In this document: positions 1 through 64,000 of the stretch, in pieces
How the letters are laid out: each line of letters begins with the position of its first letter
Position numbering within the stretch: the first letter of the stretch is position 1
NCBI GenBank assembly: GCA_016787645.1
Contig: JAEUUF010000019.1
Coordinates: 124,001-188,000, forward strand
DNA: 64,000 nucleotides
Source: Cyclobacteriaceae bacterium
Lineage (GTDB): Bacteria; Bacteroidota; Bacteroidia; Cytophagales; Cyclobacteriaceae
Direction: 5' to 3'
The notes under the pieces: generated by a model
Databases searched by the model: none
Told to the model about the DNA's origin: nothing
Seen by the model: only the letters and a program-made list of their open reading frames with translations
Program-made: the position numbers and the translations under genes

Positions 1-1
1 C

Positions 2-3000
2 AACTTGGTTTGGGCCATCAAAATGGGAGGATTCTCTGCCGACCAGGGACAAGCCATCGCGGTGGACGGCTCGGGCAACGTCTATGTAGCCGGATACTTT
101 ACCGGAACCGGAACGTTCGGCGGCTCCAGTCTCTCATCCGCCGGCGGCAGCGATGCATTTGTTTGTAAACTCAACTCGTCGGGTGTGGGACAGTGGGGGC
201 GCCGGGTTGGAGGAACGGGGTCTGACACCGGGTATTCCATTGCTGTGGACGGTGCCGGAAACGTTATGGTCGCCGGGACATTCAACAGTTTGGTCGACTT
301 CGATCCGGGAGCGGGCACACTTAACCTTACCTCATTCGGCTTCTCGGATGCCTTTGTGTTCAGCCTCAACACATCGGGAACCTTCCGTTGGGCGAAACAA
401 ATGGGAGGACCATCCTATGATTATGGCTATGGTGTGGCCTGCGATGGGGCCGGCAATGCGGTTACCACAGGTTACTTTGATGATACTGCCAACTTTGACC
501 CCGCAGTCACCGACTTCTCGCTCTCTTCAAATAGCGGAACGTATGATGTCTACGTAACGAAACTGGCAAATGCTAATGGCAATCTCATTTGGGCCAAGAG
601 CATGGGTGGCGACTCCGGCGACTTTGGGATGGCCATCGACGTGGATGCCTCCGACAACGTGTACACCACCGGGTACTTTCAATTCGGTGCCGGCAATCCC
701 GCCGACTACGATCCGGGACCAGGCGTATTCAACCTTATTCCAACCCCAGGGAGCTCCATATTCGCCGGCGATGTGTTTGTGAGCAAGCTGGATGCCTCCG
801 GTAACTTTGTGTGGGCAGCCAAGATGGGAGGCACTGACATGGATGAAGGCTATGGGATCGCCGTGGATGTCGCGCAGAACGTGTACGTGACCGGCAACTT
901 CGCCGGCACGGCTGACTTCGATCCCGGAACACCCACGTTTGACCTGGTTTCACAAGGCGACCGGGACATATTCAACGCAAGGCTGGATGGTTCTGGGAAC
1001 TTCAGTTGGGCCTTTAGTACCGGCGGAGGATTGATGGACATGGGATTGGGCATCGCGCTGGATCCCTCCTCAAACATCATCACCACGGGGATGTTTGCAG
1101 GCACGGTTGATTTCGCGCCGGGCGCCTGCGTTGTGAACCTGAGCGCTTTGCTGAGCAACTCGGATATCTTCATCACCAAGATCGCTCCGTCACCGCCTCC
1201 GGCTCCTGTGATTACCGGGTTCGTACCTATGTCGGGAACTCCCGGAACTGTGGTGACGATCAGTGGCAACAATTTCAGCACGACGCCGGCCAACAATGTT
1301 GTTACTTTTAATGGTAACCCTGCGGTGGTAACGGCCAGCACAGCAACCAGCATCACCACCATGGTGCCCGTCGGCACGCTCACAGGCCCTATCACACTCG
1401 ATATCGGGTGCCTAAGTACACAGAGCGCAGATGCCTTCACGGCCACCGGCCCCTGCAACATTCCCACTGTACAACGTAACGCCCTTATCGATCTCTACAC
1501 AAATGCGAATGGGGCGTCCTGGAACAACAAGACGAACTGGCTGAGTGCCGATGAGAGTACGTGGTTTGGTATCACAGTCACCGGATGCCGTGTAACAGCG
1601 ATTGATTTGCCTTTCAACAACCTGTTCGGCCCCCTTAACGAAACCCTCACTAATATCACTACGCTGGAGCGCCTAAAGCTCAACGGCAACCTGCTGAATG
1701 GCGCTTTACCATCCTCCATTGGAAACCTGACTTCGTTAATAGAAATCAATGTTCAATCCAATCAAATGAGCGGCTCGCTGCCTCCAAGCCTGGCCCAGTG
1801 CACATCCCTGGAGAATCTTCACCTTGAAGGAAATGATTTCCTGGACATCCTTCCAAGTTTTCTAACCGGTATGACCAACCTCCGGAGCATCAACCTTGGC
1901 TTCAACCGCTTCTTGGGCAGTATTCCACCAGAAATGGGAAACCTTACCAATCTGACTTTCCTTTCTCTTGCATCCAACAACCTTGGCGGCACAATTCCCC
2001 CGGAAATCGGAAACCTGACCAACCTTCAACTCCTTGACTTATCGCGCAACTCCCTGGCCGGGAACATTCCCCCGGCACTCGAGAACCTGACTTCCCTGCA
2101 GTTCTTGCAATTGTGGTCAAACCAGCTTGACGGGCCGATCCCTCCTGAGTTGGGCAATATGAATTCACTGATTTCACTGAACCTTGGACAAAACGAAATT
2201 ACAGGAACGGTCCCCACGGAACTTGGAAATCTAAGCACTCTCATCGACCTGTTCCTTGATCACAACCAGTTGTCAGGTGCTTTTCCCGCTTCCGTGGCCG
2301 CCCTCGACCTGGAGGTCGTACACATTGAGAACAACACATTTACAGCAATTCCAACCTTTGACGATGAATTTATTACTGAGTTGTGGGTGGCGAACAACCA
2401 ACTGGAATTTGACGATCTCGAACCAAACCTTCCTTGTAGCGGATTTAGCTATAGCCCACAGAGAACCTTACCTCCCGGCGGAACGATCACCGTTGCGGTG
2501 GGTGGAACGCTGAATATCCCATTCTCATCTCCAGGGTCCGCCAACCTGTTCCAGTGGTTCAAAGATGGCCAACCCCTTGTCGGCTTCACCTCCCCAACGC
2601 TGAACCGGCCGGGGATGACGTCGGCTGATGGAGGGATCTATTACGTGGAAGTTACCAGCACGTTGGTTACCGGACTCACGTTGCAGTCAGATCCTTACCT
2701 TGTTCTTACAGACCCGTGCATTGCCTCCACACCCACAGGTGGCGACCTGGACACAACGTTTGACCCCCTCATCGATATTCCTACCTCGGTGGTTGCATTG
2801 GGTCTTCAAAGTGACGGCTCCATTATTGCCGCCACGGGTCCCACCTCCATTGATGGCAATCTATTTGATGGAATCGTCAAGTTCTCCACTGATGGTATCC
2901 TGGATGGATCATTTTCTGCCAATACCATCCATTCACGCGCCGGTCAGCTGATCGTGCAACCGGATGACAAGATCCTGACTACAGCTGGGTTTGGTGCTTT

Positions 3001-6000
3001 TGATGCATTCAGTGATATCATCCGCTTGAACGCCGACCTTACTGATGACACCGGATTTAACGCGTCTATTGATACGGAGACCATCAATGGCATTGGCCTT
3101 CAACCGGACGGAAAAATACTTGTATCCTACAATAGTGAAGCCTCACCGACATTCCTGGCCCGCCTGGAAACCGACGGCTTTGAGGATTTTACTTTTTCTG
3201 CGCCATTCGATATGCCCGCCTCTATCATCAAAGTGCAGTCGGACGATTACATTCTCATTGCGGGAAACTTCCCCAACTGGATTGCCCGCCTGGACCCGAA
3301 TGGTTCGATCGATCCCACGTTCACACCCCAGGTTAACGGCATGATCACGGAGATACTCATTCAACCCGATGACAATATCCTGATTGCAGGGTCCTTCACC
3401 AATGTCAACGGCGTTCCCAAACTTGGCCTGGCAAGGTTGCTGCCGGACGGACAATTGGACGACACCTTCATTGCCGCGGGTATCACCGATGGGTTAATGC
3501 CGATTCACCGCTTCACGCGAATGGCCTTGCAAAGTGACGGAAAAATAGTGCTGGGTGGATTGTTTGATTCAGTAAATGGCCGGAACATCAGGAACCTGGT
3601 GAGACTAAATACTGATGGCACCATGGATTGTGCTTTTGACACCGGCTCTGGTCCGGATGCAACCGTGTGGGATGTTGCTATCGAAGCGGATGAGCAAATT
3701 GTAATCAGCGGGGACTTCACCAACTATAATGGCGCCGTCCGCAACGGACTAGCGCGTGTCAACAACGGCAGCACCGGCCCTCCAACAATCACGAGCTTCA
3801 GCCCGGCGAGCGGTGCGATTGGGGCAACTGTCACGATCACCGGTACAAACTTCAGCCCCATAGCGGCAAACAACATCGTGTATTTTGGCGCGACGAAGAC
3901 TATCGTCTCTGCAGCAACTCCAACACAATTGAACGTCACCGTTCCTCCGGGCGCGACCTTCGAACCCATCACCGCAACAGTTGGCAGCCTGACCGCCTAC
4001 GCTCCAAGGCCTTTTGTTCCAACCTTTGCGGGCGGAAGCCCCATTGTGCCTGCCTCATTTGCCGCACATGTTGACTTCACCAATCCGGCCGCTCCCAAAA
4101 GCATCAACATCGGAGACCTTGATGGCGATGGATTGGCCGACATGGTTGTCTCGTCACAATCCGGAACCACAGGCATCATTTCCGTCTTTAGAAACACAAG
4201 TACTCCTGGAACCATAGCTGCCGGATCCTTTGCTCCTCCGGTGGACTTCCTCAAACCTAACTCGATCCGGGAAGGCATGTCGCTCGCTGACATTGACGGA
4301 GATGGGAAGTTGGAGATCGTCGCCGTAGATACCAATAACGACCGTGTTTCCATATACCTCAACCTTGCAGTGCCGGGAACATTGGATGCCACCTCGTTTG
4401 CCACCCCGTTGGAATTCAACGTCGGTATCAACGATGCCCCGACGAACGTGGACGTGGAAGATTTGGACGCTGACGGCTTGCCGGAAATTGTTACGTCCGA
4501 CTTTCTAAGGGACCGGATAACCATCATACAAAACACCTCATCGCCGGGCACTATTACTTTCAGACCCCGGTTCTACATACCAGCCGGCGATGGCGCAACA
4601 GATATCGCCATCCGTGACTTCAACAACGACGGAAAACCCGACCTGGCAGTCGCCAATGAATTGGCAAATACGGTCTCCGTTCTGGAGAACGCATCAATTC
4701 CAGGTTTGCTTTCTGCTTCTTCCTTCTCCCCTGCAGTAGACTTTGTAGTCAACAACGGACCCACCAAACTTTCCATTGGAGATATCGATGGCGATGGCAG
4801 CCAGGACATCATCACGGCCAATCTGGGAACATCCAACAGCGTTTCGATTCTTCGCAACATCCTAACCGGTGGACCGATCAATCCCGGCGCGTTTGCTTCG
4901 GCAGTGAATTTTACAACAGCGGGTCCCAACAACAGCGTCGAACTTGCTGACCTCAACGGGGATGGAAAGATTGATGTTGTCACCGCTTTGCCCGGAGGCT
5001 CCCCACAGATTGCTGTATTGCAAAACGCGAGCACGCCGGGCAGCCTTTCGCTGAATGCCTTTGTTGGATTTGCAGCGGGTGCCGGGACTTTTGAGGTTGC
5101 TCTCGGCGATCTTGATAACGACGGCCAGACGGATATTGCCACGGCAAACAGCGGAGACAACACCGTTTCCGTTTTGCGATTCAATTCGGCTCCTACAATT
5201 ACCATCACCTTGCAACCCTCGGATGCTGTCGTCTGCGAGGGTGCCACAGCCGCATTCAATACGGCCGCAACAGGCACAACGAACATCATTTACCAGTGGC
5301 AATTCTCCCCGGATGGTATTGTCCCGTTTGTTGACATCGCCGACGGTGGCGGCTATTCCGGTGTAACCACTACAACATTATCGGTGAACACAACGGGTGG
5401 TTTCGGTGAGGGGCGCTACCAATGTCGCATCAACGGTGACCTGGCTGCCGAGGTGTTAACGGCAGACGAGGGACTCTTCATAAATCCCCTTCCGGCTGCG
5501 CCCGGAGCAAGCGGCGGGTCGAACTGCGGGGGTGGTACGGTGATTCTCACCGCCACGGGCGCTACGGATGGCGAATACCGGTGGTACACTACTTCTTCCG
5601 GAGGCAGCCCAATTACGGGCGCAGTCAACGCTGCCTTTACTACGCCCGTAATCACGGTCACCACTACCTACCACGTCGCCGTCCACAACGGCACCTGCGA
5701 GAGTTCAACACGAACTCCAGTGGTTGCTACCATCAACACACCGCCGGCGCCTCCTTCCGCACTTGGTGCATCCAGTTGTATCGCTGCCGCCATAACCCTT
5801 ACGGCCTCGGGCGGAGTCAATGGCGATTACCGCTGGTATACGGTTGCCACAGGAGGCACCGCCATCCCTGGTGAAGTAAATGACAGTTATACTACTCCCG
5901 TCATTTCCACCACAACAAACTACTACGTTGCGCTTTTCGACGGTACGTGCGAAAGTACTCGTGTGCCGGCTGTTGCTACCATTGAAGTGGTCGCCAAGCC

Positions 6001-6775
6001 CGCCATAGCTACATCCAATTGCACAGCCACCGGGGCGACGCTCACCGGCCCCGCAGGATTCTCTGGGTACACATGGTCCAATGGTGGCACTACCCAACAG
6101 ATTTCTGTTACGGTCGCCGGCGCTTACACGCTTACGGTAACGTCTAGCGGAGGATGTCTCAGCCCGGTCTCGGATCCCGTCAGTTTCACCGCGGCATTCT
6201 GTAATCAACCACCCGTTGTTCAGCCCACCACTGTCACGACCACGATTCAAGGCACGGTAACCATCAACATCAGTACTTTGATATCCGACCTTGACAACAA
6301 CATCGACATGACCACGTTGCAGGTTCTTGTTCAACCCCTGAGCGGTGCGGCCGCCTCGGTGAACGCGAACTTTGAGATCGTGGTGGACTACTCCATGGTC
6401 AGTTTTGCGGGCACCGATCAGCTTACGATCCAGGTTTGCGATGTGAGTAGTGCGTGCGTGCAGCAGGTGATTACCATCGAGGTGGCGGGGGACATCACCG
6501 TCTATAATGCTCTTTCGCCCAATGGAGATGGGAAGAACGATGTCTTCTTTATTCAGTACATCAATGCATTGCCAGAAACTCAAGAAAACAAGGTTACTAT
6601 CCTGAACCGTTGGGGCTCGGTGGTATTCGAAACAATCAATTACGATAACACGAACAACGTTTTCCGCGGATTGAGCAGCAGTGGAGCGGAGTTGCCATCC
6701 GGAACCTACTACTACATCCTGGAATTCACCAGCGGAGCAGCCAAACGGACGGGATTCCTCTCGCTCCGAAGGTAA
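2..6775 (+). CDS. Giant mosaic secreted repeat protein with T9SS gliding-motility sorting tail (5' truncated)
   Basis: The reading frame runs off the left edge: the codon before the first possible start is Asn, which completes the repeat phrase N-L-x-W-A-x-x-M-G-G, so the true start is upstream. Rough domain order, in residues of the visible 2,256: SBBP/beta-propeller-type repeats (1-395, phrase WAKxMGG...GNVYxxGxF...DFDPG), IPT/TIG (400-475), plant-type leucine-rich repeats (490-800), Ig-like (810-890), delta-60 repeats (908-1245, GLQxDGKI), second IPT/TIG (1258-1335), FG-GAP/VCBS repeats with DxDxDG calcium loops (1345-1725), Ig-like and PKD-like modules (1728-2160), and a CHU_C-type C-terminal domain (about 2165-2256, ALSPNGDGKND...ILNRWGSVVFE). 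That tail is known to direct export by the type IX secretion system and attachment at the surface. Role is probably adhesion or binding; the ligand is unknown. Confidence 0.9.
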   Translation, partial: NLVWAIKMGGFSADQGQAIAVDGSGNVYVAGYFTGTGTFGGSSLSSAGGSDAFVCKLNSSGVGQWGRRVGGTGSDTGYSIAVDGAGNVMVAGTFNSLVDFDPGAGTLNLTSFGFSDAFVFSLNTSGTFRWAKQMGGPSYDYGYGVACDGAGNAVTTGYFDDTANFDPAVTDFSLSSNSGTYDVYVTKLANANGNLIWAKSMGGDSGDFGMAIDVDASDNVYTTGYFQFGAGNPADYDPGPGVFNLIPTPGSSIFAGDVFVSKLDASGNFVWAAKMGGTDMDEGYGIAVDVAQNVYVTGNFAGTADFDPGTPTFDLVSQGDRDIFNARLDGSGNFSWAFSTGGGLMDMGLGIALDPSSNIITTGMFAGTVDFAPGACVVNLSALLSNSDIFITKIAPSPPPAPVITGFVPMSGTPGTVVTISGNNFSTTPANNVVTFNGNPAVVTASTATSITTMVPVGTLTGPITLDIGCLSTQSADAFTATGPCNIPTVQRNALIDLYTNANGASWNNKTNWLSADESTWFGITVTGCRVTAIDLPFNNLFGPLNETLTNITTLERLKLNGNLLNGALPSSIGNLTSLIEINVQSNQMSGSLPPSLAQCTSLENLHLEGNDFLDILPSFLTGMTNLRSINLGFNRFLGSIPPEMGNLTNLTFLSLASNNLGGTIPPEIGNLTNLQLLDLSRNSLAGNIPPALENLTSLQFLQLWSNQLDGPIPPELGNMNSLISLNLGQNEITGTVPTELGNLSTLIDLFLDHNQLSGAFPASVAALDLEVVHIENNTFTAIPTFDDEFITELWVANNQLEFDDLEPNLPCSGFSYSPQRTLPPGGTITVAVGGTLNIPFSSPGSANLFQWFKDGQPLVGFTSPTLNRPGMTSADGGIYYVEVTSTLVTGLTLQSDPYLVLTDPCIASTPTGGDLDTTFDPLIDIPTSVVALGLQSDGSIIAATGPTSIDGNLFDGIVKFSTDGILDGSFSANTIHSRAGQLIVQPDDKILTTAGFGAFDAFSDIIRLNADLTDDTGFNASIDTETINGIGLQPDGKILVSYNSEASPTFLARLETDGFEDFTFSAPFDMPASIIKVQSDDYILIAGNFPNWIARLDPNGSIDPTFTPQVNGMITEILIQPDDNILIAGSFTNVNGVPKLGLARLLPDGQLDDTFIAAGITDGLMPIHRFTRMALQSDGKIVLGGLFDSVNGRNIRNLVRLNTDGTMDCAFDTGSGPDATVWDVAIEADEQIVISGDFTNYNGAVRNGLARVNNGSTGPPTITSFSPASGAIGATVTITGTNFSPIAANNIVYFGATKTIVSAATPTQLNVTVPPGATFEPITATVGSLTAYAPRPFVPTFAGGSPIVPASFAAHVDFTNPAAPKSINIGDLDGDGLADMVVSSQSGTTGIISVFRNTSTPGTIAAGSFAPPVDFLKPNSIREGMSLADIDGDGKLEIVAVDTNNDRVSIYLNLAVPGTLDATSFATPLEFNVGINDAPTNVDVEDLDADGLPEIVTSDFLRDRITIIQNTSSPGTITFRPRFYIPAGDGATDIAIRDFNNDGKPDLAVANELANTVSVLENASIPGLLSASSFSPAVDFVVNNGPTKLSIGDIDGDGSQDIITANLGTSNSVSILRNILTGGPINPGAFASAVNFTTAGPNNSVELADLNGDGKIDVVTALPGGSPQIAVLQNASTPGSLSLNAFVGFAAGAGTFEVALGDLDNDGQTDIATANSGDNTVSVLRFNSAPTITITLQPSDAVVCEGATAAFNTAATGTTNIIYQWQFSPDGIVPFVDIADGGGYSGVTTTTLSVNTTGGFGEGRYQCRINGDLAAEVLTADEGLFINPLPAAPGASGGSNCGGGTVILTATGATDGEYRWYTTSSGGSPITGAVNAAFTTPVITVTTTYHVAVHNGTCESSTRTPVVATINTPPAPPSALGASSCIAAAITLTASGGVNGDYRWYTVATGGTAIPGEVNDSYTTPVISTTTNYYVALFDGTCESTRVPAVATIEVVAKPAIATSNCTATGATLTGPAGFSGYTWSNGGTTQQISVTVAGAYTLTVTSSGGCLSPVSDPVSFTAAFCNQPPVVQPTTVTTTIQGTVTINISTLISDLDNNIDMTTLQVLVQPLSGAAASVNANFEIVVDYSMVSFAGTDQLTIQVCDVSSACVQQVITIEVAGDITVYNALSPNGDGKNDVFFIQYINALPETQENKVTILNRWGSVVFETINYDNTNNVFRGLSSSGAELPSGTYYYILEFTSGAAKRTGFLSLRR

Positions 6776-6780
6776 ACAAC

Positions 6781-6816
6781 AAAAAAAAGAGGTTGCCGTA
6801 ACTGGCAACCTCTTTC
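6781..6816. terminator. Bidirectional terminator between convergent genes
   Basis: A 12-bp perfect stem, AAAGAGGTTGCC and GGCAACCTCTTT, with a 6-nt loop (GTAACT) lies between the stop codons of two convergent genes. An A-tract precedes the stem (a U-tract for the minus strand) and a pyrimidine-rich stretch follows, so it can serve both strands. Confidence 0.85.
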
Positions 6817-6833
6817 TTCAACAGCGAAGGCGC

Positions 6834-9800
6834 TTACGGTATCTGTAAATATTCCTCGTATGTCTTCAAGACAATCGGCTGCATCTTGTCCTTGCTCAAC
6901 ACGGAATTGAGTTTGGGAAGATGCTTGTCCTTCAGCTTCTTGTAGTCGGCCTTGGCCGTGGAGAAGCGAGACTCAATCGCTTCCATGTTGCTTAGCTCGG
7001 CCTGGTTGGGCTTATAGTAGCTGTTGGCCAACTTCGCATACAAATCCGTCATCTTTTCGCGCAATTGCGGCTCGGCAGCACCCACGTAGTTGTCACCTTT
7101 CATGACCACCAACGTCTCCTTCAGCTTATTGAAATCCGCGATCATCGGGTCGGCGATCTTCGGATTCTTGGTCTTCACCTGTTCCGCCATTTTCAGGTAT
7201 TCATCCATGGTGTAAACCACGTAAGCCAATTCCTGCGACATGTCAAACATTTTCTTGGTGGCCGCTTCCTGTGCTTTCCGATCAGCCAGTGAAATAATTG
7301 ACTTGGGATCGTACTGTACCACCAGGTCGTTGGTGTAAGTATCCTTCCCCTTCTGGATCACCACTTTGTAGGTACCGGCAGGTACACGAGGGGTAGTGAA
7401 ACCACCAAATGTGAACGTCTTGCCCGTTGCCACTTTAGGGGGCTTGGTAGTGAAGTTCCAGTTCACCACGTTGATGCCCTTGGATTTTCCGGGGCCAATC
7501 TCTGTGATCTTGTTGCCATTGGCGTCCTGGATCTCCAGGCTCATCTTGCCCAACACGTGTCGTTTCTTCAGGTAATAGATAATCTGGGCCGACTGGCTCG
7601 GGTTCTCGCCTATAAACTGTGTCTCGGTGCTGGCGCCGCCAAATCCGTTATTCTCCGGGATAGTGGCCGCCTTCGTCTTGAAGAAATACAGCTCCTTGTC
7701 GAGGTTCTCGGCCGTCATCTGGCGCAGGATGCTGATGTCATCAATGATGATTACACCGCGTCCGTGGGTGGCCAATACCAGGTCATTGGTCTTCTTGTGA
7801 AGCTCGATGAAGTGCACGTTGGCCGACGGCATGTTGTTCGTGAACTTGTACCAGTTCTGACCACCGTTCAGGGTGATATACAATCCATATTCTGTACCCA
7901 GGAACAACAGGTTCTCATTGACATAATCTTCCTGGATGTTCCGGGCGAACCCATAGATGTCCGGGGTAGCAATGGACTTCCAGGTAGCACCAAAATCGGT
8001 GGTCTTGTAAACATAAGTGTTCTGGTCGCCGGTCTGGTAGCCGGTAAAGACGGCATACGCATTGGCTTTATTGAAAACACTGGCTTCGATATGATAGGTC
8101 ATCGTATTTTTCGGAAGGCCAGGAACGTTGGCAATTACGTTCGACCAGGTCTTGCCGCCGTCTTTCGTTACCTGCAGGTTGCCATCATCGGTACCGGCCC
8201 ACACCACGTTGGCGTCGAGCGGTGATTCGGCAATCGTGAATACGGTGCAATGATTTTCAGCGCCGGAGTTGTCGCGTGACAAGCCACCCGAGTCTTCCTG
8301 GTTTTGCTTGGCCGGGTCGTTGGTCGTGAGATCAGGGGAAATCTTCACCCAGGTCTCACCCATGTCATCGGAGCGATGCACGAACTGGCTGCCTATATAA
8401 ACACGGTCAGCAACGGTCGGACTGACGGCGAGAGAAGCATTCCAGTTGAACCGAAGCTTCGGATCGCCTTTTGCGGCAAGCGGTTGGATGGTTTGGGCCT
8501 GGTCCTTGGCGGGATCAAATCGCCACACATTCTCAGCGCCCTGCATTTCAGAGTACACCAGTTTCTTGGTCGGGTGACGATACACACGATAGCCATCGCC
8601 CACACCGGCACGGACCCAGTCTTTGGCTTCGATACCACCGGGCGAAGCCGAGGGACCGAACCAGCAGCCGTTGTCCTGCAAGCCACCATACACATTGTAA
8701 GGCTCTTCATTGTCCACACTCACGTGATAGAACTGGGAGACCGGAATATTCTCTACGATCTCGAGTGTAGTGCCGCCATCCCATGACCGGTAGATTCCAC
8801 CGTCGGTGGCTATATACATGCGGTCGGAATTGCTGATATCAAAAACAATATCATGGACATCCGAGTGATTAGGCCCCAGGTTCTTGAAAGTTTTGCCGCC
8901 ATCGCGGGAAATGGATCCCAGCAAGCCTGCCTTGACGACCACGTCCGGGTTCCTCGGATCCACTTCGATCCGGGAGAAGTAAAACGGACGCACAACAATG
9001 CCGAAGTCATTGTTCAGCTGCTTCCAGCTTGCCCCGGCGTCATCACTACGGTACATGCCTTTATCCTTGTCTTGTTCAGACTCAATAACGGTATACAAAA
9101 TGTTTGAATTGGACGGCGCTACTGCAATCGCCAGGCGGCCGAGTTTACCGGCAGGGAAACCTTTGTGAATTTTGGCAAAGGTCTTACCTCCGTCAGTGGA
9201 TTTATAAAGTGCACTGTTGAGACCTCCCGAATTGAACGCCCAGGGTTTGCGACGCACTTCCCAGAAGGCTACGTAAACGATATTGGGATCTTTCGGATCA
9301 AGTGTCAGGTCGCTGGCACCCGTGGTTTTGTCCACATAAAGGATCTTATTCCAGGTTTTGCCACCGTCGGTGGTCTTGTACAGTCCGCGCTCTTCGCTGT
9401 CGCTCCAAAGTGGACCGAGGACCGCCACATAGATTTCGTTGGGATTCTTTGGGTTGACCTGGATTCCCGCGATGCGTTCTGACTTCTCCAGGCCAATTTT
9501 GTTCCAGGTAGAACCGCCGTCTACGGTTTTATAAAGTCCGTCGCCGACAGAAACGCTGTTGCGGGTCCATACTTCACCGGTACCCACGTACACGACGTTA
9601 TCTGGGTTGGAAGGATCAATTTCGACCGCTCCAACTGACTGGCAATGTTCATCGAAAATGGGATTGAAGGTCGCACCCCCGTTGGTGCTCTTCCACACCC
9701 CACCACCGGCGGTTCCGGCGTAGATGATGCGGTCGTTCTTGGGATGAAGCTCAAGGTCCGTGATACGGCCGCTCATCAGGGCCGGGCCGATGTGACGGGC

Positions 9801-9917
9801 ACGTAGGTCACCAAAAAGTTCTTTGCCTTTGGTTACCGCTTCCGCCTGCTGGGGTGTTTGCGCCACAGTTGAAAAGCCTGCGGCAGTCAATACAATAAAT
9901 AATAATCGTTTAATCAT
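6834..9917 (-). CDS. Secreted sortilin/VPS10-like BNR (Asp-box) repeat protein
   Basis: About 1,027 residues, minus strand. The start is placed at 9917 because it gives a clean signal peptide (MIKRLLFIVLTAAGFSTVAQ); a longer frame would begin inside the palindrome upstream. At least ten Asp-box phrases of the type (S/T)xDGGxTW occur along residues 60-700 (KTVDGGSTWNKI, KTTDGGKTWNKI, KSTDGGKTF, RSDDMGETW, VTKDGGKTW, KTTDFGATW), which form a beta-propeller in sortilin, sialidase and xyloglucanase families. The C-terminal third has an Ig-like stretch and a helical tail. Bacteroidota carry many such proteins, usually annotated as VPS10-domain or glycosyl-hydrolase-like; no catalytic residues are evident, so the enzyme label is not supported. 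It ends facing the terminator shared with the upstream mosaic gene. Confidence 0.85.
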   Translation of the reverse strand: MIKRLLFIVLTAAGFSTVAQTPQQAEAVTKGKELFGDLRARHIGPALMSGRITDLELHPKNDRIIYAGTAGGGVWKSTNGGATFNPIFDEHCQSVGAVEIDPSNPDNVVYVGTGEVWTRNSVSVGDGLYKTVDGGSTWNKIGLEKSERIAGIQVNPKNPNEIYVAVLGPLWSDSEERGLYKTTDGGKTWNKILYVDKTTGASDLTLDPKDPNIVYVAFWEVRRKPWAFNSGGLNSALYKSTDGGKTFAKIHKGFPAGKLGRLAIAVAPSNSNILYTVIESEQDKDKGMYRSDDAGASWKQLNNDFGIVVRPFYFSRIEVDPRNPDVVVKAGLLGSISRDGGKTFKNLGPNHSDVHDIVFDISNSDRMYIATDGGIYRSWDGGTTLEIVENIPVSQFYHVSVDNEEPYNVYGGLQDNGCWFGPSASPGGIEAKDWVRAGVGDGYRVYRHPTKKLVYSEMQGAENVWRFDPAKDQAQTIQPLAAKGDPKLRFNWNASLAVSPTVADRVYIGSQFVHRSDDMGETWVKISPDLTTNDPAKQNQEDSGGLSRDNSGAENHCTVFTIAESPLDANVVWAGTDDGNLQVTKDGGKTWSNVIANVPGLPKNTMTYHIEASVFNKANAYAVFTGYQTGDQNTYVYKTTDFGATWKSIATPDIYGFARNIQEDYVNENLLFLGTEYGLYITLNGGQNWYKFTNNMPSANVHFIELHKKTNDLVLATHGRGVIIIDDISILRQMTAENLDKELYFFKTKAATIPENNGFGGASTETQFIGENPSQSAQIIYYLKKRHVLGKMSLEIQDANGNKITEIGPGKSKGINVVNWNFTTKPPKVATGKTFTFGGFTTPRVPAGTYKVVIQKGKDTYTNDLVVQYDPKSIISLADRKAQEAATKKMFDMSQELAYVVYTMDEYLKMAEQVKTKNPKIADPMIADFNKLKETLVVMKGDNYVGAAEPQLREKMTDLYAKLANSYYKPNQAELSNMEAIESRFSTAKADYKKLKDKHLPKLNSVLSKDKMQPIVLKTYEEYLQIP

Positions 9918-9957
9918 AGAGCTTGGATTTGACTTGATAGGAAATACTGAGAAAAAA

Positions 9958-9983
9958 CAAGGGCAGACCATGGTCTGCCCTTG
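9958..9983 (-). terminator. 26-bp perfect palindrome, terminator for the LolA-like gene
   Basis: The two 13-base arms begin CAAGGGCAGACCA and are exactly complementary. On the minus strand the palindrome starts 15 bases after the LolA-like stop codon and is followed by TTTTTT, the standard form of an intrinsic terminator. It also lies just upstream of the BNR-repeat gene, so it separates the two minus-strand genes. Confidence 0.75.
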
Positions 9984-9998
9984 CTGAAGTTATTTCAT

Positions 9999-10748
9999 TT
10001 AATTGCCTTCCGGATACTTGAAGGCTGCGGCGTCCACTTTGGGATTCAGCTCGATGTTGGAGATGGTAATCGGTTGGCTTCCCTGGCCTTTGGCGCCCTG
10101 GGACATCGAGAAGGGCATCATGAGGCCACCGACTTCCTGGTAGTCACTCCATTTGATTTGGCTGATCATGCCCTTGGCTGGACCTGACTTTATTTCAGTT
10201 TCCATCATGAGTGGTACGTAGTTTTCCGCATCAAAGAAATAGAAAACTACATTGTCAGCAGGCTTGCCGTCTACCATAATCGGCTTCTTGGTCAGTTTGA
10301 TTTTGAAGGTCTCGGTTCCGTCGATGGTTTCTTTGCCAAGAAGTTCTGCCGTGAGGCCTCTTTTCTTGTAGTTCAGGAAAACATCCGGGAACTCGCCGAT
10401 CTCCAGTTTGTAGTTTTCAGTGGCTTCGGCATCGCTTTTCTCGGCCTTCATATTCATGAAGTTGTGTGACCAAAGAGTGGTGCCGTCATAAACGCCCTGT
10501 TTGATCTCCTTGCCCTGGAAGGTGATTACTTGCATTGCCTTCCCGTCTTTGAACTGGTACATGGCGATCGGGATTTCCATGCCGCCCTGGTTCAGTTTTG
10601 CCGATATTTTCATACCATCGAGCGCCTCCCATTTTGCGCGTCCGCCGGTATTCTCGAAATACTTGTTCACAATGTCATCCACCGTCTGTGCCTGGGCTGC
10701 TGAAAGGCAGAAAACAGTTAGTACGGTCAGTAAATGCTTGATTTTCAT
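9999..10748 (-). CDS. LolA/LolB-like periplasmic outer-membrane lipoprotein-sorting-type protein
   Basis: 249 residues with a signal peptide (MKIKHLLTVLTVFCLSAAQA). The body has the pattern of LolA-like half-barrel proteins: an N-terminal helix (DIVNKYFENTGG), then alternating strands (MKISAKLNQGGMEIPIAMYQFKDGKAMQVITFQGKEIKQGVYDGTTLW) and a late 'ISQIKWSDYQEVGGLMMPF' strand typical of DUF4292/LolA-superfamily members. These proteins bind lipids or lipoproteins in the periplasm; the cargo here is unknown. A weak TACCTTG element (10787-10793, minus) lies about 40 bases before the start. It is single-gene, ended by the 26-bp palindromic terminator. Confidence 0.7.
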   Translation of the reverse strand: MKIKHLLTVLTVFCLSAAQAQTVDDIVNKYFENTGGRAKWEALDGMKISAKLNQGGMEIPIAMYQFKDGKAMQVITFQGKEIKQGVYDGTTLWSHNFMNMKAEKSDAEATENYKLEIGEFPDVFLNYKKRGLTAELLGKETIDGTETFKIKLTKKPIMVDGKPADNVVFYFFDAENYVPLMMETEIKSGPAKGMISQIKWSDYQEVGGLMMPFSMSQGAKGQGSQPITISNIELNPKVDAAAFKYPEGN

Positions 10749-10828
10749 AGTAATTGGTTGGTTTTTGGGGAATTCATTAAGGCATTCAAGGTATTCTAAC
10801 TAATTCAGAAGGAGAAGGTTTCACGGGC

Positions 10829-11890
10829 CTAAATTTTATCCCGCTTCTTCCATAATCTATCCATTTTGAGCAACGTCTCAGTGATCCGCTTCACAAACCC
10901 AGGCCCCTCGTAGACAAACCCGGTATAGACCTGGATCAGGTCGGCACCTGCCGTCAACTTCTCCACAGCGTCCATGGGTGTCATGATTCCTCCCACCCCA
11001 ATGATGGGAAAATCTGTTCCAAGCTTTTCACGGAGATAGCGGATAACCTCGGTTGAACGTTGCCGAACCGGCAGGCCACTCAAACCACCTGCACCGATCG
11101 CGTTAACTGTCGCGGGCGGCGTAGTCAATCCCTCCCGGGAAATGGTGGTGTTGGTGGCAATGACCCCGTCTGTTCTGGTATCCCGAAGTATCTCCACGAT
11201 GTCATCCAATTGCCCATTCGTCAAGTCGGGAGCAATCTTGAGCAGCACGGGCTTACTCACTTCTTGCGACCGGCTCATGGCTTTGACACGAAGCATCAAT
11301 TTCTTCAAAGGTTCCTTTTCCTGGAGGTCGCGCAGCCCGGGCGTGTTGGGCGAACTGACATTCACGACAAAGTAATCCACATACGGATACAGCTGATCCA
11401 TACATGCCGCGTAATCTTCTTCCGCCAATTCAAGCGGAGTCGCCTTGTTTTTACCAATGTTGCCGCCGACAATGATCGATGTCGATCGCCTTTTTAACCT
11501 TTCGACAGCGGCTGCAACGCCTTCGTTATTGAAACCCATCCGATTAATCAATGCCTGATCAGCCGGAAGCCGAAATAACCTGGGCTTGTCGTTGCCTGGT
11601 TGTGGTCGGGGCGTCAGCGTACCGATCTCAATAAAACCAAAACCAAAACAGGACATTTCATCGATGACCCTTGCATCCTTGTCAAATCCTGCTGCGAGAC
11701 CAACCGGGTTAGGAAAGGTAAGACCAAGAATTCTTCGCTCGAGGCGGGGATCTCTCCTCACAAAGAGTGCACGCCAAAGGGATTTTACTCCGGGAAGAAC
11801 GCCGAAGAAACGAATCAAGCCAAAGGTGAAATGATGGGCGCGCTCGGGGTCAAGTTTGAACAGCAGGGGCCGTATGAGCGCTTTGTACAT
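10829..11890 (-). CDS. pyrD: Dihydroorotate dehydrogenase (quinone), class 2
   Basis: 353 residues. It catalyses the quinone-linked oxidation of dihydroorotate to orotate in pyrimidine synthesis. The class 2 pattern is complete: an N-terminal helix for membrane contact ([19 protein letters not shown]), [14 protein letters not shown], the [16 protein letters not shown] segment, [10 protein letters not shown], the active-site [14 protein letters not shown] with the catalytic Ser of class 2 enzymes, and the FMN phosphate loop IIGVGGI...[11 protein letters not shown]. It starts 3 bases after the stop of the DUF4136 gene and is probably co-transcribed with it. Confidence 0.96.
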
Positions 11891-11893
11891 GAA

Positions 11894-12424
11894 CTACTTT
11901 TTCTTCTTGACTTTTTTAGGCTTCAGGGAGAATTTCTTGAACCCGGCGGAAACCACTTGCTCAATCAACACATTGATATCCATGGCAGCCGCATTGGTTG
12001 TGGCATTGATTCTCCAGATCAAGTTGTGACTCCGGTCATTAAGGTCAATGATGAGGCTCCCCAATTGGTAATCCCTGCTCCACGTTTGACTGCTGTTGTC
12101 GGGGGAGACGCCCAGCGGACCCAGTTGACTATAATCCGTGCGTTGCTGGGTTCCCACCACATAGGTGGCCAGCAAATCTCCGGCAGAGTCAACCTGTTCA
12201 AGGCCTTTAGCTTTTAATTCCTTGGCAATCGAACTCCGTATCCACTCGTGCAGCTTCGCTTCATTTCCGGTACGCCGGTCGCGTGGAGTGATGATCTCGC
12301 CGGAACCGAGCGTAAACGTCTTATACTTGGACAGGTCGCGGTTCTTGTCGTACTCGACATTGATGTCCTGGGCCGCCAGAGGAGTGCCAAAAACCAAACA
12401 TGCAATAAGAAGAAATGATCGCAT
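11894..12424 (-). CDS. DUF4136 family exported protein
   Basis: 176 residues. Signal peptide MRSFLLIACLVFGTPLAAQ with no lipobox, so it is likely periplasmic. It shows the DUF4136 layout: D-L-S-K-Y-K-T-F near the N-terminus, a helix around 'WIRSSIAKELKAKGLEQVD', and the late strand 'LGSLIIDLNDRSHNLIWRINATTNA'. The function of DUF4136 is not known. The tail is strongly basic (KPKKVKKKK). A second DUF4136 member sits 3 kb away at 15464-16057. It heads a likely operon with pyrD and is driven by TACCTTTG right before its start. Confidence 0.8.
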   Translation of the reverse strand: MRSFLLIACLVFGTPLAAQDINVEYDKNRDLSKYKTFTLGSGEIITPRDRRTGNEAKLHEWIRSSIAKELKAKGLEQVDSAGDLLATYVVGTQQRTDYSQLGPLGVSPDNSSQTWSRDYQLGSLIIDLNDRSHNLIWRINATTNAAAMDINVLIEQVVSAGFKKFSLKPKKVKKKK

Positions 12425-12428
12425 GGTG

Positions 12429-12436
12429 CAAAGGTA
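12429..12436 (-). promoter_or_regulatory. Bacteroidetes -7 element for DUF4136-pyrD
   Basis: On the minus strand this reads TACCTTTG, an exact TAnnTTTG match, with its end 4 bases before the ATG at 12424. The transcript would have almost no leader. No clear -33 TTTG is visible at the usual spacing. Confidence 0.55.
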
Positions 12437-12474
12437 AGAAATTGCACCCGCACGACTTATAAAACGCTATTTAT

Positions 12475-12482
12475 TAGATTTG
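12475..12482 (+). promoter_or_regulatory. Bacteroidetes -7 element for the TonB-plug gene
   Basis: TAGATTTG matches TAnnTTTG and ends 6 bases before the ATG at 12489, so the transcript would be leaderless or nearly so. With the element at 12429-12436 it forms a compact divergent promoter pair in a 64-base gap. Confidence 0.55.
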
Positions 12483-12488
12483 CAATGA

Positions 12489-14486
12489 ATGCGTCTTCTG
12501 TTGGCTTTTGTGCTTGTGTCTCTTTCGCAGGTGGCCGTCGGTCAGATGGATTCAACACTTCGCTACGACACGGCGATTGTTGATCGGGCTTTCTCGGAGC
12601 TGCCCGGCATGGTAAAGAAACCTGAAAAGCAATCGGGTCATTCTCAAGTGCATGTCATGCTAAAAGACAACGCAACTTTTGGCCTTGGCATTTCGGTATA
12701 CAATGCTTCCCGGGGTCGTGTCCCGGGAATGCAGATTGATCCATACTATCAGGTTGATACACTTACCTGGAGAACTAACAGTCCCTTAGTAGTTCTAGAT
12801 GGCGTAGTTTTCAATCAAAGCATTGGGAGTTACTACAATTTGAATGCCTTTGAATACAGTGACATGCGGATGATTTTGAGCCGGAACGGTGCTATTGCCT
12901 ATGGAGGTGGTGGTGGAAACCGTGGTGCGATTGTGCTTCAATCCAGAAGCGGCGAGGGACTCTTAAAGCCAACTTTCGACTTCAATACCACAACTACGTA
13001 TGCGTGGACTGAAAACGATCATTTCCCTGTCAGTCATTGGAACCTTTCCAACAGCCTGGGGTACGCGCAGGATTTTGGAAAGCTCGATCTGAGGCTCTCT
13101 ACAAATTACACCGTTCAGCCGCCCGGCGATGCGGGCATCAAAGGACCTTCCTTCTGGAGGCTGAAGGCCAACGTTGGATATACCCTGCCACGCTTTACCG
13201 CGCGTTTGATCTTAGCAGGAAACGAGGGATGGTTGATCAACCCCAACCATTCACCGCAGGGGTCATCTGACTCCCGGGCACAAAACGATCTACTTCAAGG
13301 AAACCTGATGATGTCGTATAAACTCAGCAACTGGTTGTCGCTTTCTGGGCAGTTTAGCCGAACAAAGGTGAGTGATGTCCAGAGCTTTAACTCTGTCTCG
13401 TACACGCAATCAACCAACCATGACAACCGCCTGGATGCCGGCAACCTCCTTCTTCATGCCAAAACCAGAATCTCGAAAGCATTTACTTTATCTGGTTCGG
13501 CGGGTTGGGTTGCCAACTCAACCTATTCTCAATCAAGAGGTTTGTCATATGAGGTTACCACACATTCCATACTCGCCACCACATACATTGGATTCAGGGA
13601 GAAGCTTTTTTTGGAGTATGTGTTCAGAAGGGACATGGTTGATTACTATTTCTTGAGCGACGCCTTTAATGCTTACTCGTTTTCCGGCAGCTATCTTTTC
13701 AACCATCTGATCGACCCTTCCGGCAAGGTACTTTCCTTTAGCAAGATCCGGGCAAGTTATGGTGACAATGACTGTCAGTTGGATACTTCAGTTCCCCGTG
13801 TTGGAGCGGATTACCCTTATCCAGGCGTGCAGCGTTCGAGTGCCGTTGAAGCAGGACTGGAAGTGGGATTCCTGAAAGGCAGGATACAGTTAATGGGCAA
13901 CTACTTTAAGAATAAATCCTACACACCTGGACCCATGGCACCCCCGGTGGATCCAGTCACCGGATATACCGTCACCTACTACAGTGTTTACTACAATACC
14001 ATAGTTGATGGATTTGAATTTCTTGCCCGGATGAAAATAGTCGAAGGAAAAAAATTCGGGCTTACTACACAGTTGATTGCCGGGTGGAATAAAACGAGCC
14101 TTGAAAGAGTGAGCGGATCATTCTTTTCAGGTGGCCACTGGCCTTCCGCAACTCCGGACTGGATCGGCGGTTGGCTGAACCAGGTTACGGCGGGGCGCTT
14201 TTCATTTTCCATGTTGATTGATGTCTCCATGGGTGGATCAGTTTTAGGCACAACACCAGGCGCCAACAATTTTCACTTCTTTGATAAAAGCTTTGTGAAG
14301 ATTCGGGAGTTCTCGGTGGGCTACAACCTTTCCTTGTCCACCCGGATGAAGGGCTTTGTATCGCTCTCCCTTCGGAACCCCGTTACCTTGTACAGCAATT
14401 CCGACCTGGATTTCGAAACTTTCACACTCAATAACTACGCCGGCCTCGGCAAAAGCGCAAGTGTAAGCTTTAGTCTCGAATTCTAG
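12489..14486 (+). CDS. SusC/RagA-type TonB-dependent outer-membrane protein, reduced
   Basis: 665 residues with signal peptide (MRLLLAFVLVSLSQVAVGQ). Residues 80-160 carry a plug domain: ASRGRVPGMQI, then PLVVLDGVVFNQSIGSYYNLNAFEYSDMRMIL, then GAIAYGGGGGNRGAIVLQSRSG, matching the GRVPG...VVDG...LNPxDIE...A.YG.RGANGVI signature of SusC/RagA. The rest is a series of amphipathic strands ending in an aromatic residue (SFSLEF), as expected for a beta-barrel. It is short for SusC (usually about 1,000 residues), lacks the N-terminal carboxypeptidase-like domain, and no susD follows. It probably moves a substrate across the outer membrane with TonB; the substrate is unknown. Confidence 0.75.
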   Translation: MRLLLAFVLVSLSQVAVGQMDSTLRYDTAIVDRAFSELPGMVKKPEKQSGHSQVHVMLKDNATFGLGISVYNASRGRVPGMQIDPYYQVDTLTWRTNSPLVVLDGVVFNQSIGSYYNLNAFEYSDMRMILSRNGAIAYGGGGGNRGAIVLQSRSGEGLLKPTFDFNTTTTYAWTENDHFPVSHWNLSNSLGYAQDFGKLDLRLSTNYTVQPPGDAGIKGPSFWRLKANVGYTLPRFTARLILAGNEGWLINPNHSPQGSSDSRAQNDLLQGNLMMSYKLSNWLSLSGQFSRTKVSDVQSFNSVSYTQSTNHDNRLDAGNLLLHAKTRISKAFTLSGSAGWVANSTYSQSRGLSYEVTTHSILATTYIGFREKLFLEYVFRRDMVDYYFLSDAFNAYSFSGSYLFNHLIDPSGKVLSFSKIRASYGDNDCQLDTSVPRVGADYPYPGVQRSSAVEAGLEVGFLKGRIQLMGNYFKNKSYTPGPMAPPVDPVTGYTVTYYSVYYNTIVDGFEFLARMKIVEGKKFGLTTQLIAGWNKTSLERVSGSFFSGGHWPSATPDWIGGWLNQVTAGRFSFSMLIDVSMGGSVLGTTPGANNFHFFDKSFVKIREFSVGYNLSLSTRMKGFVSLSLRNPVTLYSNSDLDFETFTLNNYAGLGKSASVSFSLEF

Positions 14487-14492
14487 CCGACC

Positions 14493-15401
14493 TCAACTCC
14501 TGGGGTGAAACTCCCGAATGACTTGCTTCAAGTAGTCACGATCCAAATGCGTGTAGATTTCCGTCGTGGTAATGGATTCATGTCCTAGCATTTCCTGCAC
14601 CGCGCGCAGGTCAGCACCGCCCTCGATCAGATGGGTGGCAAACGAATGACGAAACGTATGTGGGCTGATACTCTTCCTGAGACCGATCTTCGCCGCCAGC
14701 GCTTTGATGATCAGGAAAATGGTCACGCGCGAAATCTTCCGGCCGGCGCGATTGAGAAACACATGCCCCTCAAAGCCCTTTTGGATGGGAAGATGAACTC
14801 GGATTTCGTCAAGGTAAATACGAAGGTATTTCATGGCATCACGGCCGATGGGCACCAGGCGTTCCTTGTTGCCTTTGCCCACTACCCGCAGAAAACCCAA
14901 ATCAAAATAGATATTGGCCCGCTTGAGCTCTACCAGTTCTGATACACGAAGCCCTGAACTATACAGTACCTCGAGCATCGCGCGATTGCGTCCACCTTCT
15001 GGTGTCGAAAGATCGATCGCTTCCAGCAACTTGACAATTTCTGCATAGTCCAGTGTATCTGGCAGCCGACGACCCAAGCGAGGACCTTCCAGCAACGCCG
15101 TCGGATCCTTATCGATTCGTTCTTCAAACAACAGGTACTTAAAGAACCCTTTGACTCCACTCAGAATCCGGGCCTGGCTATGGGCACTCATACCCAGCTC
15201 GTTGATAAATTTTAAAAAGGCCTGCAACTGCCGGTAGGTAATCTCCTCCGGTCGCACGCCACTATGCCGCAGTTCCACGAAGTCCGCCAGCTTGATGATG
15301 TCCCTCACATAGGCGTCAATGGAATTCTGCGACAACGACCTTTCCAGCTTCAGGTAGTTACCGAAGTCGCGGATATCTGCGTCCCATGATTTCCGGCTCA
15401 T
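14493..15401 (-). CDS. xerD: Tyrosine recombinase XerD/XerC type
   Basis: 302 residues. N-terminal SAM-like core-binding domain (residues 1-90) and C-terminal catalytic domain with all active-site residues in place: Arg in YSSGLRVSEL, Lys in GKGNKERLVP, His-x-x-Arg in HTFRHSFATHL, His in LGHESITTT and the nucleophilic Tyr in EIYTHL. Such enzymes resolve chromosome dimers at dif. Full family length (about 298-305), no neighbouring mobile genes, so it is the housekeeping Xer protein rather than a phage integrase. Its stop lies 6 bases from that of the convergent TonB-plug gene. Confidence 0.93.
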   Translation of the reverse strand: MSRKSWDADIRDFGNYLKLERSLSQNSIDAYVRDIIKLADFVELRHSGVRPEEITYRQLQAFLKFINELGMSAHSQARILSGVKGFFKYLLFEERIDKDPTALLEGPRLGRRLPDTLDYAEIVKLLEAIDLSTPEGGRNRAMLEVLYSSGLRVSELVELKRANIYFDLGFLRVVGKGNKERLVPIGRDAMKYLRIYLDEIRVHLPIQKGFEGHVFLNRAGRKISRVTIFLIIKALAAKIGLRKSISPHTFRHSFATHLIEGGADLRAVQEMLGHESITTTEIYTHLDRDYLKQVIREFHPRS

Positions 15402-15463
15402 GGCGTTTCGTTAGCCTGAATATTTCCCGACATTTGCCAAAGATCGTTAACCCTCTTGTCACC

Positions 15464-16057
15464 ATGCCCATTAAGCTTTTGTTTTTTCTTCTCGGTACGG
15501 TTTTCCTCGCTTCCTGCGCCGATGGCATTCACACTTCCTCCTGGAAGGCAAAGGGTGTGGACCTCAAGGCATATAAGTCATACGCCTGGATAGCCCCGGG
15601 CGACACCACGCTGGGAAGCCGGAGGGATGACAAGCTCTATGGAGGTACCATCCAGTATGTTGCTGATCAACAACTAAAAGAAAAGGGGTTCACGGTCGAC
15701 ACTCACAATCCCGATGCAGTTTTCATGTTTGATACCCGATTGGAAGATCATGTGCGTTACTCCCAGTCTCCGACTGTAAGTGTTGGATTTGCTGTTGGCA
15801 GTCCCGGGTACTACGGTGGGCCTGGCTACTATATGGGCGGCGCTGTTCCCGTGGCCGGCGGGGAAGTCACGACGAGCTATTACAAACAGGGAACCCTCAT
15901 CATCGAAATGTATGACCTGAAAACCCAGAATCTGCTTTGGCGCGGCTGGGCTACGAAGGATCTTGATTATTCTACCGACATGGACTACACCATTCGGAAG
16001 GCTGTACACGATATTTTCATTTATCTACAGGTCAAACATAAACCCAAGGGCTCATGA
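15464..16057 (+). CDS. DUF4136 family lipoprotein
   Basis: 197 residues. The start at 15464 gives a lipoprotein signal (MPIKLLFFLLGTVFLASC, lipobox L-A-S-C); a longer frame begins upstream inside the xerD region and lacks a signal. DUF4136 features: D-L-K-A-Y-K-S-Y-A-W, QQLKEKGFTVDTHNPDAVFMF and TLIIEMYDLKTQNLLWRGWA. A Gly/Tyr-rich stretch (GSPGYYGGPGYYMGG) sits in the middle. Function unknown. Its stop overlaps the aroQ start by 4 bases (ATGA), so the two are translationally coupled. Confidence 0.8.
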   Translation: MPIKLLFFLLGTVFLASCADGIHTSSWKAKGVDLKAYKSYAWIAPGDTTLGSRRDDKLYGGTIQYVADQQLKEKGFTVDTHNPDAVFMFDTRLEDHVRYSQSPTVSVGFAVGSPGYYGGPGYYMGGAVPVAGGEVTTSYYKQGTLIIEMYDLKTQNLLWRGWATKDLDYSTDMDYTIRKAVHDIFIYLQVKHKPKGS

Positions 16058-16479
16058 GAATACAAATCATTAACGGTCCCAACCTCAACCTGCTGGGAAA
16101 ACGGGAGCCCGAAGTCTACGGCACGCAGTCGTTCGAAACTTTCTTCAACACACTTCGCCAGAGTTTTCCTCAATTGGAACTGCATTATTTTCAATCCAAC
16201 GTGGAGGGCGAGATCATTAACCAGCTTCAGGATATTGGGTTTTCTTATGACGGTATTATTCTGAACGCAGGAGCGTACACCCACACTTCCGTGGCCATAC
16301 ATGATGCCATCGCCGCGATCACCACACCAGTAGTCGAAGTTCACATTTCCAATATCTATGCGCGGGAAGAGTTTCGCCATCGCAGCCTGATTTCCGCCAA
16401 TTGCGCCGGACTGATCGCCGGCTTTGGTCTGCAGGGATACGTGTTGGCGCTTGTGTACCTGATGAACCGGACTCCCTAA
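16054..16479 (+). CDS. aroQ: 3-dehydroquinate dehydratase, type II
   Basis: 141 residues. Dehydrates 3-dehydroquinate to 3-dehydroshikimate in the shikimate pathway. Type II signature at the N-terminus (INGPNLNLLGKREPEVYG, with the catalytic Arg and Tyr), then FFQSNVEGEIINQLQ, ILNAGAYTHTSVAIHDAI and the VEVHISNIYAREEFRHRS segment carrying the catalytic His and substrate-binding Arg residues, and AGLIAGFGLQGY. Length is standard. It overlaps the lipoprotein gene by 4 bases and is followed 4 bases later by the aminotransferase. Confidence 0.96.
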   Translation: MRIQIINGPNLNLLGKREPEVYGTQSFETFFNTLRQSFPQLELHYFQSNVEGEIINQLQDIGFSYDGIILNAGAYTHTSVAIHDAIAAITTPVVEVHISNIYAREEFRHRSLISANCAGLIAGFGLQGYVLALVYLMNRTP

Positions 16480-16483
16480 AATC

Positions 16484-17542
16484 ATGGTGAGCTTCTATCC
16501 TGGGCCATCACGGGTGCACGATGAAGTTCCACGCTGGACGGCCGAGGCAGCGAAAAAAGGAATCCTCAGCATGAACCATCGCAGCATGGAGTTTATGCAT
16601 CTGGCTGAAGACACCGTTTTGCGACTCCGGCAAAAACTCAACGTTCCCCGCACCTACACCGTATTCTTTGTCTCCTCTGCGACCGAATGCTGGGAGATCA
16701 TTGCGCAATCATTCGTTCAACGCCGGAGCGTTCATTGTTATAACGGGGCCTTTGGTGAGAAATGGTATCAATACACCAATAAACTGCGACCAGGGGCACA
16801 GGCTCTCCGCTTCAATCTCCAGCAGCCGCTTGATGTTGAGGATCTGGTTCTTGATCGTGAAGATGTACTTTGCATCACACAGAATGAGACCTCAAATGGA
16901 TCGTCAGTAGCCCCATCGACACTACACGCCATTCGGACAAAGTATCGCGCTCCGCTCATTGCCGTCGACGCCACATCTTCGATGGCCGGAATTGAACTTA
17001 ACTTTACCAAAGCCGACCTCTGGTTTGCCTCGGTGCAGAAATGTTTTGGCTTGCCGGCCGGCCTGGCGTTGCTGATCTGCAGTCCAAGGGCCCTCGAACG
17101 GGCGGAAGCCATCGGGGAGCGAGACCATTATAATAGTGTGCTGTTTATGCGCGAAATGATGCGCTCCTGGCAGACAACGCATACACCCAACGTTCTGGGT
17201 ATTTATTTGCTTAACCGGGCGCTTCATAAAATGAGGGTGATTGCCGAAACCGGGGCCATTACGAAGGAACGAGCCAAAGCCTGGTTCAATTTTGTAGAGA
17301 GTCTTCCTGCCCTTCAACCGCTGATTGCCAACAAGAACGTTCGTTCCAGCACGGTCATCACTGTGTCCGGCGAGACAACCTACCTGGAGAAACTAAAGGC
17401 CGCTGCGAAAAGAAAAGGGTTCTTGTTGGGAAACGGCTACGGGGAATACAAGACAACGACTTTGAGAATAGCCAACTTCCCGGTTATCACAGACCGGGAA
17501 ATCAACAGCCTGAAACGCTTCCTCAAGGGTTTTAAGGCCTGA
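16484..17542 (+). CDS. Class V aminotransferase, phosphoserine aminotransferase-like
   Basis: 352 residues. Fold-type I PLP enzyme of the class V group. It opens with MVSFYPGPSRVHDEVP and contains ILSMNHRSMEFMHL, resembling the GP...NHRSxEF pattern of SerC; a cofactor-binding stretch FVSSATECWEII, the Asp that contacts the PLP pyridine (LIAVDATSSMAG) and the Schiff-base Lys in FASVQKCFGLPAGLA. The C-terminal domain includes 'KTTTLRIANFPVIT'. Substrate could be phosphoserine or another small amino acid; I prefer SerC-like but not a firm symbol. It lies 4 bases after aroQ, in the same operon. Confidence 0.8.
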   Translation: MVSFYPGPSRVHDEVPRWTAEAAKKGILSMNHRSMEFMHLAEDTVLRLRQKLNVPRTYTVFFVSSATECWEIIAQSFVQRRSVHCYNGAFGEKWYQYTNKLRPGAQALRFNLQQPLDVEDLVLDREDVLCITQNETSNGSSVAPSTLHAIRTKYRAPLIAVDATSSMAGIELNFTKADLWFASVQKCFGLPAGLALLICSPRALERAEAIGERDHYNSVLFMREMMRSWQTTHTPNVLGIYLLNRALHKMRVIAETGAITKERAKAWFNFVESLPALQPLIANKNVRSSTVITVSGETTYLEKLKAAAKRKGFLLGNGYGEYKTTTLRIANFPVITDREINSLKRFLKGFKA

Positions 17543-17612
17543 ACCAATCCGTTTGATGGTTTTTGCGGGGCACGGGGTTTTTGTTGACATTTGTTAAGCA
17601 CCCCCTCCTTCT

Positions 17613-17954
17613 ATGACGAGAGCCGTTCAACAGGTATTGACTGCGCTACTGCTGTTGATTTTCTCGTCAGAGCATGTTGCGCTTTCTTCCTTGTTCCAGC
17701 CAGAAGTCGAAATCTATGCACGCCATGAGTCCAGGCTGGTTCAGCACGAAATCCAGGTATTGGGAAACTTTCTTGCAGAGCAGAATGAAGAGCGGGATTG
17801 GCGCGATGATGCGATTCTTCCGGTCCGCCGGGATGATGAGGCCGTACGCCTTATGTCCAGGCATACCCTGGATGCTCTTGGCGAAGGAAATTATCACCAG
17901 GCTACGCTGCAGGATGTACCCAAGTACACCTACTACTGCACTTATCTCATCTGA
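17613..17954 (+). CDS. Small secreted protein, paralogue A, upstream of the hyf-like operon
   Basis: 113 residues, family not recognised. Signal peptide (MTRAVQQVLTALLLLIFSSEHVALSS), then a His/Glu-rich stretch, 'HESRLVQHEIQVLGNFLAEQNEERDWRDDAILPVRR', and a C-terminus ending Y-L-I. The same framework recurs at 25506-25838 on the other side of the hyf-like operon: R-x-A-L-x-x-L-L-L-L-x-F-S-x-E, H-E...L-V-x-H-E, L-A-E-x-x-E-E-R-D-x-R-D, I-L-P and a final L-I. The two are therefore paralogues, although they differ in the last 50 residues. Exported and acidic; the role is unknown. Confidence 0.7.
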   Translation: MTRAVQQVLTALLLLIFSSEHVALSSLFQPEVEIYARHESRLVQHEIQVLGNFLAEQNEERDWRDDAILPVRRDDEAVRLMSRHTLDALGEGNYHQATLQDVPKYTYYCTYLI

Positions 17955-17981
17955 CTGGGTGAGTGCGCGTGACGTGCGCAA

Positions 17982-17997
17982 ATGACTGGTCAGTCAT
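17982..17997. promoter_or_regulatory. Inverted repeat upstream of hyfB-like gene, possible operator
   Basis: ATGACTG-GT-CAGTCAT is a perfect 7-bp inverted repeat with a 2-base spacer. A second small hairpin, CGAAA(5 nt)TTTCG at 18000-18014, follows. Both lie in the 124-base gap before the first operon gene. Regulatory role is inferred from position and symmetry only. Confidence 0.35.
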
Positions 17998-18078
17998 CAC
18001 GAAAGAATGTTTCGCGGCTGACCCTGCTTCGAGCCAGTCGTCTAACCCCATTTCAGTTCCCGGTAAAATTCCTCAGCC

Positions 18079-20064
18079 ATGAGTCTGCTGTTCAACACTT
18101 CCCTGCTGCTATCCTTCGCGCTGTTTTTCGTCCCCAAGCGGATGAAATATTTGGTCACCCTCCTTCTGCAGGTATTGCTGATTGTTTCTACCGGAACCTG
18201 GGCGTTAGATGCCCTTATGGGAAGCGAAGTGGTGATTGTGCCCCTCGGAATCTCCACGTGGAGCGGCGAGATCATCATGACCATTGACAAACTCAGTGCC
18301 TTCTTCATCCTGCTGCTCGATTTTGTCTGCTTTGCCGGGGTGCTGTATGCCGGTGGTTACCTCAGGACTTCCATAGCGAAAAAAAGAGATGTCATCATCT
18401 CTCTTCATTTCTTCAGCCTGCTGTGGCTTAATGCTTCAATGGTATTAGTTACTGCTATGGGTGACGGGCTGAGTTTTCTGCTGGCCTGGGAGCTGATGTC
18501 ATTGACTTCCTTTATCCTCGTCATTTTCGAAGGCCAAAAAGAGACAACACTTAGAACCGGCATCAACTACCTGCTCCAGATGCACCTGGGCTTTGCCTTG
18601 ATCATGTTCGGATTCCTGGTCGTGAAAGATGCAACTGGTGAAATGTCTTTCCAGGCACTGGGTCCATACTTTGCCACCCATTCCAACACCATTGTATTCC
18701 TGATCTTCTTTGCCGGGTTTGGCATTAAGGCAGGCTTTATCCCGCTGCATACCTGGCTTCCAAAGGCACACCCAGCTGCTCCTTCCCACGTGTCGGGCAT
18801 CATGAGCGGTGTAATGATCAAGATGGGCATTTACGGAATCCTCCGGGTAACTTCCTTCCTGAGCGCTGATCAGGAATTAATCGGAAGCATTGTATTGAGC
18901 GTGGGCATTGTATCCGGGCTGGTGGGTGTCATACTGGCCATCATGCAACATGACTTGAAACGACTGCTCGCCTATCACAGTGTTGAAAATATCGGCATCA
19001 TCGGTATTGGCATCGGCATGTCCATCCTGGGCATGGCCAACCAGGATCCTGCACTAGCGGTGCTGGGCATGGCCGGCGCACTATTGCATTGTGTCAATCA
19101 TGCCTTGTTCAAGTCACTGCTGTTCTTCACGACCGGAAACATTTATCACGCCACCGGGACAGTGAACATGGATGAGTTGGGTGGCCTTGTTCATCATGCC
19201 AGGGCCACTTCACTCGCCTTCCTGGTCGGCGCAATTGCCATCAGCGGAATCCCTCCCTTCAATGGATTCATTTCTGAATTCCTCATTTATAATGGCATCG
19301 TGGTGAATTTTACGCACGCCACTTTTGCGATGTCGTTGGCGGGACTAGCCAGCCTGGTCAGCCTGGTTCTGATTGGCGGGCTTTGTGTGTATTGCTTTAC
19401 CAAAGCATTTGGTCTCACTTTTCTCGGCTCCCGGCGTTCGTTTCATCCGGTGACCTACCACCGGATTCCATGGATAATGATTTTCCCATTGGTGCTGCTG
19501 GGATTGGCCATCACCCTGATTGGATTTTTTCCCAGGCTCATCGTGGAGCCGCTGGCCGGCGCCCTGACCGCCTTCGGAAATCTCGAGGCACAATCACCGG
19601 CTTTGCTTTCCACAAGTTCCGCGCTTCAGGCCATCGGGTTGACAAACCTTGTCTTTGTTGTCGCTATGGTGGTGGTCTCCAGTTTGCGCGCCTGGCAACA
19701 AGCCCGAGTAGTTCGTGCGACGGGGCCTACGTGGGGCTGTGGATATTCGGCTGGCGACTTCCGTCACCAGTATACGCCCACCTCGTATGCCAGCAGTTTG
19801 CTTGAAGTGGTTGAGCCCGCGGTGGTTTATCGAAAAGACTACCCGTCAATTGCCGAGGCGGATATCTTCCCTGAGAAACGTTCCTTTCGAACTCACACGT
19901 CCGATCGAGTGGAGCAATCCGTGGTAATAACCATCATCGATCTGCTCATCAAGTACCTGCCCATGGCGGGCCGGGCGCAGACCGGTTATATCCATCACTA
20001 CCTGCTGTACCCGGTTGTCTTCATGATCGTGATCGTTCTTCTGACACACTTCAATTATATCTGA
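18079..20064 (+). CDS. HyfB-like proton-pumping membrane subunit (NuoL/M/N family) of an Ehr-type complex
   Basis: 661 residues, strongly hydrophobic, about 14-16 membrane segments. Antiporter-type complex I subunit: contains the conserved Glu helix (LLAWELMSLTSFILV), the GIKAGFIPLHTWLPKAHPAAPSHVSGIMSGVMIKMGIYGI signature with the pumping Lys, HDLKRLLAYHSVENIGII, and MAGALLHCVNHALFKSLLFFTTGNI. The long C-terminal part with a cytoplasmic 'TWGCGY' segment is typical of HyfB rather than NuoN. It would translocate protons or sodium across the cytoplasmic membrane. First gene of a six-gene operon with junctions of 1-19 bases or a 4-base overlap. Confidence 0.88.
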   Translation: MSLLFNTSLLLSFALFFVPKRMKYLVTLLLQVLLIVSTGTWALDALMGSEVVIVPLGISTWSGEIIMTIDKLSAFFILLLDFVCFAGVLYAGGYLRTSIAKKRDVIISLHFFSLLWLNASMVLVTAMGDGLSFLLAWELMSLTSFILVIFEGQKETTLRTGINYLLQMHLGFALIMFGFLVVKDATGEMSFQALGPYFATHSNTIVFLIFFAGFGIKAGFIPLHTWLPKAHPAAPSHVSGIMSGVMIKMGIYGILRVTSFLSADQELIGSIVLSVGIVSGLVGVILAIMQHDLKRLLAYHSVENIGIIGIGIGMSILGMANQDPALAVLGMAGALLHCVNHALFKSLLFFTTGNIYHATGTVNMDELGGLVHHARATSLAFLVGAIAISGIPPFNGFISEFLIYNGIVVNFTHATFAMSLAGLASLVSLVLIGGLCVYCFTKAFGLTFLGSRRSFHPVTYHRIPWIMIFPLVLLGLAITLIGFFPRLIVEPLAGALTAFGNLEAQSPALLSTSSALQAIGLTNLVFVVAMVVVSSLRAWQQARVVRATGPTWGCGYSAGDFRHQYTPTSYASSLLEVVEPAVVYRKDYPSIAEADIFPEKRSFRTHTSDRVEQSVVITIIDLLIKYLPMAGRAQTGYIHHYLLYPVVFMIVIVLLTHFNYI

Positions 20065-20065
20065 T

Positions 20066-20971
20066 ATGCTCGCCCTGCTGGTTATCCTGCTTTCCTGCAC
20101 GTTCTTCCCAGGAGTAATTGTCAAAACCAAGGCATTGTTCAGTGGGCGCAAGGGTCCAGGTATTTTCCAGCCCTGGATCGACATCGTGCGACTCCTGAAG
20201 AAAGGGAGTGTCTACAGCACGGTTTCCAGTTATGTGTTTCAGACAGGCGCATCGGTTTACCTGGCATCTGTATTGGTTGCTGCCCTATTTGTTCCCTTCG
20301 ATCAGCATACGGCTCTCATTTCCTTCCCCGGCGATTTTGTCATGTTTGCTTATCTCCTTGGGCTTGGGCGATTCTTTCTTATCATCAGCGCCCTGGATGT
20401 TTCCAGCGGCTTCGAGGGTATGGGCGCCAACCGGGAAGCATTTTATTCGATGTTGGCGGAGCCGGCCTTTTTTATCCTCATGGGCTCACTGGCGATGTTT
20501 ACCGGGTACACCTCGTTCAATGAAATCTTCATCAACCTGCATTACCAGGACTACTTTTCAATCATCATTGCCATCATCGCCGCATTTGTCCTCGGCAACC
20601 TGACGCTCGTGGAAACAAGCCGGTTGCCAATCGATGATCCACTCACTCATCTGGAATTGACCATGGTACATGAAGTGATGGTGCTTGACCACAGCGGCAT
20701 CGACCTCGGGCTTATCAAGATTGCCAACAACATCAAGTTCGTGCTATTCAGCACGCTCAGCGCCAACTGTTTCATCCCGCAAACATGGAGCCTGGGAATG
20801 CAGATTGCGGTTTACCTCATTGCGCAAGCCGGGTTTGCGGTGGGGATTGGCTACTTCGAGTCGTTCAGGGCTAGAAACAAAATGGCCATGAACGCGCAGT
20901 ATATCCTTTCCATTTCGGCGATTTCCATGATTCTCATTTTTGTAATCATTATCCTGAATAACAAGATCTGA
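20066..20971 (+). CDS. HyfC-like membrane subunit (NuoH/HycD family)
   Basis: 301 residues with about eight membrane segments. The NuoH/HycD family anchors the peripheral arm and links it to the pumps. Family marks: GRKGPGIFQPWIDIVRLLKKG at the N-terminus, the acidic loop 'LDVSSGFEGMGANREAFYSMLAEPAFF' (the G-ANRE--S-L-EP pattern) and 'VETSRLPIDDPLTHLELTMVHEVMVLDHSG'. Loops and acidic residues known to form the quinone or E-channel region in complex I relatives are present. It starts one base after the hyfB-like stop. Confidence 0.9.
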   Translation: MLALLVILLSCTFFPGVIVKTKALFSGRKGPGIFQPWIDIVRLLKKGSVYSTVSSYVFQTGASVYLASVLVAALFVPFDQHTALISFPGDFVMFAYLLGLGRFFLIISALDVSSGFEGMGANREAFYSMLAEPAFFILMGSLAMFTGYTSFNEIFINLHYQDYFSIIIAIIAAFVLGNLTLVETSRLPIDDPLTHLELTMVHEVMVLDHSGIDLGLIKIANNIKFVLFSTLSANCFIPQTWSLGMQIAVYLIAQAGFAVGIGYFESFRARNKMAMNAQYILSISAISMILIFVIIILNNKI

Positions 20972-20973
20972 CC

Positions 20974-21600
20974 ATGATCAACTTCGTCATTATCCTTTTC
21001 ATCATCACACTAATCTATTTATCCAAGGTAGAGATGGTGAAGAGCTACTACCCGCTCATGGGCTTGCAGGGGTTGCTGCTCTTTGGCCTCGCTTTGCTGG
21101 AATTGCATGAGGTCGACGCCTTGCAACTGGCCTTCATCCTGCTGGAGACCCTGATCTTCAAGGCCATCTTTGTGCCGCTCTTCCTGTTGCGGATTACCCG
21201 TGGTAAAATTCACCGGCATCAAAACAGCCCGGTCAAGGGATACTACGCGGTATTCATCGCCCTGGTCATTATTGTGCTGAGCTTCATTACCTCGCACGAA
21301 ATGCATGACGAATTTTTGGATGTGAAATACTTTACAGCCGCCACGTCCTCCATACTCATCGGCCTGTTCATCGCCATCAACAACCGCGACCTGGTAACTC
21401 ACCTGATTGCTTATCTCGTTATCGAAAATGGAATCTTCCTGCTGTCGCTGGCGCTCGGTTCCGAACTGCCCATGTTTGTCAACGCCGCAATCCTCCTTGA
21501 TATCTTCACCAGCGTACTGATCATGGGTATTTTCTTCAACAAATTGAAAGATTACTTCCAGAATACGGATATCTCACAATTGTCACAGCTAAAAGATTAA
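20974..21600 (+). CDS. HyfE-like membrane subunit
   Basis: 208 residues, six or so membrane segments. Hydrogenase-4 component E family, which combines a NuoK-like fold with extra helices. The C-terminal half carries the NuoK-like pattern, 'SILIGLFIAINNRDLVTHLIAYLVIENGIFLLSLALG', with the buried Glu in the VIENG helix. The middle 'LETLIFKAIFVPLFLLRI' is also typical. It begins 2 bases after hyfC-like and ends 5 bases before hyfF-like. Confidence 0.85.
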   Translation: MINFVIILFIITLIYLSKVEMVKSYYPLMGLQGLLLFGLALLELHEVDALQLAFILLETLIFKAIFVPLFLLRITRGKIHRHQNSPVKGYYAVFIALVIIVLSFITSHEMHDEFLDVKYFTAATSSILIGLFIAINNRDLVTHLIAYLVIENGIFLLSLALGSELPMFVNAAILLDIFTSVLIMGIFFNKLKDYFQNTDISQLSQLKD

Positions 21601-21605
21601 GGCGG

Positions 21606-23033
21606 ATGGATATCCTGACGTTCATCATTGTTACAGCTGTACTCGCGGGAGTCACCTATTTCGTGAGGATCATTTTCCTCAGCCACGCGTTGGTTTTTCT
21701 GTATGTGGCCCTGATGGTGATCCTTGGCATCTCATTGGGAAACAAAGCCGGTGAATCACTTGGGGAATTCTTCTTCGCCGACCGGCTGGGATTGATTTTC
21801 TATGTAGTCCTCGTCATAGTCAGCCTGCTCTCCGCAGTACATTACATCAAGTTTGTACATGACCGAAGGGTTGTGCCCAGCTCGGTAGCCTTGCACAACG
21901 CGGGCACCATCCTTTTCACCGGCGCCATAGTCGGTGTATTGTTCACCTCGCACTTTGGCACCTTATGGGCCTTCATGGAAGCGACCACCCTGGGGGCGTC
22001 CGTGCTCATCTATCACAACCGGAACCAGGATTCACTTGAAGCCACGTGGAAGTACTTGTTTGTCTGTTCGATCGGCATCGCTATCGCGTTCGCCGGGATA
22101 CTCTTCCTCGGCCTGGCTGCCCACAAAGTCGGTCACATCGATTTTACGTTTGCCGCCATCAAGACCGAAGCGCCTCGATTGAACCCTATCTGGCTGCAGG
22201 CCTGCTTCCTCCTGGTGCTCACCGGGTTTAGCGTTAAGATGGGACTGGTCCCGCTTTTCAATGTGGATATCGATGCCAAAGATGCCTCTCCTTCCCAGGT
22301 GGGCGCCAGCCTCTCCAGCGTCCTGATGAATGCCGGATTTGTTGCTATCTACCGGTTCTACGATGCCTTTTCCGGGACCACCATCCTCCCCTGGATGAAC
22401 CGATTGCTGATGATCACCGGGCTTGTCTCCCTGTTCTTCGCAGCCGCCTACCTGCTCAAGGTGAAAAACATCAAGCGACTATTCGCCTACTCCAGCATGG
22501 AGCACGCCTCGCTGGTGATCATCGCCTTTTCCTGTGGTGGGGTAGGCTACTTCGCGGCCGTGCTTCACCTCATCATGCACTCCCTGGCCAAATCAAGTCT
22601 CTTCTTCCAGGTTTCCCAGATGCACCGCATCTATGCCAGTAAGATGGACGACGGCATTGGCAGTTACCTCCGCATCAACCCGCTCGGAGGCCTCGTCTTG
22701 CTCCTGGGTTTCCTGTCGATTATCGCCATGCCTCCCTCCGGAATGCTGATTACCGAACTGATGATGTTCCAGGCGCTGGTCGCCAAGAATTTCTGGTGGC
22801 TGGCCGTACTTATCCTGATCCTGGTACTCGTGATCATTTACGGGCTTGCCGTGCGGTTACTGGGTATTCTCTTCCTCAAGAAACCGCTGGCTAAAATCAA
22901 TACAGGTGGAGCCTCACCGTATGAATCCATCCTTCAGCTTGGATTGATCCTCGCGGTGTTTTACATCGGCCTTTTCCGCCCCGACTTTATAGTTCGAAAC
23001 ATTGAACTGGCGCTGAAAGCCCTGCCGCTATGA
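21606..23033 (+). CDS. HyfF-like proton-pumping membrane subunit
   Basis: 475 residues, about 14 membrane segments. Second antiporter-like subunit of the complex: conserved Glu helix 'GTLWAFMEATTLGASVLIYH', 'LTGFSVKMGLVPLFNVDIDAKDASPSQVGASLSSVLMNAGFVAIYRF' with the pumping Lys (in HyfF the usual HTWLPxAH is partly replaced, as here), 'NIKRLFAYSSMEHASLVIIAFSCGG' and 'HLIMHSLAKSSLFF'. Its presence with HyfB gives two pumping modules. The stop overlaps the hyfG-like start by 4 bases. Confidence 0.87.
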   Translation: MDILTFIIVTAVLAGVTYFVRIIFLSHALVFLYVALMVILGISLGNKAGESLGEFFFADRLGLIFYVVLVIVSLLSAVHYIKFVHDRRVVPSSVALHNAGTILFTGAIVGVLFTSHFGTLWAFMEATTLGASVLIYHNRNQDSLEATWKYLFVCSIGIAIAFAGILFLGLAAHKVGHIDFTFAAIKTEAPRLNPIWLQACFLLVLTGFSVKMGLVPLFNVDIDAKDASPSQVGASLSSVLMNAGFVAIYRFYDAFSGTTILPWMNRLLMITGLVSLFFAAAYLLKVKNIKRLFAYSSMEHASLVIIAFSCGGVGYFAAVLHLIMHSLAKSSLFFQVSQMHRIYASKMDDGIGSYLRINPLGGLVLLLGFLSIIAMPPSGMLITELMMFQALVAKNFWWLAVLILILVLVIIYGLAVRLLGILFLKKPLAKINTGGASPYESILQLGLILAVFYIGLFRPDFIVRNIELALKALPL

Positions 23034-24556
23034 ACATGCCGCAACCTTACGCCACCCTGCCCAACCAGGGCACACTGCCCCTCAAGGAACTTCCGGTATT
23101 ATCCTACTCGGAATTTTTTCAAACGGTCAGTCATTTACTGGGGCTTGAAGGGCACCATTGTGTAGCCTGCTATGGACATCGCACCCTTGAAAATATTCAG
23201 ATCATCTGCTGTATCGCTGACGACCTCCATCACACCATCAAAGTATTCTCATGCCTGGCAGAAGGTAATCGGCTGGTCCGACTTGCATCGCTGGCCAAGA
23301 CACACTTTCCCATGCATCTTTTTGAACGGGAGATTGCCGAAAATTTTGGGATTGAGTTTATGTACCACCCCTGGCCCAAGCCGGTGCGGTATGCCTGGAA
23401 TCGCGCTGACAAAACCCAGGTCATCAACAACTACCCGTTCTATCGCATTGATGGCAACGAACTTCACGAGGTGGGTGTGGGTCCGATACACGCCGGTGTA
23501 ATTGAGCCCGGGCATTTCCGTTTCCTTTGCAACGGCGAGACGGTTCTTCACCTGGAAATTCAATTGGGTTGGCAGCACCGCGGCGTTGAAGCATTGTTCC
23601 TCGAGATGCCGAGCCTGCTTCAGCGCACGATCCTTTCAGAGTCCATCGCCGGGGATACCGCCGTGGGTCACTCCCTGGCCTTTGTCAATCTCATGGAATC
23701 ACTCGGGAACATTACCGTACCCGAAGAACTGGAGCTGGAGCGCACGATGGCACTCGAGTTAGAACGAATTGCCATGCACCTGGGAGACCTGGGAAATGTT
23801 AATATCGGGATGGCGTATCAACTGGCTTCCTCGGTGTTTGGCACCCTGCGTACGCCCTTGATCAACTACACACAAACGTGGTGCGGCAACCGCTTTGGCA
23901 AGGGACTCAATCGTGTCGGCGGCACCCACTACCCTTTCAATGAAGAGCTGGCCAAGAAACTTGTCACTTTGCTGGATAAGGTGGAAGAGAGTTTCTCTCC
24001 CATGTCCGAACGACTTTTCTCCCTACCCAGCTTCCTGATGCGCGCAGAAACAATTGGACGGGTTACGGAAAAGCAAATGCGCCTGATTGGCGCCGTGGGG
24101 ATGACTGCCCGGGCTGCAGGGATTCCTTCAGATATCCGGCAATCTCATCCCTTCGCAGCCTACAAGCGATATGAAATTGATCATCAAACGCTCGAGCAAG
24201 GCGATGTGTGGGCACGCATGATGTTACGAAGCCTGGAAGTGAAAGATTCCATTCGCTTTGTCCGCGAGCTTGCACAGCGTTCAGGGCCCGCAACAAACCC
24301 TTCCTCCCCAATAAAAGAAATGGATCTCAAGCTTATGCCCGATACGTTCTGCATTTCGCTTGTGGAAGGCTGGCGCGGTGAAATTTGCCATTGTGCCATC
24401 ACCAATGATCGCGGGGAACTTGCACATTACAAAATCAAGGATCCTTCTTTCCACAACTGGATGGCGCTGGCGCTAAGCCTTCGCGATCTCGAGATTTCCG
24501 ATTTCCCCATCAATAACAAAAGCTACAACCTGAGCTATTGCGGGTTTGACCTGTAA
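23030..24556 (+). CDS. HyfG-like large subunit (NuoC-NuoD fusion) without [NiFe] ligands
   Basis: 508 residues. Residues 1-125 are NuoC-like (FPMHLFEREIAENFGIEFMYHPWPKPVRY); 145-508 are NuoD/hydrogenase-large-subunit-like (GPIHAGVIEPGHFRF, LGWQHRGVEALF, ELERIAMHLGDLGN). In true group 4 [NiFe] hydrogenases a CGxC motif follows the HRGxE helix, and the C-terminus has DPCxxC. Here the first region reads SESIAGDTAVGH (203-214) and the protein ends NLSYCGFDL, so neither cysteine pair exists and the nickel site cannot form. This is the mark of Ehr (energy-converting-hydrogenase-related) complexes. The DPSFHNW segment is retained. It cannot be a hydrogenase; its substrate is unknown. Confidence 0.88.
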   Translation: MNMPQPYATLPNQGTLPLKELPVLSYSEFFQTVSHLLGLEGHHCVACYGHRTLENIQIICCIADDLHHTIKVFSCLAEGNRLVRLASLAKTHFPMHLFEREIAENFGIEFMYHPWPKPVRYAWNRADKTQVINNYPFYRIDGNELHEVGVGPIHAGVIEPGHFRFLCNGETVLHLEIQLGWQHRGVEALFLEMPSLLQRTILSESIAGDTAVGHSLAFVNLMESLGNITVPEELELERTMALELERIAMHLGDLGNVNIGMAYQLASSVFGTLRTPLINYTQTWCGNRFGKGLNRVGGTHYPFNEELAKKLVTLLDKVEESFSPMSERLFSLPSFLMRAETIGRVTEKQMRLIGAVGMTARAAGIPSDIRQSHPFAAYKRYEIDHQTLEQGDVWARMMLRSLEVKDSIRFVRELAQRSGPATNPSSPIKEMDLKLMPDTFCISLVEGWRGEICHCAITNDRGELAHYKIKDPSFHNWMALALSLRDLEISDFPINNKSYNLSYCGFDL

Positions 24557-24575
24557 ACCGACAAACAAGGACACC

Positions 24576-25340
24576 ATGCAAATTCTTCCCGAAGTTCAGA
24601 TTCTTTACCGGCTGGGCAAACAATACATCCCGGATGTGACTGCGCCTCAAGTGCCCGGGCCGTTCAAGGGGCGACCGGCAATTTCCACCGAGCGTGTGGA
24701 TGAAGACGCCCTTGCCTCCCTTTGCCCCACGGGAGCCATCGGAAAAGCTCCGGTTTCCATTGACATGGGCAAGTGCGTGATGTGCGGTGAGTGTGCGTTT
24801 GCTTTTCCCCACAAAATCAAATTCACCACCGACTACAAGATCGCAACCAATGTGCGGGAACGGTTGGTTGTCAAGGAGGGAGAAACGGGACCGATTTCAC
24901 TCGATGAAACGAAAGTGCGCAATGAAATCCGATCGCTGTTCGGTCGATCGCTCAAACTCCGGGAGATTTCAGCGGGAGGATCCAATGCTGACGAAGCGGA
25001 ATTGAATGCCTGTGGTAATCCCAACTTTGACATGGGTCGGTTTGGAATTGAGTTCCTGGCAAGCCCAAGACACTGCGACGGCATCGTGATCACCGGGCCC
25101 ATCAGCGAGAACATGGCCGAGGCCACCCGGATCTGCTATGAGGCCATACCCTCACCCAAACTCATCATCCTGGTGGGCAGTGATGCGATCAGCGGAGGCA
25201 TCTTTGCAGGAAGCAAGGCGCTCAACCGCCGCTTTATTGAAGAGCATCCGATCGATCTGTATGTACCCGGCAATCCCCCGCATCCCCTCACCTTTGTAAA
25301 TGGTATTCTTGAATTAATCCGAAAAAGAAAGACCCGATGA
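24576..25340 (+). CDS. Fused ferredoxin (HyfH-like) and small subunit (HyfI/NuoB-like), proximal cluster ligands lost
   Basis: 254 residues from the ATG at 24576 (an upstream in-frame TTG overlaps hyfG and is unlikely). Residues 30-85 are a ferredoxin domain with C50 (LCPTGAI) and C67, C70, C73 (CVMCGEC): exactly one complete [4Fe-4S] set, the other cluster's four ligands being absent together. Residues 130-250 are NuoB/HyfI-like (RFGIEFLASPRHCDGIVITGPISENM, PSPKLIILVGSDAISGGIF, YVPGNPPHP). All four proximal/N2 cluster cysteines are replaced: N137 and E140 for CxxC, D203 for GxCA, N233 for PGCPP. Three other cysteines (146, 167, 187) are not at canonical positions. Last gene of the operon. 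Confidence 0.88.
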   Translation: MQILPEVQILYRLGKQYIPDVTAPQVPGPFKGRPAISTERVDEDALASLCPTGAIGKAPVSIDMGKCVMCGECAFAFPHKIKFTTDYKIATNVRERLVVKEGETGPISLDETKVRNEIRSLFGRSLKLREISAGGSNADEAELNACGNPNFDMGRFGIEFLASPRHCDGIVITGPISENMAEATRICYEAIPSPKLIILVGSDAISGGIFAGSKALNRRFIEEHPIDLYVPGNPPHPLTFVNGILELIRKRKTR

Positions 25341-25347
25341 TGCTTCC

Positions 25348-25364
25348 CCGGGAGGCTGTCCCGG
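25348..25364 (+). terminator. Hairpin after the hyf-like operon, possible terminator
   Basis: CCGGGA-GGCTG-TCCCGG, a 6-bp GC-rich stem with a 5-nt loop, begins 7 bases after the last operon stop. No strong U-tract follows, so termination efficiency is uncertain. Confidence 0.4.
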
Positions 25365-25505
25365 TTAGAATCCACTAATTAGAACATTATTAATAAAGCC
25401 TCTTTTGAGGAAAATGGCCCGGCAGGAGCGTTTTCGCGCGCCGTGGTTAATTAGGAAATAAGCTGACACTTGATGCACCTTTGCAGTTACAACGCTTCAA
25501 AAAAG

Positions 25506-25838
25506 ATGCTCCGCAAGGCGCTTACCCTGCTTCTTCTCCTGCTGTTTTCAGCGGAAATGATTGCCCTTGCTTCCACCTTGCACGAAGAGCATGAACAGCC
25601 GATCGCGCATCATCAACAGCTTGTTGCCCATGAATTCAGTACTTCCTTCAGCCTGTTGGCCGAAGAAACCGAAGAGCGCGATCAGCGCGACAGCATACTG
25701 CTTCCCCTGGAGCGCGAATTGCTCCACCCACACGTCTTCCCGCTGATTGATTTCGGAAAAGGCTCGCTACTGGTCTGCTCGGACGAGCGTCCAGTGGTTA
25801 AGCCACTGTATACACTGCACCGTACACTGCTCATTTGA
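25506..25838 (+). CDS. Small secreted protein, paralogue B, downstream of the hyf-like operon
   Basis: 110 residues. The start at 25506 gives the signal peptide MLRKALTLLLLLLFSAEMIALAS; an upstream in-frame ATG would add 11 residues that spoil it. It aligns with the protein at 17613-17954: shared L-L-L-L-x-F-S-x-E, H-x-x-L-V-x-H-E-F/I, L-A-E-E-x-E-E-R-D-x-R-D, I-L-L-P and terminal L-I. It is rich in Glu and His (EEHEQPIAHHQQ), which could suggest metal binding, but no known domain is recognised. Its position right after the hyf-like operon, with paralogue A right before it, implies a shared role or regulation. Confidence 0.7.
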   Translation: MLRKALTLLLLLLFSAEMIALASTLHEEHEQPIAHHQQLVAHEFSTSFSLLAEETEERDQRDSILLPLERELLHPHVFPLIDFGKGSLLVCSDERPVVKPLYTLHRTLLI

Positions 25839-25900
25839 TTGTATCCGTAGGGACAGCAGGCAACCCCTTCCGGTTGTTCATGCTTCTTTCCTTGCCGGTA

Positions 25901-25908
25901 TAGATTTG
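25901..25908 (+). promoter_or_regulatory. Bacteroidetes -7 element for the SulP-porin operon
   Basis: TAGATTTG matches TAnnTTTG exactly. It would give a leader of roughly 95 bases before the SulP start at 26010. No good -33 TTTG at standard distance. Confidence 0.45.
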
Positions 25909-26009
25909 CAATTATTTGCTTGTCCTGTTCCAGAAATCTACTCGCTCATTACCGGGAGCCGGGTACTGGAGCCTGAATCGCACCAAAACAAAGAAACTAT
26001 TCTTCTCTT

Positions 26010-28226
26010 ATGAGCACTTTTGAAATTCCCAAAGATGGCCTGGAAGGCCTAAAGCAAAACTGGCGAGCGGACGCCATGTCCGGATTCCTCGTGTTTCTAC
26101 TTGCCCTTCCTTTGAGCCTGGGTATTGCCAAGGCCAGCGAATTTCCCCCTGCCATGGGCGTTCTCACGGCGATGATCGGAGGTTTGTTGGTCAGCTTTTT
26201 CGCAGGGTCAAGGCTTACCATCAAAGGACCTGCCGCGGGACTCATCACCATTTGCGCAGGTGCCGTTAACGAACTGGGCGGCGGCGCGGAAGGCTGGCAC
26301 CTCGCCCTGGGGGTAATCGTGGTTGCTGCTTCCATCCAAATTATATTCGGCTTTCTTAAACTGGGTTCCCTCAGCGACTTCTTCCCCCATTCAGCTGTCC
26401 ACGGGATGTTGGCCGCGATCGGCCTGATCATCTTCTCCAAACAAATCCATGTGTTGCTCGGAATTGATCCGTCCACGCTCAAGGGACTCGAGCCGGTGGA
26501 ACTTTACAAGATGATTCCGCATTCCATCATGAACGCCGACCCAAGAGTAACCCTGGTGGGTATCATCAGCCTGGTGATCATCTTTGGCATGCCCCTTTTG
26601 AAGTCACCTCTTGTAAAGAAAATTCCCCCGCCTATGGTGGTCCTTATGGTAACCATCCCGATGGCCCTAATCATGGACTTTCAACATACTGAGCCCGCAT
26701 TTGACCTGGTCAAAATTGGCGACTTCTGGGGGACTGTAGGAATCAACGCCGATTTCTCCATGATTGGCACCGGGGTGTTTTGGAAATACGTAATCATGTT
26801 CCTATTTATCAACAGCCTGGAGTCATTGCTGACCGTGAAGGCCGTTGACGGACTTGACCCCTGGAAACGCATTTCGAATCCAAATAAAGACCTGGTCGCC
26901 GTTGGCCTTGGCAATGGTGTCAGTGCGATTCTCGGTGGGTTACCCATGATCTCGGAGGTAGCGCGTAGTTCCGCCAACGTCAACTTCGGCGGTCGCACGC
27001 GTTGGGCCAACTTCTTTCACGGTTTCTTCCTGCTGGTGGCGATGGTGGCCTTCATCCCGGTCATTGAGATGATTCCCAATACTGCCCTCGCGGCCCTGCT
27101 TATTTCCGTTGGTTATCGGCTTGCCTCGCCCAATGAATTTTTCAAAACCTACCGCATTGGTGCCGAGCAGCTCGTCATTTTTGTGACAACCATTGTGGTG
27201 ACCGTGGCCACCGACCTTCTTGTTGGTGTGGGGGCCGGTATCGCCATGAAGTTCTTCTTCCACGTAATTAACGGTGCGCCAATTAGGAGCCTTTTCAAGG
27301 CACGCTATGAACTTCATGAATCGAATGGGGAGTACCAGGTCAAAGTGATTGACTCCGCCATTTTCTCCAACCTGATTGGGTTCAAGAAACTCTTCCACAA
27401 GTTTGCTCCGGGCAAGAAGGTCATCATGAACTTCTCCGATGCCCGTATTGTGGACCACTCCTTTATGGAGGCCCTGCACCACTTTGAAGAAGAGTACCAG
27501 CACGGTGGGGGATCGCTCGCGGTGCAAGGCTTTGACAACTTCAAGGCATTCTCCAACCATCCGTTTGCAGCTCGTAAGCTCGATCCGGATGCAAAATTCA
27601 AGATTGAAATCAAGCTTAGTCCACGTCAGATGAACCTACGGGCCTTTGCCGAAAGTAATGAGTACGCATTCTATCCGCAGCGGGTCCGCAGCGCCATGAA
27701 ATACAAGAACTTCCCCATTCAGCGCGGACTGAAAATCCAGTTCGAGGAAAACATTATGGAAAAGTTCCTGGAGCACGGCCGAATCGATGTGTCAGACGTC
27801 ACACTCAGCGAGGGAGCACTGTCTGCTACCCTTGAAACACAAATTACCCTGGTGCTGATCACGGAGATTGAAATCCCAATTCCCGATTTTGCCCTTGAGC
27901 CAGAGGGGTTATTGACCAAATTCTCCGAATTGGCCGGCACCAAGGACATTGACTTTGAAGGTCATCCTGAATTTTCCAAAAAGTACTACTTACGCGGAGA
28001 CCAAGAGGAAAAGATCAGGGCATTCTTCAAAGAACCGATTCTCTCTTTCCTCGAGAACCGGGAAGAAACCCACATCGAGTGTCACAAGAACAAGCTACTT
28101 TTCTACAAGAAGCGCGCTTTCCTCGAGACCGACGAAATCCTGTATACAGAGAAATTTGCGGAAGACTTTCTGCAGGTCGTGATGGAATCTCACAGTCAAC
28201 CAGCTTCTGTAACAGCACATGATTAA
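26010..28226 (+). CDS. SulP-family anion (sulfate/bicarbonate) transporter with STAS and extra C-terminal domain
   Basis: 738 residues. SLC26/SulP fold, about 12-14 membrane segments in residues 15-425: MSGFLVFLLALPLSLGIAKASEFPPAMG, the anion-site region FAGSRLTIKGPAAGLITICAGAV, HGMLAAIGLIIFSKQ, NSLESLLTVKAVDGLDPWKR and GNGVSAILGGLPMISEVARSSANVNFGGRTR. Residues 440-530 are a STAS domain (KKVIMNFSDARIVDHSFMEALHHFEEEY). The last 200 residues are an extra cytoplasmic region of unknown type. SulP proteins carry bicarbonate, sulfate or similar anions; a carbonic anhydrase and a second SulP lie 8 kb away. Overlaps the porin gene by 8 bases, so both are co-translated. Confidence 0.87.
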   Translation: MSTFEIPKDGLEGLKQNWRADAMSGFLVFLLALPLSLGIAKASEFPPAMGVLTAMIGGLLVSFFAGSRLTIKGPAAGLITICAGAVNELGGGAEGWHLALGVIVVAASIQIIFGFLKLGSLSDFFPHSAVHGMLAAIGLIIFSKQIHVLLGIDPSTLKGLEPVELYKMIPHSIMNADPRVTLVGIISLVIIFGMPLLKSPLVKKIPPPMVVLMVTIPMALIMDFQHTEPAFDLVKIGDFWGTVGINADFSMIGTGVFWKYVIMFLFINSLESLLTVKAVDGLDPWKRISNPNKDLVAVGLGNGVSAILGGLPMISEVARSSANVNFGGRTRWANFFHGFFLLVAMVAFIPVIEMIPNTALAALLISVGYRLASPNEFFKTYRIGAEQLVIFVTTIVVTVATDLLVGVGAGIAMKFFFHVINGAPIRSLFKARYELHESNGEYQVKVIDSAIFSNLIGFKKLFHKFAPGKKVIMNFSDARIVDHSFMEALHHFEEEYQHGGGSLAVQGFDNFKAFSNHPFAARKLDPDAKFKIEIKLSPRQMNLRAFAESNEYAFYPQRVRSAMKYKNFPIQRGLKIQFEENIMEKFLEHGRIDVSDVTLSEGALSATLETQITLVLITEIEIPIPDFALEPEGLLTKFSELAGTKDIDFEGHPEFSKKYYLRGDQEEKIRAFFKEPILSFLENREETHIECHKNKLLFYKKRAFLETDEILYTEKFAEDFLQVVMESHSQPASVTAHD

Positions 28227-29571
28227 GCGCTTTTTGCTGGGATGGGGGTTTTGCCTCCTGTTCCTGCACGCGGCGGCCCAGGAGGCACCGAAGGAAACCG
28301 ATGAACTGCGTTTCAAACTGAATGAAAGTGGTTCACATTATGTCAAGCTCACGTTACTCAACCAGGTTTGGTTGAGGTATGATCAAAGCAATCCCGGCAC
28401 GCTGGTGCTGGGCGAACCCGCCTCGTCCACAGTAGATATCGGCCTGCGGCGAACACGGTTTCAGTTTTTTGGTCAGCTGTCCGACCATGTCTCCTTCTAC
28501 TTCCAATACGGGCTTAACAACTTCAACTACCTGGCACAGAATTCCGGGAACCGGAAGTTGGTGGCCTTCTTTCACGATGCCCTGCTGGAATACAAAGTGA
28601 AGAAAGATGACGAACGACTGATTCTCGGCGGCGGTCTTACCATCGCCAACGGGCTCTCCCGCTTCAGCCAGCCCAGCATCGGCACGATCATGACGATGGA
28701 CGTACCGGTGTTCGCCCAAGCGACCGTGGATCAGACGGATGAGTTCTCGCGCAAGCTCAGTGTCTTCGCACGTGGTCAACTTGGCCGGTTGGACTATCGG
28801 GTAGTGTTGAGTGATCCGTTCCCCATCACCACCAACGGTACGATCCCCACACCCATCAGCGTAGTCAATAGTAAAAATGCATCATTTGCCCAGGTAGGAC
28901 ACGAACTGCAATACCAGGGATTCTTCATGTGGAATTTCTTTGACAAAGAATCACATGTCACCCCGTATATGACCGGTACCTACCTTGGAAAAAAGAAAGT
29001 GCTTAATCTGGAGGCTGGGTTTATCCGTCAGCGTAACGCCCTCTGGACCGGTGACGGAGTGACCAACACGTTTCATGATATGAAGCTCTGGTCAGTCGCC
29101 GCCTTCTACGATGCCCCGTTGAATCCGGAAAAAGGCACGGCGCTTTCGGCCTACCTCGGGTATTTTGACTACAATTTTGGACCTGGGTACGTTCGCTACA
29201 ATGGCATCATGAACCCGGCAAGCAGTTCAAGTATCAGCGCCATGCCGGCCGGCAGCCAGGGAAATGCATTTCCTATGTTTGGAACCGGTCAGGTGGTCTA
29301 CGCACAGGCGGGTTACTTGCTAAAGCGCGACCTCCTCGGGGAAGGACATGGAGCCTTGATGCCTTATGCGTCGGTGACATCTGCCAACTACCAACGATTC
29401 GACAAGCCCGTGCTTGTTTGGGATGTGGGTGTGAACTGGTTTCTGAAGGGACACATGAGCAAGTTTACCCTGGACTACCAACAGCGACCTATATATGAAC
29501 CGACCGGAAATGACTTCAAGTCCATCGGAACAAGAGGTCAGGTCGTACTGCAGTACCAGGTCTTCTTCTGA
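28219..29571 (+). CDS. Outer-membrane porin of the phosphate-selective O/P type
   Basis: 450 residues. Signal peptide MIKRFLLGWGFCLLFLHAAAQ, then a barrel with alternating strands: KLTLLNQVWLRYDQ, DIGLRRTRFQFFGQLSDHVSFYFQYGLNNFN, AFFHDALLEYKVKKDDERLILGGG, ending in LQYQVFF with a terminal aromatic. The RRxRFxFxGQLxxxxSFyxQ phrase is typical of OprO/OprP-like porins. Its start lies inside the SulP gene, which suggests it admits the same anion through the outer membrane. Confidence 0.75.
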   Translation: MIKRFLLGWGFCLLFLHAAAQEAPKETDELRFKLNESGSHYVKLTLLNQVWLRYDQSNPGTLVLGEPASSTVDIGLRRTRFQFFGQLSDHVSFYFQYGLNNFNYLAQNSGNRKLVAFFHDALLEYKVKKDDERLILGGGLTIANGLSRFSQPSIGTIMTMDVPVFAQATVDQTDEFSRKLSVFARGQLGRLDYRVVLSDPFPITTNGTIPTPISVVNSKNASFAQVGHELQYQGFFMWNFFDKESHVTPYMTGTYLGKKKVLNLEAGFIRQRNALWTGDGVTNTFHDMKLWSVAAFYDAPLNPEKGTALSAYLGYFDYNFGPGYVRYNGIMNPASSSSISAMPAGSQGNAFPMFGTGQVVYAQAGYLLKRDLLGEGHGALMPYASVTSANYQRFDKPVLVWDVGVNWFLKGHMSKFTLDYQQRPIYEPTGNDFKSIGTRGQVVLQYQVFF

Positions 29572-29621
29572 ACCGTTGTGCAGGGAGGAGGAATGTGGTA
29601 GTTTTAGGGACATTGCCCGCC

Positions 29622-30083
29622 ATGTTTTCAAAAGCTTGTGAATACGCGATCCGTGCCGCTCTGTATGTGGCCATTAAAAGCACCAATGGTGAGCGTCTTG
29701 GCCTGAAAGAGATCGCCAAGGAGGTCGACTCACCCCTTCCGTTCACGGCAAAGATTCTGCAAACCTTGTCCCGGGAAGGTATCATTTCGTCGACGAAAGG
29801 CCCGAATGGCGGCTTTTACCTCAAGCCAAAGTCAAAACCCATTCCTCTTTCCGCCATCGTGAGGGCCATTGACGGAACCGATACCCTGCATACCTGCGGG
29901 ATTGGCCTGAAAGAGTGCTCCGACCGCTTTCCGTGCCCCATTCACGACCAGGTGAAAGCCTATAAGGAGAGCCTTCGTCGCGCCATGAATGAAAAGACGA
30001 TCCAGGAACTGGCCATAGATCTCACTGAAGGGAAGACCTTCCTTAAGAACAGGGTGAGGAGTACGCTCACTAATAAGAAGTAG
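29622..30083 (+). CDS. Rrf2-family iron-sulfur transcriptional regulator
   Basis: 153 residues from the ATG at 29622 (MFSKACEYAIRAALYVA), which is the normal Rrf2 start; an upstream in-frame start adds nine residues. Winged helix (residues 1-70, with SPLPFTAKILQTLSREGIISSTKGPNGGFYL) followed by C92, C99 and C105 (HTCGIGLKECSDRFPCPIH). Three cysteines with this spacing hold an Fe-S cluster in IscR/NsrR/RsrR relatives, sensing iron-sulfur status, nitric oxide or redox state. Neighbouring ric (Fe-S repair) fits a nitrosative or oxidative stress sensor. The usual target sites were not identified. Confidence 0.87.
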   Translation: MFSKACEYAIRAALYVAIKSTNGERLGLKEIAKEVDSPLPFTAKILQTLSREGIISSTKGPNGGFYLKPKSKPIPLSAIVRAIDGTDTLHTCGIGLKECSDRFPCPIHDQVKAYKESLRRAMNEKTIQELAIDLTEGKTFLKNRVRSTLTNKK

Positions 30084-30102
30084 TGTCCAAAAATTTCAGG
30101 AC

Positions 30103-31482
30103 TCAGACAGGCTCAAATTGTGCAGTAAAGTGGCGGAGAAAAGGCGGCTCGTAGCTGATCCTAAGCCCTTTCGTCTGATCACGTCGATCCAGGATGTCAT
30201 CGAAGACGTCTACCACATAGTCGATGTGACTTTGTGTGTAAACCCGGCGCGGTATTGCCAACCGGATCAATTCATGCTTTGCCGGAATTAGTTTCTTGTT
30301 TGCATCATAGGCACCAAACATCACGCTGCCCACTTCGACACAACGGATTCCGCCCAGGGTGTAGAGATCACAAACAAGAACCTGCCCCGGATATTGGTCG
30401 GTTGGAATTTTGGAATAAAGTTTACCGGCATCGACATATACCGCGTGACCTCCAATGGGCCACACCACAGGAATACCTTTCGCTTTGAGGTGTGATCCGA
30501 GGTATTCGGTACTCTTGATGCGGTAGTGAAGGTAATCGGGGTCGAACACCTCTTTGAGACCGATCGACATCGCCTCCAAGTCACGGCCTGACAATCCACC
30601 ATACGTGGTAAAGCCTTCTGAAATGATTAAAAGGTTAGTGCACTTGCGGTTCAATTCGTCATCCTTCATCGCCAGTAAGCCACCGATGTTCACCAACCCA
30701 TCCTTTTTTGCGCTCATGATAAAGGCATCTCCCAGGCGCAAGGTCTCCCGTGCGATTTCCTCATAGGTTTTATTTTCAAAGCCCGGTTCCCGGTGCTTGA
30801 TGAAATAACTGTTTTCTGCTACCCGGCATCCATCAATAACCAGGAGAAGCTTGAACTCATCACACAATGCCCTCGCGGCGCGCAGGTTGGCAATGCTTAC
30901 AGGCTGCCCACCAGAAGAGTTGTTGGTAATGGTCATGATGACGGCGGCTACATTGGCTGCCCCTCGCGCTACAATGGCCTGGCGCGCCTTGCTGATATCA
31001 AGATTACCTTTGAAGGGCAGATCACGCTCCAGGTCATGCGCTTCCTCAGGAAGCAAATCGATTGCCTCCGCACCGGTGAATTCAATGTTGGCGCGGGTAG
31101 TATCAAAATGGGTATTGCTGATAAACAACTTCCCTTTTCCGCCCAGTAGGCCATACAGGATTCGTTCGGCTGCCCGTCCCTGGTGTGTGGGAAGAATATG
31201 GGGCATTCCGGTCAACTCCTTCACCACCTCCTCCAATTTCAGCCAGCTGCGTGCCCCGGCGTAGCTTTCGTCGGCCATCATCATGCCGGCCCACTGCCGG
31301 TCGCTCATGGCCCCCGTACCGCTATCCGTCAGTAAATCAATGAACACGTCGGCAGAATGAAGCTGGAAGGGGTTGTAGCCCACCTCGCGAAGTCGTTTGG
31401 CCCTGAATTCCTCCGTCGTGATGGTCAGTGGTTCAACCATCTTGATTTTGAAAGGTTCGGTCAAAGTGCGTTTCTTCTTCAT
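30103..31482 (-). CDS. tnaA: Tryptophanase
   Basis: 459 residues. PLP beta-eliminating lyase converting tryptophan to indole, pyruvate and ammonia. N-terminal PFKIKMVEPL, DLLTDSGTGAMSDRQWAGMMMADESYAG and HILPTHQGRAAE, the PLP pocket LLLVIDGCRVAENSYFIK, and the Schiff-base Lys 260 in SAKKDGLVNIGG. The close relative tyrosine phenol-lyase has an Arg (SMERG) where this protein has Val (GIRCVEVGS), as in tryptophanases, so I call tryptophanase. The C-terminus ends in the family phrase RHFTAQFEPV. It is divergent from ric. Confidence 0.9.
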   Translation of the reverse strand: MKKKRTLTEPFKIKMVEPLTITTEEFRAKRLREVGYNPFQLHSADVFIDLLTDSGTGAMSDRQWAGMMMADESYAGARSWLKLEEVVKELTGMPHILPTHQGRAAERILYGLLGGKGKLFISNTHFDTTRANIEFTGAEAIDLLPEEAHDLERDLPFKGNLDISKARQAIVARGAANVAAVIMTITNNSSGGQPVSIANLRAARALCDEFKLLLVIDGCRVAENSYFIKHREPGFENKTYEEIARETLRLGDAFIMSAKKDGLVNIGGLLAMKDDELNRKCTNLLIISEGFTTYGGLSGRDLEAMSIGLKEVFDPDYLHYRIKSTEYLGSHLKAKGIPVVWPIGGHAVYVDAGKLYSKIPTDQYPGQVLVCDLYTLGGIRCVEVGSVMFGAYDANKKLIPAKHELIRLAIPRRVYTQSHIDYVVDVFDDILDRRDQTKGLRISYEPPFLRHFTAQFEPV

Positions 31483-31504
31483 TCCGAGGGGGTTATATCA
31501 AAAA

Positions 31505-31512
31505 CAAACCTA
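31505..31512 (-). promoter_or_regulatory. Bacteroidetes -7 element for tnaA
   Basis: On the minus strand this reads TAGGTTTG, an exact TAnnTTTG match, placed 22 bases before the tnaA ATG, giving a leader of roughly 15 bases. Confidence 0.5.
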
Positions 31513-31666
31513 TCGGCAATTGTGCCCACGAAATCATGATATTCATCAGGGTGGAAAAGATTTATAATAGGATCAACTAGTCTTTTATTATCGATTGCTT
31601 TAATTTTAACCAATCGCTTGGATCCCTGGTCGTCGGGTTGACCGGGAATTTTTTAAACGTCATACC

Positions 31667-32422
31667 GTGAACAAGGAGATGATTCGCGCGTCCACCGTCT
31701 CAGAGATGGTGAACCAATTCCCGGGAGCCATTCCCGTTTTCGAGAAATTCAACATCGACTTCTGCTGCCAGGGAAAACTACCCTTTGCGGAAGCCTGCCG
31801 GCACGCAGGCGTATCGGAGGAAGAAGTTATCGCTGCCCTTTATCAACCTGCACCAGCGTTCAATGCTACCCTTCGGGCCCAAGACTGGTCACTCGACCTG
31901 CTGACCAACTATATCGTTCAGAATCATCACCAATACACAAAGCGTGTCCTCATCGAGTTATTGAATCTTGCAGACAAAGTCTGCCACAAGCACGGTGCCC
32001 ATCACCCTGAGCTGACTGAAATCAGGGATCAGGTTCAGGCCCTGAACAAAGAACTCCAGGCACACATGTACAATGAAGAGCACGTTCTGTTTCCAGCCAT
32101 TCAAGCGCTGGTCAAGGAATCTGCCCGCCTTCTTCCTTCTCCGGATTCCATCGCCAAATCCATGAGCAACCTGGACCCGCTGATCCTGACGCTTGAAACG
32201 GAGCACGAACTGGCCGGCCATTTCATGAACCGGATCAGAAGCCTTAGCACAAATTTTTCAACACCACCCGATGCCTGCACGTCCTACTCAACGCTTTACC
32301 AACTCCTGAAGGAATTCGAGGCCGATTTGCACCTCCACATCCACCTGGAAAACAACCTGCTTTTCCCGAAAACACTTTCGCTCCAGGCTCGCCAACAAGA
32401 AAAACCACTATACGTCAACTAA
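31667..32422 (+). CDS. ric: Ric/YtfE/ScdA iron-sulfur cluster repair di-iron protein
   Basis: 251 residues from a GTG at 31667 (an ATG four codons later is equally possible). N-terminal ScdA_N/DUF542 domain (residues 5-58: STVSEMVNQFPGAIPVFEKFNIDFCCQGK), then a hemerythrin-like four-helix domain carrying the di-iron ligands: NHHQYTKR, HGAHHPELTEI, AHMYNEEHVLFPAI, ETEHELAGHFMNRIR and DLHLHIHLENNLLFP. Ric proteins release iron or restore Fe-S clusters after nitric oxide or peroxide damage. Next to an Fe-S regulator and class II ribonucleotide reductase, this supports a nitrosative/low-oxygen response unit. Confidence 0.93.
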   Translation: MNKEMIRASTVSEMVNQFPGAIPVFEKFNIDFCCQGKLPFAEACRHAGVSEEEVIAALYQPAPAFNATLRAQDWSLDLLTNYIVQNHHQYTKRVLIELLNLADKVCHKHGAHHPELTEIRDQVQALNKELQAHMYNEEHVLFPAIQALVKESARLLPSPDSIAKSMSNLDPLILTLETEHELAGHFMNRIRSLSTNFSTPPDACTSYSTLYQLLKEFEADLHLHIHLENNLLFPKTLSLQARQQEKPLYVN

Positions 32423-32435
32423 CCACCCTACCGCC

Positions 32436-34286
32436 ATGGAACTAAATCAAGAAATCCTCAGTGACATTGTTGTATATATGAAGTATGCCCGATACCTGCC
32501 CGAGCAGCATCGCCGGGAACTATGGCCGGAAATCTGCGGCAGGTATGAGACCATGATGAAAGACAAGTACCCTGCACTTTCCGAAGAGATTCACGAGGCG
32601 ATGCAGTTCGTTCTCGACAAGAAAGTTCTTCCTTCCATGCGGGCCATGCAGTTTGCCGGACCACCCATTACCAAGAATAACTCACGCATCTACAACTGCG
32701 CTTACCTCCCCGTCGATGACATTCGCGCATTTTCCGAGACCATGTTTCTCCTCCTCGGAGGCACGGGTGTCGGCTTCTCGGTACAACAACATCACGTGGC
32801 TGAATTGCCACCGATCCATAAAGCCCTTAAACGTCGGCGCTTTCTCGTGGGTGACAGCCTGGAAGGGTGGGCGGATTCCATCAAGATGATTATGAAGGCC
32901 TACTTCGGACAGAGCGAAGCCATGCCGGATTTTGACTATTCTGACATACGACCGAAGGGCGCCCGGTTGGTCACTGCAGGTGGTAAAGCGCCGGGCCCAG
33001 AACCGCTGAAAGTCTGTCATGCTCACGTCATGGCACTACTTGATCGCAAGGAAGATGGCCAGCAGCTTACCTCACTGGAATGCCACGACATTATGTGCCA
33101 CATTGCCAACGCGGTCTTGGCCGGAGGAATTCGCCGGTCGGCAATGATTTCACTCTTCTCACCCAATGATGAAGAGATGCTCACATGCAAATTCGGGCCA
33201 TGGTGGGAACTCAACGAGCAACGCGGGCGGGCCAATAACTCCGCTGTCCTGTCCCGGGAACACACCACCAAGGAAGAATTTGATGTACTGTGGAAAAAAA
33301 TTGAACTCTCCGGTGCTGGTGAACCTGGGTTCTATTTCACCAACCATCCGGACTGGGGAACTAACCCCTGTTGTGAAATTGCCCTGCGACCATTTCAGTT
33401 CTGCAATCTATGCGAGGTCAACGTCTCCGATGTTGAAACACAGGAGGATCTCAATGCCAGAGCCCGCGCCGCAGCATACCTGGGCACCCTTCAGGCCGGA
33501 TTCACCGATTTTCACTACCTCCGCGAGATTTGGAAGACTACCACAGAACAGGATGCGCTGATTGGCGTGGGCATGACGGGCATCGCCAGCGGTCGCGTGG
33601 CCAAACTGGATTTGAAAGAGGCAGCAGACGAAGTGCGTCACTTCAACTCCGTAGTCTCTGCGAAGATTGGCATTGAATTCGCCGCACGTTGCACTACCAT
33701 CAAGCCTTCCGGAACCAGTTCGCTGGTGCTGGGCACCTCGTCCGGTATACACGCATGGCACAATGATTACTACCTGCGCCGGATGCGCATCGGTAAAAAT
33801 GAAGCGTTGTATGACTACCTGAAAATCAATCATCCCGAACTTCTTGAAGATGACCTGCTCAACCCAAAGCAAGGAATTGTATGTATCCCGCAAAAAGCAC
33901 CCGAAGGAAGCATTTTACGCGATGAACCCGTCCTGGATCTCCTGGAGCGAATCAAGACGTTCAACCTCGAGTGGGTGCGGCGCGGCTACCGGTTGGGGTA
34001 CAATGCCAACAATGTTTCGGCCACGGTTTCCATACGGGACAGCGAATGGGCACAAGTAGGTGAATGGATGTGGGAAAATAAGGCGTCCTACAATGGCCTC
34101 AGCGTGCTCCCCTTCGACACGGGTAATTACAAACAGCCTCCATTCGAAGACATCACCCGTGAACGGTACGAAGAACTGGAGAAGTCCTTACGGAACATTG
34201 ACCTTTCGGGGGTTTATGAACCGGATGATGCCACCGAATTACATGCAGAAGCCGCTTGCGCCGGCGGAAGTTGTGTAGTACACTAA
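32436..34286 (+). CDS. nrdJ: Adenosylcobalamin-dependent (class II) ribonucleotide reductase, monomeric RTPR-like
   Basis: 616 residues. Class II enzyme that forms deoxynucleotides with a thiyl radical generated by adenosylcobalamin. Catalytic cysteines are visible: C88 (RIYNCAYLP), C312/C313 in NPCCEI (radical site region), and the C-terminal redox pair C608 and C613 (CAGGSC). MFLLLGGTGVGFSVQQHHV and KPSGTSSLVLGTSSGIHAWHNDYYLRRM are typical RTPR phrases. At 616 residues it is shorter than the roughly 740-residue Lactobacillus enzyme. It begins 13 bases after ric, implying co-expression; being oxygen-indifferent and B12-dependent, it suits low oxygen or nitric oxide, which harms class I enzymes. 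Confidence 0.88.
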   Translation: MELNQEILSDIVVYMKYARYLPEQHRRELWPEICGRYETMMKDKYPALSEEIHEAMQFVLDKKVLPSMRAMQFAGPPITKNNSRIYNCAYLPVDDIRAFSETMFLLLGGTGVGFSVQQHHVAELPPIHKALKRRRFLVGDSLEGWADSIKMIMKAYFGQSEAMPDFDYSDIRPKGARLVTAGGKAPGPEPLKVCHAHVMALLDRKEDGQQLTSLECHDIMCHIANAVLAGGIRRSAMISLFSPNDEEMLTCKFGPWWELNEQRGRANNSAVLSREHTTKEEFDVLWKKIELSGAGEPGFYFTNHPDWGTNPCCEIALRPFQFCNLCEVNVSDVETQEDLNARARAAAYLGTLQAGFTDFHYLREIWKTTTEQDALIGVGMTGIASGRVAKLDLKEAADEVRHFNSVVSAKIGIEFAARCTTIKPSGTSSLVLGTSSGIHAWHNDYYLRRMRIGKNEALYDYLKINHPELLEDDLLNPKQGIVCIPQKAPEGSILRDEPVLDLLERIKTFNLEWVRRGYRLGYNANNVSATVSIRDSEWAQVGEWMWENKASYNGLSVLPFDTGNYKQPPFEDITRERYEELEKSLRNIDLSGVYEPDDATELHAEAACAGGSCVVH

Positions 34287-34297
34287 CCGAAGGTTGA

Positions 34298-34392
34298 GTG
34301 TGGGTAGGGCTATCTGGGTGGAGAGGGATGGAGTGCATCCTCCTTCTCCCACTTCCTAAACCTTGTTATTAACCCAAATGCCCTACCCCACA
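34298..34392. terminator. Long nested stem-loop between convergent nrdJ and carbonic anhydrase genes
   Basis: Outer arms GGGTAGGGC (34302-34310) and GCCCTACCC (34380-34388) pair perfectly, and pairing continues outward through TGTG/CACA across one bulged C. Inside lies GGATG(gagtg)CATCC with flanking GGAGA/TCTCC. Probably a bidirectional terminator, but larger than a usual one; a structured RNA is possible. Confidence 0.5.
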
Positions 34393-34418
34393 GCCAATTT
34401 GGAAGACTAGGTGAGCCT

Positions 34419-35054
34419 TCAAACAGGATCATAGTATTGATACACCGGATCAATGGGCGTATTGGGGTCCATCTTGATCAGGTTATGCAGGATCCCGTCT
34501 GTAAGTCTGTAGACCCAGCCGTGGAGGGTCGGGCGATTGTCCGTCTTCCACATGGTCTGAATGATAGACGTCTTAGCCAGATTCATCACTTGCTCCTGCA
34601 CATTGAGTTCGGTAAGCCGGTCAATCCGGGCATCTCCTTCAGGCAGTAATTCCAGCTCTTCCTTGTGGAAATAGGCAACATCCTTGATGTTGCGCAGCCA
34701 CTTGTTAATGAGTCCCAGGTTTTGATGACTCATCGCTGCCCTTACTCCGCCACATCCATAATGGCCGCATACAATGATGTGCTTTACCTTCAAAACCTGG
34801 ACGGCATACTGCAACACGCTGAGCATGTTCAGGTCGGTATGCACCACCATGTTGGCGATGTTGCGATGTACAAATATTTCCCCCGGCGCAGTATTGGTGA
34901 TTTCATTGGCCGGCACCCGGCTATCCGAACAACCAATCCACAGGAATTCGGGAGTCTGAATTTTCGAAAGCCGGGTGAAATACTCCGGGTCTTTACCCAC
35001 CTGCTCCGTCGCCCAGGCTTTGTTCTCCAGCAATAGTTTCTCAAATGAGTTCAT
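34419..35054 (-). CDS. can: Beta-class carbonic anhydrase
   Basis: 211 residues. Interconverts CO2 and bicarbonate with zinc. Ligands and active-site residues align with E. coli Can by number: C42, D44 and R46 (GCSDSRVPANEI), H98 and C101 (CGHYGCGGVRAA). HRNIANMV and the C-terminal LHGWVYRLTDG are also typical. Cytoplasmic. It follows a SulP transporter on the same strand with 12 bases between them, a classical bicarbonate uptake or pH pair. Confidence 0.96.
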   Translation of the reverse strand: MNSFEKLLLENKAWATEQVGKDPEYFTRLSKIQTPEFLWIGCSDSRVPANEITNTAPGEIFVHRNIANMVVHTDLNMLSVLQYAVQVLKVKHIIVCGHYGCGGVRAAMSHQNLGLINKWLRNIKDVAYFHKEELELLPEGDARIDRLTELNVQEQVMNLAKTSIIQTMWKTDNRPTLHGWVYRLTDGILHNLIKMDPNTPIDPVYQYYDPV

Positions 35055-35066
35055 AAGAGGAAAGTG

Positions 35067-36632
35067 TTAATCTACCTGTTTGAATAAGGGGGCTTTGGCG
35101 CCGGCCGTCTTCTTTATCTCGACCGCAATGGAACGTGTGGGGGCGCTCTTGATAAAATCTTCGATGGTCTCCACGATGTCGGCATCAAAAAATTGACTCT
35201 TGCCACCGTCGATCACCACAGAAGTATTTTTTGGCAGTTGCTCAAAGATTCTTCGAAGGCTTGCTTTGTGTACAAAGGACACATCTTTGGTAAACTTGAT
35301 CAGATACTGCGGTCCAGTATTGACGACAATCATGGCCGTCTGTACATTGGTCTTTAATACAAAAAAGATCGCGACCAGCACACCAATCGAAATACCTACC
35401 AGTAAATCGGTAAGCAGAATGGAAACAACCGTTACCAGGAAAGGAAGGAACTGATCAACTCCTTTCTTGAAAGTTTCGCGATACATGGCGGGGGTATTGA
35501 GCTTATACCCAACCACCAGGAGCACACCCGCCAGGCACGCCAATGGGATTAATTCAAGAACATGGGGCATGATCAGCACGACCACGGCCAAGAACACACC
35601 ATGAAGAATGGCTGACACTTTAGTTCGCCCGCCGGCAACCAGATTGGCCGAACTGCGAACGATGACCGCAGTCACGGGCAAACCACCGATTAATCCGCTC
35701 AGAAAATTACTTAGTCCCTGCGCTTTGAGCTCCCTGTTCAACGGGGTGATCCTCCGGTAAGGATCCAGCTTATCGATTGCTTCGACACTCAGCAAGGATT
35801 CGATGCTGGCGATCAACGCAATCGTGACCGCGATGCGATAAACACGAGGGTCAGTAAACCCACCGAAATCCGGAAACACGATCACCTCGCCAAGGCTTCC
35901 CAGGCCGCTGAAACCGCCAAGGTTGACCAGGTGCGTTGCCTGAACTTCCAGGGTGGGTACAAATGCTTTGAAGAGTGCATTCAAAGAAACACCCAGCGCC
36001 ACCACCACAAGGGGCGCGGGAACATAGGTCGTCCACTTGAACCGCTTGACCCATGTGGTGGGCCATAGTACAAGCACCAGCAGCGAAACCATTGAAATGA
36101 GGATGGCACCTGGGGTGAAATAGGCTATGGCGTTGAGAATTTCCGTAAACGTATTTTGATGGTCAGGTTGGAAGAAACTTTCGTCACCTTCGTAATCGGC
36201 ATCATAGCCCAGCGCATGCGGAATTTGTTTTAAGATCAGGATCAGCCCGATGGCCGCCAGCATGCCTTTGATGACTGCCGCCGGAAAAAAGTGGCCGATG
36301 GTTCCTGCCCGAAGAAAGCCGAGGAGAATTTGCAGTACACCAGCCAGAACGACCGCCAACAGAAACAAGGGAAATGACTGCAACTCCTGGATCGCGCTGA
36401 AGACAATGGTCGCCAGCCCGGCGGCCGGGCCGCTGACACTTAACGATGATTTGCTGAGTGATCCTGCCACCACGCCTCCAATAACGCCGGCTACCAATCC
36501 GGAGAAAAGTGGCGCACCCGAGGCAAGGGCAATTCCCAAACAGAGCGGTAAGGCTACGAGGAACACCACCAGCGCCGCCGGGATGTCGTGAGATAAATTG
36601 TCAAGCGGTTTAAATGAAATACGTTCTTCCAT
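35067..36632 (-). CDS. SulP-family transporter paired with carbonic anhydrase (bicarbonate transporter candidate)
   Basis: 521 residues. SulP fold with ALVVFLVALPLCLGIALASGAPLFSGLVAGVIGG, SKSSLSVSGPAAGLATIVFSAI, KGMLAAIGLILILKQIPHALGYD, ASIESLLSVEAIDKLDPYRR and LSGLIGGLPVTAVIVRSSANLVAGGRTK, followed by a short STAS domain (NTSVVIDGGKSQFFDADIVETIEDFIKSAPTRSIAVEI). Members next to carbonic anhydrase are usually bicarbonate carriers (BicA-like). It lacks the 200-residue extension seen in the SulP protein at 26010-28226, so the two are distinct paralogues. Confidence 0.88.
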   Translation of the reverse strand: MEERISFKPLDNLSHDIPAALVVFLVALPLCLGIALASGAPLFSGLVAGVIGGVVAGSLSKSSLSVSGPAAGLATIVFSAIQELQSFPLFLLAVVLAGVLQILLGFLRAGTIGHFFPAAVIKGMLAAIGLILILKQIPHALGYDADYEGDESFFQPDHQNTFTEILNAIAYFTPGAILISMVSLLVLVLWPTTWVKRFKWTTYVPAPLVVVALGVSLNALFKAFVPTLEVQATHLVNLGGFSGLGSLGEVIVFPDFGGFTDPRVYRIAVTIALIASIESLLSVEAIDKLDPYRRITPLNRELKAQGLSNFLSGLIGGLPVTAVIVRSSANLVAGGRTKVSAILHGVFLAVVVLIMPHVLELIPLACLAGVLLVVGYKLNTPAMYRETFKKGVDQFLPFLVTVVSILLTDLLVGISIGVLVAIFFVLKTNVQTAMIVVNTGPQYLIKFTKDVSFVHKASLRRIFEQLPKNTSVVIDGGKSQFFDADIVETIEDFIKSAPTRSIAVEIKKTAGAKAPLFKQVD

Positions 36633-36672
36633 GTACCAGTTCGATCCTGAGAAGTGAATAAAAAATGAAGCG

Positions 36673-36693
36673 TCATCGAAGAATCTTCAATGA
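36673..36693 (-). terminator. Hairpin plus U-tract between small secreted gene and SulP (terminator or attenuator)
   Basis: Arms TCAT-C-GAAGA and TCTTC-A-ATGA pair at 9 of 10 positions. On the minus strand, seven bases later, comes ATTTTTTATT. It lies after the stop of the small gene and before the SulP start, so it may end or reduce transcription into the SulP-can pair. Confidence 0.5.
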
Positions 36694-36712
36694 TCGCAGG
36701 AGTGGCCGGATC

Positions 36713-36997
36713 TCAGGCCTGGGGAGGGGGCGCGATGATTTCGCGACTTACTTCCAATAAATTGAAAGTCTTAAAACAGGTGGCGGTGGTTGGCAGGCCA
36801 GGAATGGCCAAACCGGGCAAGATGGAGTGAACGTCCTTGTCCATCGTTTCCTCAGATTCATCCTCTTCTGCCGTCTCTTCCGCAGAGGAGGCCGAAACAG
36901 TATATTTTACGAAACTGCGGCCGAACGATGAGACGGCTGTCTGCGCCAACAAGGAGAAGGCGATTACGAGCAGCAACAAAGAGGACAATCGTTTCAT
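36713..36997 (-). CDS. Small secreted acidic protein upstream of SulP-can
   Basis: 94 residues from the ATG at 36997, chosen because it yields a signal peptide (MKRLSSLLLLVIAFSLLAQTAVSS); the longer frame to 37129 does not. An acidic patch (SSAEETAEEDESEETMDKD) is followed by SILPGLAIPGLP and a Pro-rich end (APPPQA). Family not recognised. The combination of leader and an A-E-E-T-x-E-E-x-D patch then I-L-P is similar in style to the two proteins that bracket the hyf-like operon, but the similarity is too weak to call homology. Confidence 0.55.
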   Translation of the reverse strand: MKRLSSLLLLVIAFSLLAQTAVSSFGRSFVKYTVSASSAEETAEEDESEETMDKDVHSILPGLAIPGLPTTATCFKTFNLLEVSREIIAPPPQA

Positions 36998-37113
36998 TGG
37001 GGTCGCAATATAGCGCGATTCAGTGAATCTTGTAAACAGGATCCGGTGACTGAAGGTTTCGCAAGAGATAGAAATTGCCCATACAATGCCATGGTAAAGG
37101 CTGTATCCGCACC

Positions 37114-37129
37114 TTGATCCCATGATCAA
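37114..37129. promoter_or_regulatory. Perfect inverted repeat TTGATC-N4-GATCAA, candidate operator
   Basis: Two 6-base arms with spacer CCAT, 18 bases upstream of the marC -7 element and between divergent genes. Symmetry suggests binding of a dimeric regulator. It resembles a CRP/FNR half-site pair (TTGAT/ATCAA) but with a 6-base rather than 4-base gap. Confidence 0.4.
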
Positions 37130-37147
37130 ATAACCGAATCATCGAAT

Positions 37148-37155
37148 TACCTTTG
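37148..37155 (+). promoter_or_regulatory. Bacteroidetes -7 element for marC-rnhA
   Basis: TACCTTTG, exact TAnnTTTG, ending 4 bases before the marC ATG at 37160; the transcript is probably leaderless. Confidence 0.55.
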
Positions 37156-37159
37156 TTCC

Positions 37160-37729
37160 ATGAATCTTAAGGAAATCCTGTCCGTTACGCTGATCCTGTT
37201 TTCGGTCATTGATATTTTGGGATCGATACCTTTTGTGATCCTGATTCGTCAACGGGAAGGAAGGATATATGCCGAACGGGCCACCCTGATCGCAGCTGCG
37301 CTCATGGTGATCTTCCTTTTCCTGGGGCAATCGATCCTGAAACTATTTGGCCTGGATATCGGATCATTCGCGGTTGCCGGCTCCATCGTGATGTTCATCA
37401 TTGCCATGGAGATGATCCTCGGCATCACCCTTATTAAGGATGATCCCGATGCACAAGGCAGCGGCTCTATTGTCCCGATTGCGTTCCCCCTGATTGCCGG
37501 TGCCGGGACATTGACCACCATACTTTCACTCCGGGCCGTCTATGAAGAGTTGGACATTCTCATCGGAATCCTGCTTAACTCCATCTTTGTATACATCGTA
37601 CTCCGGGCAAGCCCGTGGATGGAGAAGAAGATCGGGAAATCAGGATTTGTCATTCTCCGTAAGGTTTTCGGGGTAATCCTGCTTTCGATCGCCGTGAAGA
37701 TCTTTAAGACCAATATCTTTATCGGGTGA
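37160..37729 (+). CDS. MarC/NAAT-family integral membrane protein
   Basis: 189 residues, six membrane segments. MarC family marks: FSVIDILGSIPFVILI at the N-terminus, FGLDIGSFAVAGSIVMFIIAMEMILG, IVPIAFPLIAGAGTLTTI and the C-terminal RKVFGVILLSIAVKIF. Proposed roles include small-molecule or amino-acid movement, none firmly shown. The last four bases overlap the GTG start of rnhA. Confidence 0.88.
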   Translation: MNLKEILSVTLILFSVIDILGSIPFVILIRQREGRIYAERATLIAAALMVIFLFLGQSILKLFGLDIGSFAVAGSIVMFIIAMEMILGITLIKDDPDAQGSGSIVPIAFPLIAGAGTLTTILSLRAVYEELDILIGILLNSIFVYIVLRASPWMEKKIGKSGFVILRKVFGVILLSIAVKIFKTNIFIG

Positions 37730-38187
37730 TCAAACTTTATACCGACGGCGCAGCGAAAGGCAATCCAGGACCGGGTGGCTATGGAGCCATTTTGAAATTC
37801 GGCCATCACGAAAAAGAACTCAGCCAGGGTTTCCGACTCACCACGAACAATCGAATGGAGCTGTTGGCGGTAATCGTTGGCCTGGAGGCCATCAAGAAGC
37901 ACGGCATCCCGATCACTATTTACTCAGACTCAAAGTACGTGGTCGAAGCAGTGAAGCAGGGATGGATCTGGGGATGGGAGAAGAAGGACTTCAAGAACAA
38001 AGCCAACCCCGATCTTTGGAAGCGGTACATCAAGTTGCACCATAAGTTCGAACCTAAGTTCGTCTGGATTCGCGGACATGCTGGTCACCCGGAAAACGAG
38101 CGCTGCGACCAACTCGCTGTCGCGGCGGCGGAGGGCGGTGACCTGGAAGTAGATAGGGAATACGAAAATTCAGTACCTAAAGGATGA
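37726..38187 (+). CDS. rnhA: Ribonuclease HI
   Basis: 153 residues, GTG start overlapping the marC stop (GTGA). Degrades the RNA of RNA-DNA hybrids. Metal ligands are visible: D7 (LYTDGAAKGNPGPGGYG), E45 (NNRMELLAV), D68 (IYSDSKYVVEAV) and the late Asp (NERCDQLAVAAA), with the flexible-loop His in IRGHAGHPEN. Normal bacterial length. Confidence 0.95.
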   Translation: MIKLYTDGAAKGNPGPGGYGAILKFGHHEKELSQGFRLTTNNRMELLAVIVGLEAIKKHGIPITIYSDSKYVVEAVKQGWIWGWEKKDFKNKANPDLWKRYIKLHHKFEPKFVWIRGHAGHPENERCDQLAVAAAEGGDLEVDREYENSVPKG

Positions 38188-38197
38188 CCCGATGCAA

Positions 38198-39520
38198 CTA
38201 CTTTTCAACGAGTTCGACACCAAGCTTTTTTAACTCAGCCAGGATCGGGTCATAGAACTCTTTGGTAACCGGCACAACAACTCCCCTCGCCTTAATCTTT
38301 CCTTCCAACAACAACTTGGCGGCAATACCTAATGGAAGCCCGACCGTTTTGGCCATCGCAGTGTGAATGGCATCATCTCCCGTCGCAATCAGTGTGGCTT
38401 GAACCTCGCGACCATGGCCATCCTTCGCATACCGGAACCGGTGCCACATCACGATCAAGTCACGGTCCTGTGGATCGAGCTTCCAGCGCTTGTTCAGGAT
38501 GTGCTCAAGTACCTGGGCCGGGGTGCCTTCGGTCAGCCCCACCGGGTTATCATCAAAGAACCCGGACCACCGGAGCTTCGCCATCTCAGGGCCATCGACC
38601 GCAACACCTGCCTGTTTGGCAATTTTCTCTTCCAATTTTCGCGTGGGGTGATAGCCGGTGAATGCATTCAGGAATGAACGGTGAGTCATCTCAGCCACTC
38701 CTTCCATCGTGTAGCTGTCATCCGTACAACCCAATTGTACCAATACATCCCAGGCGGCACAGAATCCCTCATTGCGCAACGTGCCCCTCAACATCGTTTT
38801 TATGCCTTGCAACCCGTAGAGCGCGCGATATCCCAGCGAGTCGCGGTTAGCGTAACCCTCATATTTTCCATACCCAGGTACATCGACCGGAGTGACCCGT
38901 TTGAACAATTGTTGGTAAGGGATGTATTTGTACTGACCCTCTTGCAGAAACTTGGCGGTTCCCTGCCCGGCCATGACCACGTTGCGGGGATTCCAGGTGA
39001 ACTTGTACCGCCACGGGTTTCCCGGGTCTGTCTCCGGGGCAATTAGTCCGCCTGTGAAAGATTCGAATGAGAACAGATCGCCACCTTCGGCGCGGATGCG
39101 ATCCATCACTTGCATCGCGCTCATGTGATCAATTCCGGGATCAAGGCCGCACTCATTCAGGAACAAGAGCCCTGCTTTCGTCGCTTCAGCATGAAACGAA
39201 TTCATGTCCTGCGATACATAGCTGGCCGTAAGCAGGTGTTTCTTGTATTTCAGGCAGAACTTGGCAACGACCGGGTGCAGCATAGCCGGCAACACGGAGA
39301 TGACAAGGTCATGCGCGGCAATCACGTTTTCCGCTCCTTCTTTCTTGACATCAAAGGAAATCGGCTTGCCATGAGGGGAATTGCCAATCCGCTCGCGTGC
39401 CGCCGCTTCACTGATGTCGCCGACGGTTACTTTCCAGTTATGTTTGGGGGCTTGTTCAAGCAAGTAGTCAATTAATGCCGACGAGGAGCGTCCGGCGCCG
39501 AGAACCAGGAGAGATTTCAT
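38198..39520 (-). CDS. Saccharopine dehydrogenase family protein
   Basis: 440 residues. N-terminal Rossmann fold (LVLGAGRSSSALIDYLL), then HDLVISVLPAMLHPVVAKFCLKYKKHLLTASY, and the family phrase FLNECGLDPGIDHMSAMQVMD and FTGGLIAPETDPGNPWRYKFTWNPRNVVMAGQG. This resembles the LYS9/LKR-SDH type that interconverts saccharopine with glutamate and aminoadipate semialdehyde in lysine metabolism. No lysine-ketoglutarate reductase gene is seen nearby, so the physiological substrate is inferred from family only. It is convergent with rnhA (10 bases apart) and divergent from cdd. Confidence 0.88.
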   Translation of the reverse strand: MKSLLVLGAGRSSSALIDYLLEQAPKHNWKVTVGDISEAAARERIGNSPHGKPISFDVKKEGAENVIAAHDLVISVLPAMLHPVVAKFCLKYKKHLLTASYVSQDMNSFHAEATKAGLLFLNECGLDPGIDHMSAMQVMDRIRAEGGDLFSFESFTGGLIAPETDPGNPWRYKFTWNPRNVVMAGQGTAKFLQEGQYKYIPYQQLFKRVTPVDVPGYGKYEGYANRDSLGYRALYGLQGIKTMLRGTLRNEGFCAAWDVLVQLGCTDDSYTMEGVAEMTHRSFLNAFTGYHPTRKLEEKIAKQAGVAVDGPEMAKLRWSGFFDDNPVGLTEGTPAQVLEHILNKRWKLDPQDRDLIVMWHRFRYAKDGHGREVQATLIATGDDAIHTAMAKTVGLPLGIAAKLLLEGKIKARGVVVPVTKEFYDPILAELKKLGVELVEK

Positions 39521-39606
39521 ACGTTCAATAATTACTGCAATTTATCCCGAATTCCCCATCATTTCCCATTTTGGGCATAATGGTTTAACTTTCATCAACG
39601 ACTTTA

Positions 39607-40086
39607 ATGATCACCACCATGAAGGACTTCACCTTCTTTTCTTCACTGGAAGCGCTCGACGCCGAATCCAAGTACCTTGTTCATAAAGCCAAGGAAGCCA
39701 CACAACATGCATACGCTCCGTATTCCAAATTCTACGTGGGTGCAGCGCTCTTGCTGGAGGACGGAACGTACGTGGCCGGCGCCAACCAGGAGAACGCTTC
39801 TTACCCTCTTTGCATGTGCGCGGAACGCGTGGCACTCTACACGGCCGCTTCACAATATCCCGGAAAGAAAATCAAAAAGATTGCCGTGGTTGCACACCGC
39901 AAAAATCACAAGGAACTCGTGAGTGCCAGTTCTTGCGGAGGTTGCCGCCAGGTAATGCTCGAATACGAAGTGAGGCAGGAAAGCCCCATTGAGGTGGTGA
40001 TGTTCGATGACAACCGGTGGATCCACTGCGCTTCCGCTGCAGCGCTGATGCCTTTCAGCTTCGATATCAGTCACCTCAAAGACTGA
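39607..40086 (+). CDS. cdd: Cytidine deaminase
   Basis: 159 residues. Zinc-dependent deamination of cytidine or deoxycytidine in pyrimidine salvage. Zinc site: C-A-E (LCMCAERVALYTAA, the small tetrameric type has Cys here) and SCGGCRQ; AYAPYSKFYVGAALLLEDG and GANQENASYP bind the substrate. ATG at 39607 is used; an alternative ATG is four codons on. First of three same-strand genes with small gaps. Confidence 0.94.
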   Translation: MITTMKDFTFFSSLEALDAESKYLVHKAKEATQHAYAPYSKFYVGAALLLEDGTYVAGANQENASYPLCMCAERVALYTAASQYPGKKIKKIAVVAHRKNHKELVSASSCGGCRQVMLEYEVRQESPIEVVMFDDNRWIHCASAAALMPFSFDISHLKD

Positions 40087-40096
40087 TCGCTGCCCC

Positions 40097-40753
40097 ATGG
40101 AGGAGAAGAAGACCCGGTTTGATTTTCAAGCCCGTTATTTCACCGCAGGTTCCCTTACGCCCGCCACACGCCAGGTATGGATTGTGCTTCACGGCTATGG
40201 ACAGCTGGCCCAGTATTTCCTGCGCAAGTTCGAACCCCTGCTTGAGCAGCAGGTTTATTTCATTGCTCCCGAAGGGCTTTCCCGGTTCTACCTGTCTGAA
40301 CTGACATCCACCGGCCGACCGGACAACAAAGTAGGCGCCACCTGGATGACGCGCGAGAACCGGTTGATGGATATCGAGAATTACATCACTTACCTGGACG
40401 CCATTTACGCCAACGAACTTTCGAACTTCAAGGATATACCGGTAACGCTCTTTGGCTTTTCACAAGGTTGCGCCACCGTGTGCCGATGGGCACTCGATGG
40501 TCATCCTGCGTTCAACCGGCTAATTCTGTGGGCGGGCCTTTTCCCACCCGACATGGATTTCAAAAAAGGTCATGACCTTTTTGTGAACAAGGAAACCTAC
40601 ATGGTTATCGGCGAACAAGATCCTTTTCTTTCCGCTGAGCGAATGGAAGAATTTGATGGACTCGCCGCCAAGCTGGACATACAGCCGGTAAAGATGACGT
40701 TTCCCGGAAAGCACGAACTCAACTTGCCTTTGTTGCAGCAGTTTACCGGCTAA
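40097..40753 (+). CDS. Phospholipase/carboxylesterase-type alpha/beta hydrolase
   Basis: 218 residues. VLHGYGQLAQYF holds the oxyanion region, FGFSQGCATVCRWA the nucleophile Ser, EQDPFLSAERMEE the Asp and PGKHELNLPLL the His. The size and the G-F-S-Q-G elbow match the esterase D/LYPLA-like group. Substrate unknown. 10 bases after cdd. Confidence 0.83.
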   Translation: MEEKKTRFDFQARYFTAGSLTPATRQVWIVLHGYGQLAQYFLRKFEPLLEQQVYFIAPEGLSRFYLSELTSTGRPDNKVGATWMTRENRLMDIENYITYLDAIYANELSNFKDIPVTLFGFSQGCATVCRWALDGHPAFNRLILWAGLFPPDMDFKKGHDLFVNKETYMVIGEQDPFLSAERMEEFDGLAAKLDIQPVKMTFPGKHELNLPLLQQFTG

Positions 40754-40783
40754 TTCCGGCGCATCGATACCTGAATCTGCCTT

Positions 40784-41719
40784 ATGAGAACCTTCACCGC
40801 CGAAGACATACAGCGCATTGAGATGACCACCGCCGTGAGTTTGATGCGGGATGCCTTCGCCATGTTGAGCAGTGGACAAGTGGTCGTTCCGTTGCGGACC
40901 GTCCAGGAAACACAGGATCAAAAAGGCATGGCGCTGTTCATGCCTTCGTATTCGCCCGCGTGGAAGTTGTTCGGACTGAAGATGGTGACAGTTTTTCCCA
41001 ACAACGTACCTCCTGCCCCGATGATTCAAGGGGTTATGCTGTTGATGGATGCCGAACGCGGAACACCCCTCGCTTCGATGGATGCCGCGGCGATAACTGC
41101 TTTGCGCACCGGTGCCGCCTCCGGATTGGCTTCCGAACTTCTCTCCAGAACCGAAAGCGAGACCCTCGCGCTATTCGGTACTGGTGCCCAGGCGTGGACA
41201 CAAGTGGCCGGCGTGCTCGCGGTGCGGAAAATCCAGGAAGTAATGGTGAAAGGAACCTCCCGGGAAAAAGAAGAAGCATTTTGCAAACGGGTAAGGGACG
41301 AGTACCAGATCTCCTGCCGACCGCTTCGTGATCTATCCGAATTATCCCAAGCCGACGTCATCTGCACCGCCACTGGTTCGCATCAACCGCTGTTTCATCT
41401 CAAGCACCTGAATCCTGGTGTACATATCAATGCCATCGGCGCCTACAAGCCACACATGCGGGAATTGAGTGAGGACATTATTGTTCAGTGTAAACTCATC
41501 GTCGACCAGCGAGCCGCCGTTCTTCATGAAGCGGGAGAGGTGGTGATTCCCCTGAAAGAAGGCCGGCTAACTCCCTCCGTTATCTATGCTGAACTGGGGG
41601 AGGTTGTTGCGGGTAAAGCCGGCAGGGCCTCAAGCGATGAAATTACAGTTTTCAAGTCCGTTGGAAACGCCATCCAGGACCTCGCCGTCGCGCGGTTTCT
41701 GATTAATCAGCAGGCGTGA
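40784..41719 (+). CDS. Ornithine cyclodeaminase/mu-crystallin family protein
   Basis: 311 residues. NAD(P)-dependent Rossmann enzyme: RTVQETQDQKGMALFMPSYSP, the ALRTGAASGLASELLSR helix, FGTGAQAWTQVAGVLAV (nucleotide loop), DVICTATGSHQPLF and HINAIGAYKPHMREL. Members include ornithine cyclodeaminase, alanine dehydrogenase and ketimine reductase, and sequence alone does not tell which. Follows the esterase by 30 bases. Confidence 0.88.
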   Translation: MRTFTAEDIQRIEMTTAVSLMRDAFAMLSSGQVVVPLRTVQETQDQKGMALFMPSYSPAWKLFGLKMVTVFPNNVPPAPMIQGVMLLMDAERGTPLASMDAAAITALRTGAASGLASELLSRTESETLALFGTGAQAWTQVAGVLAVRKIQEVMVKGTSREKEEAFCKRVRDEYQISCRPLRDLSELSQADVICTATGSHQPLFHLKHLNPGVHINAIGAYKPHMRELSEDIIVQCKLIVDQRAAVLHEAGEVVIPLKEGRLTPSVIYAELGEVVAGKAGRASSDEITVFKSVGNAIQDLAVARFLINQQA

Positions 41720-41722
41720 AAG

Positions 41723-42745
41723 CTATTCCTTCCTGAACGTGCCGCTGTCGACATCTTTCATGAATTGAATCAACCCGGGAAAATAATGCTCCTGGTCATC
41801 CCACATGCTCAGGTGACTGCCATTGGGGCAATACAGGTACCTCCCTTGTTTTACCTGGGAGGCCATCCATTTCATATGTTCGGGGTCCATGGTATCATGT
41901 TGGGCGCCAATGGTAAGCGTAGGGACCTCAATGGTCGGTAAGTCTGCCTTGCGATCCCAATTTTTCAAAGTGCCACCAATTCCGAATTCACTGGGGCCTT
42001 GCATCATCGTATAGATCACTCCATTCAAATGCTTAAAGGCTCGGTTCACCGGTTCTGGCCATTGGTCCATGGGCATATGGCAAATGTGTTGCGTGTAGTA
42101 GTTATTCATTAGCAATTCAGAATATCTCGGGTTCGCATAGTCTTGTTTGGCTTCCAGCGCACGAACCTCGGCGAGCACCGCGGGGTCCAGCTGTTTGGCC
42201 AACACTTCATCGGCATATCGTCCGTAGTCAGGCGCGCTGGACATCATATTGGAGATGATCAGGCCCTTGATGTTCTTCTGGTATTTCAATGCATATTCCA
42301 TAGCCAGGATACCACCCCATGAAGATCCCAACAGGAAGAAATTGGAACTATCAAGGCCCAATGCCAGACGGACCTCCTCTACCTCCTCAACAAACCTCGT
42401 GGTTGTCCAAAGTGACGTATCGTTGGGCTGATCACTGTAATAGGAGCCGAGCTGGTCATAGTAATAATATTCAATGCCCTCAGACGGGAGGAAGCTGTCG
42501 AAGCTTTCAAAGTATTCATGGGTTGCCGCAGGGCCACCATGCAGCAAGAGAAGTTTGATTTTTGGATTGTTCCCCACCCGTTTGGTCCACACCTTATACT
42601 TGCCACCGTGTATGGGTATCATTCGGATACCCCCTGCCCGGATGCCGGTCTCGCCGAGGTTGAAATAATCGTTGGGTTTGGATTGCGGCTGGCATGAAAA
42701 CAGGAAAATAAACGCCAGCAACCCTGGAGTTAGTTTGGTTTTCAT
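41723..42745 (-). CDS. Proline iminopeptidase-family lipoprotein
   Basis: 340 residues. Lipoprotein signal MKTKLTPGLLAFIFLFSC. Alpha/beta hydrolase: LLLHGGPAATHEYF (HGGPG motif), GSSWGGILAMEYAL (Ser nucleophile), AQHDTMDPEHMKW (Asp) and NGSHLSMWDD (His). This is the pattern of prolyl aminopeptidases that act on N-terminal proline; here it is anchored outside the cytoplasm. Convergent with the cyclodeaminase gene, 3 bases apart. Confidence 0.87.
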   Translation of the reverse strand: MKTKLTPGLLAFIFLFSCQPQSKPNDYFNLGETGIRAGGIRMIPIHGGKYKVWTKRVGNNPKIKLLLLHGGPAATHEYFESFDSFLPSEGIEYYYYDQLGSYYSDQPNDTSLWTTTRFVEEVEEVRLALGLDSSNFFLLGSSWGGILAMEYALKYQKNIKGLIISNMMSSAPDYGRYADEVLAKQLDPAVLAEVRALEAKQDYANPRYSELLMNNYYTQHICHMPMDQWPEPVNRAFKHLNGVIYTMMQGPSEFGIGGTLKNWDRKADLPTIEVPTLTIGAQHDTMDPEHMKWMASQVKQGRYLYCPNGSHLSMWDDQEHYFPGLIQFMKDVDSGTFRKE

Positions 42746-42808
42746 AGAATTTGGTTTGGGTCTTCTAAGCTACGACTTCAACCCCGGAAAAGGAATGGAC
42801 TGCCCGAA

Positions 42809-43768
42809 CTACCTCTTGGTCATTTCACTCAAAAATCCCCATCCATACCCCACAAACTGCACCATAGCTGCGGGTACACTCAGGAAAGCAGCCGTGGCCG
42901 ATTTGGTGACGCGCAGGCAGTCGATGAATATCGCCAACCAATAAATAAAAAATAAGGAGTAGCCCAGCATGGCTAGCGGGCGATAGAGCACGGTAATGAA
43001 TGGAAGGGCAACAAACGCTACAAAGACGAAGGATGGAAACCAATGAATGGGCTTGATTTCGGTGGGGTGCACTCTGCCAACCCGTACCCGGCCCCGACCG
43101 AAGCCTTCTACCTGTCTGAAGAATTCAGTAAGTTCCGTCCTGCGCTTGTGATACACAAAAGCTTCGGGAATCAGTCCCACCTTGAAGCCGGCATTTCGCA
43201 TACGAATACTCAGTTCAATGTCTTCCGCCAGGCGGTGGAAGCGAAAACCCCCGGTCTGTTCCCACACCTTTCGGCTCATACCCATGTTGAAACTGCGGGG
43301 CTGAAAATTATCCGCCTGGTTCTTTCCCCCGCGAATACCTCCGGTGGTCAGCACCGACGACATGGTATACGCCATGGCCCGTTGGAGCGATGAGAAAGAC
43401 TCATGACCGCGGTCAGGACCGCCCCATGCATCGAGGGCTCGCGAAGCCAGGGCGTTGTCGACAACCGAGAAATACTCGGGCGGCAATATGCAGTCGGAAT
43501 CAAATACGACGAGGTATTGCCCGGAGGCATGTTCAAATCCAAAATTGCGGCTTGGGCCCGGCCCTGTGTTGGGCTTGGAGTAGTATTGAATCCTAAGACG
43601 CTGAACAAACTGTTCGTATACATCCTCCGATCGTTTTGTCGAGCCATCTTCCACGACCAGTACCTCAAAATCGGTGTAAGATTGCTTTACCAGGCTTTCC
43701 AACAGTTCCCGCAGTTCGTCAGGACGATTGTAAACAGGGATAATGACAGAGTACTTCGGATTGGACAT
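42809..43768 (-). CDS. Family 2 glycosyltransferase with C-terminal membrane helices
   Basis: 319 residues. GT-A fold: YSVIIPVYNRPDELRELLESL, FEVLVVEDGS, GPGPSRNFGFEHASGQYLVVFDSDCILPPEYF (DxD-type metal site), GGPDRGHESFSS and QTGGFRFHRLAEDIELSIRMRNAG (the E-D motif). Two or three hydrophobic segments follow (IHWFPSFVFVAFVALPFITVLYR, YSLFFIYWLAIF). It adds a sugar to a lipid or polysaccharide at the inner membrane; the acceptor is unknown. TACTTTTG (43773-43780, minus) precedes the start by 4 bases. Confidence 0.9.
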   Translation of the reverse strand: MSNPKYSVIIPVYNRPDELRELLESLVKQSYTDFEVLVVEDGSTKRSEDVYEQFVQRLRIQYYSKPNTGPGPSRNFGFEHASGQYLVVFDSDCILPPEYFSVVDNALASRALDAWGGPDRGHESFSSLQRAMAYTMSSVLTTGGIRGGKNQADNFQPRSFNMGMSRKVWEQTGGFRFHRLAEDIELSIRMRNAGFKVGLIPEAFVYHKRRTELTEFFRQVEGFGRGRVRVGRVHPTEIKPIHWFPSFVFVAFVALPFITVLYRPLAMLGYSLFFIYWLAIFIDCLRVTKSATAAFLSVPAAMVQFVGYGWGFLSEMTKR

Positions 43769-43772
43769 ACTG

Positions 43773-43780
43773 CAAAAGTA
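43773..43780 (-). promoter_or_regulatory. Bacteroidetes -7 element for the glycosyltransferase
   Basis: Minus strand TACTTTTG, an exact TAnnTTTG match directly upstream of the ATG at 43768. Confidence 0.45.
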
Positions 43781-43908
43781 GCAAAAGCGATGCCCCTAAC
43801 CGCCCGATCCACTTCGACCATAATTTTCCAATAACGATTCGGTCAATAGGCTTCAATCCCAGATTACTTTCTTTAAACCAACCTAACTCCACCGCACGAG
43901 ATCTTCTT

Positions 43909-43954
43909 AATCCTTCTATGCTAATCCTATAATCCTATCCATCTTATGAATCCT
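43909..43954. repeat. Four AATCCT direct repeats upstream of dnaX
   Basis: AATCCT occurs at 43909, 43923, 43931 and 43949 in the 206-base gap before dnaX. Spacing is irregular, so it is not a tandem array or CRISPR. Confidence 0.5.
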
Positions 43955-43974
43955 ATTCTTATCTTGGAGCCCCG

Positions 43975-45087
43975 ATGGATCATTTTGTTGTTTCCGCCCG
44001 AAAGTACCGCCCGCTCGGCTTCGACGAGGTAGTGGGACAGGAACACATCACCACGACGCTCAAAAACGCAATCGACAGTAACAAGCTGGCCCAGGCGTTG
44101 CTCTTCTGCGGCCCCCGCGGTGTAGGAAAAACTACGTGCGCACGGATTGTAGCCCGCATGATCAACGGGTTTGAAGAGAAGGCCGAAGTGAACTCACTGA
44201 ACATTTTCGAACTCGATGCGGCCTCCAATAACTCGGTAGAAGACATCCGCAACCTGATTGACCAGGTGCGCTACCCTCCTCAATACGGGAAATACAAGGT
44301 CTACATCATCGACGAGGTGCACATGCTCTCCAACCAGGCCTTCAATGCTTTTCTGAAGACCCTGGAAGAACCGCCTTCCTATGCCATCTTTATCCTGGCC
44401 ACCACGGAAAAGCACAAGGTGATTCCTACCATTCTGTCCCGATGTCAGATCTTCGATTTCAACCGGATCCAGATTTCTGACATCGCTCACCAACTGAAGA
44501 AGATCGCGGATCGGGAAAAGGTCAAGACCGAAGAGGCCGCGCTTCACCTGATTGCCCAGAAGGCCGATGGCGCTCTTCGTGATGCTCTCTCCATTTTCGA
44601 CCTCATGGTCACCTTCTCACAGGGCAAGGGGGTCACCTTTCAGGATGCGCTCAACAACCTCCACATCCTGGATTACGAGTACTATTTCAAAGTGGTGGAC
44701 GGTCTCCTCGCGCAGAACCCGACCGTACCGTTGCTCCTGTTTGACGAAATCCTCCACAAAGGCTTTGATGGGCAGAATTTTATCATCGGACTGAGTGAAC
44801 ATATCCGCAACCTGATGATGACCCAGGATGAGCGGACCGTCAAACTGCTGGAAGTTCCGGATAGCATCAAGAAGAAATACATTGAGCAAGCGAAGGCATC
44901 GCCTTATTCGCTCCTGCTTTCCTGGCTGAACATTGGCAACCAATGCGACATCAACTACAAGATGAGTCGCAACCAACGTTTGCTCGTTGAACTGGCCCTG
45001 ATGAAGATGGCCCATGTACGATCCATCATCTCCGCCGAGCCCTCCGCCACTGCCCCGACCGCAGAATTAAAAAAAAAATTGAATTAA
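43975..45087 (+). CDS. dnaX: DNA polymerase III gamma subunit (short product of dnaX)
   Basis: 370 residues in the zero frame. Clamp-loader ATPase: Walker A GPRGVGKT (46-53), Walker B IIDEVH (111-116), ELDAASNNSVEDIRNLIDQVRY, the SRC sensor/arginine-finger motif (155-157), then the helical domains II and III. Between ARMIN and ELDAASNN only about 15 residues (GFEEKAEVNSLNIF) stand where most bacterial DnaX proteins have a four-cysteine zinc module, so the module is missing. The frame ends AELKKKLN-stop immediately after ten adenines (45069-45078), and the tau C-terminus continues in the -1 frame. Gamma would be this product; tau about 567 residues. Confidence 0.9.
   Translation: MDHFVVSARKYRPLGFDEVVGQEHITTTLKNAIDSNKLAQALLFCGPRGVGKTTCARIVARMINGFEEKAEVNSLNIFELDAASNNSVEDIRNLIDQVRYPPQYGKYKVYIIDEVHMLSNQAFNAFLKTLEEPPSYAIFILATTEKHKVIPTILSRCQIFDFNRIQISDIAHQLKKIADREKVKTEEAALHLIAQKADGALRDALSIFDLMVTFSQGKGVTFQDALNNLHILDYEYYFKVVDGLLAQNPTVPLLLFDEILHKGFDGQNFIIGLSEHIRNLMMTQDERTVKLLEVPDSIKKKYIEQAKASPYSLLLSWLNIGNQCDINYKMSRNQRLLVELALMKMAHVRSIISAEPSATAPTAELKKKLN
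45069..45078 (+). promoter_or_regulatory. A10 slippery run in dnaX (gamma/tau switch)
   Basis: Ten adenines read as TTA-AAA-AAA-AAA-TTG. A -1 shift here, by ribosomal slip on A-AAA-AAA or by polymerase adding one A, bypasses the stop at 45085-45087 and opens the downstream frame. A GCCGAAG/CTTCGGC hairpin (45120-45142) lies 42 bases downstream, too far for a usual ribosomal stimulator. Confidence 0.65.
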
Positions 45088-45104
45088 CGAACGAGCCAGC
45101 ACCT

Positions 45105-45677
45105 TTGCCCCCGCCTCCCGCCGAAGTTCAACACGCTTCGGCCATCGAACGAATACCCGAACCACCTCCAGCGGTCACTGCACCTTCGCCGATTCCTGCA
45201 TTATCCGCCGAGCCCGGCAAGGTCAGCACCAAGACAAAGACCACACCCAACCTAAAGACCATCTTCAACGGACCGCCCGCACCGGAACCAAGTCGTGCAC
45301 CAGTTCCCTCCACACCCAACGAACCAATCAAAGCAGCCGAACTGAAAAAAGCCTGGGGGGATTATGCAGAGCAACGGAAAAGCCAGGCGGCTGAATACCA
45401 GATCTTGCAGCGGGAGTATCAATTTAAATCTCCCGTCATTACAGTTACTCTCACCAACCCGGTAGAAGAGTCTTTGCTGGAAAATTTCCGGCGTGACCTG
45501 ATACAATTCCTTCGCGACCGGCTCCGGAACAACGACCTTACCGTATCCGCTGCCCTGCAAGACAACACCGGGAAGAAAGTGATTTACACGTCCAAGGAGA
45601 AATTTGAACACCTGGCCGAAAAGCATCCCTACCTGAACGAACTCAAAGATCGCCTGGGTTTGGACTGGGAATTCTGA
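45105..45677 (+). CDS. dnaX: Tau-specific C-terminal part of DnaX, -1 frame
   Basis: About 190 residues as a separate frame, or about 200 when joined at the A10 run (the joined frame starts I-E-L-T-N-E-P-A-P). A Pro-rich linker (PPPPAEVQ...EPPPAVTAPSPIP) is followed by a folded domain, 'AAELKKAWGDYAEQRKSQAAEYQILQREYQFKSPVITVTLTNPVEESLLENFRRDLIQFLRDRLRNNDLTV' and 'KEKFEHLAEKHPYLNELKDRLGLDWEF'. This is the usual ending of Bacteroidota DnaX proteins and binds other replisome parts. No independent start is convincing (first candidate TTG within the linker), so it is most likely made only as part of tau. Confidence 0.75.
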   Translation: MPPPPAEVQHASAIERIPEPPPAVTAPSPIPALSAEPGKVSTKTKTTPNLKTIFNGPPAPEPSRAPVPSTPNEPIKAAELKKAWGDYAEQRKSQAAEYQILQREYQFKSPVITVTLTNPVEESLLENFRRDLIQFLRDRLRNNDLTVSAALQDNTGKKVIYTSKEKFEHLAEKHPYLNELKDRLGLDWEF

Positions 45678-45701
45678 AGTCGCTCAATTTCTTGAAAGCC
45701 G

Positions 45702-45709
45702 TATATTTG
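45702..45709 (+). promoter_or_regulatory. Bacteroidetes -7 element for pheT
   Basis: TATATTTG, the optimal TAnnTTTG form, 16 bases before the pheT ATG at 45726. Confidence 0.5.
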
Positions 45710-45725
45710 GCCACATTTTTACGCA

Positions 45726-48137
45726 ATGACCATTTCCTACAACTGGCTTAAGGAGTACATCGACGTAACGGAATCCCCGGAGGCCCTCGCCGAGGTCCTC
45801 ACCAACACCGGGCTGGAAGTAGAAAGCATTCATGTAGCTGAATCTGTTCGGGGTGGACTGAAAGGATTGGTGATCGGGGAAGTATTGACCTGTGCCAAGC
45901 ATCCCAACGCCGATAAGTTATCCCTCACCACCGTGGATGTCGGCCGGGCTGCCCCGCTCCCCATTGTTTGCGGCGCTTCCAACGTGGCCAAGGGGCAAAA
46001 AGTGATTGTTGCCCTTCCGGGAACGACACTCTATCCCTTCAAGGGGGATCCACTTACGATCAAGTCTGCAAAGATTCGTGGTGAACAGAGTGAAGGAATG
46101 ATCTGTGCAGAAGATGAAATCGGTATTGGCGAAAGCCATGCGGGCATTATGGTGCTTGAAACGAAGCTTCCCAATGGCACGCCAGCAGCCCAATATTTCA
46201 ATCTTGAATCTGACCATATTTTTGAGATAGGGTTAACCCCTAACCGGGCCGATGCCGCTTCTCACCTTGGTGTTGCCCGCGACATTCGTGCCGCAAAGAA
46301 TCGCGAAGTTCGGTGGCCTTCGGTGGATGCCTTCCGGGTTGATAATCATTCACTCCCCATTGATGTCGTAGTCGAGAATACGGAGGCTTGCCCGAGGTAT
46401 TCTGCTCTTACGCTGACCGGAGTTGTGGTGAAAGAATCTCCGGAGTGGCTCAAGAAGAGGTTGCAATCCATCGGGCTCACGCCCATCAATAACGTTGTAG
46501 ACATCACCAATTTTATCTGCCACGAGATTGGACAACCGCTCCACGCTTTTGATGCCGCGCAGACTGGGAAGAAAGTAATCGTGAAGACCTTGCCGGCGGG
46601 TTCGAAATTTGTTACCCTTGACAGCCAGGCACGCGAACTCACTTCAAATGACCTGATGATCTGCAATACCCAGGAGGGAATGTGTATTGCAGGGGTATTC
46701 GGGGGCATTCATTCTGGAATTAAGGATACCACAACCTCCATCTTCCTTGAAAGTGCCTGCTTTTCTCCGGCTTATATCCGCCGAACCAGCACGCATCATC
46801 AACTCAAGACAGACGCCGCGTTTCGTTTTGCCCGTGGGACTGATCCGAACATTACCGTATACGCCCTGAAGCGGGCGGCCCTACTGCTCAAAGAGATTAC
46901 CGGAGCTTCCATTTCATCAGAAATCGTCGACATCTATCCGAAAAAGATAGAGAACCGGCTTATTACGGTCAAGGACAAGAACGTTAACCGTTTAATCGGC
47001 AAGGCCATTCCCCGACAGGAGGTATTTGATATTCTCAAAAGGCTGGACATTTCCATAGTAGAGCAATCCGACGCGGCTTATACCGTATCGGTTCCCCCGT
47101 ACCGGGTAGACGTGGAGCAGGAGGCCGATGTGGTGGAAGAAATCCTCCGCATTTATGGCGTCAACAATATCGAATTAAGTGAATCAACCCGTGCCGATTA
47201 CCTGGCTGATTTCCCGGAGAAGGATATCAATACTTTCCGGCGCAGAATCAGTGAGCTATTGGCTTCCAATGGGTTCTTCGAGATCCTTACCAATTCGCTT
47301 ACCAATGCGGCTTACCAGGAAAAGCAGGCACTCAATTTTGGACTTCGCCCGGTTGAAATTCTCAATAAACTCAGCGAGGAACAGGGCATTTTGCGGCAGA
47401 CCATGTTGTTTACCGGGCTGGAGGCCATTGCCTACAACCTGAACCGGAAACAAGGCGAACTCAAGTTCTTTGAATTCGGACGTGTTTATGGCCGGAATGA
47501 GCGGGGATTTCATGAAGAAGATCGACTTGCGATTTATATGGCAGGACGATTGGCTGCTGAATCCTGGCAGGAGAAAGCGCGGAGTGTTACGTACCATGAC
47601 CTGATGCAGTTTGTACATATGGTGCTGGAAAAATCGAACCTCACCGGTTGTGTCCTGGAAAAATCAGAGGATCCTTTGCTGGATTACGGAATGAAGATCA
47701 TGCGGCACAAGCGCACCCTTGGCGTTGTGGGCAAGGTTCGTGCCGCCTTTGCAAAGGATTTCGGCATGAAACAGGAAATTTTTTACGCGGATTTGGACAC
47801 CTCCTTGCTTTTCCAAGGGGCAAACCCTAAGTTCGACATACAAGAAGTGCCCAAGTTCCCCGAAGTGAAGCGCGATCTGTCCCTGGTGATTGATCAAGCT
47901 ATAACCTTCGATGAGATCAAGGCCGTAGTAGGAATGAACGGAAAGAACCTGATTACAGACGTGACGGTTTTCGATGTATACGAGGGAGAGAACATTCCGA
48001 AAGGAAAAAAAGCCTATGCTCTGGGCTTCACCTTGCTCGACAAGACCAAAACGCTTACCGACGAAGAAATTGACAAGACCATGAACGGATTGATGGCCGG
48101 CTTTGAGAAACGTCTCGGGGCTGTTATCCGGAAATAA
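45726..48137 (+). CDS. pheT: Phenylalanyl-tRNA synthetase beta subunit
   Basis: 803 residues, full length. Order of domains: N-terminal MTISYNWLKEYIDVTESPEALAEVLTNTGLEVE, EMAP/OB tRNA-binding domain (residues 40-150, GLVIGEVLTCAKHPNADKLSLTTVDVG), B3/B4 editing region (PRYSALTLTGVVV...NNVVDITNFICHEIGQPLHAFDA, TTSIFLESACFSPAYIRRTSTHHQLKTDAAFRFARG), B5 (VPPYRVDVEQEADVVEEILRIYGVNNI), catalytic-like core and C-terminal ferredoxin-fold anticodon-binding domain (FPEVKRDLSLVID...GENIPKGKKAYALGFTLLDKTKTLTDEEID). Works with PheS, whose gene is not in this window. Confidence 0.97.
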   Translation: MTISYNWLKEYIDVTESPEALAEVLTNTGLEVESIHVAESVRGGLKGLVIGEVLTCAKHPNADKLSLTTVDVGRAAPLPIVCGASNVAKGQKVIVALPGTTLYPFKGDPLTIKSAKIRGEQSEGMICAEDEIGIGESHAGIMVLETKLPNGTPAAQYFNLESDHIFEIGLTPNRADAASHLGVARDIRAAKNREVRWPSVDAFRVDNHSLPIDVVVENTEACPRYSALTLTGVVVKESPEWLKKRLQSIGLTPINNVVDITNFICHEIGQPLHAFDAAQTGKKVIVKTLPAGSKFVTLDSQARELTSNDLMICNTQEGMCIAGVFGGIHSGIKDTTTSIFLESACFSPAYIRRTSTHHQLKTDAAFRFARGTDPNITVYALKRAALLLKEITGASISSEIVDIYPKKIENRLITVKDKNVNRLIGKAIPRQEVFDILKRLDISIVEQSDAAYTVSVPPYRVDVEQEADVVEEILRIYGVNNIELSESTRADYLADFPEKDINTFRRRISELLASNGFFEILTNSLTNAAYQEKQALNFGLRPVEILNKLSEEQGILRQTMLFTGLEAIAYNLNRKQGELKFFEFGRVYGRNERGFHEEDRLAIYMAGRLAAESWQEKARSVTYHDLMQFVHMVLEKSNLTGCVLEKSEDPLLDYGMKIMRHKRTLGVVGKVRAAFAKDFGMKQEIFYADLDTSLLFQGANPKFDIQEVPKFPEVKRDLSLVIDQAITFDEIKAVVGMNGKNLITDVTVFDVYEGENIPKGKKAYALGFTLLDKTKTLTDEEIDKTMNGLMAGFEKRLGAVIRK

Positions 48138-48166
48138 CCCTATTCAAAAAACACAACCACACCCCT

Positions 48167-48463
48167 ATGGAGCAAGATGTACTGAAATCCAGCCTCAACG
48201 GCCTTGAGCGAAAGATGGTGGTGCTCATCAGCGAGCACAAGAACCTCAAAGCCGAGGTAAATGCCTTAAAAACGGCCAATTCTGAGCTGAAACAGTCCCT
48301 TCGTCAGCGCGACGAGCAACTGGATGCTTTTAGAAATCAGATTAAAATCACTAAGATTGTGGATAATATTCACCCGGAAGACGGAAGTGTTTCGGAGTTG
48401 AGGAAGACAGTGGATGATTACATCCGTGAGATTGACAAATGCATCGCTCACTTAAGCCGATAA
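48167..48463 (+). CDS. Small coiled-coil protein between pheT and zapA
   Basis: 98 residues, no signal, charged and helical throughout. Heptad-like leucines in 'LNGLERKMVVLISEHKNLKAEVNALKTANSELKQSLRQRDEQLDAFRNQIKITKI' predict a coiled coil; the C-terminus (SVSELRKTVDDYIREIDKCIAHLSR) is a second helix. This gene commonly sits before zapA in Bacteroidota. A division-related partner of ZapA (ZapB-like) is plausible but not shown. 10 bases before zapA. Confidence 0.75.
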   Translation: MEQDVLKSSLNGLERKMVVLISEHKNLKAEVNALKTANSELKQSLRQRDEQLDAFRNQIKITKIVDNIHPEDGSVSELRKTVDDYIREIDKCIAHLSR

Positions 48464-48473
48464 GCGACCTGTA

Positions 48474-48761
48474 ATGGACGAACTTTCAATCAAGATCAAG
48501 ATAGCAGACCGGGAATATCCCATGAAGGTCAAGCGACACGAAGAAGAACGTGTCCGGGCTGCTGGAAAGCTGATCAACGACAAGTTGAAGTCCTACCGGG
48601 AGCAATTCGGTCTTGACGATAAACAAGACCTCCTGGCGATGACCGCGTTTGACTGCCTGGTCGAGAAACTGGAAGCCGATGAAAGCGATCATGCCATTGA
48701 CCAATCGGTAGTGGACAAAGTCAATCAGCTCAACCAGATGGTCTCACAGGCCATTCTCTGA
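48474..48761 (+). CDS. zapA: Cell division protein ZapA
   Basis: 95 residues. ZapA fold: an N-terminal globular part (LSIKIKIADREYPMKVKRHEEERVRAAGKLINDKLKSYREQFGLDDKQDLLAMTAFDCLVEKLE) and a C-terminal coiled helix. It cross-links FtsZ filaments at the division site. Co-directional with the coiled-coil gene upstream; rny follows after 77 bases. Confidence 0.85.
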   Translation: MDELSIKIKIADREYPMKVKRHEEERVRAAGKLINDKLKSYREQFGLDDKQDLLAMTAFDCLVEKLEADESDHAIDQSVVDKVNQLNQMVSQAIL

Positions 48762-48784
48762 GTCTCTTTCCCTGCTCCTTTTCC

Positions 48785-48827
48785 TTACGTGAACGGCCCT
48801 CGCCGCGCCGGGTATTTTTTCACGTAA
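48785..48827. promoter_or_regulatory. Inverted repeat in the rny leader
   Basis: TTACGTGAA (48785-48793) and TTCACGTAA (48819-48827) are perfect 9-bp inverted arms with a 25-base GC-rich spacer, ending 11 bases before the rny ATG. It could be a leader hairpin or an operator. Confidence 0.4.
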
Positions 48828-48838
48828 ACTGAACCGTT

Positions 48839-50404
48839 ATGAACATCCAATTGATTGCGTTGATCGGCACCGGCCTGACCATCGTGCTCAGCTTCCTGAT
48901 AGGAACACTGCTCTACAAGCGAAAAGTCCGCAAGAACAAGCAACAGAACGAGGAGAAAGCCAGGCTGATCATCAAAGAGGCCGAAATGCAGGCCGAAAAC
49001 CTCAAGAACGCGCGCATCCTGGAAGCCAAAGAGAAATTCCTGAAAATGAAGCAGGAATTTGAAGAAGACGCCAACCGCAAGAAGAACCAGATCATCGCCA
49101 ACGAGCAAAAGATCAAACAACGCGAGGCGCAGCTTTCCAAAGAACTGGAACATGTGAAGCGGAAGGAGCTCGAACTGGATGAGGACCGCAAGAGCCTCGC
49201 CCAGCAGCACGACCTCGTTCGCAAGCGCAAAGAAGAACTCGATCGTTTCAACCAGCAAAAAGTCCAGGTGCTGGAAAGCATTTCCAAGCTCACCGCTGAC
49301 GAAGCCCGTGAGCAGTTGGTTCAATCCCTCAAAGAAGAGGCTCAATCCAAGGCCAACTCTTATATCAAGGACATCATGGAACAGGCCAAACTCACCGCCA
49401 CCAAGGACGCCAAGAAACTGGTGATCGATACCATCCAGCGCACCGCTACGGAACACGCCGTAGAAAACTCCGTTTCCATCTTCAATATTGAGAGTGACGA
49501 CATCAAGGGTAAAATCATTGGTCGTGAAGGACGCAACATCCGGGCCCTGGAAGCGGCGACGGGCGTTGAATTCATCGTCGATGATACCCCGGAGGCCATC
49601 ATCATCTCCGGTTTTGACCCGGTGCGCCGTGAAATTGCCCGTCTCTCACTCCACCGCCTGGTGCAGGATGGACGCATCCACCCTGCGCGCATCGAGGAAA
49701 TCGTGGCCAAGACCACCAAGAACATTGACGACGAGATCGTGGAAATCGGCGAACGAACCGTGATCGACCTCGGCATCCACGGGCTCGCACCCGAACTGAT
49801 CAAGATGGTCGGCCGCATGCGTTTCCGTTCCTCTTATGGACAGAATCTTCTCCAGCACTCACGCGAAGTAGCCAACCTCTGTGCGATTATGGCTGCCGAA
49901 CTCGGGCTGAACGTGAAGCAAGCCAAGCGCGCCGGATTGTTGCACGACATTGGCAAGGTATGGCCGGAAGAGTTGGAGAAACCACACGCCATCGTGGGCA
50001 TGGAACTCGCCCAGAAATACAAGGAACATCCGGCGGTTTGCAACGCCATCGGCGCACACCACGACGAGATTGAAATGACTAACATCATTTCTCCTCTTGT
50101 TCAGGCTTGTGACGCTATCAGCGGCGCCCGCCCCGGAGCACGACGTGAGGTCATTGAGCAATATACACGGCGACTGAAAGAACTGGAACAAGTAGGCCTC
50201 AGCTTTGAGGGTGTGGAGAAATGCTTCGCCATCCAGGCTGGCCGTGAGCTGCGGGTGATTGTAGACGCCGAGAAAGCCTCTGACGAACGTGCCAACCAGC
50301 TCAGCTTTGAGATCTCACAAAAGATCGAAAAGGAGATGCAGTATCCCGGCCAGATCAAAGTGACGGTAATCCGGGAAATGCGGAGTGTGGCGTACGCAAA
50401 GTAG
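48839..50404 (+). CDS. rny: Ribonuclease Y
   Basis: 521 residues. Membrane-bound endoribonuclease that starts bulk mRNA decay. N-terminal membrane helix ([21 protein letters not shown]), a long charged coiled coil (residues 30-200), KH RNA-binding domain ([46 protein letters not shown]), and the HD metal domain ([42 protein letters not shown]). Standard length. Confidence 0.97.
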
Positions 50405-50420
50405 TGGCTAGTGGCTGTTG

Positions 50421-50440
50421 CCCCGGGCTTTAGCCCGGGG
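50421..50440 (+). terminator. Strong GC hairpin after rny
   Basis: CCCCGGGC-TTTA-GCCCGGGG, an 8-bp perfect stem with a 4-nt loop, 17 bases after the rny stop. An A-run instead of a T-run follows, so it may protect the 3' end rather than terminate. A second palindrome, CCGCACGTGCGG, lies at 50506-50517. Confidence 0.45.
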
Positions 50441-50592
50441 AAAAGACGATGTTTATATTCGAGGGCCACAGGTAAAATCATTTCAGTGAGGAAGGACACT
50501 TTGGCCCGCACGTGCGGACCGTCCAGGACGCTCCTCGTTCGCGGCACACAAAACGGAGCGAAATACTCGGTCTGCCAGTTTTCTCCTAACTT

Positions 50593-51438
50593 ATGACCAT
50601 GACACAGAAACCCGTTTGGTTCGTCACCGGCTCTTCCACGGGCCTGGGCAGAGCACTCGGTGAGGTTCTCCTTGAAAAAGGATTTGCTGTGGCCGCTTCG
50701 GCCCGCAAGCCGTCCGATTTGGCATCGCTTGCGCAGCAGTACGGCAGCCAGGTTCTTTGCCCGGAACTGGACGTGACCAAACCGGTGCAAGTCCGGCAAG
50801 CCGTGCAACAAACAATAGATCATTTTGGCCGCATCGATGTATGTGTCAACAACGCTGGCTACGGACTTATCGGCGGTGTGGAGGAAGTCACGGATGCGGA
50901 GATACGAAGACAGTTCGACACCAATTTCTTTGGCGCATTGGACGTGACCCGCGCCGTACTCCCCCACTTCCGCAAACAGCGCAGCGGGCATTTTGTGAAT
51001 ATCTCCTCGATCGGAGGTTTTCGTGCCATCGCCGGAGCCGCCATCTATAATGCGACGAAGTTCGCCCTCGAAGCGCTGTCCGAAGCACTCGCCAAGGAAG
51101 TTGCTCCTTTGGGCATCCGCGTGGTACTCGTTGAACCCGGACCTTTCCGCACCGACTTTGGGGGCCGTTCGATCGACGATACTCCTAACCGAATTGATGA
51201 CTATGCCACGACGGCCGGCAAGATGCGGGAGTACTACCAGGCGGCTCATGGCAAACAAGTAGGTGATCCGCGGAAAGCGGCCGAAGCCATGATTCAGGCC
51301 GTGGAATCGAAAGCTGAATTTCTGCGCCTGCCGCTCGGCGAGGCGACCCTCGTGGGCATGCGCGAAAAGATCGAACAGGTTCAGAAAGACCTGGCCCTTT
51401 GGGAAAAGGTCGCAAAGGATACGGCATACAACTCATGA
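50593..51438 (+). CDS. Short-chain dehydrogenase/reductase
   Basis: 281 residues. Classical SDR: nucleotide motif VTGSSTGLGRALG, CVNNAGYGL, catalytic Ser (NISSIGGFRAIAG), Tyr and Lys (YNATKFALEALSEAL), and the VVLVEPGPFRTDFGG segment. The PF-RTDF type is common for oxidoreductases acting on ketones or aldehydes, substrate unknown. The stop overlaps the next start (ATGA). Confidence 0.9.
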   Translation: MTMTQKPVWFVTGSSTGLGRALGEVLLEKGFAVAASARKPSDLASLAQQYGSQVLCPELDVTKPVQVRQAVQQTIDHFGRIDVCVNNAGYGLIGGVEEVTDAEIRRQFDTNFFGALDVTRAVLPHFRKQRSGHFVNISSIGGFRAIAGAAIYNATKFALEALSEALAKEVAPLGIRVVLVEPGPFRTDFGGRSIDDTPNRIDDYATTAGKMREYYQAAHGKQVGDPRKAAEAMIQAVESKAEFLRLPLGEATLVGMREKIEQVQKDLALWEKVAKDTAYNS

Positions 51439-51725
51439 CCATGGAAATCAAACAACGCGAAAGCGGAAACAAGGGCGCCTTCTACATCGAGGTGGACGGC
51501 AAACAGGAAGGGGAGATGACCTATTCCATTGCCGGCACTGGCCGCATCATCATTGACCACACCGAAGTAAGTGACAAACTGAAAGGGATGAGCGCCGGCA
51601 AACAGCTCGTTGCCGCCGCCGTGGCGCATGCCCGAAAAAAGAACCTGAAGATTCTTCCCTTGTGTCCCTTTGCCCGGGCGGTTTTTGAGCGTACGCGCGA
51701 GTACGACGACGTTTCCGATCTCTAA
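51435..51725 (+). CDS. YjdJ-type GNAT acetyltransferase domain protein
   Basis: 96 residues from the ATG at 51435 that overlaps the SDR stop. Short single-domain GNAT with AFYIEVDGKQEGEMTYSIAGTGRIIIDHTEVSDKLKGMSAGKQLVAAAVAHARKKNLKILPLCPFARAVFER: the acetyl-CoA loop is G-x-x-x-G-K-x-L-V and the CPFA motif is typical of the YjdJ/YidJ group. Likely translationally coupled to the SDR gene. Target not known. Confidence 0.82.
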   Translation: MTMEIKQRESGNKGAFYIEVDGKQEGEMTYSIAGTGRIIIDHTEVSDKLKGMSAGKQLVAAAVAHARKKNLKILPLCPFARAVFERTREYDDVSDL

Positions 51726-51736
51726 TTTTCCCCACT

Positions 51737-52111
51737 ATGAAGTTTATTCAGCCTGCAGGTATTTCAAATCCCCGGGGGCACTACACGCCGGCCGTGGTTG
51801 AAAATGGTTTTGTTTTTGTGTCCGGGCAATTGCCGATGGACAGCGAGGGGAATGTGTTGAAAGGTACCGTGGAAGAACAGATGCTTCAGTGCCTCAGGAA
51901 TATTGACCTCATTCTCCAGGCCTCCGGCAGCAGTATTTCCCGCGTGGTAAAAGCGACCGTATTCATAACCGATATCAGTGATTGGCCGAAAGTCAACGCG
52001 GTATTCGCCAATTACTTTGGGGACCATCGCCCAGCCCGCGTGGCGGTGCCCACGGGCAAATTATTGGAGGGCATCCACGTGGAGGTGGACTGCATATCCG
52101 TAGTAAAGTAG
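51737..52111 (+). CDS. ridA: RidA family enamine/imine deaminase
   Basis: 124 residues. Removes reactive 2-aminoacrylate-type enamines. GHYTPAVVENGFVFVSGQLPMD, VKATVFITDISDWPKVNAVFANYFG and the family's C-terminal PARVAVPTGKLLEGIHVEVDCISV; the usual catalytic Arg (in RPARVAVP) is present. Part of the SDR-GNAT run, 11 bases after the GNAT gene. Confidence 0.88.
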   Translation: MKFIQPAGISNPRGHYTPAVVENGFVFVSGQLPMDSEGNVLKGTVEEQMLQCLRNIDLILQASGSSISRVVKATVFITDISDWPKVNAVFANYFGDHRPARVAVPTGKLLEGIHVEVDCISVVK

Positions 52112-52127
52112 CCGGACGTAAGCCGCG

Positions 52128-53549
52128 CTACTTCAGTTTAACCGAGTAGTTGCTGTGCTGGCGAACCCGGGTCACCTTCCCGCTGGGATCGGTTTCAAAT
52201 ACTACTTCCTCGCCCAGGGTTTTGTCTTTTCGCACCCGCCGGAAGGTATTTCCCTCGACATGCCGCAATAACGTCATTCCTTCATCGGGATTCGAAGATG
52301 TCGCGTCAATCATGGCGAGGTCACCATACCAGGGTGTAATGATCGTTTCACTGCCCCACGGTTGATCCGAGTAATTGCCGGCATACTTTGTCAGGTCCAC
52401 TCCAGCCTTAAGGGCTTGTTTTTCGCCCGGCACTTTAGCCAGTAGTTCCCGGATTTCCCTCGAAAAGAATTCCGGGCTTTCCCCACCGGCATTGATCATC
52501 ACGCTGTAGGCCATCTTCTCTTTCGGATCCAGTGCCAGGATTGTCCGATAGCCAGGGCAGGAGCCGCCGTGCGCCACGATGGTGGTACTGCCTTCCCGTT
52601 CGACCGCGAAACCAAGTCCCCAGGACGTGTTCCAATCGGGATCCATCCACTGAACACGATGCATCTCCTTCAGCGTGGAAGCCTTGAGAACTTCTGCGCC
52701 TCCATTTTCCAACAGCCTAAACTGCCATGAGGCAAAACGGCCAAGGTCTTCCACGTTGCTGGAATAACCGGCCGCAGAGGTGATGCCTCGCGCATCGAAC
52801 AGCACCACTGGTTCCCGGTGGCCGTCCCGGTGGAGGGCGCTGTAGCCAACGGCCATCTTCTTACCGTGCTCCGCGACCGGCAGGTAGGGATGCGTTTCGT
52901 TCAGCCGCAGCGGCTTGAGAATCTTCTCTTCGACATAGTCGTTGTATTTTTTCCCGGACACTTTTTCGACAATCTCACCGAGCAGCGTAAGCCCCAGGTT
53001 ACTGTATTGAAAATAGGTGGAAGCCGGATACAGCGTCTGCTGGTCCTTGAGTTTGCTCTTTACCTGGTCCTGCGTGGGAAAGGTGAAGTCGGGTCCGGTC
53101 CAATACGGGTAATCCGACTCCCGGGGCAAACCCGAGGAATGGGTCAGCAGCGAACGGATGGTGATCGGGCCGCTGTCTTTGAATTGCTGCTTCAGGTTGA
53201 AATCCGTTAGAATCGATTCGATGGGGTCGTCCAGCCTCAGTTTGCCTTCGTCGTAAAGCTGCATAACGGCTGCGGCCGTAAACAGTTTGGAGATCGAACA
53301 GATGGAATAGATGGTGCCCGGTGTGGCGGCCACATTGCCAGAAACGTTACTGAGTCCATAGGCTTTCGTCCAGAGCAACTGCTGGTCTTTGGTTACCGAG
53401 ACGGACAATGCCGGCAGGTGCTTATAAGCGTGTCCAGCCTCCAGCCACCGATCCAGCAACAGCAGAGCATCCGAATAATCCGTTGAGGATTTCTGTGCCC
53501 AGACCATTGAAGTGGCACACAGACATAGGAGGAGCGGTAGTTTCTTCAT
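52128..53549 (-). CDS. Secreted serine hydrolase of the class C beta-lactamase family
   Basis: 473 residues. Signal peptide MKKLPLLLCLCATSMVWA. Active-site S-x-x-K (SICSISKLFTAAAVMQLYDEG), Y-x-N (FQYSNLGLTLLGEIVEKVSG) and an H-G-G near the third motif (VAHGGSCPGYR). This is the AmpC/EstB/D-Ala-D-Ala carboxypeptidase fold; most such Bacteroidota proteins are peptidases or esterases rather than lactamases. A C-terminal lipocalin-like beta domain (KYAGNYSDQPW...) follows. Confidence 0.88.
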   Translation of the reverse strand: MKKLPLLLCLCATSMVWAQKSSTDYSDALLLLDRWLEAGHAYKHLPALSVSVTKDQQLLWTKAYGLSNVSGNVAATPGTIYSICSISKLFTAAAVMQLYDEGKLRLDDPIESILTDFNLKQQFKDSGPITIRSLLTHSSGLPRESDYPYWTGPDFTFPTQDQVKSKLKDQQTLYPASTYFQYSNLGLTLLGEIVEKVSGKKYNDYVEEKILKPLRLNETHPYLPVAEHGKKMAVGYSALHRDGHREPVVLFDARGITSAAGYSSNVEDLGRFASWQFRLLENGGAEVLKASTLKEMHRVQWMDPDWNTSWGLGFAVEREGSTTIVAHGGSCPGYRTILALDPKEKMAYSVMINAGGESPEFFSREIRELLAKVPGEKQALKAGVDLTKYAGNYSDQPWGSETIITPWYGDLAMIDATSSNPDEGMTLLRHVEGNTFRRVRKDKTLGEEVVFETDPSGKVTRVRQHSNYSVKLK

Positions 53550-53554
53550 TCTAA

Positions 53555-53584
53555 CAAGATACGGGACCCATTCCGCGAAGCCAA
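53555..53584 (-). promoter_or_regulatory. Bacteroidetes promoter for the serine hydrolase gene
   Basis: On the minus strand TTG, 20 bases, then TATCTTG, just before the ATG at 53549. This is the -33/-7 spacing expected in Bacteroidetes. Confidence 0.5.
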
Positions 53585-53625
53585 GGTTTCACTCGCCCTA
53601 ATAAGTCCACCCATGGGGCCAACAA

Positions 53626-53654
53626 TTGAAATCAACCCTTATCCTGCTAAATTG
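53626..53654 (+). promoter_or_regulatory. Bacteroidetes promoter for the TIR protein gene
   Basis: TTG (53626-53628), 19 bases, then TAAATTG (53648-53654). It matches -33/-7 spacing and lies before the ATG at 53671, which argues against using the in-frame TTG at 53626 as the start. Confidence 0.5.
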
Positions 53655-53670
53655 GGCTTCAATTGCCAGC

Positions 53671-55860
53671 ATGCCCTCCGTCCTTCCCGGTTACGAGTAC
53701 GACATATTTATCTCCTATCGTCACAACGACAACCTTGACGGCTGGGTCACCGACTTTGTTCAGAACCTGGAAAAAGAGCTGCGAGGGACGCTCAAGGACA
53801 CCGTCACCATCTACTTCGACAAAAGCCCGCATGACGGACTGCTGGAGACCCACTCGGTGGACAAGAGCCTGGAGGGCAAACTGAAGTGCCTCATCTTCAT
53901 TCCCATTATTTCGCAAACCTATTGCGATCCGAAGAGCTTTGCCTGGCAGCATGAGTTTTGCGCCTTCAACCGGCTGGCCCAGCAGGATTCGTTTGGGCGC
54001 GACATCAAACTCAGTAACGGGAATGTCGCCAGTCGTATTCTTCCTGTCCGGATTCACGACCTCGATTCCGATGACCAATCGCTCCTGGCACGTGAACTCG
54101 GCGGAGTGCTTCGGGCGATTGATTTCATCTACAAAGAGGCGGGCGTAAACAGGCCGCTTCGAGCCCAGGAGGAAAACCCTGCCAAGAACCAGAACCAGAC
54201 GTTTTACCGCAACCAGGTCAACAAGGTGGCCAATGCGGTGAAGGAGATCATCGTCTCACTCAAGAACCCCAACGTTTCAATCGCGCGCCCGACCCCGGAT
54301 CAACCGGTACCCGCCGCTCGAAAATCATCGAGCAAGAAAGCCATTGCTATAGCCACCGTAGCCATCATGGCCCTGCTCGCGCTGATCTATGCCGCTTCGC
54401 AATTCATAGGCACGAGCGACAAGGAACCTGAGATCCTCGACAAATCCATCGCCGTGCTTCCTTTTGCCGACCTGAGCGAAGCCAAAGACCAGGGTTGGTT
54501 CGGCGACGGCTTAACGGAAGAGATCCTGAATAGCCTGGCGCACATCAATGGACTCCGGGTGACTTCTCGCACGTCCTCGTTTGCTTTCAAAGACAAGAAC
54601 CTCCGCATTCAGACCATCGCGGACTCGCTCGGTGTAAACTACATCGTCGAAGGATCCGTAAGGAAATCCGGCGATGGGTTGCGCATCACCGCCCAGCTCA
54701 TCCGGGCCAAGGATGGATTTCACATCTGGTCCAATACTTACGACCGGAAATCGAAGGACATTTTCGAACTACAGAAGGAGATCGCCTCCAAAATCGCTGG
54801 AAGCCTGGACATTTCGCTGGATGCGAATGCCGTAGAACAGATGCATTGGGCAGGCACCAATAGCGCGGAAGCTTTTCTAGCCTTCTTAAAAGCCCGGGAG
54901 TTGGATGACCAGGCTCACCGGGCGAGCCGTTTCATCGACCTGATTAAAATGAAGCAGGCAAATGCCTTCTATGAGGAATCTTCACGAATGGATCCTGACT
55001 TCGTGAATCCCTACTTATACCACGCCGATTACTTTCTTCATTACGTGCTCAAGGACGATCCACACTACCTGGACACGCTCTCGGATGAGCAAGCGTACCG
55101 GCTATTCATGGCCGACCTGGCCAGCGCCATCAGTCGCTCGAAAGAATCGTCTCAAGCGGATTATTACCGAATCCCCCAGGTGATGTACTCGAGCGACTGG
55201 ACAAATTTTCGGGCTATCATTGAGAAAAGTATGAACAGTACAGATGCTGCTATCCGTTATAAGTACCAGAATTTTGACTTGTCTATCATACTGATCTGCT
55301 TAGGATACGGAGATCGGCTTACAGAAATCAGCGAAGCAATCATTCTTCAGGAACCAACCGACTTTTCGGCATGGCGAAACGTTGTACTGAATTATATGAA
55401 TCGGGGTGAATACGCTGAAGCGCTTAACAAAATTGCCGAAATTGTTCACTCACCAATCCGGTTGTTCGTTAACGACTACAAACTATTTGCCCAGATACAA
55501 TTGGGAAAACTGGATGAAGCGTACAGTGAGATCATGCAAGACCCCAATCAGGATTACTTTGCCTACTTTGATTTGAAGGCCCTCATTTTGGCCAAACAGG
55601 GTAAACGGGAAGAGGCGAAGAAGGTACTTATGCAGGAACACCGTGCAAGTCCGTTCTACCTGTTTGCCATAGACGCTGTGCTGGGAAGACAGGCTGCCAA
55701 CGCGGAGGCAGCACGAATGGATAAGAAGCTTTTGCTGGATTTTCCTTTGTTTCGAAGCTATTTCTTAGCGCCCAACAACCTTCCTTATGACCTGGACTCT
55801 GCTCCTAATTTCGCCAAGCGACTGAAGCAGGCCGGCCCCTTAAGGGCACCGAAGCGCTGA
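53671..55860 (+). CDS. TIR domain - membrane helix - TolB/FlgO-like domain - TPR protein
   Basis: 729 residues from the ATG at 53671. Residues 1-155: TIR domain (YEYDIFISYRHNDNLDGWV, TIYFDKSPHDGL, IFIPIISQTYC, SFAWQHEFCAFNRL with a Glu at the place of the catalytic Glu of TIR NADases). About 225-250: one membrane helix (AIAIATVAIMALLALIYAASQFI). About 260-390: SIAVLPFADLSEAKDQGWFGDGLTEEILNSLAHINGLRVTSRTSSFAFK...YIVEGSVRKSG...IWSNTYDR, the TolB-N/FlgO-like domain found in adenylate-cyclase-linked TPR proteins. The rest is helical repeats. Usual partner output domains (cyclase) are absent. Probably a signalling protein; a defence role is possible but unproven. Confidence 0.85.
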   Translation: MPSVLPGYEYDIFISYRHNDNLDGWVTDFVQNLEKELRGTLKDTVTIYFDKSPHDGLLETHSVDKSLEGKLKCLIFIPIISQTYCDPKSFAWQHEFCAFNRLAQQDSFGRDIKLSNGNVASRILPVRIHDLDSDDQSLLARELGGVLRAIDFIYKEAGVNRPLRAQEENPAKNQNQTFYRNQVNKVANAVKEIIVSLKNPNVSIARPTPDQPVPAARKSSSKKAIAIATVAIMALLALIYAASQFIGTSDKEPEILDKSIAVLPFADLSEAKDQGWFGDGLTEEILNSLAHINGLRVTSRTSSFAFKDKNLRIQTIADSLGVNYIVEGSVRKSGDGLRITAQLIRAKDGFHIWSNTYDRKSKDIFELQKEIASKIAGSLDISLDANAVEQMHWAGTNSAEAFLAFLKARELDDQAHRASRFIDLIKMKQANAFYEESSRMDPDFVNPYLYHADYFLHYVLKDDPHYLDTLSDEQAYRLFMADLASAISRSKESSQADYYRIPQVMYSSDWTNFRAIIEKSMNSTDAAIRYKYQNFDLSIILICLGYGDRLTEISEAIILQEPTDFSAWRNVVLNYMNRGEYAEALNKIAEIVHSPIRLFVNDYKLFAQIQLGKLDEAYSEIMQDPNQDYFAYFDLKALILAKQGKREEAKKVLMQEHRASPFYLFAIDAVLGRQAANAEAARMDKKLLLDFPLFRSYFLAPNNLPYDLDSAPNFAKRLKQAGPLRAPKR

Positions 55861-55871
55861 GGTACGAACGA

Positions 55872-57554
55872 CTACTTCTTCCACCCCGTCCACCCCGGAC
55901 CCTTCACAAACCGCCCCGGCCGCGCATTGGTATGCTCGCCATCTTTAAGCACCTGAACCCCGTTGATGAAAACATGTACCATGCCGGTGCTGTACTGATG
56001 CGCATTTTCAAACGTCGCATGATCCTGAACTTTTTCCGGATCGAAGATGACGACGTCAGCGTAGTAGCCCGGTGTCAGCGTTCCGCGCTTTCGAATGTTA
56101 ATGTTTGACGCCGGAAGGCTGGTCAGCTTGCGGATGGCTTCCTCCATCGGAATCACTTTTTCATCGCGCACGTACTTGCCGATTACCCGCGTGAAGTTGC
56201 CAAACGCGCGGGGATGGTCTTTGTACTTAAGCCACACGCCTTCTGCCGGTGGCGAACCGGCATCGGAACCAAAACTGACAAAGGGCAGCGCGATCTGGCG
56301 TTTGATGTTTTCCTCACTCATCATCGTGTAGGCCGCCTCTACGCGTGTATTGTCCGCGATCACAAGATCCATCGCCGTTTCTTCCGGAGACTTGCCGTGC
56401 ATTTTGGCCACCTCGGCCAGGGTCTTGCCTTCATACATTTTCAGCGAATCCTTGCTGAAGCCCAGCAACAACACATTCTCCGGTCCTCCGCAGGTGCGAA
56501 GCATATTCTCCCACTTGTCTGTGGGAGTTAACATCTCTTTTAACGTCTTCTTTCGGGTGACCGGATTTTTCAGCCTTTTGATCCACTCATTGATCCCGCC
56601 CTCCTGCACCCACGGCGGCATCGTGGCATCAAGACCCGTTGCGCCTGCGGTGTACGTGTACATGTTGGCCGTGATGCGCAACCCTTCCTTGTTGGCCGCC
56701 TCGATCAGGTGAACAACACTATCCAGCTTCCACCAATTGTCTTTTCCGGCCATCTTGAGATGATAGATCTCTGCCGGCAACCCGCCTTCACGGGCGATGC
56801 GGATGGTTTCATTCACCGCGTCGAAAATGCTATTGCCTTCGCTGCGCATGTGAGCGATGTACATACCGCCATAAGGGGCGGCCACCTTGCTTAACTCAAT
56901 CAACTCTTCCGTTGTCGCATAATTGCTGGGCGCATAGATCAAGGCAGTGGTTACACCCAATGCTCCTTCCTCCATGGCCTGTTTCACCAATCCCTTCATT
57001 CGCTCCAATTCTTCCGCGTTGGGTGGCCGGTTGGCATAGCCCAATTCATGCACACGAATTGTGTTGGCTCCAACAAATGATGCGAAATTCTGCGAAACGC
57101 CCTTCTTCTCCAGGTAGTTCAGGTAGTCTCCTAATGTTGTCCATTCGATTTCATACTTGAAGTCCGGGAATTTTTCCATTTGTTCACGTTGCTGCTTCTT
57201 CATTTCCTCATTCATTGGCGCGATGGAAATTTCGCCGAGCACCTCCGTCGTGACCCCCTGCCGAACATCGCTTTGTCCACGACCATCGAGGATGAGCGTC
57301 TCCCAGCTGTGGCTGAGCATATTGAAAAAACCCGGCGCCACCGCCATTCCCTTGGCATCTACCTCCCTTTTTCCAACCGCGTTCGACAGGTCTCCCATCG
57401 CAGCTATGGTGTCCGCGTTGATCGCCACGTCGGAAACGACCCCCGGCTTGCCAGATCCATCATACACGGTACCGCCACGGATGACCAAATCATACTCCTG
57501 TTTTTTACAGGAGACAGAAGCCAGTAGAAGAAGAACAAACAAGAGTTTTTTCAT
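55872..57554 (-). CDS. N-acyl-D-amino-acid deacylase lipoprotein (amidohydrolase)
   Basis: 560 residues from the ATG at 57554, giving a lipoprotein signal (MKKLLFVLLLLASVSC); an earlier in-frame start adds 17 residues without a better signal. Urease-superfamily amidohydrolase with DLVIRGGTVYDGSGKPGVVSDVAINADTIAAMG, GRGQSDVRQGVTTEVLGE, YIAHMRSEG (His ligands), EIYHLKMAGKDNW, SFGSDAGSP (Asp) and the closing PGYYADVVIFDPEKVQDHATF, typical of D-aminoacylases. Anchored outside the cytoplasm; substrate likely N-acyl D-amino acids. Confidence 0.88.
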   Translation of the reverse strand: MKKLLFVLLLLASVSCKKQEYDLVIRGGTVYDGSGKPGVVSDVAINADTIAAMGDLSNAVGKREVDAKGMAVAPGFFNMLSHSWETLILDGRGQSDVRQGVTTEVLGEISIAPMNEEMKKQQREQMEKFPDFKYEIEWTTLGDYLNYLEKKGVSQNFASFVGANTIRVHELGYANRPPNAEELERMKGLVKQAMEEGALGVTTALIYAPSNYATTEELIELSKVAAPYGGMYIAHMRSEGNSIFDAVNETIRIAREGGLPAEIYHLKMAGKDNWWKLDSVVHLIEAANKEGLRITANMYTYTAGATGLDATMPPWVQEGGINEWIKRLKNPVTRKKTLKEMLTPTDKWENMLRTCGGPENVLLLGFSKDSLKMYEGKTLAEVAKMHGKSPEETAMDLVIADNTRVEAAYTMMSEENIKRQIALPFVSFGSDAGSPPAEGVWLKYKDHPRAFGNFTRVIGKYVRDEKVIPMEEAIRKLTSLPASNINIRKRGTLTPGYYADVVIFDPEKVQDHATFENAHQYSTGMVHVFINGVQVLKDGEHTNARPGRFVKGPGWTGWKK

Positions 57555-57693
57555 GGGAGAAGGGTTTGATAAGAGTAAGTAACCAAAAATTGAGGGGATG
57601 GACAAGGCAATTCAGGAGTAGCGGAAACGCGGGTTTTCGATGTAACCCTCCTACTGTTGTTAGCGTCTAAGTCCAACATTTCCATCCACCACC

Positions 57694-58479
57694 ATGGCAA
57701 GAATCATCTCTAACCTTGCAATGCTCCTTCTATTCGGTGCTTTCACTTTTCAACCCGAGTCGGCAGGTTGGCTGCGGGAGCAAAAGTCCGGCTACGCATT
57801 CTACTATACAGCGGCAGACAAGCCGCGTGTGAGCGAATACAATAAGTTGATTGAATCGGGATTCAAATCCGTTCGTGAATTTTTTGGCAAGCCCTACAAG
57901 ACCGAATTCAGCATCTTCACGCACCCCAATCGTCATTCGCTGGACTCGACCTGGCAAAAGGATTGGGGGATGCCTGACTTCAAATCAGAATGCTGGATGG
58001 TAGCTAGCGGGGTGGCCACCAAACTCGACCTGATTTCCCCGGCTGCATGGGACAAGGAATCCTGTGAGCATAAGTATTCGAATAAAGAAGAAACACAAAA
58101 ATTAATCACCCACGAACTAGTGCATGTGTATCACGGGCAGCATAACCAAAGTCCGGACTTCAGCGACATAACCGGGATCGACTGGCTGGCCGAGGGCCTT
58201 GCCACCTATGCCTCCGGGCAATGCGACGCCGCACGCATGGCGCGCGTCAAGGAAGCGTTAATTGCCAACACCACACCCAATAAATTGGACGATTTCTGGA
58301 AAGGTCAGTTGCGGTATGGATTCTCCGGTTCTATGGTCATGTTTGTGGATCAGCATTACGGCCGCGAGAAACTGCTCGCCTTGTTGCCTTACAATCGCGT
58401 CGACGATGTCCTCAAGTCTCTCGGCACCAATGAGGCAGAATTGCTGAAAGGCTGGAAACAATTCATGTTGGAGAAATAG
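57694..58479 (+). CDS. Secreted gluzincin-like zinc peptidase (peptidase MA-like)
   Basis: 261 residues. Signal-like N-terminus (MARIISNLAMLLLFGAFTFQ). Zinc motif H-E-L-V-H (KLITHELVHVYHGQHN, around residues 139-143) and a downstream Glu in WLAEGLATYASGQCD, as in gluzincins. RYGFSGSMVMFVDQHYGREKLLALLPYNR is also typical of this small group. Substrate unknown. Divergent from the deacylase. Confidence 0.78.
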   Translation: MARIISNLAMLLLFGAFTFQPESAGWLREQKSGYAFYYTAADKPRVSEYNKLIESGFKSVREFFGKPYKTEFSIFTHPNRHSLDSTWQKDWGMPDFKSECWMVASGVATKLDLISPAAWDKESCEHKYSNKEETQKLITHELVHVYHGQHNQSPDFSDITGIDWLAEGLATYASGQCDAARMARVKEALIANTTPNKLDDFWKGQLRYGFSGSMVMFVDQHYGREKLLALLPYNRVDDVLKSLGTNEAELLKGWKQFMLEK

Positions 58480-58524
58480 GTCCAAGTCGCCGCACCCGTT
58501 ATCTTCGGTGGCTGAGCGAAAGCT

Positions 58525-59730
58525 GTGAAGTTCATCACCAAGACGGTCTGGGTTCTCTCCCTCGTTAGCCTGCTCACCGACACGGCAAGTGAAATGCTGT
58601 ACCCGGTCATGCCCCTCTATCTGAAGACCATCGGGTTTTCGGTCTTGCTCATTGGTATCCTTGAAGGCATGGCCGAAGCGACAGCCGGTCTTAGCAAGGG
58701 CTACTTCGGACAACGCTCCGATCTTTCCGGTCGCCGGGCACCGTTCGTACAAATGGGTTATGCCTTCAGTGCTATTTCCAAACCATTGATGGCCATCTTC
58801 ACCTACCCAGGTTGGGTCTTTTTCGCGCGGAGCACTGATCGCCTGGGTAAAGGTATCCGCACTGGCGCGCGCGATGCTATGCTCTCCGATGAGGCTACTC
58901 CGGAAACCAAGGGAAGGGTTTTTGGGTTTCATCGCGCCATGGACACTGTTGGGGCAGTGCTGGGGCCGGCATTGGCCCTGGTCTATCTCCACTACTACCC
59001 TGAAAACTATAAGACATTATTCTTTATCGCATTTGCCCCCGGGCTAATAGCTGTCGCCGCGACGTTTGTGCTACAGGACAAACCGGTTGCTACCAAAGGA
59101 GATTCCGCATCAGTTTCCTTTTTTTCTTTTCTGTCCTATTGGAAGACAAGCCCACCGGCGTATCGGAAACTGGTTGTCGGCCTGCTGGTCTTTGCCTTGT
59201 TCAACAGTTCGGATGCCTTCCTCCTGCTGCGCGCAAAGCAACTGGGGCTGGAGGATTCCTGGGTGATCGGGGTGTATATCTTCTACAACCTCGTCTACGC
59301 ACTGACTGCCTTCCCGATGGGTGCGTTGGCCGATAAGATTGGGCTGAAGTTCGTTTTCCTCCTGGGCTTGGGAATGTTCAGCCTGGTATACTTTGGAATG
59401 ACTATCGCTGAAAATCCGTTTGGATCCGCAAATCCCATACTCTTGCTGATCTTGTTCATCCTTTACGGGGTCTACGCTGCTTCGACGGAAGGGATTTCCA
59501 AGGCGTGGATTTCAAACATCTCCGACAAAAAGGATACCGCGACCGCCATCGGCACTTTTGCGGGATTGCAAAGTGTAATCACCCTCTTCGCCAGTACATT
59601 GACCGGGTTTATATGGTTTCAGTTTGGAGCCAGCGCCGCCTTTCTCACTACGGCTACGGCCACGGTGGTAACGATCATCTACTTTCTTGGTGTTCCGTTT
59701 ACTCGAGACCATGCAGGGAACGCTCGCTAA
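58525..59730 (+). CDS. MFS transporter
   Basis: 401 residues, 12 membrane segments, GTG start at 58525. MFS loop motifs: KGYFGQRSDLSGRRAPFV (loop 2-3), RSTDRLGKGIRTGARDAMLSDEA, GAVLGPALALVY and the second-half repeat GALADKIGLKFVFLLG. The GKGIRT-ARDAM phrase is typical of a family of drug/metabolite exporters of unknown substrate. Confidence 0.87.
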   Translation: MKFITKTVWVLSLVSLLTDTASEMLYPVMPLYLKTIGFSVLLIGILEGMAEATAGLSKGYFGQRSDLSGRRAPFVQMGYAFSAISKPLMAIFTYPGWVFFARSTDRLGKGIRTGARDAMLSDEATPETKGRVFGFHRAMDTVGAVLGPALALVYLHYYPENYKTLFFIAFAPGLIAVAATFVLQDKPVATKGDSASVSFFSFLSYWKTSPPAYRKLVVGLLVFALFNSSDAFLLLRAKQLGLEDSWVIGVYIFYNLVYALTAFPMGALADKIGLKFVFLLGLGMFSLVYFGMTIAENPFGSANPILLLILFILYGVYAASTEGISKAWISNISDKKDTATAIGTFAGLQSVITLFASTLTGFIWFQFGASAAFLTTATATVVTIIYFLGVPFTRDHAGNAR

Positions 59731-59777
59731 ACCACGCACGGAATTCTTCCGTATATTCGGTCAGCCTTCCGTTGGAA

Positions 59778-62060
59778 ATGTCTAGAACACCCTTTGTCTT
59801 CTTAATGCTCATCGCCCTTTCCTGTGAGGCTCCGCAACTTCCCGTCTCTCCACTCGACGCCCTCAAGATTACTGTTCCCGCCGAGGCCAACCGGGCGGTG
59901 TCATTCACCAACAAAGACGCCGCATACTACTACACCCAAACCCACAAAGCCGATCATCCCGAGCACACCTGGTTTGAAGGGATGAATATTGCCAAGAACC
60001 GCGTCTTCGGCGGGTACCGCCTTTACGCCGATGGCCAGGAACTTGAAAATCAGCTTTCGGAAGTTACCGTGTATCCCTACAAGATGGTCCGAAAGCACAA
60101 AGGTGACCTCGTCGAGGAGCTTTGGATGCTCGACCATCTCAATATCCTTGAAGTAAGCCTTACAGGCGCTGATGAATCAATTGGAATTGCGTTGAAAGGG
60201 CAAGGAGTCGCCGTGAAAAGCCAAGCCGGTCCAATTACCTTTCTGTCTTCCCAGGAAGGAGGTTTTGTGATTGCGCTTTCCACGAAGACTTTTCACCCCA
60301 TCGAAGTCAAAGAGAACATACTTTACGCTGAGGCAAAAGCCGGTGGATTCTACATCGCGGTGGCCAAGACGGAGACAGAAGCCGAAGCGATGATCCGGAA
60401 CGTGCAACAAAACATCGTCACCCTCAAGAGCAACCGGGTACGGCGGATGGAGCGGTTCATGGAGTACAACACCTTCTTGAAATGCAACGTCGACTCCCTC
60501 AGCTTGGCTATTAACTGGTTAAACATCACCATGAACCAACTTGTCACCCAGCAACAGGGCGACGGCATTTACGCAGGGCTTCCCTGGTTCAATGAATACT
60601 GGGGCCGCGATGAATTTATCGCTTTCCCCGGGGCCATGCTGGTGTCGGGGCAATTTCAAACGGGCAGAAAGATTCTCAAATCATTTGCCGACTACCAGGA
60701 CAAGGACAAATCCTCCCGTTACTTCGGGCGTGTTCCCAACATCGTCAACCCGAGCAACATCGATTATCACACCACCGATGGCACACCCCGGTTCGTTATT
60801 GCCCTGCAAGATTATGTGAAATATTCAGGTGACACGTCGCTCATTAAGGAACTATACCCTGCGGTTATTAACAGCATCGAAGGTGCCCTGAAGAATTGGG
60901 TGGATGCCAAAGGCTACCTGCTTCACGAAGACAACGAAACCTGGATGGACGCGCGCGATGCGAACCTCGTTTCCTATTCTCCCCGTGGAACCCGTGCCAA
61001 TGACATCCAAGCGCTCTGGTACAACCAGCTTCGGGCCGGGGCGTACTTCGCCACCTATATGCATGATATCGCGAACCAGAACAAGTGGAACTCCCTGGCA
61101 GAGAAACTCAAGAACAATTTTCAGAAGGACTACCTCGATGCGAATCGCGATTATCTCGCTGACCGGCTCAACAAGGAAAACAAACCCGACTTCAGCCTTC
61201 GTCCCAACCAGCTCTTCGCACTCGATATGGTCGATGACTCAACAACCAGGGCCAAAGCATTGCGCAAAGCCTGGGAGGAATTGGTTTATCCATGGGGTGT
61301 CGCGACCCTGGATAGGCAGGATCCCAACTTCCATCCTTTTCACCTTACGCCCGAATATCACAAGGACGCCGCTTATCACAATGGAACCATCTGGCCGTGG
61401 TTGAATGGCATTGCCATGCAGCGGATGATGGAATTCGGTCAGGCAGAAACCGCGTATGCCCTCTTTAAGAACATGAACCGCCAGGTGCTGACCCGCGGCG
61501 TGGTAGGAGGACTCAGCGAAAACCTCGATGCCTATCCGCATGAAGGACAAGCGCTGCCCAAGCTTACCGGAACTTATCTCCAGGCCTGGTCGAACTCCGA
61601 ACAGCTTCGGATCTGGAGCCAATATTTTCTTGGCATTCGTCCGGACCTTACCAACAATACCGTGACTATCGCGCCGCGAATTCCAGATGAGATCAAGCGG
61701 GTGGAGTTCAGATCCTTGATTGGCGAAAGCAACATTTCCTGCGTCTACACCAAATCCACTTACACAAAGTATACGTATCGTTTCAACAACCTGCCGCGGC
61801 TGAGCATCCGTGTCGATATCTATCCCTATGAGATTGTTGAGCTCACGATTGGTCCCCGTCACACGCTGGACATCATCGAATCGAAAGAAGGGCTGACCTT
61901 GACCCTCCGGGGTCCGCAGGATAAGTTCAAGGAGGTAAAGCCGGCCCGGTCACCTGCACGGGTCGCCGAAAGGGAATTCTTTGACCAGCTGCTCAAGGGT
62001 GTGAAATTTGCGCAGCCCTTGCCGCTGAACAATCATCCGGTAATGAGCAAAACCCGGTGA
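59778..62060 (+). CDS. Amylo-alpha-1,6-glucosidase-like lipoprotein
   Basis: 760 residues. The ATG at 59778 is preferred: it gives a lipoprotein signal (MSRTPFVFLMLIALSC), while longer frames run into the MFS gene. N-terminal beta domain, then an (alpha/alpha)6-type glycosidase domain: YAGLPWFNEYWGRDEFIAFPGAMLVSGQF, NIDYHTTDGTPRFVIALQDY, HEDNETWMDAR, RANDIQALWYNQL, YHNGTIWPWLNGIAMQRMMEFG and the final GGLSENLDAYPHEGQALPKLTGTYLQAWSNSEQLR with the family's catalytic acidic residues. This is the domain of glycogen-debranching enzymes; as a surface or periplasmic lipoprotein it more likely acts on external alpha-glucans. Confidence 0.83.
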   Translation: MSRTPFVFLMLIALSCEAPQLPVSPLDALKITVPAEANRAVSFTNKDAAYYYTQTHKADHPEHTWFEGMNIAKNRVFGGYRLYADGQELENQLSEVTVYPYKMVRKHKGDLVEELWMLDHLNILEVSLTGADESIGIALKGQGVAVKSQAGPITFLSSQEGGFVIALSTKTFHPIEVKENILYAEAKAGGFYIAVAKTETEAEAMIRNVQQNIVTLKSNRVRRMERFMEYNTFLKCNVDSLSLAINWLNITMNQLVTQQQGDGIYAGLPWFNEYWGRDEFIAFPGAMLVSGQFQTGRKILKSFADYQDKDKSSRYFGRVPNIVNPSNIDYHTTDGTPRFVIALQDYVKYSGDTSLIKELYPAVINSIEGALKNWVDAKGYLLHEDNETWMDARDANLVSYSPRGTRANDIQALWYNQLRAGAYFATYMHDIANQNKWNSLAEKLKNNFQKDYLDANRDYLADRLNKENKPDFSLRPNQLFALDMVDDSTTRAKALRKAWEELVYPWGVATLDRQDPNFHPFHLTPEYHKDAAYHNGTIWPWLNGIAMQRMMEFGQAETAYALFKNMNRQVLTRGVVGGLSENLDAYPHEGQALPKLTGTYLQAWSNSEQLRIWSQYFLGIRPDLTNNTVTIAPRIPDEIKRVEFRSLIGESNISCVYTKSTYTKYTYRFNNLPRLSIRVDIYPYEIVELTIGPRHTLDIIESKEGLTLTLRGPQDKFKEVKPARSPARVAEREFFDQLLKGVKFAQPLPLNNHPVMSKTR

Positions 62061-62125
62061 TCCGGTGTGCAATCTCTCTGCGGGTGTGTATCTTCGTCTG
62101 ATACATATCTATCCAACCCGTCCCC

Positions 62126-63397
62126 ATGCGTCATCTGCGGCTTATCATTCTGTTATTACTTACTCCGAATCTGCTTTCTGCACAAAAAATTGCGCTGCAG
62201 GCTAAATCGCTCATTGATGGCACTGGGAAAGTCGTCAGTAATCCCGTTGTCGTCATAAACAACGACAAGATCGTCGCGGTTACCACCAAGGCGAATGTTC
62301 CAAAAGATGCCACCCTGATCGACCTGGGTGATTTCACTCTCCTTCCAGGCCTGATCGACTTGCATGTCCACCCGAACCTTACGACGGGTGACTACCAGGT
62401 TGATCATTTGCGTACATCCTCTGCCGCTAAAGCGCTATTGGGGCTGAAAAACTTGCAGGATATTCTCGCGGCGGGATGGACAACCGTCCGCGTAGCCGGT
62501 GATGGCGACGTGGGATACGCCAATTTGGAAGTCCGCGATGCCATCAACAAGGGAATGTTCACCGGGCCACGGATCTATGGCGCGGGTCACTATCTGTCCG
62601 CGACGGGAGGCGGTGGGGATATTAACTTTCTCTCCTATGAACAAAAGGTGATCGCCGACGGACTGGTAATCGACGGGCCGGAAGAAATGCGCAAGGCAGT
62701 CCGTACAGAGATCAAGTATGGCAGTGACTGGGTGAAGCTCCTGGTAACCGGTGCATTCATGTCGGCGGGTGACAATCCGAACAATGTTCATTTCAGCGCG
62801 GAAGAAGTAAAGGCGGCGGTGGACGAGGCTTCGCGGCGTGACGTGCCCGTAATGGCCCATGCCCATGCTGCGGAGGGTATCAAATTGGCCGTCAAAGCCG
62901 GCGTGCGCACCATCGAGCATGGTTCCTTCATCGACGAAGAAGCCATGGACCTGATGATCCAAAAAGGAACGTGGCTCATCCCTACCTTCTGCGTCCACAC
63001 CTACTTTGAAAAACAGCCTTCGGTGGATCCAGCGCTTCAAAAGAGCCTGGAGATCGGGAGAAAAACAAAGGAGTCGATGTACACCAACATGCGGCTGGCA
63101 GTGAAAAAAGGTGTGAAATTCGGGCTGGGATCAGACAATGTCGGCTGGCCTGCCAGCTATTCAGCCAGCGAGCTTGCGGAATATGTATCGATCGGCATGA
63201 CGCCCATGCAAGCGATCGTGTGCGCGACAAAAACAAATGCCGAAATTCTGCGAAAAGAAACTGAAATCGGCACCGTTGAACCCGGCAAGTTCGCCGACCT
63301 CATCGCCGTGAAGGGAGACCCGCTGAAAGATATCAGTGAATTACAGCGGGTAAAGTTCGTCATGGCCAATGGGAAGATCATCAAGAATGAACGATAG
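62126..63397 (+). CDS. Secreted imidazolonepropionase-like amidohydrolase
   Basis: 423 residues. Signal peptide MRHLRLIILLLLTPNLLSA. Metal ligands: LIDLHVHPN (HxH), VPVMAHAHAAEGIKLAVKAGVRTIEHGSFID (two His), GLGSDNVGW (Asp), then the closing GTVEPGKFADLIAVKGDPLKDI. Family members are Xaa-Pro dipeptidase-like or imidazolonepropionase-like hydrolases and act on small peptides or ring compounds. Substrate not determined by sequence. Confidence 0.87.
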   Translation: MRHLRLIILLLLTPNLLSAQKIALQAKSLIDGTGKVVSNPVVVINNDKIVAVTTKANVPKDATLIDLGDFTLLPGLIDLHVHPNLTTGDYQVDHLRTSSAAKALLGLKNLQDILAAGWTTVRVAGDGDVGYANLEVRDAINKGMFTGPRIYGAGHYLSATGGGGDINFLSYEQKVIADGLVIDGPEEMRKAVRTEIKYGSDWVKLLVTGAFMSAGDNPNNVHFSAEEVKAAVDEASRRDVPVMAHAHAAEGIKLAVKAGVRTIEHGSFIDEEAMDLMIQKGTWLIPTFCVHTYFEKQPSVDPALQKSLEIGRKTKESMYTNMRLAVKKGVKFGLGSDNVGWPASYSASELAEYVSIGMTPMQAIVCATKTNAEILRKETEIGTVEPGKFADLIAVKGDPLKDISELQRVKFVMANGKIIKNER

Positions 63398-63430
63398 GCA
63401 TCCCGCCTGTCCGGGTGGTAACGCCCAGAA

Positions 63431-63450
63431 CGGATGATGAGAATCATCCG
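63431..63450. terminator. Hairpin after the amidohydrolase gene
   Basis: CGGATGAT-GAGA-ATCATCCG is a perfect 8-bp stem with a 4-nt loop. A second small stem, GCACAC(CTTTGA)GTGTGC, follows at 63489-63506. The 160-base gap before the peroxiredoxin start holds no gene. Confidence 0.45.
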
Positions 63451-63557
63451 GCTCGAGGAAACCAATCATTGGACTTCAAACCGCTGCAGCACACCTTTGA
63501 GTGTGCACGAAACTCCCTTTCAGGATGTCGGATGCACGACGCATTTAACAACACCTT

Positions 63558-64000
63558 ATGGAAACCACAACCAATAGCACGTTCCTACCCCGCATTGGTG
63601 ATCGCGCGCCTGAATTCAAAGCCGTCACCACGCAGGGCAACATCAACTTTCCGGCCGACTACGCCGGCAAATGGGTCATTTTGTTCAGTCACCCCGCTGA
63701 CTTCACCCCGGTCTGCACTTCCGAGTTCATGACCTTTGCCACCTTACAGGATGATTTCGCCGTTTGGAACACCCAGCTGGTCGGCCTGTCCGTCGACGGG
63801 CTATACAGTCACATCGCCTGGCTGCGCACCATCAAGGAAAAAATCGAATTCAAAGGAATGAAAAACGTCGAAGTAAAATTTCCTTTAATTGAAGACATCA
63901 CGATGGAGATAGCCAGGAAGTACGGGATGATTCAACCCGGCGAAAGCAGCACCAAAGCCGTTCGGGCCGTGTTCTTCATCGACCCTAAAGGCGTGATTCG
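63558..64000 (+). CDS. Peroxiredoxin (Prx6/AhpC-TSA family), 3' truncated by window end
   Basis: At least 147 residues, running off the right edge. METTTNSTFLPRIGDRAPEF, then the active site FSHPADFTPVCTSEFMTFA with the peroxidatic Cys, and LVGLSVDGLYSHIAWLRTIKEKI and FPLIEDITMEIARKYGM, the pattern of Prx6-type (1-Cys) enzymes in bacteria. It reduces peroxides using an external reductant. The C-terminus is not visible, so a resolving Cys cannot be judged. Confidence 0.9.
   Translation, partial: METTTNSTFLPRIGDRAPEFKAVTTQGNINFPADYAGKWVILFSHPADFTPVCTSEFMTFATLQDDFAVWNTQLVGLSVDGLYSHIAWLRTIKEKIEFKGMKNVEVKFPLIEDITMEIARKYGMIQPGESSTKAVRAVFFIDPKGVI

Follow-up and report, generated by a model that had tools for sequence, protein, structure and literature searches.

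An Ehr-type operon whose fused ferredoxin/NuoB-like subunit lacks the N2 cluster ligands, and the conservation of this loss among its relatives

The operon, its large subunit and its membrane arm

The window, which is the whole 64,000-nucleotide stretch of Cyclobacteriaceae DNA that was analysed, encodes a six-gene operon on the + strand (positions 18079-25340) in the order B-C-E-F-G-HI. The first gene encodes a HyfB/NuoL-like antiporter subunit of 661 residues (B, 18079..20064, +), which has a Proton_antipo_M domain and finds its best PDB match in MbhH (6cfw_H). It is followed by a HyfC/NuoH-like membrane anchor subunit of 301 residues (C, 20066..20971, +; NADHdh, E = 8.5e-28), also a member of the core operon, a HyfE-like membrane subunit of 208 residues (E, 20974..21600, +), which matches the NCBIfam hydrogenase 4 membrane subunit at 60.9 bits, below the curated cut-off of 136, and a HyfF/NuoN-like antiporter subunit of 475 residues with a Proton_antipo_M domain (F, 21606..23033, +). 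The last two genes encode a HyfG/NuoCD-like large subunit of 508 residues (G, 23030..24556, +; Complex1_49kDa), which was aligned to HycE, MbhL and Nqo4, and a fused ferredoxin/NuoB-like subunit of 254 residues with an ATG start (H-I, 24576..25340, +), recognised from its open reading frame and Pfam matches. No NADH-module gene was found in the operon. As a separate NuoB gene (G000:C8) with an adjoining separate 49-kDa subunit gene lies elsewhere in the same genome, the H-I operon is not the ordinary complex I of that genome.

The core gene order across 67 loci is (B) B C E F G HI, with the plain order found with one B in 21 loci and with two B in another 21. When 877 ORFs from these 67 loci (all longer than 9 kb; ORFs running off the locus ends excluded) were clustered, the core subunits alone formed widely shared families and the next most common family occurred in 6 loci, which led us to reject a partner oxidoreductase or maturation gene that the loci have in common near the operon. 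Several loci depart from the common layout. Loci L004, L003, L010 and L005 have a second membrane module (B' C' E' F') directly before H-I, approximately 45-50% identical to the membrane subunits of the window, and the large subunit gene is located upstream of this module in L004, L003 and L010. The H-I gene stands alone in L077 and beside G only in L073, with no recognised membrane subunit genes adjoining in either case. In L021 (248-2388) and L028 (3-1983), a second Ehr large subunit and an unfused Cys-bearing small subunit are encoded directly upstream of the operon lacking the N2 cluster ligands (hereafter N2-less). In addition, a gene for a helix-turn-helix plus PTS EIIA protein immediately precedes B in each of the three sister Ehr operons that were tested (L131 2457-3131; L133 2820-3491; L138 17405-18073).

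The best PDB matches of G are 7z0s_E and 6cfw_L. Alignment to MbhL and HycE showed that SIAGDT replaces the RxCGxC motif, with Ala and Thr in place of the cysteines; the C-terminus, NLSYCGFDL, has no CxxC, and the DPCxxC motif of the NiFe site is also missing. In the alignment to Thermus Nqo4, Ile158 and Gly208 occupy the places of the quinone His and Tyr, which we take to be His38 and Tyr87. These features are shared by 80 N2-less large subunits of at least 45% identity, in which the prevailing residues are Ala207 (75), Thr210 (71), Ile158 (80), Gly208 (77) and Asp209 (80), and a Cys is found in none of the 80 at position 207 and in one at position 210. The sister large subunits (nine compared, further ones read) also lack the NiFe ligands and are therefore of the Ehr type. 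About a dozen positions of G are specific to the group when the 80 N2-less rows are compared with 9 of the 11 sisters, L136 and L140 being left out as distant. The most conspicuous of them is Cys453 (codons of Cys453-His454 at 24386..24391, +), which is present in 78/80 N2-less rows against 0/9 sisters, the neighbouring His454 being common to both sets (80/80 and 9/9). As judged from these alignments, G is a large subunit without any known active site.

The membrane arm retains most of the residues of ion-translocating subunits. In B, Glu138, Lys217, Lys248 and Lys345 are present in 73/73 rows from N2-less loci, and in F, Glu125, Lys211 and Lys329 in 60/60 rows, with Asn (56/60) or Ser (4/60) at position 242, the place of the TM8-type Lys. 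We assume that these correspond to the antiporter-type TM5 Glu and the TM7, TM8 and TM12 Lys, so that B carries all four of the Mrp/complex I-type residues and F carries three, the TM8-type Lys excepted.

Cluster ligands of the fused subunit and their conservation

The C-terminal I half of H-I is of the NuoB/HycG/MbhJ type, with a Pfam Oxidored_q6 match at residues 138-247 (E = 7.8e-20). Fold comparison using Foldseek gave MbhJ (6cfw_J) and HycG (7z0s_G) as the best PDB entries among the 50 matches listed, and all 50 rows listed in the alignment (VIA-align) match the I half (residues ~100-254). The Fer4 match at residues 61-75 of the ferredoxin half is weak, with 20.4 bits, just below the cut-off of 21.1. 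Nevertheless, this half keeps Cys50 within a CP motif (codon 24723..24725, +) and Cys67, Cys70 and Cys73 in a CxxCxxC motif (codons 24774..24794, +), which together make up the complementary ligand set of one cluster. By the two-cluster ferredoxin/NuoI pattern, this is presumably the N6b cluster, the neighbour of N2. The other four ligand positions of the ferredoxin half have no Cys in the window, where the ligand set of the outer cluster N6a is gone and Phe77 stands at its last ligand place. The first-pass annotation had described the same one-cluster set and the loss of the other four, and in the aligned relatives each of the four retained positions is Cys in 91/91 rows.

The four N2 positions of the I half are taken by Ser136 (24981..24983, +), Asp139 (24990..24992, +), Asp203 (25182..25184, +) and Asn233 (25272..25274, +), without a single Cys. 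The first-pass annotation had noticed that all four ligands were lost and had named Asp203 and Asn233 correctly, but it placed the first two at Asn137 and Glu140, which is off by one residue. A profile of 73 relatives (L037 and others left out) could be aligned to MbhJ (6cfw) without a gap, with GDNSxE on SCNGCD, and the nearest Cys-bearing relatives (L021, L028) align GSCNACEWE on GGSNADEAE. The lost cysteines are thus at Ser136 and Asp139, and the register of Asn137 and Glu140 is ruled out by both the gapless profile and the pairwise alignments; these two are adjacent residues that N2-less and Cys-bearing proteins have in common.

To describe the conservation of the vacated positions, we aligned 91 full-length rows of at least 54% identity, the window included. 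They were taken from a contig scan for H-I relatives (best 80 of 96) and from a search of 97 genomes, which added ten full-length loci, several of them from the same organisms again; 24 tblastn matches with less than 54% identity or spanning fewer than 200 residues were set aside. Full-length H-I relatives are found at 55-80% identity. Eight pairs are identical over residues 8-248, leaving 83 distinct rows among the 91, and all of these represent a few evolutionary events on a tree rather than 91. Positions 136/139/203/233 read D-C-D-N in 58/91 rows, S-D-D-N, the type of the window, in 13/91 and other sets in 20/91, and the N/E/D/N set that the first-pass annotation had put up for checking is not fixed. 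By position, residue 136 is Asp in 74/91 and Ser in 13/91, residue 139 is Cys in 59/91 and Asp in 18/91, residue 203 is Asp in 88/91, and residue 233 is Asn in 89/91 and Ser in 2/91. The corresponding counts in the 83 distinct rows are 80 for Asp203, 81 for Asn233, 73 for Asp136, 58 for Cys139 and 11 for Asp139.

No row has a Cys at position 136, 203 or 233 (0/91). The loss of all four N2 cysteines is complete in the window, and 59/91 rows keep one Cys, at position 139, which is absent from the remaining 32/91. The number of acidic residues is nearly invariant: exactly two of the four N2 positions are acidic in 90/91 rows, and the remaining row has an X residue. Every row has an Asp at position 136 or 139; both are Asp in L012, which alone among the resolved rows has no acid at position 203. 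The last N6a cysteine, at position 77, is kept in 13/91 rows. A comparison of 84 N2-less with 27 Cys-bearing fused proteins over 254 positions, from which the truncated L155 and five distantly related Cys-bearing rows were excluded, revealed only five positions that are at least 80% fixed in both sets and yet different, namely 136, 138, 202, 203 and 233. All five belong to the N2 site, which indicates a local rebuilding of the N2 pocket. Altogether, the alignments argue that the replacement of the N2 cluster by acidic residues is family-wide and is more than chance.

These results favour selected remodelling over decay, as had been proposed: dozens of genomes carry these residues, the open reading frame and the operon are retained, and all clean differences from the Cys-bearing sisters fall within the N2 pocket. 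The first-pass annotation had named, as a refutation, homologues that retain the four cysteines together with a lone degenerate copy in the window. Such homologues do exist, but the window copy is not a lone degenerate case, and decay of a lone copy is rejected in view of its relatives. Cys146, Cys167 and Cys187, once considered as a possible new site, do not form a general replacement, as all three are present in only 15/91 rows. These 15 all fall among the 18 rows (11 distinct) with Asp139, and among 32 sisters with intact N2, Cys146 occurs in 14, Cys187 in 11 and Cys167 in none. Such a putative site would be clade-specific at best.

Relatives, order of losses and gene neighbours

Fused Cys-bearing H-I proteins were sought throughout the phylum, with matches in 17/395 genomes at E 1e-40 or better, and a search of the class gave matches in 37/245 genomes at 1e-35. 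The resulting set of 121 rows, in which NuoB loci were left out except for two outgroups, duplicate loci and second short matches were dropped and identical proteins were merged, has 84 N2-less rows, which combine a complete N6b set with no more than one Cys in the N6a stretch, 32 fused rows with all four N2 and all four N6b cysteines, one truncated row (L155) and four unfused rows. Counting the truncated L155, which has three of them and a gap, the fused rows with N2 cysteines number 33, and the set of four is complete in the other 32. The 32 rows vary in the N6a stretch, with two or three cysteines in 19 and none or one in 13, whereas none of the N2-less rows among the 121 keeps two or more, and the complete N6a set is missing in all 84 of them. 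One sister, L114, has all 12 cysteines.

A careful tree of 64 of the 121 rows, with long-branch rows removed and ligand columns excluded, separates the N2-less rows from the others by one branch with support of 80/88 (not starred), L114 being the sister of this clade (98/94). A single branch of this tree carries both the N2 and the N6a losses; one N2-keeping group has also lost N6a, except for two of its members. A quick tree of 79 of the 121 rows instead puts L114 inside the N2-less clade, beside L012 (89). Because the two trees disagree on L114, a single joint loss of both clusters is likely but not proven. As the sister large subunits are also devoid of NiFe ligands, the NiFe site was gone before N2 in this group.

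The clade of the window is made up of the rows with Asp139 (11 distinct members), and those with a taxon label belong to Cyclobacteriaceae, Cytophagaceae or Cytophagales. In the window, a SulP-family anion transporter gene (26010..28226, +; Sulfate_transp, E = 6.6e-56) follows H-I after ~670 bases. Counted between match ends, a SulP gene lies on the same strand 57, 101, 220, 292, 667, 673 (the window) or 742 bases downstream of H-I in 7/11 distinct clade members. It lies 5.6 and 7.7 kb downstream in L006 and L008, with DabB-DabA in between, and none was seen in the ~1.5 kb of DNA of L009 or the 9 kb of L010. The 12-Cys sister L114 also has a SulP gene, 21 bases downstream of H-I. Outside this clade, N2-less operons showed no SulP/DabA link beyond weak matches in L014 (41%) and L020 (25%).

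The association was also seen across the genus. Among its 63 genomes, nine have H-I; SulP1-type transporters, a hand-drawn set of strong matches that leaves out a short 86% fragment in G048, are present in 9/9 of these against 25/54 others (Fisher 0.0022), and DabA in 8/9 against 29/54 (Fisher 0.048), although these values are uncorrected for kinship and, the genomes being kin, are not independent tests. Moreover, SulP1-type transporters and DabA co-occur in 32/63 genomes; they travel together, and their link to the H-I complex may therefore be secondary. DabA is also encoded in the genome of the window, outside the operon, and no match to DabA (PF10070) was found among the six core subunits. 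SulP is a probable functional partner of the H-I complex in the clade of the window.

Other neighbours were also observed. A SulP-STAS-EIIA fusion is encoded between G and H-I of a distant Ehr operon (L136 6939-9137). Approximately 9 kb downstream of H-I, the window has a beta-carbonic anhydrase gene beside a second SulP transporter gene (34419-36632, -), and matches to this pair are also found near H-I in L005. The window further encodes an Rrf2-type regulator and a RIC/ScdA-type iron-sulfur repair protein 4-7 kb downstream (29595-32422).

Possible roles and comparison with known systems

The first-pass annotation held that an electron path from the ferredoxin cluster to the large subunit would lack its usual last step. 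By sequence this is right and even understated, because the complete N6a set, the NiFe ligands and the quinone residues are also missing, which leaves an electron path without its entry cluster and without an exit. We propose a redox-disconnected Ehr complex that works as an ion translocator, and give this reading about an even chance. Electrons would not reach the large subunit, and the vacated N2 pocket, with its two acids and nearly always an Asn, might bind a cation or form a proton or hydrogen-bond relay. The surviving N6b-type cluster would be structural or a sensor of redox state or oxygen. The membrane arm could act as a gradient-driven ion translocator, either exchanging ions or gating their flow in the manner of Mrp antiporters and DabB, and not as a redox pump. 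In the clade of the window, the complex probably serves SulP-type anion uptake, perhaps of bicarbonate; we infer the bicarbonate link for this clade only.

Some published observations bear on this proposal. According to the available text of PMC8042128, R121 mutants of Yarrowia complex I without functional N2 assemble natively and have no quinone reductase activity; the same text also refers to an earlier, contested claim of complex I function in the absence of N2. In the formate hydrogenlyase (FHL), as excerpts of PMC9474812 describe it, every step of the electron relay is shorter than 14 Å. On the other hand, several points speak against a translocator: Asp is able to ligate a [4Fe-4S] cluster, one Cys is kept at the N2 site in 59/91 rows, the N6a cysteine at position 77 is still present in 13/91, and F lacks the TM8-type Lys. 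In addition, one would not expect a complex without redox function to preserve its N6b ligands so strictly.

The best-placed alternative, which we nevertheless consider unlikely, is a new redox site: the pocket would hold a mononuclear or otherwise new metal, bound by Asp/Cys/Asp/Asn and perhaps by Cys453-His454 of the large subunit and reduced directly by the N6b-type cluster, and the complex would still be an oxidoreductase. The conservation of ligand-type residues, the N6b ligands in 91/91 rows and the presence of Cys453 in N2-less rows but not in the nine sisters are consistent with it, and MBS offers a precedent for remodelling at this place: in the portion of PMC7684303 available, its proximal cluster is ligated by three Cys and credited with catalytic potential. 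However, Cys139 is absent from 32/91 rows, a partner oxidoreductase gene does not recur widely next to the operon, 84/84 distinct rows lack a complete N6a set, through which electrons usually enter, and the position of Cys453 near the pocket is putative.

Ranking after it, with a low probability, H-I and G could form a structural or regulatory peripheral arm that caps and gates the membrane arm, its cluster sensing redox state, oxygen or NO. An isolated N6b-type set in 91/91 rows, without a partner cluster, would suit a sensor, as would the RIC/ScdA-type repair gene and the Rrf2 regulator downstream; but that pair recurs in only one of 67 other loci examined (L017), and sensing by the cluster is conjectural.

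Lower again we place the possibility that the vacated pocket is a metal/carboxylate site of a non-iron-sulfur kind, formed by Asp136 or Asp139, Asp203, Asn233 and perhaps Cys453-His454, which performs non-redox chemistry, such as CO2/bicarbonate conversion or cation gating, either driven by the membrane arm or driving it. If true, ion movement in this complex I would be coupled to a reaction at the former cluster site and not to electrons.

It is about equally doubtful that a [4Fe-4S] cluster remains at the N2 place with oxygen ligands from Asp, Asn and Ser, the chain working at a shifted potential. Asp can ligate [4Fe-4S] clusters, the small subunit of a [NiFe] hydrogenase mostly tolerated single Cys-to-Asp changes, and some proteins naturally have one proximal-cluster ligand replaced by Asp or Asn, all according to the accessible part of PMC4070099. 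Yet the variants given there are single substitutions, whereas the window has no Cys at the four positions and its relatives have at most one, and N6a is incomplete too. Finally, a degenerate, decaying gene, to which the ligand loss taken alone might point, can practically be dismissed in view of full-length relatives at 55-80% identity (83/91 rows distinct), the ferredoxin cysteines common to all rows and the conserved operon.

How electron transfer in the arm of complex I drives ions in the membrane is a long-standing question. If the proposed redox-disconnected translocator is correct, a natural relative that has the arm and the ion-channel residues, without the terminal-cluster ligands, would be a ready-made test of ion movement without electrons, and would also show what the arm does without them. 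The relatives can be arranged in order from the full complement of clusters to a single one, acidic residues having taken over the place of the last cluster. The complex may thus be a natural ion pump that is no longer run on electrons, with its ion channels and one isolated cluster kept.

No paper on a clade with a lost proximal cluster was found among the open-access papers searched, which is no proof that none exists, nor did we find a published rule that requires proximal [4Fe-4S] ligands in Ehr small subunits. The closest known systems are the Ehr complexes, which share the Hyf/Nuo-like (Hyf/Ech-like) subunit set and a group-4-type large subunit without RxCGxC and DPCxxC; the function of such complexes without NiFe ligands is at most suspected in the available text of PMC4378227, PMC6349859, PMC7894505 and PMC7304191. 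H and I are fused in the clade of the window and likewise in its sisters. However, the full-length Cys-bearing Ehr relatives compared here keep the proximal cluster ligands, whereas the clade of the window has lost them together with the complete N6a set, and the H-I of the window carries no proximal [4Fe-4S] ligands of the kind seen in those relatives.

The group 4 [NiFe] hydrogenases, including E. coli FHL (HycE/HycG/HycF) and P. furiosus MBH, provide the best PDB relatives of both the I half and G, and HycG holds its proximal cluster at the N2 place, as far as excerpts of PMC9474812 state. Compared to them, the complex of the window lacks the NiFe and proximal ligands and has one ferredoxin-half cluster set in place of two. 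It differs from respiratory complex I (NuoB/NuoI/NuoCD) in the absence of the N2 ligands, of the quinone His and Tyr at the aligned places and of an NADH-module gene. MBS of P. furiosus is also related to group 4 and has an altered proximal cluster with three Cys ligands; in the available text of PMC7684303 this cluster is kept as the proposed catalyst, whereas the complex of the window is devoid of its ligands. The DAB (DabA-DabB) CO2 system, as portrayed in the accessible text of PMC13144422, uses a complex I-type proton-conducting subunit without an electron chain, and is in this respect a precedent for the proposed ion movement without electrons. DabB-DabA genes adjoin the H-I operon in L006 and L008; compared to DAB, the complex of the window keeps a whole Hyf-like arm, and none of its core subunits is DabA.
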